DNA from: Candidatus Krumholzibacteriota bacterium
GTDB lineage: Bacteria > Krumholzibacteriota > Krumholzibacteriia > LZORAL124-64-63
Length of the DNA stretch: 45,218 nucleotides
NCBI GenBank assembly: GCA_024275485.1
Contig: JAJRZA010000077.1
Span: forward strand, 1 to 45,218
Direction: 5' to 3'
Below, piece after piece: positions 1 to 45,218 of this stretch (position 1 is its first letter; each line of letters starts with the position of its first letter). The position numbers and the translations under genes were made by a program. Below the pieces are notes generated by a model. It was given only the letters and a program-made list of their open reading frames with translations, searched no databases and had not been told where the DNA came from.

Positions 1-1641
<1,641 letters not shown>

Positions 1642-1684
1642 AAGATGGGGTAAAATAAGGAACTCGTCTACTTATGATCCGTCT

Positions 1685-2086
1685 CTACTTCGGTAACCGC
1701 AATCCGCGCATCACGACCTGGAACTCGCGTACCTCGAATCCTGGAAGCTCTGGAGCCTCAGGCATCAGGATCGCGTCCCAGGGGATGTCATGGATCTGTC
1801 CGGAAACCTCGTCGATGAAATGGTGATGGCCTTCGGTGTTCGGGTCGTAGACAACATGGCCCTCGGTGAGGACGATCCTACGCAACAGTCCTTTCTTCAC
1901 GAACAGGTTGAGGGTGTTGTAGACGGTCGCCCGCGAGATGTGTGTAAAGCGCCGCCTGACTTGGGCCCAAACCTCGTCGGCCGAGGGGTGTGTGTCGGTG
2001 TGCAGGACAAACTGCGCCACCGCCACCCGTTGGGCTGAAGGCTTGATCCCGTGTTTTTGAAGAATAGGTGTCTCGTCTTTTCGCAT
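1685..2086 (-). CDS. Fur-family peroxide/haem-type regulator (PerR/Irr-like), cysteine-free
   Basis: DNA-binding repressor of the Fur superfamily, 133 residues. The winged-helix part includes PSADEVWAQVRRR and the recognition helix region ISRATVYNTLNLFVKKGLL. A metal-site signature follows (GHVVYDPNTEGHHHFIDE, then IHDIPW). There is no cysteine at all, so the usual Cys4 structural zinc site of PerR is missing; the HHHF motif resembles Irr-type members. The ATG at 2086 was chosen over an in-frame start at 2227 because the extra N-terminal stretch contains a good promoter (see 2094-2122) and does not resemble the family. The gene lies 91 bases upstream of katG on the same strand, so control of katG and of itself is the natural reading. 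Whether it senses H2O2 or haem cannot be told. Confidence 0.9.
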   Translation of the reverse strand: MRKDETPILQKHGIKPSAQRVAVAQFVLHTDTHPSADEVWAQVRRRFTHISRATVYNTLNLFVKKGLLRRIVLTEGHVVYDPNTEGHHHFIDEVSGQIHDIPWDAILMPEAPELPGFEVREFQVVMRGLRLPK

Positions 2087-2092
2087 ATCGTA

Positions 2093-2122
2093 TAGACTAA
2101 GTATAAACCTGGACGATGTCAA
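2093..2122 (-). promoter_or_regulatory. Promoter and operator of the PerR/Irr-like gene; leaderless layout
   Basis: On the minus strand TTGACA (2122-2117) is followed by a 17-base spacer and TAGTCT (2099-2094). The ATG follows only 7 bases after the -10 box, so transcription would start at or next to the start codon and no Shine-Dalgarno sequence is present. TAGACTAAGTATA (2093-2105, + strand) matches the katG palindrome at 11 of 13 positions and overlaps the -10 box, as expected for autorepression. Confidence 0.55.
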
Positions 2123-2146
2123 GGTTAAGTCGGACTCGGTATCGCT

Positions 2147-2275
2147 GTGCATGGTCAAGACTCCATCTTCTCCAGCCTGAGATCTCGTCAGTCCCTGGTT
2201 CTGGAGAACATTGCGCTCCGCCATCAACTGGAAGTGCTGCGCCGGAACAACAAGACACCTCGCCTCAAATCACGA
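2147..2275 (+). pseudogene. Relic of an integrase-type transposase, N-terminal fragment
   Basis: The stretch encoding SLRSRQSLVLENIALRHQ and then LEVLRRNNKTPRLK resembles the N-terminal region of a widespread integrase-core transposase group, whose members begin with a basic SR..L..E...LRHQL.VL.R motif. Nothing of the DDE core follows; the frame runs into sequence overlapping the end of the polyferredoxin gene. It is a short leftover of an insertion element between the regulator and the polyferredoxin gene. The family is recognised from memory of the motif only. Confidence 0.5.
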
Positions 2276-2284
2276 GTCGAGAAC

Positions 2285-3265
2285 TCATCTGGGTTTGGGA
2301 AAGGACTGTCCGCCCAGTTGTCTTCTGACGTCCCATACCTGCAGTATTTCCAGTGAGCAGGCGTTGACACAGCGCCCACACCCAACGCACTCGGTGGCTT
2401 TAACGCGGCCTTCTGCTTTTACTAGCGAAGAAACAGGAATTCCCATGTCGCATTCTCGATCGCACCGGCCGCAACTGGTGCACCGGTCTCGATCGGCCTT
2501 GATGCTGTAAAAGCCAATCTTGTTGAGCAGACCAAAGATATGTCCGTAGGGGCAAAGCCAGCGGCACCAGTTCCGGTTTCCGGTCACGGGAATCAGAAAT
2601 AGCGAAACGAAGTACAGAACGCTGACGGTGCCGAAGAAACGATCGACTACTATTCGGGTTGCCGCAGATGGAGTCAGCACAAGAACAAATAGAGCGAAAT
2701 AGAACGAGCCAAGGATCCACTTCAAGTGGCGCAGCCTCCAGGCAGACCTTGTTCTAATGGTCTGCGTCCGAAAGGCATTGCCCACCGTGTCACGAATTCC
2801 CACGCACGGGCAGGCCCAGCTACACACAACTCTGCGTCCAAAAAGAAGGACAAGGCCGAGCGCGAGAAAGAATGTCAGGGTCATCGGTAGGTGAAGACTC
2901 CGACCAAGCGTAGCGTGGTTCTTGAAATATCCCAGAGACGGTTCGGGGGTTGGCAGCACGGTCGGCAACAAAAACCAGAAGGTGATTACAACCGTGGTCA
3001 ATACGGCGATCCGGCGCCGAGTATAGGCGTTCTTCTCGGCACAGCATCGATAGACGCCAAAAATACCTATGACTATGAACTCCGAATAGTGACTGAACCA
3101 CGGCGATTGCACCCAGTGAAAATACCGTTCGTTGCCCCAGCCCAGGGCGGCGTACAACAAGGCCAGGTAGCTCAATCCCTTGATCAAGGTTCCGCGCCTG
3201 TCCTGCAGTCTACTCACGTGAGTACCACCATCATGTCTCACTTGGTTTTGTACTTCTTGCCACAT
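2285..3265 (-). CDS. Membrane polyferredoxin, NapH/NosR-type 4Fe-4S protein
   Basis: Integral membrane electron-transfer protein of about 326 residues. It has several hydrophobic segments (for example LIKGLSYLALLYAALGW, IAVLTTVVITFWFLLPTVL, LPMTLTFFLALGLVLLFG). Two CxxxCP motifs (CSWACP and CRWLCP) are typical of NapH/NosR-like proteins. The C-terminal cytoplasmic part carries two 4Fe-4S cluster motifs (CTSCGRCDREC and CVGCGRCVNAC). The ATG at 3265 is preferred because an earlier start at 3352 would overlap the upstream barrel gene by about 75 bases. It lies 10 bases after that gene on the same strand, so the two are probably cotranscribed. Its redox partner is unknown; no nap, nos or cco genes are nearby. 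Confidence 0.85.
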   Translation of the reverse strand: MWQEVQNQVRHDGGTHVSRLQDRRGTLIKGLSYLALLYAALGWGNERYFHWVQSPWFSHYSEFIVIGIFGVYRCCAEKNAYTRRRIAVLTTVVITFWFLLPTVLPTPEPSLGYFKNHATLGRSLHLPMTLTFFLALGLVLLFGRRVVCSWACPCVGIRDTVGNAFRTQTIRTRSAWRLRHLKWILGSFYFALFVLVLTPSAATRIVVDRFFGTVSVLYFVSLFLIPVTGNRNWCRWLCPYGHIFGLLNKIGFYSIKADRDRCTSCGRCDRECDMGIPVSSLVKAEGRVKATECVGCGRCVNACSLEILQVWDVRRQLGGQSFPKPR

Positions 3266-3275
3266 ATTACAGATT

Positions 3276-3893
3276 CTACGATCCGTACCACATAATGCTG
3301 ACGGCAAGGACCTGGTTGCCTGAATTTGCTCCGCTGAAGGTGCCAAAATCATTCAAATCGAGCCGGGTATAATCGTAGCTGATTCCCAATCCGTAGTGGT
3401 CCGACCACCGCACTTCAAATCCAGTTCCGAAAGTGACGGCAAAGCCGCTGGCCTTGAATTTAATGTTGGTGTCGGGGGTTGCCGTGTTGCTAAAGTAGTC
3501 AAGGGAACCCACTCCACCACCGCCCTTTAGCCAGAATCCGCGGCCGCCTGGGTAGTAGTACAATTCGGCAAGAAAATTAAGGTTGGTCGCTGACGCTGGA
3601 ATAATATCCTGGCGCACACTCCGGGTCCAACCGGACATCCCGATGAAACCAACCAGGGCATCATTCCACGCCCAGCCAAATTTCAGGGCTCCATTGATGG
3701 CGGACATGTGATTCGTCTCTTCCGCGGCGGTATTCATATCCGACACGTGAATCGCGTTCCAGCCGTGGCCGACGACAAGTCCGAGAACTACCCCGTCACG
3801 GTCGTTTCCGGCCAACTCCACAGCTTGGGTCACAGAGACTGTCGCAAGCACAGAAAGTACCACTAAGCCGGTTTTCCAGGAATGTCGTAGCAT
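3276..3893 (-). CDS. Small outer-membrane beta-barrel protein
   Basis: A 205-residue exported protein with a clear signal peptide (basic start, GLVVLSVLATVSVTQAVELA). The mature part has alternating hydrophobic/polar strands, many Gly and aromatic residues (YYYPGGRGFWLKGGGGVG), and ends with a strand finishing in SIMWYGS, as in OmpW/OmpA-like barrels. The start at 3893 is preferred over 3950 because it gives the signal peptide directly and is preceded by AAAGAGGT. It follows the RelA/SpoT-domain gene by about 32 bases and precedes the polyferredoxin gene by 10. Function unknown. Confidence 0.75.
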   Translation of the reverse strand: MLRHSWKTGLVVLSVLATVSVTQAVELAGNDRDGVVLGLVVGHGWNAIHVSDMNTAAEETNHMSAINGALKFGWAWNDALVGFIGMSGWTRSVRQDIIPASATNLNFLAELYYYPGGRGFWLKGGGGVGSLDYFSNTATPDTNIKFKASGFAVTFGTGFEVRWSDHYGLGISYDYTRLDLNDFGTFSGANSGNQVLAVSIMWYGS

Positions 3894-3925
3894 GATCGAC
3901 CTCTTTCTCGGTTTACCTGGTTGGT

Positions 3926-5077
3926 CTATCTGAGCAAACTCCGTAGCCAAAGCCCCAACCCGCCACCTGCCGCTCGGCCGGAAGCGGAAGTAATCTTTGG
4001 CGGAGAGCTCTTCTTCTTGTATTCGAGATGTGACGCAGCGCCATTTTCAGCACAGCGATGCATCGCAAGTGACCGAATTTGAATTTCAACCACGACACCG
4101 TTCGTGAACCGAATGCAAGTGTGAATACTCCTGTATCCATTTGGCTTTGGATCTGCATTGTAGTCTTTAAATCGACCGACCAACGGAAAAAATGTCTCGT
4201 GAACCAGTCCCAGTGCCCGGTAGCAGTCTGACTCACTCGGCACCACAATGCGAATCGCAAACAAATCATGGACCTGTTCAAAATCCAGCCCCTTGGCCTT
4301 CATTTTGCGGAAGATCCCCGCAATGTGTTTGGTTCGGGCCTGGATATCCACAACGGGGACCATGTTCTCTTCCATCAACTGCTCCAACTGGACTTGGCAA
4401 CGACTAAGATCTGAGCTCAGTTTCAATGAATAATCAGTGAGCCGATTCTCCAATTCTTGAAATGCGGTCGGTTGCAGAACTCGAAGACTGGCGTTCTCCA
4501 ATCGTGACTTTAGTGCCAGATCGCCGAGGGCTTCCGCCACAACGGCGTGTTGAGCCAACGTCTTTCGTGCCAATGAAAGATCCTCGACAGAAGGAGTGGT
4601 TAAGCCCTCCAATCGGGCACAGATCTCGGCAAGTTCGTGGGCGGTTAGCACCTGCCCCCGGCCGGGAGAGGGCACCAGCAATATTTCGGGTTTCTCGAGC
4701 CCCTCTCTGGTAGCCGTTTCCGGCCGCTCATCAGCGACCATTGCTGCATTGGCTCGCACTTGGGCATCAAGGAGCTGCCGAACGGTCTTTTCGAGTTCGC
4801 AACCCATATTGCGGAAGCGCCATATCACCCACCGCACTTCCCATGCACCGCCCGTGGCAGCCACTTCTCCCCAGTACCCCATTTCTGTCTTTCGGATGCC
4901 TTCAAGTAACCGGTCCAAAGGAGCCGTAACCAACATCCGGATGGCGAAACTAAGAGCCAGGAGAATCGATACAAGTGTCGCAACAAAATGCAGGACACCC
5001 CGGTACCACCGGTTCCGCACGTGAGCACTAAAGCTAGACAAGATCACTGAGCGTGAAGTAGTGCGGGGAGCCGCCAT
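3926..5077 (-). CDS. HAMP-RelA/SpoT synthetase fusion (membrane part plus ppGpp-synthetase domain)
   Basis: 383-codon frame combining a membrane sensor module with a (p)ppGpp synthetase-like domain. Residues 28-50 form a TM helix and about 48-100 a HAMP-like linker (TAPLDRLLEGIRKTEMG). About 165-235 resemble the helical linker preceding the RelA synthetase domain, and 246-355 match the SYNTH domain. Key SYNTH features are present: ARTKHIAGIFRKMKAKG, catalytic-type Asp in HDLFAIRIVV, GRFKDYNADPKPNGYRSIHT, and the Glu of VVEIQIRS. There is no HD hydrolase motif and no TGS/ACT regulatory region. The frame overlaps the upstream 107-codon frame by 44 bases in a different register; together they would make one protein with TM1, periplasmic loop, TM2, HAMP and SYNTH, so a frameshift is suspected. 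A periplasmic signal driving alarmone synthesis is inferred. Confidence 0.75.
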   Translation of the reverse strand: MAAPRTTSRSVILSSFSAHVRNRWYRGVLHFVATLVSILLALSFAIRMLVTAPLDRLLEGIRKTEMGYWGEVAATGGAWEVRWVIWRFRNMGCELEKTVRQLLDAQVRANAAMVADERPETATREGLEKPEILLVPSPGRGQVLTAHELAEICARLEGLTTPSVEDLSLARKTLAQHAVVAEALGDLALKSRLENASLRVLQPTAFQELENRLTDYSLKLSSDLSRCQVQLEQLMEENMVPVVDIQARTKHIAGIFRKMKAKGLDFEQVHDLFAIRIVVPSESDCYRALGLVHETFFPLVGRFKDYNADPKPNGYRSIHTCIRFTNGVVVEIQIRSLAMHRCAENGAASHLEYKKKSSPPKITSASGRAAGGGLGLWLRSLLR

Positions 5078-5357
5078 TACCCGCGTAGGCCTCTTGGAAA
5101 CGAGTTAAGTTCTCGGTCATCACGTCAACGCTCGGCGCATTCTCGATGAAAGCGGCTAAAGGCATCAACGACGTTCGCAAATTTTCCACAATTTGCTGGT
5201 GTTCATATTTTGTATTTCCAGTCTCCTGATAGATTGTGATGAAACCCATCACTACTGCGACGATCATCGACGTGTACAAGGATAGGAGCCAGCCCAATGG
5301 CATCCCACGTCGCGGGACATCTTCAGTAATCAGTCCGCTGGATTGCATGGAAGACAA
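5034..5357 (-). CDS. N-terminal sensor part of the HAMP-RelA/SpoT protein (separated by a frameshift)
   Basis: A 107-codon frame with one TM helix (about residues 22-42, GWLLSLYTSMIVAVVMGFIT) and then a polar segment of about 60 residues, the usual beginning of a two-TM sensor. It stops at TAG (5036-5034) at the point where the second frame continues with a short polar stretch and TM2. Reading CTT then skipping one base (CTT-G-TCT) joins the frames smoothly. It overlaps the degraded protease gene upstream by about 28 bases, so the locus was probably one operon. It could instead be an independent small membrane protein, but the domain logic favours one broken gene. Confidence 0.55.
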   Translation of the reverse strand: MSSMQSSGLITEDVPRRGMPLGWLLSLYTSMIVAVVMGFITIYQETGNTKYEHQQIVENLRTSLMPLAAFIENAPSVDVMTENLTRFQEAYAGNGGSPHYFTLSDLV

Positions 5358-5757
5358 GTCAATTTCTCCCTGATCTGATTAACCAATTTGTCGAATTGCC
5401 GGGCGAAAGTCTTAATTTCCGTCAGGCCCGGGTGTCCGATAATCCTGCCAATGACATTGCCATCGGTGTCGACCAGCGGACCACCGCTTTGTCCTGGATT
5501 AACTGCAGGATCGAATTGAATGAGTTCACATTCGACATTTTTGCTTGAGAACTCACTCATCCTGGGTGACGAAGCTAACTTGGATCGCTTCTTCAATAAC
5601 GTGATAGTCCGTAACGATATGGGTTCTCAACGGCATCTGCCGCAAGCGCGCCGGTGCCATTGAGTACAAGCAGGGCAACCACGCCGATGTGAAAAATTCG
5701 CACTTGAGCCACCAGCTTCCTTGATGTTGCATATTGAATACGGACGGACTCCATCAT
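5330..5757 (-). pseudogene. Degraded trypsin-like (Deg/S1C) serine protease
   Basis: Pieces of an exported protease lie in three successive reading frames. First, from ATG 5757/5754, a signal peptide (VRIFHIGVVALLVLNGTGALA) ends at a stop after LSRY. Second, in another frame, IVTDYHVIEEAIQVSFV carries the catalytic-His motif. Third, 5596-5330 carries the Ser motif NPGQSGGPLVDTDGNVIG and a normal C-terminal tail. The roughly 75 residues that should separate the His and Ser motifs, including the Asp region, are missing. At least two frameshifts and an internal deletion make it non-functional. It was probably partnered with the membrane RelA/SpoT sensor downstream. Confidence 0.75.
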
Positions 5758-6382
5758 GTTGGCCAGTTTCGAGAATCCCTGCAGACAGTATTCAGCAATT
5801 ATTGTTCCCGAAGCACAAGTTGTTTGTTTACAAGGCCCTGTAGCTCAAGTCGCAGGTCATTGAGTCATTTCTTCAACAATAGTCCTCAGTCAATGAAGAA
5901 TATCAGACACGGGCCGAGGCGATACACTGATGGTAGTGTCACTCGATAGGCGAAAGACCATCCACTTCAAAGTCACGACCAACCCGAACTCCGACTGGAC
6001 GAGTTTGCAGTTGCTCCAAGCGTTTCCCTTTGACTCGTGTCCCTACCATTTATTCCATCCGTCAGAAACAGGTTTCTGAAATAGTCCGATAATACTGAAT
6101 GAGGACTGAAAATTCTGGGTTGGGAAACGGAGGTGCCAAGCTAGTGACAGTTTTTTCAGGCGATTTGCCAAGATTTACAGATCCTGGGCAGACCGAGCCA
6201 TTTTCAGCAATTTCGGTGTTTGTCTGGATTTGACCGACGAAAGCAGGAAATTCAGGAAGAGTTTTACCAAAATGGTTGGTATCGTCATTGTGGGCTAAAT
6301 CGTTATAATTCAAAGCGGACGGGATAAATGGTCTGGTCACTGGTCCAATTGCAGCAATAAGCACTACTGCATCAAATAAGCA
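5758..6382. other. 625-base stretch without a convincing gene
   Basis: Lower-GC sequence than the surroundings. The only sizeable frame (6062-6364, minus strand, 100 codons) has no signal peptide, no recognised domain and no good ribosome-binding site. A 7-base inverted repeat (CAGAAAC-AG-GTTTCTG) lies at about 6063-6078. The end of the stretch holds a short tandem repeat (6356-6390). It is probably decayed or non-coding sequence beside the degraded protease. Confidence 0.5.
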
Positions 6383-6390
6383 CTACCGCA
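6356..6390. repeat. Short direct tandem repeat at the end of the DMT transporter gene
   Basis: AATAAGCACTACTGCATCA (6356-6374) is followed immediately by AATAAGCACTACCGCA (6375-6390). The second copy contains the stop codon of the transporter gene on the minus strand. It looks like a slippage duplication. Confidence 0.7.
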
Positions 6391-7306
6391 AAAACAACAA
6401 GGCCCCGCCGGCTACAGCAACCACAATTCCCAGCAGGCTCAGCGGCGTGGGGCGATCCCTGTAAATCAACCATGCCGGAGCCACCACGAATATCGGCACC
6501 ATGCCCAGCAAAACCTGGGCAATACCGGCTTCGGTGTTTTTGATGGCCACAACGGAAATCCAGACTGAAATGAATGGCCCCAGGAGAATAGCCCCCACCA
6601 AGGCGGTAGAGCCAATCCGGTCGCGCAGTTTGCGGCTTAATTCCGGAATATTCTGACGAGGCAGCACCACGACCCAGTAGGCAATGGAAGCCCAGCAAAG
6701 ACGAATCAGCGTGGCGCCCAGGGGATTCACATCGGCAACACCAGTCATGCCCATCTTGGCAAAAACACTACCCAGGCCCTGTCCCATGGAAGCGATCAAA
6801 GCCAACAACAAACCCGTGCGTAAAACTTTTTGGGACAACGATCCGAACTGCCCGGAGCCATTACCCCGGCCCATGGATGCAATCATCACACCAATGATCA
6901 CGACCACAATGCCAACCAGGGCCCATGGTCCGAGGTGTTCCCCCAGGGTACTCCAGGCAATGATTACGGTGAAAACAGGGGCCAGGGCCATCATGGTCAT
7001 GGACCGCCGGGGCCCGATGATTATGAAGGCACGGAACAGGGCCGAATCCCCAATGGCCAGTCCGACGATGCCGCTCATGCCGAGCCAGAACTGGTCCATG
7101 AGAGCCAGGTTCTGGGGCCAAAGGTGGCCGGTCAGGGCCAGATGGGTCAGGGCCAGGCACAAGGCTGCGCCGGGCAATCGCAGCAGATTGACCAGGGTAA
7201 CGCCCAGTCGCTGGCCGGCGAGGGTGAACAGCACGCTGGTCCAGGAGAAGATGATGGCCGCAATGATGGCCATGGTCTCGCCGTAATGAAGGAAGGGCGT
7301 TTGCAA
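6383..7306 (-). CDS. EamA/DMT-family metabolite exporter
   Basis: 307-residue inner-membrane protein with about ten hydrophobic helices arranged as two EamA repeats. The first begins at AIIAAIIFSWTSVLFTLAG, the second near LLLALIASMGQGLGSVFAKMG. The conserved helix-end GEHLGPWALVGIVVVIIGVM closes repeat one, and PLSLLGIVVAVAGGALLFLR closes repeat two. The family exports small metabolites or amino acids by proton exchange; the substrate here is unknown. An internal ATG at residue 12 (GETMAII) is an equally plausible start. It is divergent from pyrC with about 120 bases between them. Confidence 0.9.
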   Translation of the reverse strand: MQTPFLHYGETMAIIAAIIFSWTSVLFTLAGQRLGVTLVNLLRLPGAALCLALTHLALTGHLWPQNLALMDQFWLGMSGIVGLAIGDSALFRAFIIIGPRRSMTMMALAPVFTVIIAWSTLGEHLGPWALVGIVVVIIGVMIASMGRGNGSGQFGSLSQKVLRTGLLLALIASMGQGLGSVFAKMGMTGVADVNPLGATLIRLCWASIAYWVVVLPRQNIPELSRKLRDRIGSTALVGAILLGPFISVWISVVAIKNTEAGIAQVLLGMVPIFVVAPAWLIYRDRPTPLSLLGIVVAVAGGALLFLR

Positions 7307-7427
7307 GGGTAGCCTGATTCTGGTTTGGGGATTGGCAGGATCAGGGTAAGATAGGGTCTAAGTGGTCCCTTGCAAAATAAGGGTGCCATGGTCGTACTTC
7401 AAATTGAACCGGAACTGGAAAGAGCCC

Positions 7428-8474
7428 ATGTCACTGACCATCACCACGCCCGACGACTGGCATCTGCATCTGCGAGATGATTCCGCCCTGGCCTGCACGG
7501 TTCCCCACACGGCAAGGCAATTCGGCCGCGCCATAATCATGCCCAATCTCGATACGCCGGTGATCAGTACGGTGCAGGCGCTGGCGTATCGGGAGAGAAT
7601 TCTGTCTGCGTTGCCGGATGGGTCCTCGTTTGATCCACTGATGACCCTTTACCTTACCGACAATACCACGGCCGAAGAAATCAATCGAGCCAAGGCCAGT
7701 GGTCGGATTCATGCCTGCAAACTTTACCCTGCGGGTGCCACCACCAATTCCGGCTTCGGGGTGACGGATTTGGCGGTCCTTGATCCTGTTTTGCAGGCCA
7801 TGACGGCTGTGGGAATGCCTCTGCTGGTTCATGGTGAAGTTACCGATTCGGATGTGGATATTTTCGATCGGGAAGCGGTTTTCATCCAACGACATCTTTT
7901 GCCCTTGCTTCTTCGCCACCCGGATTTGAAAGTTGTTTTGGAACATTTGACCACCGCCGACGGTGTGGATTTCGTGGAGCAGGCGGCTGGCAATGTTGCC
8001 GCCACAATCACTGCTCATCATCTGTTGTACAACCGCAATGACATCTTCACCGGCGGCATCAATCCGCACATGTATTGTTTGCCGATCCTCAAGCGGGAGA
8101 CTCACCGGAAGCGTTTGTTGGACGCGGCCACCAGTGGAAATAGGAAATTCTTTTTGGGTACGGACAGCGCTCCTCATCCGGTTTCCAGCAAGGAGAAGGG
8201 CTGCGGTTGTGCCGGTATTTATACGGCCCATGCGGCTCTGGAGCTTTATGCCACGGCTTTTGAACAGGCGGGGGCGTTGGAAAAGCTGGAAGGATTCGCG
8301 TCGCATTTTGGGGCGGATTTTTATGGGCTGCCCCACAATGTCGGTACGGTGATTCTTGAGAAAATGGAATGGGAAGTTCCGGCTCGATATGATTTCGCCG
8401 CGGAACGGATCAAACCATTGGGGGCAGGGCAGAAACTTACCTGGCGATTGGTCGAAGGGGCCAATCAAAAGTAA
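7428..8474 (+). CDS. pyrC: Dihydroorotase, class II
   Basis: Converts N-carbamoyl-L-aspartate to dihydroorotate in pyrimidine synthesis. At 348 residues it is the same length as the E. coli enzyme. Metal-site elements are intact: HLHLRD near the N-terminus, the Lys of HACKLYPAG that is carboxylated in the family, the His residues in LVHGEV and LEHLTT, and the Asp of LGTDSAPH. The ATG at 7428 is chosen over an in-frame start at 7362 because [17 protein letters not shown] matches the family N-terminus and GGAAAGAG precedes it. carA and carB lie about 20 kb away, so the pathway genes are scattered. Confidence 0.97.
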
Positions 8475-8543
8475 TGGAGCGGGTGACTTGGAAATATCAT
8501 TCGTGCTGAGCTGGCCCCATGGCAGCAACTTAAGTGGTTTCGG

Positions 8544-10151
8544 TCAACGTGGTTTTGCATAGTTGGGGTTACCCGGCGATTTTTTGAATCGGCCTATAAA
8601 AAGCAATGTAGCCGACCCGCTGAGGAGTAATATCCAGCCAGAGACACCAAACCCGGCTGGTAGGAAACCAAATACCACGGCTACCACCGCAGTGATCAGC
8701 GCGTAGGGGATCTGGGTGCGCACATGATCGTGGGGTGTCACACCGCAGGATATTGATGAGACGATGGTCGTGTCGCTGAACGGGGAGCAATGGTCCCCGA
8801 ATACGGCCCCACTGAATACTGCTGCCACGATGATGGTAAGAAATCCGTCGTCCCCACCCAAAGCCGCTGCCGCCGGAACAACCAGGGGAAAGAGGATGCC
8901 CATGGTTCCCCAGCTGGTCCCGGTGGAGAATGAAATAATCGCTCCGGTCAGGAATACCAAGGAGGGCAGCAGAGCCAGTTGACCACTGTCGGTGGCCAGT
9001 TGGCTGATCAGGGCTGCGGTGCCCAGTTTGCTGATCACACTGCCGAGAATCCAGGCGGCCAAGAGAATGAAGATGGGTGCCACCATGGTTTGCAAACCAC
9101 GCAGGAACGCAATGGCGGCGGGTTTCCACTTTCCTGAAGGTTGTCCCGGGAACATGAACAACGCGATGGCGGTGGCGATCAGACTGGCGACCACCAGCAC
9201 CGTGGGACCGGCGTTGGAGCCGAAGGCTGCTACGATTTTTTCCCTTCCGAGGGGGAAGATCGGCCGGGGACTGCCCAGGACCACGAATCCAAGGAAAAAG
9301 GCGGCCATGAGGGCTCCCAAGGGGAGCAGTGCAGACCTTACCGGGCCGTCTGGTTCCTTTGCGTTCAGCGACTCGATCTCCTTGCAGCTCCTATTGGCTT
9401 CGGTCACGAATTGGGCCATGGGCCCCGGATGAAAGCGTCCCCTGATAGCCACCAAGAGCATCACCAGGGTGAACCAGCAATAAAAATTGTAGGGTAATGA
9501 ATGCAGAAAAACAGAATAGGGGTTGACGGCTCGACCTGCCAGGGTGAAAGCCTCGGAAATCATTGAAAGTTGAAAGGCGATCCAGGTGGAGATGAAGGCC
9601 AGGCAGGCCACGGCCGAGGAAGTGTAGTCCACGATGTAGGCCAATTTGGCCCGGGCGACGCCGTTCCTGTCGGCCAGGTCACGGCTCACCCTGCCGACCA
9701 CCATGCTGTTGGCCAACCCGTCGAAAAAACACAACAATCCGAGACCGGCTGCGGCCGTTTCCAGTTTCCTGACGGAATCGTGACCCGGGTCGCCGCCGCC
9801 GCCGGTGACCTTTCGCATCATTCGTGTAAAACCGCCACCGGCTTCGAGCATCGAAGCAAATCCACCCAGGATGAGGGTGAAAAAAATGGCTCCAATTTTC
9901 CAGGGGCTCTGCAGGCTGGGGGCCAGGTGATCGACCATCAGGCTGCTTGTTGCCGCCACCGGGTTGCCTTCGGATATCAACAACGCACCGGCCAAGCCGC
10001 CGGCCAGCAAACCGGCCAGGGCGTTGCGGGTGGCCAAGATGATCATCACTGCCGCCAGCGGGGGCCACAGCAGTCGGATACTCCAGGCTGTGAATGCCAA
10101 ACCCAGGGTGATGGCCGCAACCAGGAGCCAGATCAGCGACTTTCTAGTCAT
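8544..10151 (-). CDS. Na+/H+ antiporter, NhaC family
   Basis: 535-residue inner-membrane protein with about 12 TM helices. Family signatures are present: STGTSWGTMGILFPLVVP and FGDHCSPFSDTTIVSS. An acidic pore-type segment (FFDGLANSMVVGRVSRD) lies in the N-terminal half. The ATG at 10151 overlaps the stop of the upstream MATE gene (ATGA), so the two are translationally coupled; the longer in-frame start at 10244 would lie well inside that gene. The probable role is Na+ or organic cation/H+ exchange, with exact substrates undetermined. Confidence 0.92.
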   Translation of the reverse strand: MTRKSLIWLLVAAITLGLAFTAWSIRLLWPPLAAVMIILATRNALAGLLAGGLAGALLISEGNPVAATSSLMVDHLAPSLQSPWKIGAIFFTLILGGFASMLEAGGGFTRMMRKVTGGGGDPGHDSVRKLETAAAGLGLLCFFDGLANSMVVGRVSRDLADRNGVARAKLAYIVDYTSSAVACLAFISTWIAFQLSMISEAFTLAGRAVNPYSVFLHSLPYNFYCWFTLVMLLVAIRGRFHPGPMAQFVTEANRSCKEIESLNAKEPDGPVRSALLPLGALMAAFFLGFVVLGSPRPIFPLGREKIVAAFGSNAGPTVLVVASLIATAIALFMFPGQPSGKWKPAAIAFLRGLQTMVAPIFILLAAWILGSVISKLGTAALISQLATDSGQLALLPSLVFLTGAIISFSTGTSWGTMGILFPLVVPAAAALGGDDGFLTIIVAAVFSGAVFGDHCSPFSDTTIVSSISCGVTPHDHVRTQIPYALITAVVAVVFGFLPAGFGVSGWILLLSGSATLLFIGRFKKSPGNPNYAKPR

Positions 10152-11374
10152 TGAATGGTCTTTCTTTCCATCTGGGCGACTTTGCGGCGGGCATAAAGAA
10201 CGGAGACCAAAGCGGCTGACCAGTTGATGCAGAAAATTCCCCACCAGATTCCGTCCAACTCAAACCCCAACACCCGTGTGGCCATCCAGAAAAACCCGAT
10301 GGGCATGGCCAACTGCCGGTACACACCGATCCAGAGGGCAAAGGCCGGCTTTTTCAATCCCTGCAAAACGGAGGTGTTCAGAAACAGAACCACGTAGGAA
10401 AACTCCAGGAAGGCGGCGATGCGCAGGTAGTGTGCGCCGATGGCAACGACGGCTATGTCGGGAGTAAAAAGCCCCATCAGGAACTCACCGCCAAAGAAGA
10501 GCAGCAGCCCGCCCAGTCCTGTGATCAGGGCTCCGTATCGCATGCTGACACGGACCAACTCGCGCACCCTGTCGTACCGCCTGGCACCACTGTTTTGCGA
10601 GGCCAGGCTGAGCGCCGCCACGTTCAATCCCAAGGCCGGCAACAGCACGATCTGTTCGATGCGGGTAGCGGCTCCGTAGGCGGCCACCACATCCTGTCCG
10701 AATTCACTTAAAAAATATGTGATCACGAAAATACCCACCGCCACGCTCATCATGTTCATGCCGGCGGGCAAACCCTGGGTGAAGATGTCCTGCAAAACAC
10801 GCCGGTCGGGTGTCCAGCGGGCTCCTTCGCTGCGGTGAAGCAGGCCGGTGCGCCAGGCTCGTCGACCCAGGAAAATCACGCCCCCGCCTTGGGCAATCAC
10901 CGTGGCCAGGGCGATGCCCTTGACGCCCATGTTCGGCAATCCCAGCCAGCCGTACATCAGGATTGGATCCAGGATGATGTTGGCGATGGACGCTGCGATC
11001 AGGTAGTCGCGGAAACTGCGGGTGTCGCCCTGGGAAGTCAGGATGCCGTTGAGCATGTAAAAGGCGAAAACGAAACCACAGCCGGCCAGGATGACGTGGA
11101 TGTAGTCCAGGCAGAGTTGCAGGTAGGTGTTTTCAGCACCGAGAAGACGGTAGAGGTACGGAGAGGAAAAATATCCGAGAATGATGACCACCACCGTCAC
11201 CATCAAACTCAAAACCAGGCCCTGGGCGGCGGTGAGGGCTGCTTCTTTGCGATTATTGCTGCCAAGGGCGTTGCCCACCAGAGCGGTTGTTCCGGTGGCA
11301 AACCCGTTGCCCAGGGCCACGAGAATGAAAAAGACTGGAAAGGTGAGTGAGAGGGCTGTCACTAGACGGTTCAA
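10148..11374 (-). CDS. MATE-family efflux transporter, N-terminus shortened
   Basis: 408-residue multidrug/Na+ (or H+) antiporter-type protein with about 11 TM helices. The recognisable family sequence begins abruptly at ALSLTFPVFFILVALGNGFATG, which in full-length relatives follows about 45-50 residues containing TM1. The first usable codon is a TTG at 11374, and the upstream DNA in all three frames shows no TM1. The gene is therefore 5'-truncated or uses an unusual start; function is uncertain. It is coupled to the NhaC gene by an ATGA overlap. Confidence 0.8.
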   Translation of the reverse strand: MNRLVTALSLTFPVFFILVALGNGFATGTTALVGNALGSNNRKEAALTAAQGLVLSLMVTVVVIILGYFSSPYLYRLLGAENTYLQLCLDYIHVILAGCGFVFAFYMLNGILTSQGDTRSFRDYLIAASIANIILDPILMYGWLGLPNMGVKGIALATVIAQGGGVIFLGRRAWRTGLLHRSEGARWTPDRRVLQDIFTQGLPAGMNMMSVAVGIFVITYFLSEFGQDVVAAYGAATRIEQIVLLPALGLNVAALSLASQNSGARRYDRVRELVRVSMRYGALITGLGGLLLFFGGEFLMGLFTPDIAVVAIGAHYLRIAAFLEFSYVVLFLNTSVLQGLKKPAFALWIGVYRQLAMPIGFFWMATRVLGFELDGIWWGIFCINWSAALVSVLYARRKVAQMERKTIQ

Positions 11375-11616
11375 AGGGTGAACAAAGTGATCAAGGCGAA
11401 CTCCCGAGTATAAGCAATGAAGTGATGAAGGGATCCTATCCTAGTGGAAATCTGGAAGATTCGCACCAACATTGAAGATTCACCCTGATGCAATATTGAA
11501 AATTGGCTTCAATTGAATATTTCATCTATCTTTAAGGCCGCATCTTACCTGATGATAAAGCCCTGGAAAAAGCCATTTTTTCCTTCACTACCCCAACCTC
11601 CGGACTCGCTGAAACC

Positions 11617-13728
11617 ATGCCCCTGTTGTTCACCACCTTGCCCAATCTTTTTATTCCCCTGGCCTACATCGGGCCCGGGGCCGGATTTGCTTTGGGTGGC
11701 AGTTTCCTCTTCGCACTGGTGGGGATTTTGCTGGCAGTGGTGGCGGTGCTGGCCTGGCCTTTGCGGGGTCTGTTGCGGTCGATGCGGGGGCGGGGAAAAC
11801 GACGCCCTGATGCTGCCAAACGTGTGGTCGTGCTGGGCCTGGACGGTTTTGATCCGGTCATTTGCAGGAAGATGATGGACGATGGGGATCTGCCTCATTT
11901 GTCAGCCATGCGAGAGGATGGCGGCTACCGTCCTTTGTTGACCACCTATCCCGCCATGTCGCCGGTGGGTTGGTCCACTTTTGCCACCGGGGTTGGTCCT
12001 TCGGGGCACAACATTTTCGATTTTTTGAGCCGTGACCTGGCGACACATTTGCCCGTTTTGTCATCGACGAAATTGCACCGTCGACCTTCGCGCTCCATCG
12101 GGCCCGTACCTCTGCCCGGCGGCGGGTCCCATTTTGAACTTCTTCGCCGCAGCAAACCTTTCTGGAAGACCTGCGCCGAAACCGGGCTGGCCAGCACCAT
12201 TTTGCGGGTGCCCATCACCTTCCCGCCGGATAAGTTTGGCGGCAAACTGCTTTCGGCCATGTGCGTTCCGGATTTGCGTGGCACCCAGGGCACTTTTTCC
12301 CATTACACATCGGTTGAGGCGCACGGTGCCCAGCAGGGTGTTCGCACCACCGGCGGTGTCCGCCTGGAGCTGGATCAAACGGCGCCGAACATATATACCA
12401 GCATTTTGACGGGTCCGGATCTTCCGGATGGCTCCGGCAGCATGACGTTGCCGGTATGTGCAACGGTTGACCCGGTTGCCCGGCGCGCGGAGTTCACCAT
12501 CGGCCCGGAAAAATTTTCTCTCGGCGCCAATCAGTATTCCGAGTGGATTCCCGTTGTGTTTGGGTCCGGCGGCGCCAAGGCCCACGGCATTTGCAAGGTG
12601 CGGGTGACATCGTTTGAACCGGGCTTTTCGTTTTATATCACGCCGGTGAACATAGATCCGCGCAATCCCGCCATGCCCATCAGCAACCCTCCACATCTGG
12701 CCATCGCCCTGTCTCGTCTTCAAGGTAGATTTGCCACCCTCGGCCTGGCCGAAGATACCTGGGCCCTGAATGAACGGGTCATCGACGAACAGGCTTTTCT
12801 GGACCAGGCCTGGGCCATTCACGCAGAGCGCCGGCAGCAGTTCTTCCACGCTCTGGATCGCCAGCCCGACGGTGTGGTCTCGTGTGTGTTTGACGCCACC
12901 GATCGCATCCAGCACATGTTCTTCCGTTACCTCGACCAGGACCATCCGGCCAACGTCGGCAAGGATACGGAAAAACATAAAAACGTAATTGGCGATCTAT
13001 ATCGCACCGCCGATGCCCTGGTGGGTGAGACGCGTGCCAAAATGCACCAGGATGATGTGCTGCTGGTCATCAGTGATCATGGTTTCAAGACTTTTAAGCG
13101 CGGGGTGAATCTGAACAGCTGGTTCCGGGAAAATGGCTACCTTTTTCTGAAAACCGACCCTGATCAGGGGCCGTTGCCGGCCATTGAAAAAGGTCTGCGC
13201 TACGAAGTGGCGGATGTCGATTGGCCGCGCACCAGGGCTTACACCAATGGGTTGGCCGGTTTCTACATCAACGTGAAGGGGCGAGAAAATGACGGCTGTG
13301 TGGACCCATCCGACGCTTCAGCCCTGAAAAAGGAACTGATTGATGCCTTGCGGGGTTTGCCGGATCCGGAGCGGACCGGCGAGGCCATCACCGAACTTTG
13401 GGATTGCAATGAAATCTACCGTGGTCCCTACAAGAGCAATGCTCCGGATGTCATCGTCGGTTACAAGCCCGGTTACCGGGCCGATTGGGATGCTGCCGTC
13501 GGTGCGGTGTCCGGCGAGGTGATCAGTGACAATACGCGCAGCTGGTCCGGCGACCACTGCATGGATCCACGGCAGGTGCCGGGTGTGCTGTTCAGCTCGA
13601 AGCCTTTTGCGGTGACCAGGCCCGCCCTTCTGGATATGGCGCCCACAGTGCTGGATTTGTTGGGCGTGGATGCTCCGCCGCACATGACCGGAAGCAGTAT
13701 TTTCCGCAAGAGGGAAGGGACCGGCTGA
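11617..13728 (+). CDS. Membrane-anchored alkaline-phosphatase-superfamily phosphodiesterase (first paralogue)
   Basis: 703-residue enzyme of the type I phosphodiesterase/nucleotide pyrophosphatase group. Residues 13-50 hold the motif AYIGPGAGF and a TM anchor. The catalytic fold starts at VVLGLDGFDP (Asp76, metal ligand). The probable nucleophile segment is MSPVGWSTFATG; the other metal-site motifs are DRIQHMFFR, VISDHGF and WSGDHCMD. All three paralogues in this operon keep a Ser-Pro in the nucleophile segment, so Ser is the likely nucleophile. It ends with the PALLDMAPTVLDLLG block shared with the second paralogue. Its stop overlaps the next start (TGATG). The substrate (phospholipid head group, glycan phosphate or nucleotide) cannot be told. 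Confidence 0.88.
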   Translation: MPLLFTTLPNLFIPLAYIGPGAGFALGGSFLFALVGILLAVVAVLAWPLRGLLRSMRGRGKRRPDAAKRVVVLGLDGFDPVICRKMMDDGDLPHLSAMREDGGYRPLLTTYPAMSPVGWSTFATGVGPSGHNIFDFLSRDLATHLPVLSSTKLHRRPSRSIGPVPLPGGGSHFELLRRSKPFWKTCAETGLASTILRVPITFPPDKFGGKLLSAMCVPDLRGTQGTFSHYTSVEAHGAQQGVRTTGGVRLELDQTAPNIYTSILTGPDLPDGSGSMTLPVCATVDPVARRAEFTIGPEKFSLGANQYSEWIPVVFGSGGAKAHGICKVRVTSFEPGFSFYITPVNIDPRNPAMPISNPPHLAIALSRLQGRFATLGLAEDTWALNERVIDEQAFLDQAWAIHAERRQQFFHALDRQPDGVVSCVFDATDRIQHMFFRYLDQDHPANVGKDTEKHKNVIGDLYRTADALVGETRAKMHQDDVLLVISDHGFKTFKRGVNLNSWFRENGYLFLKTDPDQGPLPAIEKGLRYEVADVDWPRTRAYTNGLAGFYINVKGRENDGCVDPSDASALKKELIDALRGLPDPERTGEAITELWDCNEIYRGPYKSNAPDVIVGYKPGYRADWDAAVGAVSGEVISDNTRSWSGDHCMDPRQVPGVLFSSKPFAVTRPALLDMAPTVLDLLGVDAPPHMTGSSIFRKREGTG

Positions 13729-15719
13729 TGCACCGCAGGTTGATGTTGATGGTACTTGTTTTCATTATTGTTGCCCCCGCAACTATCTTGGTTGCCCCCG
13801 CAACGATACTGGCGGCGGACACCAAAGTCCTGGTTCTGGGTTTTGACGGCATGGATCCGCAATTGCTGGCTGAGTATCGCGGTCGGGGTTTGATGCCCAA
13901 TTTCGACAAGTTCATGGCCGATGGTGGCCAGCTGACGCCTTTCGGCACTTCCATCCCTCCGCAATCGCCGGTGGCCTGGAGCAACTTCATCACCGGACGT
14001 GATCCGGGCGGGCACGGCATCTTCGACTTCATCCATCGTGACCCCGAAACCATGCTTCCCACCTCGTCCACCAGCGAAGCCAAGGGAGCCACCCGCTTCT
14101 GGCAATTTGGTTCCTGGAAAATCCCTCGTGAGTCGGCTGATATTCACAATTTGCGCCAGGGAACGGCTTTCTGGGAGATCCTGACCGAACACGGTGTCGA
14201 TGCGACCATCTTCCGCGTCCCGGCCAACTTCCCCCCGGTGGAGTGCGAGGCCCGCAGCTTGTCGGGCATGGGCACTCCGGATATTACCGGCAACTATGGC
14301 ATCAGCACCTTGATCACCGATGATCCGCCGTTGAACCGCGATCTGGGTGGTGGCCGTATTGTCTCGGTGTGGCTGGACGACGGGATTTTCACCGCCGATC
14401 TGATCGGCCCCCGCAACTCCTATCGTGAGGGTGATCCCGAAACAACCGTGCCCATCGAAGGCAAGGTGGATCGCCGCACCCACGCGGCATGGCTGAATGT
14501 CGGGGGCACCGAACTGGTTCTCAACCAGGGCGAGTGGAGCGACTGGGTGACAGTGCAGTTCGAGATGGTTCCCTACCTCCAGAAGGTGAGCGGAACCTGC
14601 CGACTCTTCCTCATGGAAACCGACCCGGTCTTGCGCCTTTACGCCACGCCGGTGCAGATCGACCCGAAAAACCCGGTCATGCCCATCAGCACCCCCGATT
14701 CCTACAGCAAGGAAGTCGTCGACCAAACCGGCTATTTCTACACCCAGGGTTTGCCCGACGATACCAGCGGCCTGGAAAACGGATTTCTCAGCGACCACGA
14801 CTATGTCCAGCAAAGCGGCATGGTGTTGTCCGAACGCATTGAGCAATTGAGCGCCGAGCTGGATCGTTTTGCCGACCTTGAAGAAGGTTTCCTCTTTTTC
14901 TACTTCAACTCCCCGGATCAAATCTGTCACATGATCTGGCGCAACATGGACGTCAGCTCCCCTACTCACGCCGAGGCCGACAGCCGTCACGCCGATCGCC
15001 TTGCCGAGGTGTATGCCGAACTGGACAGCGCTTTTGGCCAGGTCCTGGAACAGGTGACCGACGACACCATTGTCATGGTCATGAGCGACCATGGTTTTGC
15101 ACCCTGGAACAGGGCCTTCAACGTGAATACCTGGTTGCATCAGAATGGTTATCTGGGGTTGAAGGACGAATCGAATCCCACTTCAGTGGATATGCTTTTG
15201 GGGATCGATTGGTCCCGCACCAAAGCTTATGCCGTGGGTATCAACGGACTTTACATCAACCTGGCCGGACGAGAAAGAGACGGCATCGTCGATGCCGCCG
15301 ACAAGGACGCCTTGTTGACGGAGTTGAAAACCAAACTGGAAGCGGTGGTTGACCCCCAGTCGGGCAAGCTGGCCATCAAGGTGGCCGACCGCGCCGATCA
15401 GGTGTACCACGGTCCGTTGAGCGACACCGGGCCGGACCTCATCATGGGTTACCATCGGGGATGGCGCGGCAGCAACGAATCAGCCCTGGGGAAAGTGACT
15501 GACACCGTCTTTTCGGATAATATGTTAAAATGGAGTGGTGATCATTGCATTGCGGCCGATGAAGTGCCCGGGATATTGATGGCCAACCGGTCCATCCAGC
15601 GGGATAATCCTGCATTGGTCGACATGGCCCCGACCATTCTGAAATTGTTTGGAATCACTCCACCAGTGGAAATGGTGGGCGGCGATTTGTTCGCGCTCCG
15701 AAAGAAAGGAGACCGCTGA
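13728..15719 (+). CDS. Secreted alkaline-phosphatase-superfamily phosphodiesterase (second paralogue)
   Basis: 663-residue paralogue of the preceding gene, with a cleavable signal peptide (residues 1-30) in place of the membrane anchor. Metal and nucleophile motifs run in the same order: VLGFDGMDP, QSPVAWSNFITG, PDQICHMIWR, VMSDHGFAPW and WSGDHCIAADEVPG. The C-terminal block PALVDMAPTILKLFG matches the first paralogue. The start ATG shares bases with the previous stop, and the stop overlaps the next start (TGATG at 15717-15721), so translation is coupled on both sides. Its signal peptide contains a 21-base tandem duplication. Periplasmic hydrolase or phospho-transferase; substrate unknown. 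Confidence 0.88.
   Translation: MHRRLMLMVLVFIIVAPATILVAPATILAADTKVLVLGFDGMDPQLLAEYRGRGLMPNFDKFMADGGQLTPFGTSIPPQSPVAWSNFITGRDPGGHGIFDFIHRDPETMLPTSSTSEAKGATRFWQFGSWKIPRESADIHNLRQGTAFWEILTEHGVDATIFRVPANFPPVECEARSLSGMGTPDITGNYGISTLITDDPPLNRDLGGGRIVSVWLDDGIFTADLIGPRNSYREGDPETTVPIEGKVDRRTHAAWLNVGGTELVLNQGEWSDWVTVQFEMVPYLQKVSGTCRLFLMETDPVLRLYATPVQIDPKNPVMPISTPDSYSKEVVDQTGYFYTQGLPDDTSGLENGFLSDHDYVQQSGMVLSERIEQLSAELDRFADLEEGFLFFYFNSPDQICHMIWRNMDVSSPTHAEADSRHADRLAEVYAELDSAFGQVLEQVTDDTIVMVMSDHGFAPWNRAFNVNTWLHQNGYLGLKDESNPTSVDMLLGIDWSRTKAYAVGINGLYINLAGRERDGIVDAADKDALLTELKTKLEAVVDPQSGKLAIKVADRADQVYHGPLSDTGPDLIMGYHRGWRGSNESALGKVTDTVFSDNMLKWSGDHCIAADEVPGILMANRSIQRDNPALVDMAPTILKLFGITPPVEMVGGDLFALRKKGDR
13770..13811 (+). 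repeat. 21-base tandem duplication inside the signal-peptide coding region
   Basis: Two adjacent 21-base units (13770-13790 and 13791-13811) differ at one base and both encode VAPATIL. The duplication keeps the frame and lengthens the signal-peptide region by 7 residues. Confidence 0.9.
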
Positions 15720-15916
15720 TGTTTGGCGGCAGCAAGATCAAAGTCGATAAGGATCTCTTGGAAAAGGTCAAAAAATTCTCGGTCATCGCTGGTTATGCCA
15801 CTCCCGAAGAATTCGTGAAGCACGTGCTTGAACGCGAAATCAGCAAGTTCGAGGAAGCAGGCGACAGCGAAGAGGAAATCAAGAAGCGCATGCAGGGATT
15901 GGGCTACATTTCATGA
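15719..15916 (+). CDS. 65-residue ribbon-helix-helix-like protein in the phosphodiesterase operon
   Basis: Small soluble protein with no signal peptide. KIKVDKDLLEKVKKFSVIAG and then YATPEEFVKHVLEREI follow the strand-helix-helix pattern of ribbon-helix-helix proteins. An acidic segment and the ending MQGLGYIS follow. The lipoprotein phosphodiesterase two genes downstream ends almost the same way (LRSLGYIN). Its start overlaps the previous stop and its stop overlaps the next start (ATGA), so it is made stoichiometrically with its neighbours. It could be a DNA-binding regulator, or a cytosolic docking factor for the membrane protein encoded next. Neither is proven. Confidence 0.75.
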   Translation: MFGGSKIKVDKDLLEKVKKFSVIAGYATPEEFVKHVLEREISKFEEAGDSEEEIKKRMQGLGYIS

Positions 15917-16746
15917 CTTCGGTGGTGCGGGCAATCACCGGCGCTGTGAGTTGGGTCTTCGACCTGCTGATGGCTCCGTTTGCTTCCCTGCCCGCATTGG
16001 GGATGATCTTCATCAGCGTCTTGACGGCGGCTTGGGCCCTGCTGTTGTTCAAGGCCGTTACGCCCCAGGATCGTTTGCAGGCCACTCGGGACAAACTTTT
16101 CGGACACATCTATGAAATGGGTTTGTACCAGGACCACCTGGGAATACTGGCCCGCATTCAAGGCGATCTGGCCAGGGCCAACCTGCGCTATCTTCGTTAT
16201 ACCCTGCCGGCATTGGTGGCCTTGACCATCCCCATGATTCTGACCTTGGGGCAGCTGGAAGGCCGCTACGGCCAGCGTCCGCTGCAGGTGGGTGAGGAGA
16301 CCGTGCTCACCATAAGTGTAACAAACGATGAGTTGTCCAGTTTGCAGGATATCAAACTGGAAACCCCATCGGGAGTGGAAGTGGCCGCAGGGCCTGTTCG
16401 AAATGAACGTGCGGGGACTTTGTCCTGGCGTTTGCGAGCGACCTTAGAGGGGGCTCACGAGTTGCGTTTTCTGCGTGGCGGAAATTTGATTGGTTCCAAC
16501 GATTTGGTGGTGGGCCAGGGCTTGCCGGGGCTGCACGACCGCAGTGAAAACACGGTCCTGGGCATCCTTCTGTATCCAGGTGCGCCGGATTTGTCGGCCA
16601 GCACCGGCCTGGCGCACTTGAACATTCAATGGCCGGAACGTGAAACCCGGTACCTGGGACTGGAAATGAATTGGCTGGTGGCTTTCATGGTTTTTTCCAT
16701 GATGGCCGGTTTACTTCTGAAGGATCTACTGAAAGTCTCTCTTTAG
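15913..16746 (+). CDS. Three-TM membrane protein with EMC3/Oxa1-like topology and a periplasmic beta domain
   Basis: 277 residues. TM1 is at about 27-47 (LGMIFISVLTAAWALLLF). A polar helical, Arg/Lys-rich segment spans 48-95. TM2 is at about 96-114 (YTLPALVALTIPMILTLG). A beta-rich domain spans about 118-245 (VGEETVLTISVTN onward), and TM3 is at about 250-270 (NWLVAFMVFSMMAGLLLKD). The order TM1, cytosolic helical arm, TM2, TM3 resembles the DUF106/EMC3 branch of the Oxa1/YidC insertase superfamily, here with an extra external domain between TM2 and TM3. The resemblance is from topology and pattern, not alignment. Its ATG overlaps the stop of the small protein (ATGA). It may insert or anchor the operon's phosphodiesterases. 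Confidence 0.65.
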   Translation: MTSVVRAITGAVSWVFDLLMAPFASLPALGMIFISVLTAAWALLLFKAVTPQDRLQATRDKLFGHIYEMGLYQDHLGILARIQGDLARANLRYLRYTLPALVALTIPMILTLGQLEGRYGQRPLQVGEETVLTISVTNDELSSLQDIKLETPSGVEVAAGPVRNERAGTLSWRLRATLEGAHELRFLRGGNLIGSNDLVVGQGLPGLHDRSENTVLGILLYPGAPDLSASTGLAHLNIQWPERETRYLGLEMNWLVAFMVFSMMAGLLLKDLLKVSL

Positions 16747-16758
16747 ATTGGGAATGTG

Positions 16759-18063
16759 ATGAATACGCGAAAAACGCGAGGTTTGTGGGCGATGTTGGTT
16801 TTGGCCATGGTTCTTTTGTCAGGGTGTACGGGGAGGGACAATTCCAAGACTGCTAATAAGGAAGCTAACAAACTGCTCGTCATCGGCATCGATTCGGCTG
16901 ATTGGCGGTTGCTGAAACCCATGGTGGATGCTGGCCGTTTACCCCATCTGGCCAATTTCATGACCCAGTCGACCCATGGCCGGATGAAAACATTCTACCC
17001 CCTGGAAAAATCACCCCTGCTTTGGGCCAGCATCTGCACCGGCGTTTTGCCCGAAGTTCACGGGATCAACAATTTCGTCAAGGGCTCCAGCCAGAAACCG
17101 GTGACCGGCAGTGCCTGGTTCGCGCCTGCGTTGTGGGATATCCTGGGCGCCGCCAACCGGTCGACCGCTTTGGTTGGCATGTGGACCACTTATCCCGCCC
17201 GCCGAATCAACGGGGTGATGGTGAGTGATTATGTTCCTTACGGCCGGACCCGGGATAAACCCCTGGCTGGTTTGTGTTATCCCGATTCGTTGGCCGAATT
17301 GGCCATGTCCCTGAGGGTTGCCGCTGAAGATATTACCGATGAACAACTATCCTGGTTTATCCCGGCGGACAAGTTGCCTGCAGCCAAGGAAAAGTACTCC
17401 ACTGAAATCGAAAAGCTGGCCGGAGTCCTGGCGGCTGATCTTACCTATCTGGCCATCAACCGCGAACTGGCCCAAGGCGATTCGTTCGATCTGTTCTTTT
17501 TCTATCTTCGTGGGCCGGACATGATCAGCCACTATTTCTACACATATCTTGCTCCGGAAAAAGGCAACTATCGTCACAAACCGGAAAAACTGGAAATTTT
17601 TGGTGAGGTGGTTGAAAAATATTTCGAATGGTCGGACAAAGTGACGGGTGAAGTCCTGGCCTGGTTTCCGGCTGATCGCCAAACAGTCATTCTTTCGGAC
17701 CACGGTTTTTATGGTCCCCGGGCCAGCAGCGAAAAGGGCACAGCCGAGCACAGCGAGTGGGGAATATTCCTGGTTCGCAGCCCGTTGTATGAAGCCGGAA
17801 AATCCTTCAACAATCTCGAATTGTTGGACATTTGTCCCACCTTTCTGGCTCTGGTGGGACTGCCGCCGGCCAAAGATATGCCCGGTTATATTTTGGATGC
17901 CGGATTGACCCCTGAAGGACGCAAACGGGTCAACCGGATGGAAGAGCATCGGGTGGAAAGCTACATGGCGTTGCGACCGGCCGATGGCCCGGCCGGGGAG
18001 CGGGACCAGGGTGTGGAGGAGGAGATTCGCAAGCAGTTGCGGTCGCTGGGGTATATCAACTAA
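16759..18063 (+). CDS. Lipoprotein alkaline-phosphatase-superfamily phosphodiesterase (third paralogue)
   Basis: 434 residues, last gene of the five-gene operon, 12 bases after the previous stop. The N-terminus is a lipoprotein signal with lipobox LLSGC. Catalytic motifs follow the family order: VIGIDSADW, EKSPLLWASICTG, GPDMISHYFY, ILSDHGFYGP and a His in AEHSEWGIF. It is shorter than the first two paralogues and lacks their large insert before the DxxxH motif. The C-terminus ends LRSLGYIN, echoing the 65-residue protein. A GTG at 16756 is in frame, but the ATG at 16759 is the simpler start. A hairpin terminator follows at 18069-18094. Confidence 0.88.
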   Translation: MNTRKTRGLWAMLVLAMVLLSGCTGRDNSKTANKEANKLLVIGIDSADWRLLKPMVDAGRLPHLANFMTQSTHGRMKTFYPLEKSPLLWASICTGVLPEVHGINNFVKGSSQKPVTGSAWFAPALWDILGAANRSTALVGMWTTYPARRINGVMVSDYVPYGRTRDKPLAGLCYPDSLAELAMSLRVAAEDITDEQLSWFIPADKLPAAKEKYSTEIEKLAGVLAADLTYLAINRELAQGDSFDLFFFYLRGPDMISHYFYTYLAPEKGNYRHKPEKLEIFGEVVEKYFEWSDKVTGEVLAWFPADRQTVILSDHGFYGPRASSEKGTAEHSEWGIFLVRSPLYEAGKSFNNLELLDICPTFLALVGLPPAKDMPGYILDAGLTPEGRKRVNRMEEHRVESYMALRPADGPAGERDQGVEEEIRKQLRSLGYIN

Positions 18064-18068
18064 AAAAA

Positions 18069-18094
18069 GGGGAGCCGGAAAATTCCGACTCCCC
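18069..18094. terminator. Hairpin terminator between convergent genes
   Basis: GGGGAGCCGGAA, loop AA, TTCCGACTCCCC: a 12-base stem with one mismatch. The A-run just before it (18062-18068) gives a U-tract for the minus-strand transcript of the thioredoxin-TPR gene. It could also help end the phosphodiesterase operon. Confidence 0.75.
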
Positions 18095-18119
18095 ACCGAA
18101 CCAGAACAACGAGGTCAGC

Positions 18120-19322
18120 CTACCCGTCATTCCTCTCTTTCAAAATGTCTTCAAATTTGGCCAATTGCGTCTGAAAATATTTCCGATCCGGGCTGTAATC
18201 GACAGCTTGTCGCATCAGCTCCACAGCTTCCTGGCAATTATCCATGGCGTTGCAGATTTCCGCGGCAGTGTCGAGGATGTTGGCTTTCTGGGCAACATCG
18301 GGAGCCAGCTCCACACCGCGCAGGGCGAGGGTTTTGGCTTCTTCCAGATTGATCTTGTTTTCGAAGCACCACCAGGCAAAGTTGTTCAGGGCACCGGGGT
18401 CGTCTTGCCAGCCTTCGTCCATGCTTTTGCGCTTCAGCTTGAGGGCTTTTTTTGTATCCTTATCCACCAGCAAAGCGTAGTCGATTTCCAGGTCAATACG
18501 GCTATCAGCCAATTCGTCCTGGCCTTCGGATGCCTTCAGGGCTTCGGAAATGTAGGGAATGGCCGCTTCCAGATCACCCATCTGGGCCGCCATGCCACGC
18601 AACATCAGGGCCACTTCCACTTTGTCTTCGGCGGTAGCCTGTTTGGAATTCATGACGTAGTCGGCTTCTTCTTTCACCTGGTCGAGAGTGAAGGCACCAC
18701 CTCGAGATCCGTAATACATGTTGGTCAGGATCTCGGAAGTGTATTCGCGGGCACCGTCGGGATTCAATTGGCGGGCGGAACGAAAATACTTCACGGCTTC
18801 GGCAAAGTTGTATTCAACGGAAGCGGCGTTGGCCAGGGAGCAGGCCAGTTCCTTGGTGGCCTTCTCCTCAAAGGCGACTTTCTTTTGAGCCAGGGTGCGA
18901 CGATCCTGGTTGCCGGCTTTCACAAAGGAGGCCCATTTCGTGGGACCGGGATACCCGATCCAGGAGCTACTTACTTTACCGTCGCCGTTGACCATGATGA
19001 AGGTAGGGTAGCCGCGAACGTTGTATTTTTTCGCGACTTCGATACCCTCGCCGACTTCACAATTGTTGTTCCAGAAAACGACATCCTTGAGGGAGTCCTT
19101 GATGATCTGGCTGTTGTCCACCGCACGGGCGAACACTTTGCAGCTGGGTCACCAATCGGTATAGAAATCGATGACCAGCATTTTGTTTTCGGCTTTGGCC
19201 AGGGTCAGGGCTTCTTTGAATGAGGCAGGTTCCGAAGCCATGGCGGTGGCGGCAAAAGCCAGCAACATGGCGGCCAGCAACGTCAGCATGGCCAACCGGC
19301 TCCTGAGGGATTTATTTTGCAT
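18120..19322 (-). CDS. Exported thioredoxin-TPR protein with probable selenocysteine (active site UPSC)
   Basis: 400 residues if the in-frame TGA at 19151-19149 is read as selenocysteine. The ATG at 19322 has AGGAGA upstream and starts a signal peptide (LAMLTLLAAMLLAFAATAMA). The thioredoxin fold begins LVIDFYTDW, then TGA, then PSCKVFARA. The UGA sits exactly where the first Cys of the W-C-x-x-C active site belongs (position 58, resolving Cys61). The fold continues with the cis-Pro loop NVRGYPTFIMVNGDG. The C-terminal ~250 residues are helical TPR-like repeats. Conventional gene calling would start at a GTG at 19136 and lose the signal peptide and active site. A SECIS-like hairpin lies just downstream of the UGA. 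The likely role is a periplasmic thiol or selenol redox protein with a protein-binding scaffold. A nonsense mutation is the alternative. Confidence 0.8.
19115..19135 (-). promoter_or_regulatory. Candidate bacterial SECIS hairpin downstream of the in-frame UGA
   Basis: On the minus strand, nucleotides 14-34 after the UGA fold into an 8-base-pair stem with two G-U pairs and a 5-base loop CGUGC. G is the second loop base, followed by U. The loop begins 22 bases after the UGA. As recalled from published work, bacterial SECIS elements lie about 16-37 bases after the UGA and have a small apical loop with a G in its first two positions; this hairpin fits. Confidence 0.6.
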
Positions 19323-19413
19323 GGGCGATCTCCTGATTAGGGGATTGAGGACAACTGAATCATACTTAATAAGTAGGAGAATACGGGCAAATAGCCAGGA
19401 TGTTCCCGTGAAA

Positions 19414-21087
19414 TCAGTCGGCCCGAAAAACTATCTGCCCGGCGACAATGGTCATCCGGACCTTCATTTGCAGCAGATCTTTTGGCTCGCAGGTGACGGG
19501 ATTTCCGTCCAGGACCGTCAAATCAGCCAAATAACCTGTTTTTAGCCGTCCCAATTCATCTTCCATGAATGCAGCGTAAGCCGAACCTGCGGTGTAGAGC
19601 TCCAGAGCCGTTGCACCATCCAGAATCTCCTGGGCCTGCCAGCCACCTTTGGGTGTGCCGTCGGCATGGGTGCGTGTGCGGGCGGCGTACAATCCGGCCA
19701 AGGGATCCACATGCTCCACGGGGAAATCAGTGCCGAAACACAGGTGGGCACCGGTTCCCAGCATGGTCTTCCAGGCGTAGGCCCCCTGCAGGCGATCTTC
19801 GCAGAGACGGGCTTCGGCCCAGTCCATGTCACTGGTACAATGAACCGGTTGCATGGCGGCGATGACGCCCAGTTCGGAAAAACGGGGAATATCCGCGGGG
19901 GAAATGATCTGGCTGTGCTCAATGCGCCAACGTGGATCCACCGGGTTGAGGGTTTCTTTCAACTCCTGAAAAATATCCAGCATGGTTCGGTTGGCGGCAT
20001 CACCTATGGCGTGGGCGCCGATTTGAAATCCGGCTTCGATGGCGCGTCGGGAAGTGGTGCGCAAATGCTCCAGATCCGTGACAAAAAACCCACGATGTCC
20101 CGTATGATCACAATAGTCTTCCAGCAGGCGGGCACCGCGGCTTCCGAGTGCGCCGTCGGCATACAGTTTCACTGCACGAACAGTCAGGATGTCGTCCGGG
20201 GTGAATATGGGCCCATGGGTAAAACCCGCCTTGAGGGTCTTGGGCACATCATCCAGAAACCCGTAGATTCGCAGATCAAGATTTCCTGCTTTGGCCAGCA
20301 TTTCGTAATAGCTCACTCGTTCCCAGGAAACTCCGGCTTCGTGAACGCCGGTGATGCCGAATCGATGACAGTGTTCAATGGCCAAATCCACCCGCCGGGC
20401 CATCTCCCCGGTGCTGGGGGCTGGAATGGTGGCGCGCACCAGGCCCACTGCGTTGTCGATGAGCAAGCCGGTGGGTTGACCGTTTTCATCACGAAGAATC
20501 TGGCCGCCTTCGGGGTCCGGAGTATTTTTGTGGATGCCGGCCAGTTCGAGGGCTTTGCTGCTGGCCAGGGCGGCGTGGCCATCAACCCGGCGCACCAGAA
20601 CCGGACGATCACCAACCACGCGGTCGATGAGATCCCGGGTGGGGTATTCCTGAATTTCCCAGTCGTTCTGATCCCAGCCGCGTCCCTGGAGCCAATCGCC
20701 GCCCGGGTTTTCCTCATGGGCCTTGGCAATCCGGGCCGCCACCTCGTCGGGACTGTTGGTTCCGTTCAGATCAATTTCAGACAGCGCCTTGCCGAGTCCG
20801 TAAAGATGGCAGTGACTGTCATTGAAACCCGGCACCACCACCGCGCCGTCAAGATTGATAACCTGTGTGTGATCATTCCGATGCAGCATCACCGATTTTT
20901 CAGCCCCGACTTTGATGATCCGGCCATCGGCCATGGCGATAGCTGTGGGCAGGGGGCCATTGGTGGCGCCGTCCTGAGAAATCAGTTGACCATTGATGAG
21001 GATCAGATTGGCGCCCTGATGCTCGGCCACGGATTGGCAACCAATCATGAAAATCAGAGCAAAGATCATGATAAAGGATCGGCGCAT
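19414..21087 (-). CDS. Lipoprotein amidohydrolase, YtcJ-like
   Basis: 557 residues of the metal-dependent amidohydrolase superfamily. It begins with a lipoprotein signal (MRRSFIMIFALIFMIGC), giving an anchored periplasmic or outer-membrane enzyme. The start at 21087 is preferred because the 22 extra residues from 21153 would spoil the signal. Metal-site motifs are present: NDSHCHLYG (HxH), GAHAIGDAANR, IEHSQI and FGTDFPVE. YtcJ-like enzymes hydrolyse C-N bonds in unknown small substrates; none can be assigned. It is divergent from the uracil-DNA glycosylase gene. Confidence 0.9.
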   Translation of the reverse strand: MRRSFIMIFALIFMIGCQSVAEHQGANLILINGQLISQDGATNGPLPTAIAMADGRIIKVGAEKSVMLHRNDHTQVINLDGAVVVPGFNDSHCHLYGLGKALSEIDLNGTNSPDEVAARIAKAHEENPGGDWLQGRGWDQNDWEIQEYPTRDLIDRVVGDRPVLVRRVDGHAALASSKALELAGIHKNTPDPEGGQILRDENGQPTGLLIDNAVGLVRATIPAPSTGEMARRVDLAIEHCHRFGITGVHEAGVSWERVSYYEMLAKAGNLDLRIYGFLDDVPKTLKAGFTHGPIFTPDDILTVRAVKLYADGALGSRGARLLEDYCDHTGHRGFFVTDLEHLRTTSRRAIEAGFQIGAHAIGDAANRTMLDIFQELKETLNPVDPRWRIEHSQIISPADIPRFSELGVIAAMQPVHCTSDMDWAEARLCEDRLQGAYAWKTMLGTGAHLCFGTDFPVEHVDPLAGLYAARTRTHADGTPKGGWQAQEILDGATALELYTAGSAYAAFMEDELGRLKTGYLADLTVLDGNPVTCEPKDLLQMKVRMTIVAGQIVFRAD

Positions 21088-21222
21088 GGCAGAATCTTTC
21101 GCTGGGGTCCCTGTAGACAGATTCGAACCTACAAGACAAGGTCGAATTTTCATACTACACTACCGCAGATTGATGATGGAACAAGCTCAACCTTGCACAT
21201 TCTCGACCTTGAAAGGCCCACC

Positions 21223-21990
21223 GTGGATTCCAAAACAGCCTTAGCCGATAAGGTTCTCCATGCCACATCCACCCTCTGCGACCGTGTGGACCACATGAGT
21301 TTCGCCGATCCCGTGGCGTTTGTTTACAACCCACTTCGCTACGCCTGGGAAATGCATGAAAAGTATGTTCGCAAATGGGGCTCCACACCCCGACGGGTGC
21401 TGATGCTGGGCATGAACCCCGGTCCCTGGGGGATGGCCCAGACCGGTGTTCCGTTTGGTGAAGTTGCTATGGTTAAAGAGTTTTTGGGACTATCGGGGGT
21501 TGTGAATCGGCCCCAGCCGGAACATCCCAAACGGCCTGTTCTGGGCTTGGAAACCACTCGCAGTGAGGTTAGTGGGCGGCGCTTGTGGGGGTTTTTCGGG
21601 GAAAAATTTGGCGGACCCGAAGGGTTCTTTGCCGAGAACTTTGTGGTCAACTATTGCCCGTTGGTTTTCATGGAGGAAAGTGCCCGCAACCGCACCCCGG
21701 ACAAGTTGCCCAAAGAAGAAACGGTTCCTCTTTTTTCCGCCTGCGATGATCGTTTGCTGGCTTTGGTGGATATTTACCAGCCGGAGTGGGTGGTGGGTGT
21801 GGGAGGATTTGCCCGCAAAAAGCTGGACTCGTTGTTTGGACCGAAGGCGAAGGTAGTCAGGAGTTCAACCGCCCATACTCCCGTCAACATCGGCACGGTG
21901 TTGCATCCGAGTCCGGCCAGCCCGGCGGCCAATCGTGGGTGGGCCGAGGCGGCGCAGAAACAGATGCTGGAGCAGGAGATTTGGCGGTAG
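21223..21990 (+). CDS. SMUG1-type uracil-DNA glycosylase
   Basis: Base-excision-repair enzyme of about 255 residues that removes uracil and related bases from DNA. The signature GMNPGPWGMAQTGVPFGE closely matches metazoan SMUG1. Further conserved blocks are EHPKRPVLGLE, SEVSGRRLWGFF, NYCPLVF, NRTPDKLP, and the C-terminal LHPSPASPAANRGW with the catalytic-loop His. The frame stays open far upstream over the amidohydrolase gene, but only as its antisense. The GTG at 21223 is chosen because GAAAGG lies about 6 bases before it and the length then fits SMUG1 (about 270 in human). The frameshifted mazF gene ends 2 bases downstream on the other strand. Confidence 0.93.
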   Translation: MDSKTALADKVLHATSTLCDRVDHMSFADPVAFVYNPLRYAWEMHEKYVRKWGSTPRRVLMLGMNPGPWGMAQTGVPFGEVAMVKEFLGLSGVVNRPQPEHPKRPVLGLETTRSEVSGRRLWGFFGEKFGGPEGFFAENFVVNYCPLVFMEESARNRTPDKLPKEETVPLFSACDDRLLALVDIYQPEWVVGVGGFARKKLDSLFGPKAKVVRSSTAHTPVNIGTVLHPSPASPAANRGWAEAAQKQMLEQEIWR

Positions 21991-21991
21991 G

Positions 21992-22341
21992 TCAGGCCGG
22001 CAGGTCCAGAACCAAACGGATTCCATTTTCCAATTTGGTCAGGAAGGTTTGGGGGAGTTTTCCAATTTGGTCACCAATGAAATTTTTGTCGAGGGTGATG
22101 AGCTGGGAAACATTCACGACCGAATCTTTTGGCAACCCACTTTTGGCGCCAGGAAGAAAACGTTGCCAGGTGCATCTTTCAATCGAGTGTTGGATGTGAT
22201 GACTGCTGCCAGCACGGTGTGAATACGACTTCGATTAAAGGCATTGGCTGAAATGATGACTACTGGGCGCCGGAATCCTGGTTCAGATTCTCTGGGGCTT
22301 TTCAATTGAGCCCAGTGGATTTCGCCTCGCTTGATCACCAC
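21992..22341 (-). pseudogene. mazF: MazF/PemK-type endoribonuclease toxin with a one-base frameshift
   Basis: The GTG start at 22341 overlaps the end of the antitoxin gene by 7 bases. The first frame reads VIKRGEIHWAQLK, GFRRPVVIIS, and ITSNTRLKDAPGNVFFLAPK, as in MazF. It then ends early at 22114. The rest of the family sequence (SGLPKDSVVNVSQLITLDK, to LVLDLPA and TGA at 21994-21992) continues in the neighbouring frame. One extra A in the AAAA run (22141-22144) would restore a 116-residue toxin, the normal length. It is either a loss-of-function indel in a homopolymer, a -1 slippage site, or a sequencing error. Confidence 0.88.
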
Positions 22342-22601
22342 TCTTCGGTGTCTTTATCAAGGATAAGAGAAGCGCCTTGAAGGAATTCTACGGCAGGATC
22401 CAGTATTCCAGTTTCCGCCCCATATCCACTGGAACTACCGAAAATGGTGTTCAAATTAGCTGTGACTGCCTCCTGGCCCTGTTGGGTGAGAAATTGGTAG
22501 ATGGCACGTTGGTAGAGTTGGCTGCGGGAAATACCCAATTTTTCAGCCAGGGTATCCGCGGCGGAAAAAAGTTCATCGGGGATGCTGATGGCAGTTTTCA
22601 T
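22335..22601 (-). CDS. mazE: Ribbon-helix-helix antitoxin of the mazEF pair
   Basis: 88 residues. The N-terminal part AISIPDELFSAADTLAEKLG followed by ISRSQLYQRAIYQFL is a ribbon-helix-helix DNA-binding domain. The acidic C-terminal tail (LILDKDTEEW) would neutralise the toxin. It overlaps the toxin start by 7 bases. An inverted repeat covers its start codon and -10 box, consistent with the autorepression typical of such pairs. Confidence 0.88.
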   Translation of the reverse strand: MKTAISIPDELFSAADTLAEKLGISRSQLYQRAIYQFLTQQGQEAVTANLNTIFGSSSGYGAETGILDPAVEFLQGASLILDKDTEEW

Positions 22602-22765
22602 ACTTTTAGTATAACAAAAGTATAACCAGGGCGCAAGTACTTATATTTAATGAATTTAACCTGCGGAAAATCAGGCCATGAATTACCCAAAGCAGTGGCC
22701 AGTTTGGTGATGGCCGGTTTGTCGATGGCATCTTTGAAGAGTTTTTTCTCGACCTTGACCGGCAT
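22598..22765 (-). pseudogene. Truncated 5' end of a possible DNA-alkylation-repair (HEAT-type) gene
   Basis: A 55-codon frame starts 2 bases after the FecR-like gene. Its first ~38 residues (for example LFKDAIDKPAITKLATALG, then WPDFPQVKF) resemble the N-terminus of COG4335-type DNA alkylation repair proteins. The remainder is translation of the mazEF promoter, and it ends in an ATGA overlap with mazE. The rest of such a gene is not found in the window. It looks as though mazEF arrival removed it. The family guess rests on a short motif. Confidence 0.4.
22600..22636 (-). promoter_or_regulatory. mazEF promoter with operator over the start codon; leaderless layout
   Basis: Minus strand: TTGCGC (22636-22631), 17-base spacer, TATACT (22613-22608), then 6 bases to the ATG. 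No ribosome-binding site is present, so the transcript is probably leaderless. The inverted repeat ATACTTTT-N8-AAAAGTAT (22600-22623) covers the -10 box and the first bases of the gene. Confidence 0.6.
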
Positions 22766-22766
22766 T

Positions 22767-23624
22767 CTATTCTACTGCATCCGGCACTTCGACAATACCG
22801 ACATCGTGAGTCATTTGAAGCTTCATGGTCTCATTGGCATCCAGAGTCTTGATTTCAGGCTCGCGACCGTCCCTGTAAATCCAAACCCGATGCAATACTT
22901 CCAAGTTGACGATATCATAGTCGCCCACCAGCGGGGTGACGGCTACGCCACCTTCCCAGAGACAGACACAGCTGGCGACATCAATCCGGAAGACGGCGAA
23001 CGTGGTGCCGGTGAGGCGGGCTTCCAGTTCCGGAGTGCTGAAGACCAAATCAAAGCCGAGTTCTTGACCACCACTGGTTCCATAGATTTCACCCGAGGTG
23101 ATGGGCATCCGGCGGCTGCGGTTGAACCAGCGCCCAGGTGGTTTGGGCAGGGTGAGCGAGGTCTCGGGCAGCAGGGTGAGCCGCAGTTTGTGGCCCAGTT
23201 GAATGGTCATTTCGCTTTCCGGGCCGGTGGTGATGAGACCGGATTCCAAGGGAGTTCCAACGGCCAAAGCATTGTCGCCGACAATAGAAATTCCATCAGG
23301 AGTCTGGATGTCCAAAACGATCCAGTCCTGCGTGGGCTGTGATCCGAACCAGAAGACGGCCAGCATTCCGAGGGCAGCGGCCATCAGCATGCTCACCCAG
23401 CGTCCGGCTGAGCTTTTGCCCGAGTTGCGAGGAGGCTCTGGAGTCTTGGTGTCATCCGCCTGATCCAACCGCTCAACCACAGATCCGTGCAGGAACGCCA
23501 TACGGGCGCTTTCGCGTGCACTTTCCGGAGCGCTGCTGCGCGGCAGGCGTGCCAGGACGGTTAAAGCCCTGCCGGCATCCCGGTCCGGAGGTTGTGGGTC
23601 GTTGTGTCGGCGGTCGTCGCTCAT
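22767..23624 (-). CDS. FecR-like anti-sigma/sigma-regulator protein
   Basis: 285 residues. A cytoplasmic Arg/Asp-rich N-terminus of about 75 residues is followed by one TM helix (WVSMLMAAALGMLAVFWFG). The periplasmic beta-rich part resembles a FecR domain, with short strands such as ITTGPESEMTIQLG, then ITSGEIYGTSG and ARLTGTTFAVFRID. Its ATG overlaps the sigma-factor stop (ATGA). Pairing with an ECF sigma gene supports a role in holding or relaying a signal to that sigma factor. No TonB receptor is nearby. Confidence 0.85.
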   Translation of the reverse strand: MSDDRRHNDPQPPDRDAGRALTVLARLPRSSAPESARESARMAFLHGSVVERLDQADDTKTPEPPRNSGKSSAGRWVSMLMAAALGMLAVFWFGSQPTQDWIVLDIQTPDGISIVGDNALAVGTPLESGLITTGPESEMTIQLGHKLRLTLLPETSLTLPKPPGRWFNRSRRMPITSGEIYGTSGGQELGFDLVFSTPELEARLTGTTFAVFRIDVASCVCLWEGGVAVTPLVGDYDIVNLEVLHRVWIYRDGREPEIKTLDANETMKLQMTHDVGIVEVPDAVE

Positions 23625-24232
23625 GACTCCATGTTTCCACTGGTGTCGAGCTCCCGAAAGAGCTCTCCAAGTCTTGCAACGGCACGCGAGTGTCGCTGAC
23701 GCACCGCTTCGGGCGCGATTTCCAACATTTCGGCAACTTGTGCCGTGGGCAGTTCTTCATAGTCGCGCAAAAGGATGACCTCGCGGTCGGCCTCGCGCAG
23801 GGATTGCAGGGCCGTCCACACGGCCTGCAGCTCCTCGTCTTTTTCCATCACACTTTGCACATCGGGATCAGGGTGGACGGCTTTCAATTGCTCCTGGTCT
23901 TCCACATTCAGCTCACGCTCGCCGCGTTTGTGTTCGCGGGAGCGCCAGTGATCGCGGATGACATTGGTGGCAACGGTGAAAACCCAACCGGCAGGATCGC
24001 GCTGGGGGTCGAGTTGTTTGACGGTTCGATGCAGGCGCAGGAAAATATCCTGGGTGAGATCCTGCCCCAGTATCGGGTCGCGCAGCATGTTCACGACATG
24101 GGCGTAAACACGGTCGTAAAAATGATTGAAAAACACATCCATCGCCTCGGGTTCACAGAGGACCACGCGTTCCAGGACGGCGGACGCCAGCGGGCGTTCG
24201 TCTCCATGAAACCGTGACCTTGCTGGTACCAT
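23621..24232 (-). CDS. ECF RNA polymerase sigma factor
   Basis: 203 residues. Region 2 is recognisable from FFNHFYDRVYAHVVNML through LTQDIFLRLHRTV and GWVFTVATNVIRDHWRSR. Region 4 contains READREVILLRDYEELPTAQ and APEAVRQRHSRAVARL. The ATG at 24232 is preferred over 24247 because AGGAGG lies 6 bases before it. It is coupled to the FecR-like gene. The divergent secreted protein at 24477 is a possible target. Confidence 0.92.
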   Translation of the reverse strand: MVPARSRFHGDERPLASAVLERVVLCEPEAMDVFFNHFYDRVYAHVVNMLRDPILGQDLTQDIFLRLHRTVKQLDPQRDPAGWVFTVATNVIRDHWRSREHKRGERELNVEDQEQLKAVHPDPDVQSVMEKDEELQAVWTALQSLREADREVILLRDYEELPTAQVAEMLEIAPEAVRQRHSRAVARLGELFRELDTSGNMES

Positions 24233-24476
24233 GTGATCCTCCTGCATATTCTACGATATGCATGGTGGCGGCGTGACAGTTGTGACAGATGTGTTTCAAA
24301 TTCGGTTGGCAGATTCTATCAAAGAAAATTTTATTCTGCACCCCCAAAAAATAAATAACAAAAAAGGACAAATTCTGTCACGGTTACCCCAGTCACTTCG
24401 TAAACCCTATTGAAGCGCTTCAAATCGATATTTTGCCGGTTTTAGCCGGCTCCATTAAATCCGACAGGAGACTCTG

Positions 24477-25421
24477 ATGAGAACTTTGCGAACATTGATA
24501 CTGACTGTTGCCATCATCTCGCTGATGGCCGTGCCCGCCATGGCGGCCGAACTGGCTCTTTCATTCGACAACCTGACACCTTTGGACGAAGCCACCGAGG
24601 GGATTTACGAAGGCTGGGCCATTATCGGCGGTCAGCCTGTGTCCACCGGCGTTTTCAATGTGGATGCTTCCGGTAACCCGGTTATGCCCGGCGGTGGCGG
24701 TCCTGCTTCTTTTATGGTTGGAGACGACATCGGCCTGGCTTCGGCCATAAAAATTTCCATCGAGCCGGTTGGCGATATTGATCCTGCTCCGTCGGGATTG
24801 ATTGTTCTGACTGGAGATGTGGAAGGTGAAATCACCGCTCTGAGTGTGGCCGTTCCTGGTCTGGACATGTTGCTGACCTCCGGAGGCAGCTACATTCTGG
24901 CCAGCCCCAGCGATAATGAAATGGATACGACCAACGACGACCAGGGTATCTGGTTCCTGACCGTGCCCGGCCCCATGGCCGGCTTCACCGGTCTGCCCGA
25001 CCTTGGTCCCAACTGGATTTACGAAGGCTGGGTTGTGGATGTCAGCGGCGGCTCTCCGATGCCTTACACCACGGGCACTTTCACCACAGCCGAGGGATTT
25101 GACTCCGACGAAGCCGGTTGCAACGCTGGCGGTCCTCCTTTCCCCGGCCAGGACTACGTGGCGTTCCAGTGCGGTCCCGTGCTGGATCTGGACAGTGGCG
25201 ATTTTGCCGCAGTCCTCACCGTTGAGCCCGTGCCCGACAACAGCCCCAACCCCTTCATGCTCAAGCCTATCGCCGGCATGATTCCCTTGGACGGCCTGAT
25301 GGGTGTCAACATGATGGACAACCAGGTTGCCGCGACCTTCCCCACCGGCACGGCCACCATCACCGGCACGGTGGCTGTTTCTGACAGCAACTGGGATTCG
25401 CTGAAGGCCATTTATAGGTAG
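24477..25421 (+). CDS. Secreted protein with two YEGW beta units and an LKAIYR C-terminus
   Basis: 314 residues. It has a clear signal peptide (TLILTVAIISLMAVPAMAAE) and GACAGGAGA ahead of the ATG. Two related beta-rich units start with L.F.NL.PL...YEGWAIIGGQPVSTG and then LPDLGPNWIYEGWVVD...TGTFT, suggesting an internal duplication. YEGW-type units also occur in the extracytoplasmic parts of anti-sigma-factor-like proteins, but there is no TM or sigma-binding part here. The C-terminus NWDSLKAIYR resembles the end of the decayed secreted protein at 27219 (TFGGIKSLYR). Function unknown. Confidence 0.85.
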   Translation: MRTLRTLILTVAIISLMAVPAMAAELALSFDNLTPLDEATEGIYEGWAIIGGQPVSTGVFNVDASGNPVMPGGGGPASFMVGDDIGLASAIKISIEPVGDIDPAPSGLIVLTGDVEGEITALSVAVPGLDMLLTSGGSYILASPSDNEMDTTNDDQGIWFLTVPGPMAGFTGLPDLGPNWIYEGWVVDVSGGSPMPYTTGTFTTAEGFDSDEAGCNAGGPPFPGQDYVAFQCGPVLDLDSGDFAAVLTVEPVPDNSPNPFMLKPIAGMIPLDGLMGVNMMDNQVAATFPTGTATITGTVAVSDSNWDSLKAIYR

Positions 25422-25438
25422 ATATTCGTTTTAGACAA

Positions 25439-25495
25439 GAGCCGGCTACGCCTCCTCAGCACTGCCCCCTGTGCGTGGGGGCGTGGCCCTGGCTC
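25439..25495. terminator. Strong hairpin between convergent genes
   Basis: GAGCC plus GGCTACGCC pairs with GGCGTGGCC plus GGCTC (14 pairs, one G-U). An inner GCAC/GTGC helix sits in the loop. It lies between the ends of the secreted-protein gene and the pirin gene. There is no clear U-tract on either side, so termination is inferred from position and stability. Confidence 0.55.
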
Positions 25496-26270
25496 ATTCC
25501 GGATTATGATGGCCTGGCCATCTTTGCTTTTGTGGGGTTGGGTTTTTATAATCCACCTTTGAGGGACTCTTGATAACAAAGAGCTCCGCCCTGTTATCTA
25601 CGCTGAAATTGACCTGCTCAATCTCACTGAGCACCAAAAAACCATCTTTTTCAAGTAGCTCATCGTTGATTTTCAACTCCCCATCCAGGAGGTAATAAGA
25701 GTAGGTGCACTCTTGATCAACCTTTTCTGAATACTCGCCCGAATCAAACTTCAGTTTTTCAATCTCAATCCCTGGTGTCTGAAAATTAATGGGTCCTTTG
25801 TAACGAAGATAAGAAAGTCTCTCCACCCCATCTTTTTTTACACTGGCAAACTCATCGGCCTGATAATCCCGGTAGGTCGCATCTTGCTCAAGCGTTTGGA
25901 AAAAGTCAGGATCAAACCAGATCTGAAAGAGTTCACTTCCTTTGATGATCCGCTCGGAGTGCTGGACTCCTGATCCTGCCTGAATTACCTGAACCCCACC
26001 AGCATTGAGCGGAGTATATTCTTTGGAAGCAGTATCATAATGCTCCAGTGAACCTTTGAAGATGAAGGTCATAATCTCGAAACCTTCATGAGGGTGCAGA
26101 GGAAATTCAGCGGTATCACCGGCCTCCAGATGTGCCCAATAAAATAGGTTTGAGTAGGCCTTGGTCCCCGTTCTATCAGGAAAGGGGATCGGTTTGTTTT
26201 CGATAAAGGCGCCATTGAACAGAGGCATCAACTGCTGCTGTTCTTTTTTCAGGTGGATTAATTTGCTCAT
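25494..26270 (-). CDS. Pirin-family cupin protein
   Basis: 258 residues. The metal-binding cupin motif HPHEGFEIMTFIFKGSLEHYD and the following GGVQVIQAGSGVQHSE are typical of pirins. Some pirins have quercetin dioxygenase activity; others act in regulation. The role here is unknown. The ATG at 26270 is chosen because the ORF upstream of it is antisense to the neighbouring fragment and unlike pirins. Codon use is more AT-rich than in the flanking operons, as also seen in the methyltransferase at 27289, which suggests separate acquisition. Confidence 0.92.
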   Translation of the reverse strand: MSKLIHLKKEQQQLMPLFNGAFIENKPIPFPDRTGTKAYSNLFYWAHLEAGDTAEFPLHPHEGFEIMTFIFKGSLEHYDTASKEYTPLNAGGVQVIQAGSGVQHSERIIKGSELFQIWFDPDFFQTLEQDATYRDYQADEFASVKKDGVERLSYLRYKGPINFQTPGIEIEKLKFDSGEYSEKVDQECTYSYYLLDGELKINDELLEKDGFLVLSEIEQVNFSVDNRAELFVIKSPSKVDYKNPTPQKQRWPGHHNPE

Positions 26271-26394
26271 CTTGTACCTGACCATCCTCTTAGTACCGCA
26301 AGGTTGGCATGATTTTCTATTTGTCACCGCCTTCGGCAACGCTGCTGCCTTTGATTTGGGAAACCAACAGAACATCGAAAAAACAAACAGCCAC

Positions 26395-27219
26395 GTTGGC
26401 CTGAACCCAGGTGTACCGGACAATCGACAAGGCGGCGAAGACATGGCGTCGGCTTTGCTCATTCCCGATCTTCCTTTTTCCGACACTGGAAACACCTCAG
26501 ACAATCTGGACGATTTCGATGTAGCCTGCCCCTACAGCGACTCCACCTCCCCCGATGTCGTCTACAGCTATCAACCCCTTGAGGACGCGGTTATTTCGGT
26601 GGACCTCTGCGGCTCCGGCTATGATACCAAAACCTATATCTTTGACGAATCGGGTAACTTGGTGGCCTGCAATGATGACTTTTATTTCGATGACACATGT
26701 GGGGTGTATGTCTCGATGATCGAGGAGGCCTACCTCAATGCGGGTGAGTTCTATTTCATCGTGATTGATGGCTATGGCGGGGACGCTGGTGATTATATCC
26801 TGAACATGGAAACTTCTGTTCCCCCCGAGCCCTACATTCTTGAGTGCGACGGTATACCAGAAGGCGAGCCGCCCTTGGAGGATGGTTACTATGATGCCTA
26901 CAACGGGGGGTGCAACAGTCCAGAGTTCGGTTATCCCTTCCTGGCTATGGATGGGGATGCCAATGGGCAACTGGAATTCTGTGGTAAATCCGGGTGGTTT
27001 GAGGCGAATGGCTTCAATCTTCGAGACACGGACTGGTTCACTGCCATCATCGGGCCCTTGGGCATTGTGTGGATTGTTGTTTTATCTGCCACTTTTGCTC
27101 CTCCAGCCGGATTCATCGGTCATGAGTACGGCTACATCAGCACTTTCACAGGTTAGGCTCAGGGTATCGTGTCCACTGATCGCACAACTTTCGGCGGGAT
27201 CAAAAGCCTGTACCGCTAG
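26395..27219 (+). pseudogene. Decayed secreted-protein gene with an in-frame TAG and lost signal peptide
   Basis: The frame reads NPGVPDNRQGGEDMASA, then a beta-rich extracellular-type domain (YSYQPLEDAVISVDLCG, KTYIFDESGNLVACNDD, YFIVIDGYGGDAGDYIL) and a second part around GCNSPEFGYPFLAMDGDANG. No signal peptide or good start precedes it. TAG at 27154-27156 is followed in the same frame by 20 more codons ending TTFGGIKSLYR and TAG at 27217-27219, so TTG to TAG is a likely nonsense change. A shortening is also suspected around WIVVLSATFAPPAG. It was originally a secreted protein with an LKSLYR-type tail. Confidence 0.65.
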
Positions 27220-27288
27220 TGATAAATGAGGTAAAGAAGGGGTACCAAGCGACTCCTTTTCTTTCTCAACTGATAATCAGGAAAATCA

Positions 27289-28509
27289 ATGAGTTTACTC
27301 TCCACGGAAAACATCTCAGTTCAACTTTCTGCACCCGTGGTGAGAGAAGTCCAAAAGGGACATCCCTGGATTTTCGACAAAGGGATACTGAAGCAAAACA
27401 AAGCGGCCGAGCCAGGTGACCTGGCAATATTGTACGATCAAAAGCGCAAATTTGTAGGGATCGGTTTGTTTGATCCTGAATCTCCCATCAAGATTCGCGT
27501 CCTGCATCGTGGCAAGCCCGCGACACTCGATACGGAATGGTTAATAGAAAAGCTAAGCAATATTTTCGACCTAAGATCAGAATTGATCAACGATCCCCAA
27601 ACCACCGGGTACCGTTTGGTTAGTGGAGAAAATGACGGCATGCCGGGACTGGTAGTGGATAGATATGAAAATACTTTGGTTTTCAAACTGGATACCGTTG
27701 CCTGGTTGCCCCATCTGAATCAGTTGGAGTCAATTTTTTGTGACTTGATTCAACCGGAAAGAGTCGTACTGCGGATCAGTAGAACAGTGGCTGCTTCGCC
27801 ATCATGCCCTGACCATTTCAAAGAAGGATGTGTGATTTACGGTCCTGAATTGAGTGGTCCGGTGATCTTTCTAGAAAACGGCCTCAAATTCGAAGCCGAG
27901 CCGATCATCGGGCACAAGACCGGATTTTATCTCGACCAAAGGGACAACAGGAAAAGGGTTGGCAAACTCTCCAAAGGGGAAAATGTATTGAATGTTTTTT
28001 CCTATACAGGGGGATTTTCTCTCTATGCCGCTCGCAATGCAGCCAAATCCGTTACCAGTCTTGACCTGAGCAAGCCCGCGTTGGATGCCTCATTGAATAA
28101 TTTTAAATTGAATATGCGAAACCCCGTTGTCTCAAAAACCCCACACCTTCAAATTTGTGATGACGCTTTCGACGCCTTGCGCAAGCTTGCTGCAGAGGGC
28201 AAAAAATATGGCGTTGTGATCCTGGATCCACCTTCATTTGCAAAAAAGAAAGTGGATATTCCCGGTGCCTTGATTGCGTATGAAAGATTGGTAAAACTGG
28301 GATTAAAAGTATTGGAAAAAGATGGCGTGCTGGTATCAGCATCCTGCTCGGCAAGAGTTCCTGCAGAAACTTTTTTTGAAACCGTCATCAGGGCGGCAGC
28401 CATGGCAAGACGTCCGTTGCAAATCATCGAAAAAACAACCCACGCCATAGATCACCCCATCGGTTTTCCCGAAGGCGCCTATCTTAAATGTGTCTTTGGC
28501 AAAGCATAG
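27289..28509 (+). CDS. Class I SAM-dependent rRNA methyltransferase, RlmI type
   Basis: 406 residues. The N-terminal PUA-like domain includes REVQKGHPWIFDKGI and the turn after PGDLAILYD. The middle EEHD-like domain includes YRLVSGENDGMPGLVVDRY. The C-terminal Rossmann methyltransferase has VLNVFSYTGGFSLYAA (motif I), SLDLSKPALD and the catalytic-type VILDPPSFAKKK. E. coli RlmI makes m5C1962 of 23S rRNA; the same or a similar target is inferred. The A/T-rich codon use differs from most neighbours. Confidence 0.93.
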   Translation: MSLLSTENISVQLSAPVVREVQKGHPWIFDKGILKQNKAAEPGDLAILYDQKRKFVGIGLFDPESPIKIRVLHRGKPATLDTEWLIEKLSNIFDLRSELINDPQTTGYRLVSGENDGMPGLVVDRYENTLVFKLDTVAWLPHLNQLESIFCDLIQPERVVLRISRTVAASPSCPDHFKEGCVIYGPELSGPVIFLENGLKFEAEPIIGHKTGFYLDQRDNRKRVGKLSKGENVLNVFSYTGGFSLYAARNAAKSVTSLDLSKPALDASLNNFKLNMRNPVVSKTPHLQICDDAFDALRKLAAEGKKYGVVILDPPSFAKKKVDIPGALIAYERLVKLGLKVLEKDGVLVSASCSARVPAETFFETVIRAAAMARRPLQIIEKTTHAIDHPIGFPEGAYLKCVFGKA

Positions 28510-28542
28510 GGGAACGAACTGCAAAAACCCACGGGCCGGTCG

Positions 28543-31801
<3,259 letters not shown>

Positions 31802-31818
<17 letters not shown>

Positions 31819-32953
31819 GTTTTTTCAACTCCTGGAATTGTCCGGATGAGATTTTGGCCGAGGCCCGATGAGTGGCCATGTCGTTGCGAAAACGGCGGAA
31901 CAAATAAAGACTGTCGCTGGGGCCGGGTGCCGCTTCCGGGTGGTATTGCACCGAATAGGCTGGAAGGCCTTCAGCCTGCAAACCTTCCACGCTGTCGTCA
32001 TTCAGACTTTGGTGGGTGATGGTGGCAAACCGGGGGTCGATGCTTTCCAGGGGCACGGCGTAATTGTGGTTCTGGCTGGTGATTTCGACCTTACCATCGC
32101 TCAACCTTTGCACGGGATGATTGGCTCCGTGGTGACCAAAAGGAAGCTTCACGGTTTCCGCGCCAAGGGCACGTGCCAGCAGTTGATGCCCGAGGCAAAT
32201 GCCGAATATCGGTACACCCGCATCCAGCAAATCCTCGATGGTCTTGACCAACTCCGGCAAGCTCGCCGGGTCACCGGGACCATTGCTCAAAAAGACGCCT
32301 TCGGTGGGGCCCGCCAACAACTGGGCGGCCGAGGAACGGGAGGGAAAAACCCTAACCCGGCAGCCTTCTTCAACCAGTCGTCCGAGGATGCTTTTCTTGA
32401 CGCCGCAATCCAGAACCGCTACCTCGAAGGGATCATCAACCTGTGGTTCCGCCGAGAAGCAGTACATTTCCCGGGTGCTGACTTTGGCAACCCAGTTTGT
32501 CGCCTCGATGGTCGGCAGGGCCTTGGCCTTTTTAACCAACTCGTTTGGGTCTCCGGTGCCGACCCAACCCCGGCAAACTCCTTCATCGCGCAAGGCCAGG
32601 GTCAGCGCTCGCGTATCAACATCGGCCAGGGCGGGCACCCGGGCCTGCCGCAGCACCTGGTCCAGATTCATCTCGCTGCGTCGGTGAAAATTCATACGGC
32701 AAAAATCACGCACGATTACCGCAGCGGGGTGGATGTGCTTGGACTCGTGATCCTCAGGATGAATACCGTAGTTCCCGATGTGCGAGGCCGTGAAAACAAC
32801 CACCTGGCCGGCGTAACTGGGGTCGGTGAGGATTTCCTGATAACCGGTCATCCCGGTGTGAAAGACCACCTCTCCGCCGGCGGGAAAAGGAGCGCCAAAA
32901 AGTTGTCCCGGCAGGACCAATCCGTTTTCAAGGGCAATCCAGGCATCCATCAA
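31802..32953 (-). CDS. carA: Carbamoyl-phosphate synthase small (glutaminase) subunit
   Basis: 383 residues. The N-terminal CPSase_sm domain includes [17 protein letters not shown]. The class I glutamine amidotransferase domain has the nucleophile elbow [15 protein letters not shown] and the His/Glu pair in [11 protein letters not shown]. It supplies ammonia to CarB. Its start overlaps the stop of the AsnRS-like gene (ATGA), and its end overlaps the carB start by 17 bases, so the three genes form one coupled operon. Confidence 0.97.
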
Positions 32954-33921
32954 ACGGCCTCCCCGTGACTGGCTTCCGTTCTAGGTGTGCTGGCTCGATC
33001 CAGCGGATGGATGACGGCGTCGCTGATTCTTTCCACACCCATCAGGTATTGCAACAGGGGTGTCAGACCGAGACCGAAGCCGGCCCTGGCCAGGGTGCGA
33101 TGGGTGAAGAGATCCAGATAGGCTTCGAAACCGGAGCCATCGAGACCGACGTCGCCAAGGGCTTCGCGCATGGCATCGGGGTCGGTGTTGCGCACGGCTC
33201 CGTCCATTGCTTCGCCGCAGTAGGGCAGGATGTAGTCCACGGTGTCGGTGACGGTGGCATCGTCGGCATTGAGGCGGGAGGTGAAGAAACGCAACTCGGC
33301 CGGAAAGTGGGTCACCAGCACCGGCATGTTGCCGAAAAAGCGGCACAGGCTGGATTCGGCTTTCCAATTGAGATCCTGGCCAAATTTAAGGTCCCAGCCT
33401 CGATTGTTCAATATTTCCAGGGCCCGGCGGTAGGTGATGCGCGGGTGGGATGAGTTGATCATATGGTTGAGGCGGGTAACCTGGCGGCCGCCCAGCAGGT
33501 CGGCGCTCAGATCGTGGGCCACGCTTTTGAGCAGGTCTTCCATCAAATTGCAGAGTTCGTCCAACTCCAGATTCGATTTCTCCACTTCCATGCGTTTGAA
33601 TCCGGCCAGTCGCATATTCATGGACTCGAATTCCTGGGGCAGACATTCGCTTTCACACCAGACGGCAGGAAATCCTTGGGCGATCATGCTGTCCAGATAG
33701 TGACGGCCGGTGGCTTCCCAGGTGCGGGTGGCTGCGTCCAGGGCGGGCACGGGGATTTCATTGAAAAGGCGTTCCTCCATGAAATCGCGGATGCGTTTCA
33801 CCACCCGGTTGTGCACGGCCAGGCGTCGGGCCAGGGGCAAAGGACGACCGGGAAATTGGAAACGGGCCGAGCGGAGGCGAGCGATGGAATTATCCGCCGG
33901 AATTCCTGCTGATTGGGGCAT
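32950..33921 (-). CDS. AsnRS/asparagine-synthetase-like class II aaRS paralogue without the ATP-binding arginines
   Basis: 323 residues, the catalytic core only, with no N-terminal OB-fold anticodon domain. Conserved stretches align by eye with AsnRS and with the archaeal AsnRS-like asparagine synthetase: VHNRVVKRIRDFMEERLF, then VTHFPAELRFFTSRLN and DYILPYCGEAMDG. The motif 2 equivalent reads CLPQEFESMNMRLAGF where relatives have FRAE, so the ATP-binding Arg is gone. The motif 3 equivalent reads GLGLTPLLQYLMG where relatives have GxGxERL, so the Glu-Arg pair is gone. ATG 33921 has AAGGAG 7 bases upstream; starts at 33945 and 33927 do not. It is coupled to carA by an ATGA overlap. It may bind Asp, Asn or a related ligand and regulate CPSase or another enzyme, but normal aminoacyl-adenylate chemistry is unlikely. 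Confidence 0.78.
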   Translation of the reverse strand: MPQSAGIPADNSIARLRSARFQFPGRPLPLARRLAVHNRVVKRIRDFMEERLFNEIPVPALDAATRTWEATGRHYLDSMIAQGFPAVWCESECLPQEFESMNMRLAGFKRMEVEKSNLELDELCNLMEDLLKSVAHDLSADLLGGRQVTRLNHMINSSHPRITYRRALEILNNRGWDLKFGQDLNWKAESSLCRFFGNMPVLVTHFPAELRFFTSRLNADDATVTDTVDYILPYCGEAMDGAVRNTDPDAMREALGDVGLDGSGFEAYLDLFTHRTLARAGFGLGLTPLLQYLMGVERISDAVIHPLDRASTPRTEASHGEAV

Positions 33922-34024
33922 GGTCATTCTCCTTGAAGCGTTCACAGACGCTAATTAAAGGAAGCCATTGGTATTGTGTACCTTACAGTTCACTTGATAG
34001 TTTGCTTTGCGGTTATTCAAGGGC

Positions 34025-34061
34025 AAAAAAAGACCCCAAACACCTAATCGGTGCCGGGGTT
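34025..34061 (-). terminator. Intrinsic terminator in the leader of the AsnRS-like/carAB operon
   Basis: On the minus strand a hairpin has an outer stem ACCCC/GGGGT and an inner CACC/GGTG (34032-34061), followed by seven T (34031-34025). It lies about 90 bases downstream of the predicted transcription start and 103 bases before the first gene. An upstream CCGGGG (34141-34136) can pair with the CCCCGG of the 5' arm (34059-34054), an alternative fold that would prevent the terminator. This is the layout of a transcription attenuator; the signal is unknown. Confidence 0.6.
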
Positions 34062-34157
34062 GATCTCCGAGTGGGACCACTTTATCTTTTTTGCAACTCG
34101 CAAGCAAGAATCGCGTTCCTTCTGGGGCTCTCGGTCCCCGGTTAAAGGATTTCCCGG

Positions 34158-34186
34158 AAAATAGTGGGTCGCGATTCTGGCGTCAA
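34158..34186 (-). promoter_or_regulatory. Promoter of the AsnRS-like/carAB operon
   Basis: Minus strand TTGACG (34186-34181), 17-base spacer, TATTTT (34163-34158); transcription start expected near 34151. The spacer contains CGCGATTCT (34170-34178, + strand), which is the exact inverted copy of AGAATCGCG at 34107-34115, so a regulator could bind both. Confidence 0.55.
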
Positions 34187-34234
34187 GAAAAACTGAAGAC
34201 AAAGCGAGATAGAAGACAATAACTGTGTTATATT

Positions 34235-34813
34235 ATGTCAAAAATGGAGAGCCGATTGAATCCAAAGGTAGACATCACCGGATTACTTCTCGACTGGAAA
34301 GACGGTTCCGACGAGGCGTTTGAAACGCTGGTTGGCGTCATGTACGACGAGTTGCGTCTCTTGGCACGCCGGAATCTTCGCCAAAAGGGCGGCTCTCTCA
34401 CCTTGAATACCAGTGGTTTGGTTCATGAAGCCTACCTCAAATTGGCTGATCATACCCGCCTGGGACTGGAAAACCGTGGTCATTTTCTTGCGGTCTACAG
34501 CAAAGTCATGCGCAACATATTGATCGACATGGCTCGCAGCCGGGCAGCGGTCAAACGAGGGGGTGATCTGTTGCCGGTTACCTTGGATGACAATCATCTT
34601 CAAATCGAAGCCCAGGCCCAGGAGCTGTTGGCCATCAACGATGCCCTGACCCGTTTGACGGCATTGGATGAGCGATTGGGGCAAACGGTGGAATGTCGTT
34701 TTTTCGCAGGTTTGACCGAAACCGAAACCGCCGAAGCCATGAATGTCTCGGATCGCACCGTGCGCCGGAACTGGACCAAGGCCAAGACCCTGTTGCAACA
34801 GTATCTGAGCTGA
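34235..34813 (+). CDS. ECF-type sigma factor of the kinase-linked group
   Basis: 192 residues. Region 2 includes MYDELRLLARRNLRQKGG, TSGLVHEAYLKLAD and HFLAVYSKVMRNILIDMAR. Region 4 is around RFFAGLTETETAEAMNVS followed by DRTVRRNWTKAK. This pattern fits the ECF-like sigma group often encoded beside TPR-containing Ser/Thr kinases, as here. TATATT (34229-34234) abuts the ATG at 34235. Transcription from it would start inside the frame, making the second ATG (34244) a likely leaderless start. The direct regulon is unknown; the downstream kinase and secreted proteins are candidates. Confidence 0.9.
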   Translation: MSKMESRLNPKVDITGLLLDWKDGSDEAFETLVGVMYDELRLLARRNLRQKGGSLTLNTSGLVHEAYLKLADHTRLGLENRGHFLAVYSKVMRNILIDMARSRAAVKRGGDLLPVTLDDNHLQIEAQAQELLAINDALTRLTALDERLGQTVECRFFAGLTETETAEAMNVSDRTVRRNWTKAKTLLQQYLS

Positions 34814-34897
34814 AAAGAAATATGCCTGTCCGGGTTGAAGTGGAAAATCCGTATCAATATCCGAACCAACTGATCTCCTGCAAAGTCGGTGTTTGCC

Positions 34898-37534
34898 ATG
34901 AAGGAAGAAATCAGTCCTGAGCTTTGGCGCAGGATGGATCCCATCATCGATGAAGTTTTGGACCTGGATTCTTCCGAGCAGGAGGTCCGGGTCAAAGCCC
35001 TGTGTGATGGTGACAATGATCTTCTGGAGGACGTTCTCTCGTTTCTCGGAGCCAGCCGCAATACCACTGGTTTTCTTGAAGACAGCGCAGGGGAGCAGGC
35101 CGTCAATCTGGTGGACGAGAGCACCCGCCAATGGGATCCGGCCGAGCGTTTGCAGCAGCGGCTGGGGCCCTACCGATTGGTGGAGGTTTTGGGGGAAGGC
35201 GGCATGGGGGTGGTTTATCTCGCAGAACGGGCTGATGGTCAGTTTCAAAAGAAAGTCGCCATCAAGCTCATGCTCTCCCTGAGCGAAGGGTCGAGTCTGC
35301 GGGACCGATTCCTGAATGAGCGGCAGTTGCTGGCCCGGCTGGAACATCCCAATATTACCCGGCTTCTCGATGGTGGTATCAGCGAAGACGGCTTCCCCTA
35401 CATTGTCATGGAGTTGGTCGAGGGATTGCCTCTGGTACAGTACGCCCGCAAGAACAGGCTGAACCTGGATCAGCGTCTGGAGCTGTTCCTCTCGGTGTGC
35501 GAAGCCGTGGACAGTGCCCACCAGCAGTTTGTGCTGCATTGCGACCTGAAACCCTCAAACATATTAGTGACCGAAAAGGGGCAGGTGCGTCTGCTGGATT
35601 TCGGCATTTCCTGTTGTTTGGAGAAAGCTGGTATTTCGGTGCTGAACAATCAGGCCGGAAACCTGCTCACTCCTGATTTTGCCTCCCCGGAACAACTGGA
35701 AGGCAGTGGTCTGACGACGGCCACCGATATTTTCAGTCTCGGCGTTTTGTTGTATGACCTGATCACCGGTGGGCGTCCTTTTGACAGTGAATTTGAGTTG
35801 ATTCCCGACAAGCCCATGCTGCCGTCCCAGGCTGGGTCTAAAATGCCCTGGGCGGGTCGACTCAAAGGGGACCTGGACAACATCCTGCTGACCATGTTGA
35901 AGAAGGACCCGAGCGATCGCTACAATTCGGTTCAGGAAGTTGTGGATGATCTGAGGCGATTTCGTGAATTCCTGCCGGTGCGGGTGACTCCGGCCACTCC
36001 GCTTTATCTGTTGCGGAAGATCATGGGGCGAAACAAGGCCCTGAGCCTTGTTGTTCTTGTGGCCTGGATGGGTTTGATGGGAGCTGTATTCAGCACCACC
36101 AGATCGGCGCGAATTGCCAAACAGGAACGAGATGTAGCTCGACAGGAGAATCTAAAATCCGAGGCTGTTTCTTCTTTTTTGGTGGAATTGTTCAAAAATT
36201 CGGATCCCAATGAGAAGCCGGCCGAGTCGGTGACGGCCAGGGAATTGCTGGACCAGGGCACCGCGCACATCCGCACCAATCTGGCCGACCAGCCCCAGGT
36301 GCAGGGCGAATTGATGTTCACCATGGCCAATGTGTATGCCAATTTGGGGCTATATCATGAGGCTGGGGAATTGAATGATGAAGTTCTGGGCCTTCTGGAA
36401 GGCTCCTCCAGCGCCGAAACTGCCAAGCTGGCATCCGCCTACACTTTGCAGGGTCATATTTTTATCCTGCAGGGAGATTACTCTTCTGCTGCAGAATCCG
36501 CCCGAATGGCGGTGGCTCTGAACCGTGAATCCAAATCCCCTGGAGGTTCCAATCTGGCCGGCAGTTTGCATGTGTTGGCCCACGCCCTCAAGGAACAGGG
36601 CCGCATGGAGGAATCCGAAACCATTTATCGGGAATCTTTGGCTGAATGGCGCCGCCCTGCCCATCCGGACTCCCTGGAGCTGGCCTCGGCCCTTGTTAGT
36701 TTTGGCGAGATGTTGCGGGTGGCCCGTCGGCCTCAGGAGGCTGAATCTTTGGAGAGAGAAGCTTTGCAAATGAGTCGGATTGTGGTTGGTGACACTCATC
36801 CTTTGATGCTGGATTGTCTCAACAACCTGGCTTTGACGGTGCGGGATTTGAAACAATATGAAGAGGCGGAAACCCTGACTCTTGAAGCGATGGAATTGAC
36901 TAGGAAAATATTCAGTCCCGAAAGCATGCGCATGGCCATCATCTTGAACAATCTGGGCGCCCTGTACAAACTGCAGGGCAAGCTGGATGAAGCCGAAGAT
37001 GTGCACCGTCAGGCTTTGGCCATTCGGCGTGTTCTGCTGGAGCCGGACCACCCGGCCCTGGCCGGTAGCTTGAACAATTTGGCAGTCACTTTGGAGGTCA
37101 AAGGCAACCTGAAGGAGGCTGCAGAGCTGTTGCACGAGGCGTTGATCATTGTGCGCGAGGCCAGGGGAGAACGGCACCTTCATGTGGGAGTCAGTCTGTA
37201 TAATCTGGCGAAAGTCTATTTCAAGGATGAGCGGTTTGCCGCCGTGGATTCTGCCTTGGCTGAAGGCTACGGAATCATGGTGGAGACTGTTCCTGCTGGG
37301 AATTGGGTCCTGGGTAATGCGCAAAGCATGTGGGGCTATGCCCTTGCGAAGATTGGTGAACTATCTGAAGGCTATGACCTGGTTTTGGCGGGGTATGAAG
37401 GCGTTTTGGCAAGTCGTGGGGCTGAAGATCCCCGCACTGAAAGTGCTTTGCGTCGATTGGCCGAGGTTTGTCAGTGGCAGGGGAAAGTTGAGGAGGCGAT
37501 GGAGTATCAGGTTCTTTTGGGGGAGGGGAATTAG
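34898..37534 (+). CDS. Membrane Ser/Thr protein kinase with TPR sensor region (HCD catalytic loop)
   Basis: 878 residues. An N-terminal ~90-residue helical segment precedes the kinase domain (about 92-370). It has the Gly-loop GEGGMGVVYLAE, ATP-Lys in VAIKLM (Lys123), catalytic loop HCDLKPSNILV (214 onward) and DFGIS (Asp234). The Arg of the usual HRD is Cys, making it a non-RD kinase. A TM helix (LSLVVLVAWMGLMGAVFS) follows at about residue 385. The C-terminal ~450 residues are TPR repeats of the kinesin-light-chain-like type (for example LNNLALTVRDLKQYEEAE and LNNLGALYKLQGKLDEAE). The ATG at 34898 is preferred to an in-frame GTG at 34889. It probably senses envelope or secreted-protein state through the TPR part and signals to the sigma factor encoded just upstream. 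Confidence 0.92.
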   Translation: MKEEISPELWRRMDPIIDEVLDLDSSEQEVRVKALCDGDNDLLEDVLSFLGASRNTTGFLEDSAGEQAVNLVDESTRQWDPAERLQQRLGPYRLVEVLGEGGMGVVYLAERADGQFQKKVAIKLMLSLSEGSSLRDRFLNERQLLARLEHPNITRLLDGGISEDGFPYIVMELVEGLPLVQYARKNRLNLDQRLELFLSVCEAVDSAHQQFVLHCDLKPSNILVTEKGQVRLLDFGISCCLEKAGISVLNNQAGNLLTPDFASPEQLEGSGLTTATDIFSLGVLLYDLITGGRPFDSEFELIPDKPMLPSQAGSKMPWAGRLKGDLDNILLTMLKKDPSDRYNSVQEVVDDLRRFREFLPVRVTPATPLYLLRKIMGRNKALSLVVLVAWMGLMGAVFSTTRSARIAKQERDVARQENLKSEAVSSFLVELFKNSDPNEKPAESVTARELLDQGTAHIRTNLADQPQVQGELMFTMANVYANLGLYHEAGELNDEVLGLLEGSSSAETAKLASAYTLQGHIFILQGDYSSAAESARMAVALNRESKSPGGSNLAGSLHVLAHALKEQGRMEESETIYRESLAEWRRPAHPDSLELASALVSFGEMLRVARRPQEAESLEREALQMSRIVVGDTHPLMLDCLNNLALTVRDLKQYEEAETLTLEAMELTRKIFSPESMRMAIILNNLGALYKLQGKLDEAEDVHRQALAIRRVLLEPDHPALAGSLNNLAVTLEVKGNLKEAAELLHEALIIVREARGERHLHVGVSLYNLAKVYFKDERFAAVDSALAEGYGIMVETVPAGNWVLGNAQSMWGYALAKIGELSEGYDLVLAGYEGVLASRGAEDPRTESALRRLAEVCQWQGKVEEAMEYQVLLGEGN

Positions 37535-37765
37535 TCGATTGAGTGCATGGTTTCAGCCTGTTTTTTTTTAAATAAAATCATATTTTACGAGAATATCTGT
37601 CAGGTTTGGGTCCTCAATTCCGTTTCAAACAACAGAGAGAAGTCCGGTGGGGGAGTTTCCGTTCTGCAAAATGTTCGGCAATAGGAGTCATTCACCCGAG
37701 ACCCTCTCATCGCCCCTGAAACCCGAAAAAATTAGTCCCAAAGTGGGAAAAGGAGAAGATCCGCC

Positions 37766-38287
37766 ATGAAAAGGTTCTTTATCGTATTGATGTTGTTGGT
37801 GGCCGTATCCGCCCTGGCCGCCGATCCCCAGTCCACCCAAAACAACAAGTCCAATGCTGCTGGCCAAAATGAACCCATTGAAACCCAGGGTGTGCCCGAC
37901 ATCTCGGTGAACCAGGCGGAAATCAAAGAATACGGATCTGAAGCGGAAAAGAGCTCAGACAACGGTCTTGGAACCCAGCCGGCGATCAATCCCCTGATGC
38001 CCGAAATCAATCGGATCCAGGAACAGGCAGCCGCCCAGGTGATGGATTTGAGTTCCCGACTGGATAACCAGACCAATGACGCTGAGGCCCTGGAATTGAT
38101 CCGGGAAATTGAGAGTGTAAAGCAAGAGGCCGAGTTGGATATTCTGCGCCTTCAAGCAGGTGCCGCCGCAGCTCGCGGCGATCAGGAAACAGCTGACCAG
38201 ATCAACAACGCCATCGAAGAGATGACTACTCCCCGTCCCCTGCGTCCAGCAATTGAGCGTCCCGCTCCTGCCGGCGCCAGGAACTAA
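37766..38287 (+). CDS. Secreted protein of unknown function, coiled-coil type
   Basis: 173 residues with a signal peptide (MKRFFIVLMLLVAVSALAAD) and AAAAGGAGA ahead of the ATG. The first half is polar and low-complexity; the second half (about 75-150) is a charged helical segment (LELIREIESVKQEAELDIL). A Pro/Arg-rich tail ends GARN. It lies 12 bases before the large metallopeptidase-like gene and is probably cotranscribed. It may be a partner or chaperone of that protein; this is inference from context only. Confidence 0.8.
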   Translation: MKRFFIVLMLLVAVSALAADPQSTQNNKSNAAGQNEPIETQGVPDISVNQAEIKEYGSEAEKSSDNGLGTQPAINPLMPEINRIQEQAAAQVMDLSSRLDNQTNDAEALELIREIESVKQEAELDILRLQAGAAAARGDQETADQINNAIEEMTTPRPLRPAIERPAPAGARN

Positions 38288-38299
38288 GGAGTACCCATC

Positions 38300-41200
38300 A
38301 TGAAAAAGTTAACTCTGCTGACAACGGCAATGCTGATATTTGCCTGGTCCGCCACTGCGCTGGCCGACGTGGCGCCTCCCATCAAGGTGATGTTGATGGA
38401 GGGTTCGGAAATTCCCGTAGAGGGAGAATCTTATAAGGGTCGCCTTGAAATAACCGTCGGAGCTCCCGGTGAGTTGACCGACTTCCGGTTTGAAGGCGAC
38501 AGCTGGCTCACCGTTTCCATCGAGGCTCCGGCCAGCAAGATGCTGACACCGGGCAACCGTCTGGAAGTTCCTTTTGAGGTGCGACCCCTCACGGGATCCG
38601 GCGAGCTGGTTTTCATGTTTGAAGTGGATGGCTACGTCTTCCGCAAGAACCTGGATTTTACCAGGACCCATGCCTTGCGCATGGCCGGCCCCGCTCCAGT
38701 TAAGAATTCCAAGGACAACACCGCTCCCATTCCCAATTCACTGGAGGTAGTTACTCCAGCTGATGATGAAGTGGTGGGCAGGCGCGGAAATAATGATCCT
38801 CAAGACGATGAAAATGCAGTGATCCTGCGCACCATCCGCGTGCATGGTCGTTTCACTTATGTGCGCGGTGATGGAACCATCATGGGTGCCGACGGCGTGA
38901 ACGTGAGGGTCTATGACAAGGATCTCTTCTTCGATGATCTGCTGGCCAGCGTGGCCACCGACGCCTACGGCTACTACGATGTCAACATCAACACCAATGA
39001 TGCCGGAGAGAACAATCCGGATCTGTACGTGCAGTTCCGGGCTGCCAACTCCCAGGCCGATGTGGGGGACGCCACGTGGGGGAACATCTACACCTGGGAG
39101 ACCGGCACCTGGGACGACTTTTCCGGTAGCACCCTGAATGTTGGTTCCCTCGAACCGGCCAACGAATCGGATCATCCTTCATTGCACATCCTGACGGACC
39201 TGACCCGAACCTGGCGCTGGCTCCTGAACCGCGAAGGATACGACCCTCCTTTTGTGGCGGGTCGCTGGCCCGATGGAACTTCCGGTGCCTGGTATGAGCC
39301 CTGGTCCACCCAGATTCACATCTCCTCGGGCCGTCAATGGAACGAAGCCACTCACACTCATGAGTATGGCCACCATTTCCTGCAAAACTATTCGACCACC
39401 GTATCTCCCGACTACTGCAACAACATCTGCGATCCGGATTTCCCATCGGATTGCGGTCATTGCATCTGGTGTCAGGAAACGGATCACGATGCTTTCAACG
39501 AAGGTTGGCCCAACTGGCTGGCTGATGTTCTGACCCGCTCCTATGCAGGAGATTACGGTATTGCTTCAGCGAATTTCCGCTCCCAGGAAAACCTGGGCAA
39601 TTGCGGCGGCAGTTTGGACAATCCTCTGTTGACGGAAGGTTTTCTGGGCGCCCTGTGCCGGGATATCGAAGACAGCACCAACGATGACCATTGGCAGTTT
39701 CCGGGTCAGGCAGACGTCCTGTCCCTGGGCACCAATGAAATCTTCGATGTGGTGGATTTCGATGAGCCCACCACACCCATGGCCTTCCTGAATGCTTTCA
39801 AGGCTCGTTACCCCGGGCACAGGGAAAACCTTTGGGAAACAGCCATGAACGTGGGCTACCAGATTGATGTGGCCGCCCCCGGTGTGGTTACCAATTTGAC
39901 ATCTCCCAGCCACAGCACTTCGGGTGACAGCCCCGATCCCACCATCGATTTTACCTGGACCACGGCCTCGGATGATGCATCCGGGATCGAAGGGTATGGG
40001 ATCTATATTTCATCCGGCGGCGGTTCTCCTTCCCAGGATCTGGATATCGGTGATGTGACATCCTACACCACGGATTCCCTGTTGCCCGGGACCTACTACT
40101 TCACGATCCGGGCGCTGGATCGTGCGGGGCGCTGGAGCACCGGCTACGGAACCTACGGTCCGGTGACCATCCGTGAAGCCGACCCTTCGGATCTTACCTA
40201 CTACCAACACTCCGGCTGGGATTATCCTTTGGTCCCTTCCAATGTGCAGACAAACACGAGCGGCAGTGCCCAGGTTTCAAGTTCCCTTCCCGGGGACACC
40301 GGCTCCACTTACTGGAGCGTTCGTGGCGTGAACCAGGGTGAAGTTTCCACTGGTGTCGGGTTCCAGACCCGTCTGTATGTGGACGACGCCTACCGCTGGT
40401 GGATGGGCTGGGGCGCCATCGGCGCCGGGGGCCACTTCTACGGGGTCAACAATGGTGGTTTCACCGTGCGTGGGGGCCGTCACACCTTCGAAGCCCGATA
40501 CGACGCCACCGAACAGGTTGCCGAAGACAACGAGTTGAACAACCGCTGGGGACATCAGTTTATCTGGGATCCGGTGAACATTGATACCGACAGCCCGGCC
40601 ACCAAGACCAGGCCTCCCTACTACAACGCCGGTTGGGGCGGAATTGTGGATGGTTCGATCATTTGGTACAACGCCGACGGTGTGGGGATGAATACCACCG
40701 GCTGGTGGAGTGCAGTGACCGTGCGGGCCGCCGACCATGCCGACGACTATGACGTCCGAATGCATGAGGACTCAACGGGATCCCAGAACGGATATGCCTC
40801 CAATGTTGCCTATTCGGGCCGCAGCGCGGGTATGCTGGATGCGGTGCTGATCAACCGCAACCGAAACAACAGCACCATGAACGCTGGTATCCTCAACTTG
40901 AACAACGATGACAGCAACTACACCGTGGCCAAACGCATCAGCACCCAGTTGGCGTTTGGTGATTCGGTTCAGGTGTCCATGGACCAGAACGAATATTTGT
41001 TGCTGCGTGAATTCTACGTATCGACAGAGAACGCGGGGTTTGTCAGCGTCACCGTTGATATCGATCCGAATGAAGGTCCTGTTCATGTCAGCTGGCTGGA
41101 TGACAACTTTGAGCTCGGAACCCTGAGCTCCAGTTCCGTCACCGCCACTACCAGTATCTATACTGGCCGGGCGCGGCTGGATTTCGAGGTGGCTGATTCG

Positions 41201-42694
41201 GGATTCAACTGTCTGGTGATCTGGCGGGACCAGATTGACGGCGGCGATGCCTTGAATATGACCATCGAAATCCAGACGACACCACCGGACTACCTCACCT
41301 ATTATGCACCGGGCTGGCACTCTCCCGTGGTTCCCCGTCCAGCAGATGACGGCACCCCCAGCCTGGTGGCCCTGCCTGATACCCTGCACGGAAACATTGC
41401 GTCCACCTATTACAACCTGGCGGTTCGCAACAACAGTCCCACACCCAATTCGGGCATGCAGGGTCGGGTTTTCCTAGATGGTGTCTTCAATGTCAGCCTG
41501 GGTTACGGAACCTTTGGCGGCTATGTCAACAGCCTCTTCAACTGGGACAATGCCAACACGGTCCGGGGTGGACGCCACACTCTTGGGTTGCAGCTGGACT
41601 TCTTCAACGTGATCGAGGAAATCTACGAAAACAACAACGACTACGGCGAGCAGTATGTATGGTCGCCCCTGGTGCTGGATATGGCCGTTGAAGAGATTCT
41701 TCCCATGCCTTCGGAACGCGTTGGCGGGTGGGACATTGCCAGCGGAGTCCTCTGGTACAATTGCACCGGTCTTCGCATGCCCAAGATCTCGAGTTACTGG
41801 TGGCAGGCGGTGGCCGTCATGCCCGGAGTAGGTTCGGATGTGGATGTGCGTTTGCATCAACCCCTGGCGGGAACCAAGTCAGGCTTTGGCGCCAACCTGG
41901 GCAACTCGAGTTGGGGTTTTGAAGCCAGTGACTTCATAATCGTGGATTATAACCAGGCCACCCAAAAGCCTTATGACGCCGGGGTGTTGAACTATGGCGC
42001 TTCCCAAGATTTCACCACGGGCTTCTACGGTTCAACCTATCGTGGTGTGGATCCCTCCGGGGTTTTGGGGGATTTCCCCTTGCCTGCCGGGGATATAATG
42101 GAACTGCATGAGTTTTACCTCAATCCCGGTCCCTTCAATGCGGCCTTGATGGAGAACTCGGGCAACATTGATTGGGGTCTGTCCCTGTATCCCGCCAACG
42201 GTGAATTTCACTCCAAGAGCGGGACTGTCACCGATGGCCTTTCATACCTGAACCCAGCAGGCGTGGATGAAGCCATCAGTTTGACCATTGATGAGGCCGG
42301 TTACTACTGCCTCGCCGTCTGGCGCGCCAAAAGCCAGGATTTGAATGTTTCGGCTGATTACCGTTTGGTCTTCAGCAGTGATCTTTCCCCGGTGGACGAG
42401 ACCAATGGCCTACCGTCCATCACTGCCCTGGCGGGTGTTTACCCCAACCCCTTCAATCCTCAGACAACCATCGCTTTCAATTTGGCGAGGGACCAGTTCA
42501 CCGAATTGGTGATCTACGATTTGCAGGGCTCGAAGGTGCGCACCCTGGTGTCGGAAACCCGCTCTGCGGGACGTCACGAGATCGTGTGGAACGGAACCGA
42601 TGACCGCGGTCAACGTGTGGCCAGCGGAATCTTCATGGCTCGGTTGAAAACAGGGGAGACGGTGGATCTGAAAAAATTGGTCCTAGTCAAATAA
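38300..42694 (+). CDS. Giant secreted metallopeptidase-like protein with CARDB-like repeats and FlgD-type C-terminus
   Basis: 1464 residues with signal peptide (LTLLTTAMLIFAWSATALA). A zincin-type active site HEYGHH (His354, Glu355, His358) and a downstream NEGWPNWLAD (Glu401) match the HExxH plus distal Glu layout of gluzincin-type peptidases. A fibronectin-III-like domain follows (about 530-625). Then come two copies of an adhesion-like unit, each starting with LTYY..GW..P.VP and containing RGGRHT and an E..ENNN or E.NELNN motif. The last ~90 residues are a FlgD/Ig-like domain (VYPNPFNPQTTIAFNL, GRHEIVWNGTDDRGQ, ASGIFMARL, KKLVLVK) found in surface proteins of FCB-type lineages. The likely role is a secreted or surface protease/adhesin. 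Confidence 0.85.
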   Translation: MKKLTLLTTAMLIFAWSATALADVAPPIKVMLMEGSEIPVEGESYKGRLEITVGAPGELTDFRFEGDSWLTVSIEAPASKMLTPGNRLEVPFEVRPLTGSGELVFMFEVDGYVFRKNLDFTRTHALRMAGPAPVKNSKDNTAPIPNSLEVVTPADDEVVGRRGNNDPQDDENAVILRTIRVHGRFTYVRGDGTIMGADGVNVRVYDKDLFFDDLLASVATDAYGYYDVNINTNDAGENNPDLYVQFRAANSQADVGDATWGNIYTWETGTWDDFSGSTLNVGSLEPANESDHPSLHILTDLTRTWRWLLNREGYDPPFVAGRWPDGTSGAWYEPWSTQIHISSGRQWNEATHTHEYGHHFLQNYSTTVSPDYCNNICDPDFPSDCGHCIWCQETDHDAFNEGWPNWLADVLTRSYAGDYGIASANFRSQENLGNCGGSLDNPLLTEGFLGALCRDIEDSTNDDHWQFPGQADVLSLGTNEIFDVVDFDEPTTPMAFLNAFKARYPGHRENLWETAMNVGYQIDVAAPGVVTNLTSPSHSTSGDSPDPTIDFTWTTASDDASGIEGYGIYISSGGGSPSQDLDIGDVTSYTTDSLLPGTYYFTIRALDRAGRWSTGYGTYGPVTIREADPSDLTYYQHSGWDYPLVPSNVQTNTSGSAQVSSSLPGDTGSTYWSVRGVNQGEVSTGVGFQTRLYVDDAYRWWMGWGAIGAGGHFYGVNNGGFTVRGGRHTFEARYDATEQVAEDNELNNRWGHQFIWDPVNIDTDSPATKTRPPYYNAGWGGIVDGSIIWYNADGVGMNTTGWWSAVTVRAADHADDYDVRMHEDSTGSQNGYASNVAYSGRSAGMLDAVLINRNRNNSTMNAGILNLNNDDSNYTVAKRISTQLAFGDSVQVSMDQNEYLLLREFYVSTENAGFVSVTVDIDPNEGPVHVSWLDDNFELGTLSSSSVTATTSIYTGRARLDFEVADSGFNCLVIWRDQIDGGDALNMTIEIQTTPPDYLTYYAPGWHSPVVPRPADDGTPSLVALPDTLHGNIASTYYNLAVRNNSPTPNSGMQGRVFLDGVFNVSLGYGTFGGYVNSLFNWDNANTVRGGRHTLGLQLDFFNVIEEIYENNNDYGEQYVWSPLVLDMAVEEILPMPSERVGGWDIASGVLWYNCTGLRMPKISSYWWQAVAVMPGVGSDVDVRLHQPLAGTKSGFGANLGNSSWGFEASDFIIVDYNQATQKPYDAGVLNYGASQDFTTGFYGSTYRGVDPSGVLGDFPLPAGDIMELHEFYLNPGPFNAALMENSGNIDWGLSLYPANGEFHSKSGTVTDGLSYLNPAGVDEAISLTIDEAGYYCLAVWRAKSQDLNVSADYRLVFSSDLSPVDETNGLPSITALAGVYPNPFNPQTTIAFNLARDQFTELVIYDLQGSKVRTLVSETRSAGRHEIVWNGTDDRGQRVASGIFMARLKTGETVDLKKLVLVK

Positions 42695-42732
42695 CCTGAA
42701 TCTCCATGAATCGGGATCAGAATCTCAATTAT

Positions 42733-42764
42733 CCCCCCGCAGCCTGGCGACTGCGGGGGGATTT
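42733..42764 (+). terminator. Intrinsic terminator after the giant secreted-protein gene
   Basis: CCCCCCGCAG, loop CCTGGCGA, CTGCGGGGGG, then ATTTT: a perfect 10-base-pair GC stem with a short T-run. It lies between the convergent ends of the secreted-protein gene and tcdA. Confidence 0.9.
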
Positions 42765-42765
42765 T

Positions 42766-43578
42766 CTAAAAAATCTCAAAGGGGGATGGGGCCCGGGCGG
42801 TCACGTCCTGAACAACCATCCCCGCCAGGAACATGCCAAAGGTTGCGGTGATGTGCACCGCTGATCCATTGATGACCTTTTTGGTGGAACACCAGTCCTT
42901 GTGCTCGCTGCCGTCCTCGGGTGTAAATTCCGGGCACAGGCAACTGTGGGTGCCGCAAGCCACGTTGATGTTTTTTTCCATGGGAGGCAAGACTTCGGGA
43001 GTGAAAACCACCTGAAAATCGCCCTCAAAACCTTCTTTGCGCAGTCTGCGCCGAATGAGCCGGGCCAATCCGCAACCTTCGGTTTCCCAAATGGACGCTA
43101 CCTGGATTTGGGTGGGATCCAGTTTGCAGGCAGCCCCCATGGAGGAATACAAAGTGGCTCCACCTGCGTGGGTGCGTTGGATCAGATCCAGTTTGCAGGA
43201 AAGGCTGTCGATGCAATCCAGCACATAGTCGTATTGGGCGAGGTCGAAGCTGTCGGCATTGTCCGGTTCATAAATTTTTTGCAGGGCCGTGACCTTCACG
43301 TGTGGGTTGAGCAACTCCAAACGGAGTTTCAATTGATCCACTTTGCATTGCCCCACATTTTTGGTGGTGGCCTGAAGCTGTCGGTTCACGTTGGTGATGC
43401 AAACCACGTCGTTGTCCACCAGGGTGATGGTTTTGACCCCCGAGCGCACCAACGCCTCCGCTACCCAACTGCCCACGCCTCCGCTGCCGAAGACGGCCAC
43501 CTTGATTTCATTGAGTTTTTTGACTGCGAGAGTGCCGGTCAAAAGTTCAAGACGGTGGAAGATGGGATTGACGGCCAT
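42766..43578 (-). CDS. tcdA: tRNA threonylcarbamoyladenosine dehydratase (E1/MoeB-like)
   Basis: 270 residues. It forms cyclic ct6A from t6A37 in tRNA, using ATP. The Rossmann/E1-like domain begins VAVFGSGGVGSWVAEALVRSG. The Asp and Arg of the adenylation site appear in LVDNDVVCITNVNRQLQA. The segment CIDSLSCKLDLI carries the metal-side Asp. A Cys-rich stretch (CGTHSCLCPEF) lies where the E. coli enzyme has a shorter loop. The C-terminal domain ends TATFGMFLAGMVVQDV. It is followed by IS remnants in the direction of the window end. Confidence 0.93.
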   Translation of the reverse strand: MAVNPIFHRLELLTGTLAVKKLNEIKVAVFGSGGVGSWVAEALVRSGVKTITLVDNDVVCITNVNRQLQATTKNVGQCKVDQLKLRLELLNPHVKVTALQKIYEPDNADSFDLAQYDYVLDCIDSLSCKLDLIQRTHAGGATLYSSMGAACKLDPTQIQVASIWETEGCGLARLIRRRLRKEGFEGDFQVVFTPEVLPPMEKNINVACGTHSCLCPEFTPEDGSEHKDWCSTKKVINGSAVHITATFGMFLAGMVVQDVTARAPSPFEIF

Positions 43579-43754
43579 GGTTGCTCCGGGTTTTGGGTCC
43601 TGTTGGATTTGTGGTCTTGGTAAGAAAGAATAATGGGCTTGGAACCGTTGGACAAGGTACAGTGCATAGTTGGGGTCTATTCTCCAATACCATCTTCTTC
43701 AGCCCAAGCCCCCAGACACCGGGAAGGCGATTCAAACCTCCGAATGAGCCATTT

Positions 43755-43781
43755 GTACCGCCAACCGACTGATGGCGGTAC
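43755..43781. repeat. Perfect 9-base inverted repeat beside the transposase fragment
   Basis: GTACCGCCA, 9-base loop, TGGCGGTAC, followed by a T-run on the + strand. It lies just past the end of the ISNCY-type transposase remnant and is probably part of the element's end or a terminator. Confidence 0.6.
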
Positions 43782-43793
43782 ACTTTTTCAAGG

Positions 43794-44249
43794 CTAGATA
43801 GTTCCCATCCGAAAACACCTATTTTTCGACTGGGTCGCAGTCTGACTGCGGCCTAAGTTCGATGGAATGCTCTTCACCATCTCCAACACATTCAGACCGC
43901 GCTTCTTGCTGAACATTACATCTTTTACACCGAGTTCCTTGATATCGGCAAGATTGTCTTGAGAGGCAAAACCACCATCAAAGCCAACTTGCCGAGGCGG
44001 TTTGCCATAGATTGTCGATTGGCGTTCGATCATTTCGCAGGCCAAAGCACTGTCTGCCGGATTCCCCTCTTCAATTACACAATCGAGAAACAATCCGGAT
44101 TCACCAGACGTCAAACAAATTTTGTGGCCGTAGTAAAGAGGATAGGCATTATAGGGGCATGGCGTCCTTACTCCACATACCAACCACCACGCATTCTTCC
44201 AATCTGAAAACAGAGTGGCGTTCTCCCCAGGCCAGGGGCATGATCTCAT
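43794..44249 (-). pseudogene. ISNCY-type DDE transposase, internal fragment
   Basis: The frame contains YYGHKICLTSGESGLFLDCV, then ACEMIERQSTIYGKPPRQVG, FDGGFASQDNLADIKELGV and DVMFSKKRGLNVLEMVKS. These are typical of a DDE transposase of the ISNCY group. The N-terminal third is missing or out of frame, and the C-terminal part diverges after VKSIPS into unrelated sequence. It is truncated at both ends and inactive. Confidence 0.75.
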
Positions 44250-44288
44250 TTGCAGTTAAGAAACCCTTAACCAAGAAGGAGAACGCCC

Positions 44289-44519
44289 ATGGACAGGTAT
44301 ATCGGATTAGACGCTCATACGTCAAGCTGCACTGTTGCCGTCCTCGGTCCCAGCGGTCGGAAATTGCAATGCCAGGTTCTGGAAACCAATGCCAAAGCCT
44401 TGATCGGCTTCCTGGAAACCATCCCCAAAAATCGTCGACTCATCTTCGAAGAAGGAACCCACTCAAACTGGTTGTACGAAGTTCTGGCGCCTCATGTGCC
44501 AGTAAATTCAAACACATAG
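44289..44519 (+). pseudogene. IS110-family transposase, N-terminal fragment
   Basis: 76 codons. MDRYIGLDAHTSSCTVAVLG, ETNAKALIGFLETIP, and FEEGTHSNWLYEVLAPHV match the N-terminal DEDD domain of IS110-family recombinases. A good AAGGAG lies before the ATG. The frame stops after APHVPVNSNT, whereas an intact enzyme has about 300 more residues. It is cut off by other element debris. Confidence 0.88.
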
Positions 44520-44662
44520 TTCCCCCCTTTTGACCGAAAGTAGACCCCATTCTACTACATTTTCTGAACAGCCTCAATTCATTCTTGCTGCAAAACCCGG
44601 CAACCCACCCAATCTTGGCCCATTCTGCCATTTTCGCTGAATTCCAAACACACCCCGGCCTC

Positions 44663-44830
44663 AACCGGTTTCAATGCCATCCGGCTGCCGCGCATGTAAC
44701 CGGCCATGACGTAGCTGGTCAGACCAACACCCTCCATGGACAGGAAGAGCATCAGCAGATCCCGGGCTTCGGCCATGACGCACATGGCGGCGGTCATCAT
44801 CACTGTCACAACGAGATCCGATGAACTTAG
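44663..44830 (-). pseudogene. nuoN: Fragment of NADH-quinone oxidoreductase subunit N
   Basis: The minus-strand frame reads VMMTAAMCVMAEARDLLMLF and then SMEGVGLTSYVMAGYMRGSR, ending EAGV. This matches a middle TM pair of NuoN (complex I). Both sides join unrelated sequence: on the 5' side a transposase tail ending PPKFIGSR, on the 3' side non-coding DNA. It shows that a nuo locus was duplicated or broken by insertion elements. Confidence 0.6.
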
Positions 44831-45040
44831 GCGGCACTTTATAGAAATTGCTGTTTATCTGGACAGTTTCGTCTTTGCGTATCCGGCGAACCATTCAGCC
44901 GTCACCGAAAACATCAACCACCCGGAAAGGCATTCCCCCGCTGACGACTTTTTGGGATTGAGCACCCAAGGGGAATTCAAACCGGCGGCGGGAAGCAAAG
45001 TACAATGTTTGGCCATCGAGGGAGAAGGCGCCGGATCGGT
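44815..45040 (-). pseudogene. Possible C-terminal tail of an IS21/Mu-type transposase
   Basis: The minus-strand segment encodes MVRRIRKDETVQINSNFYKV and PPKFIGSR. This resembles the small C-terminal domain of integrase-core transposases (R.VR.DGT.S..G..Y.VP....G). Upstream codons in the same frame contain stops (TAG just before 45040, TGA at 44897-44895), so it is degraded. The assignment is tentative. Confidence 0.35.
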
Positions 45041-45218
45041 CCTAACCAATTTGGACTCGAACTCAACTTTGAACTGTCGAGGCATTTGCGATGCGAGTAA
45101 CTTCTTGAAACCATTTTGGTTTCAGACGGCACCAAAATCACTTTACCCCAAGATTAAACGAAATCATTGAAGTTATGGGCTCTACTTGGCCCAAAGCCAA
45201 GAAATTGACCCCAAGGGA

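Follow-up and report, generated by a model that had tools for sequence, protein, structure and literature searches.

The minus strand of the window (the whole 45,218-nucleotide stretch of DNA analysed here) carries a thioredoxin-TPR (Trx-TPR) gene with an in-frame UGA at the first position of the active site, and there is very little doubt that this is a genuine selenoprotein gene, in which the UGA would be read as selenocysteine (Sec). Three of the features by which bacterial selenoproteins are recognised were found: an in-frame UGA in a Cys/Sec alignment column, a covarying hairpin (its upper stem-loop) downstream, and SelA, SelB, SelD and tRNA-Sec. The fuller reading, on which we are evenly divided, is that the gene represents an undescribed, Sec-dominated, exported Trx-TPR family, from which the forms in Krumholzibacteriota and Zixiibacteriota both descend with repeated Sec-to-Cys loss, and whose members would act as selenium-dependent, client-binding reductases or isomerases of the cell envelope.

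Table 1. Features of the selenoprotein locus, in window coordinates.
Feature	Position	Strand	Basis
Selenoprotein gene, probably exported thioredoxin-TPR protein, 400 aa	ATG 19322 to TAG 18120	minus	Translation, Pfam, homologues, AlphaFold
TGA codon 58, Sec, residue 1 of UPSC motif	19151-19149	minus	Translation; all homologues read have TGA or a Cys codon here
Signal-peptide-like N-terminus, codons 1-29 (RSR, hydrophobic helix, ATAMA-S)	19235..19322	minus	Sequence inspection, model
Thioredoxin domain, ~residues 30-139 (Sec58, Cys61, cis-Pro106)	18906..19235	minus	Pfam PF00085, closest solved folds, Pro106 in 43/43 rows
C-terminal TPR superhelix, residues 144-400, including Cys319 of WWC motif	18123..18893	minus	Pfam TPR matches, model
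SECIS-like apical hairpin GTTCGCC-CGTGC-GGTGGAC	19116..19134	minus	Core stem from 15 nt past TGA; alignment, covariation, folding
Intrinsic-terminator-like hairpin and T run, just 3' of selenoprotein gene	18069..18094	minus	Consensus match
Amidohydrolase (Amidohydro_3), directly 5' of selenoprotein gene, same strand	19414..21153	minus	Pfam, neighbourhood comparison

Translation of the minus-strand frame 19322-18120 reads MQNKSL...VIDFYTDW-U58-PSC61-KVFARA...NDG-TAG, in which the TGA of codon 58, the first position of the WUPSC thioredoxin site, is the sole internal stop. The original prediction of a W-U-x-x-C site with UGA in place of the first Cys was upheld by this translation, by a Pfam thioredoxin match that runs across the TGA (PF00085, residues 32-118; E 1.1e-12, 48.3 bits against a cut-off of 23.5), and by the Pfam TPR matches that lie C-terminal to it. 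Standard ORF calling produced only a 338-aa GTG ORF (18120-19136) starting past the TGA; because gene callers stop at codon 58, the signal peptide and the active site are both dropped, so that the loss of the N-terminus, which had been foreseen, in fact extends to the active site as well. The ribosome-binding site that had been proposed is indeed present as an AGGAG just 5' of the ATG; the export to the periplasm proposed with it is as yet what the signal-peptide-like N-terminus suggests. A hydrophobic N-terminus also recurs in the homologues, and the AlphaFold model has a helix at residues 6-25, with low confidence at 23-28. Judged from the sequence, export of the protein by an N-terminal signal peptide is most likely. 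The terminator-like hairpin past the gene has an 11-pair stem, and its consensus was matched three times against 2.2 expected.

Homologues were sought in 80 Krumholzibacteriota genomes at E <= 1e-40 and were retrieved from 34, of which 29 had one in-frame TGA, four had none, and one was a fragment without the site; the four genes without TGA, all from one family of the class, have Cys at the site. A relative was also found in 45 of 132 Zixiibacteriota genomes, with a TGA copy in 34 of the 45. The TGA fell in the codon 58 column in 27/27 Krumholzibacteriota genes read and in 18/18 from Zixiibacteriota, where 21 loci were read (TGA in 18, Cys in 3); it is to be noted that some of the homologue loci were chosen with an IDFYTDWC pattern, a selection that bears on the TGA/Cys count. 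At every locus read this column is TGA or Cys, and the comparison of homologues suggested with the original prediction thus came out in its favour, no unrelated residue being seen there. Alignment of the two phyla revealed that Sec58/Cys58, Cys61, Pro106 and Cys319 are invariant in 43/43 rows. Of the 43 relatives placed in a tree, seven have Cys instead of Sec, which indicates that Sec is favoured but not indispensable. In this quick tree of uncertain root, Sec requires four changes, and Cys appears in four scattered places among the Sec genes; this sequence-based picture would fit Sec being old and having been lost repeatedly. Separately, a contig labelled Caldisericaceae (L048, JAGHBR010000276.1, ~1683-2613) contains a TGA-bearing relative with a compensated hairpin and a broken frame; this contig is perhaps misbinned or poorly sequenced, and both its label and its state are doubtful.

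The AlphaFold model (mean pLDDT 93.2, pTM 0.82) begins with a hydrophobic helix, continues with a thioredoxin domain and ends in a run of 14 helices. The solved structures closest to the N-terminal domain are the DsbD gamma domain and thioredoxins, and those closest to the C-terminal part are consensus TPR superhelices. The thioredoxin fold, the CxxC-type site and the cis-Pro were all recognised by Pfam, model and alignment, placing the protein in the thioredoxin superfamily. The TPR part contributes a third Cys, Cys319 of its WWC motif, common to the Sec and Cys relatives alike. Motif and fold suggest a thioredoxin-type UxxC site at which Sec58 would make the nucleophilic attack and Cys61 would act as the resolving residue; the TPR superhelix may keep client proteins close to this site. 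Following export through its N-terminal signal peptide, the protein would most probably serve as a cell-envelope disulfide or sulfenic-acid reductase or isomerase, and it may be recharged by the single DsbD homologue of the genome, which has a C-terminal WCVYC thioredoxin domain. We lean slightly towards the envelope-reductase role; the link to DsbD is a guess, as are the client and the role as such. Profile and fold both put the DsbD gamma domain among the nearest thioredoxin-fold families of solved structure, but DsbD transports electrons in the membrane and has Cys, whereas the Trx-TPR product is a protein in its own right, with TPR repeats and Sec.

Within the selenoprotein reading, it is conceivable, though rather improbable, that the protein is mainly a CnoX-like chaperone (holdase) and not a reductase, its Sec site shielding the cysteines of clients. 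In CnoX/YbbN proteins, too, the thioredoxin domain is N-terminal and the TPR domain comes after it (PMC8129009), and the invariance of Cys319 in the TPR part would suit such a role. However, the CnoX of E. coli has an SXXC motif as its site and cytoplasmic GroEL as its partner (PMC8129009), whereas the UxxC/CxxC pair is intact in every relative read here and the N-terminus is export-like; furthermore, fold comparison with the PDB gave 49 matches at E <= 0.001, and CnoX (3QOU) was not one of them. E. coli CnoX has ten TPR helices in two five-helix subdomains (PMC8129009), as opposed to the 14 helices that follow the thioredoxin domain in our model. On sequence inspection, the signal-peptide-like N-terminus would argue against a cytoplasmic location. 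Membership in CnoX/YbbN was rejected, and only the analogy was kept. The envelope reductase remains our preferred role.

Strong added support for Sec, absent from the argument of the original prediction, comes from a covarying SECIS-like hairpin. It has a stem of 6-7 bp with a CGUGM loop, and its distance from the TGA is constant in every TGA gene aligned. The sequence is TTCGCC-CGTGM-GGYGRA in Krumholzibacteriota and GCCGCT-CGTGA-AGCGGA in many Zixiibacteriota. In an alignment of 28 sequences, 98% of the hairpin cells were paired, three pairs showed two-sided changes, and the covariation score was reached by 0/500 shuffles; with 45 sequences, 96.3% of the cells were paired, with 28 two-sided changes over four of the six pairs. 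Sliding the hairpin register lowered pairing to 57% or less with the 28 sequences and never left more than 58% paired in either alignment, and RNAalifold recovered the same stem unprompted. All 28 sequences use CGT for the Arg of the loop, compared with 33 of the 464 Arg codons downstream in the same genes (one gene being counted twice in the 464), i.e., an otherwise rare codon is fixed here because of the hairpin. In the Cys homologues examined, neither the FAR motif nor, in those folded, the hairpin was kept; one Zixiibacteriota Cys gene (L207) is an exception in that it keeps FARE. The minimum-energy folds showed no conserved lower stem reaching down to the UGA, and therefore the upper stem-loop alone is claimed. 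Rfam returned no match for the window at gathering scores, or for the gene region at E <= 1. Within the source genome, the exact hairpin pattern was mismatch-free in the selenoprotein gene only, the other hits being at control level; other selenoproteins there therefore use different hairpins.

The source genome (3.98 Mb, 96% complete) contains the full Sec machinery, as a check proposed with the original prediction had called for: selA (449.5 bits, cut-off 268), selB (330.6 bits, cut-off 242), selD (366.5 bits, cut-off 125) and tRNA-Sec (69.5 bits, gathering score 47), the last also reported by ARAGORN as tRNA-SeC with anticodon tca. The selD gene (L128, G000:C1:20138-21055) itself has one in-frame TGA (SAG-U-AAK) and is thus a selenoprotein gene. 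Among the relatives, selB scored above the cut-off in 36 of 38, the remaining two being incomplete genomes (81% and 87%). With machinery and hairpin both in evidence, UGA codon 58 would be decoded as Sec by SelB and tRNA-Sec under the guidance of the intragenic hairpin 15 nt downstream, which is the standard bacterial mechanism; Sec insertion is the step that we infer. The same genome offered further strong Sec candidates. Two AhpC-TSA/redoxin genes, L230 (G000:C105:32887-33249; NW-U-PVC) and L232 (G000:C20:11393-11668; NL-U-PVC), each have a strong hairpin past the TGA and are probable selenoproteins, and a peroxiredoxin gene, L225 (G000:C53:1165-1545; DFTPT-U-SMEIPG), probably encodes a Sec peroxiredoxin. 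A redoxin-like frame, L235 (G000:C57:42062-42415), reads GFG-U-GGC, a UxxC-type motif, with a weaker match (1.6e-5).

Readings of the TGA other than Sec were also considered. In bacteria, products of stop-codon readthrough exist and some species reassign UGA, so that leaky readthrough, or global reassignment of UGA to Trp or another residue, has precedent; nevertheless, it is most improbable here. Of the 23 long ORFs counted as genes in the window, 12 end in TGA, which is therefore not globally reassigned there; homologues read without the TGA always have Cys at this catalytic position; and the genome has both the Sec machinery and, at a fixed distance, the SECIS-like hairpin. Equally hard to sustain is a real stop at codon 58, which would leave a secreted peptide cut short at 57 residues and, from the GTG at 19136, a TPR protein of its own. 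An annotation pipeline would place a stop at this codon, and the 338-aa ORF does exist; however, thioredoxin conservation crosses the TGA, the GTG ORF would be without the first strand and half of the active site, the Cys relatives are continuous, and the hairpin and its codon constraint would be purposeless. Least credible of all is a pseudogene or a sequencing or assembly error, in which an ordinary Cys codon (TGC/TGT) would have become TGA through one miscalled base or through a nonsense mutation of recent date. A single base would suffice, but the TGA is conserved in independently assembled, divergent genomes, dozens of them in two phyla, in frames otherwise open, with a covarying hairpin and complete Sec machinery; this refutes such an origin, and the possible misreading of TGC or TGT raised at the outset is excluded as a base-calling error, since so many genomes share the TGA. 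Selenocysteine thus stands as the preferred reading of codon 58.

The neighbourhood was also inspected for a clue to function. The amidohydrolase is linked to the selenoprotein gene in 11 of the 19 genomes compared, and the two are perhaps co-transcribed, though not obligately. Positions 11617-18063 of the window hold plus-strand genes that converge on the selenoprotein gene: three of the type I phosphodiesterase family (PF01663) and one for a 277-aa protein without a Pfam match. Six or seven relatives also have part of this phosphodiesterase cassette. Neither the amidohydrolase nor the cassette is telling, and the neighbourhood was set aside as a guide to function.

Regarding novelty, the original prediction had not recognised such a protein as described, which holds for the thioredoxin-TPR architecture but not for the active site, UxxC thioredoxin selenoproteins being well known (PMC1794560, PMC13188914). 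Comparative genomics had put them on record by 2006 at the latest (PMC1794560), and Sec thioredoxins (PF00085, UxxC) occur in Geobacter, Treponema denticola and Carboxydothermus (PMC1794560, PMC13188914). The present protein shares with these the thioredoxin domain, Sec for the first Cys, and bacterial Sec decoding; however, they are described as small, whereas ours has a signal-peptide-like N-terminus and a TPR superhelix of ~255 residues, and forms a Sec-dominated family of its own. Fusions of Trx-like domains with other domains are listed in a 2026 inventory (PMC13188914). Among them, the Trx7/PDZ protein NF041199 and TsoB NF045694 (PMC13188914) are likewise multidomain, with Sec in a Trx-like domain, but have CxxU or UxxxxU motifs, PDZ or rhodanese/DsbD partners, and no TPR; TsoB matched the Trx-TPR protein weakly and partially (33.7 bits, cut-off 805), and no NCBIfam selenoprotein model scored above its cut-off. 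Cys thioredoxin-like proteins with TPR-like tails, in records of Neomarinimicrobiota and Aminicenantes, resemble ours in the IDFYTDWCxxC site but have Cys, not Sec. For three Cys proteins with such tails (L087, L096, L107), the alignment extends into the C-terminal TPR region; most other matches outside the two phyla cover the thioredoxin domain only. TPR is absent from the selenoprotein inventories of 2026 (PMC13188914) and 2022 (PMC9312934), and full-text searches of published, openly accessible papers yielded no thioredoxin-TPR selenoprotein; nor did the literature searched contain anything on selenoproteins of Krumholzibacteriota or Zixiibacteriota. Provisionally, therefore, the family is apparently undescribed. 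What is new is the Trx-TPR architecture and its spread; Sec in thioredoxin, its decoding and the active-site chemistry are already known.

Overall, these results add to two little-known phyla a selenoprotein family with a domain arrangement that we did not find described. The natural Sec/Cys pairs within this one family would make it possible to test what maintains Sec in a compartment beyond the cytoplasm, in which the selenol directly meets oxidants, and the fixed CGT codon of the loop, together with the constant spacing of the hairpin, makes a clean case of an RNA structure constraining a protein sequence.
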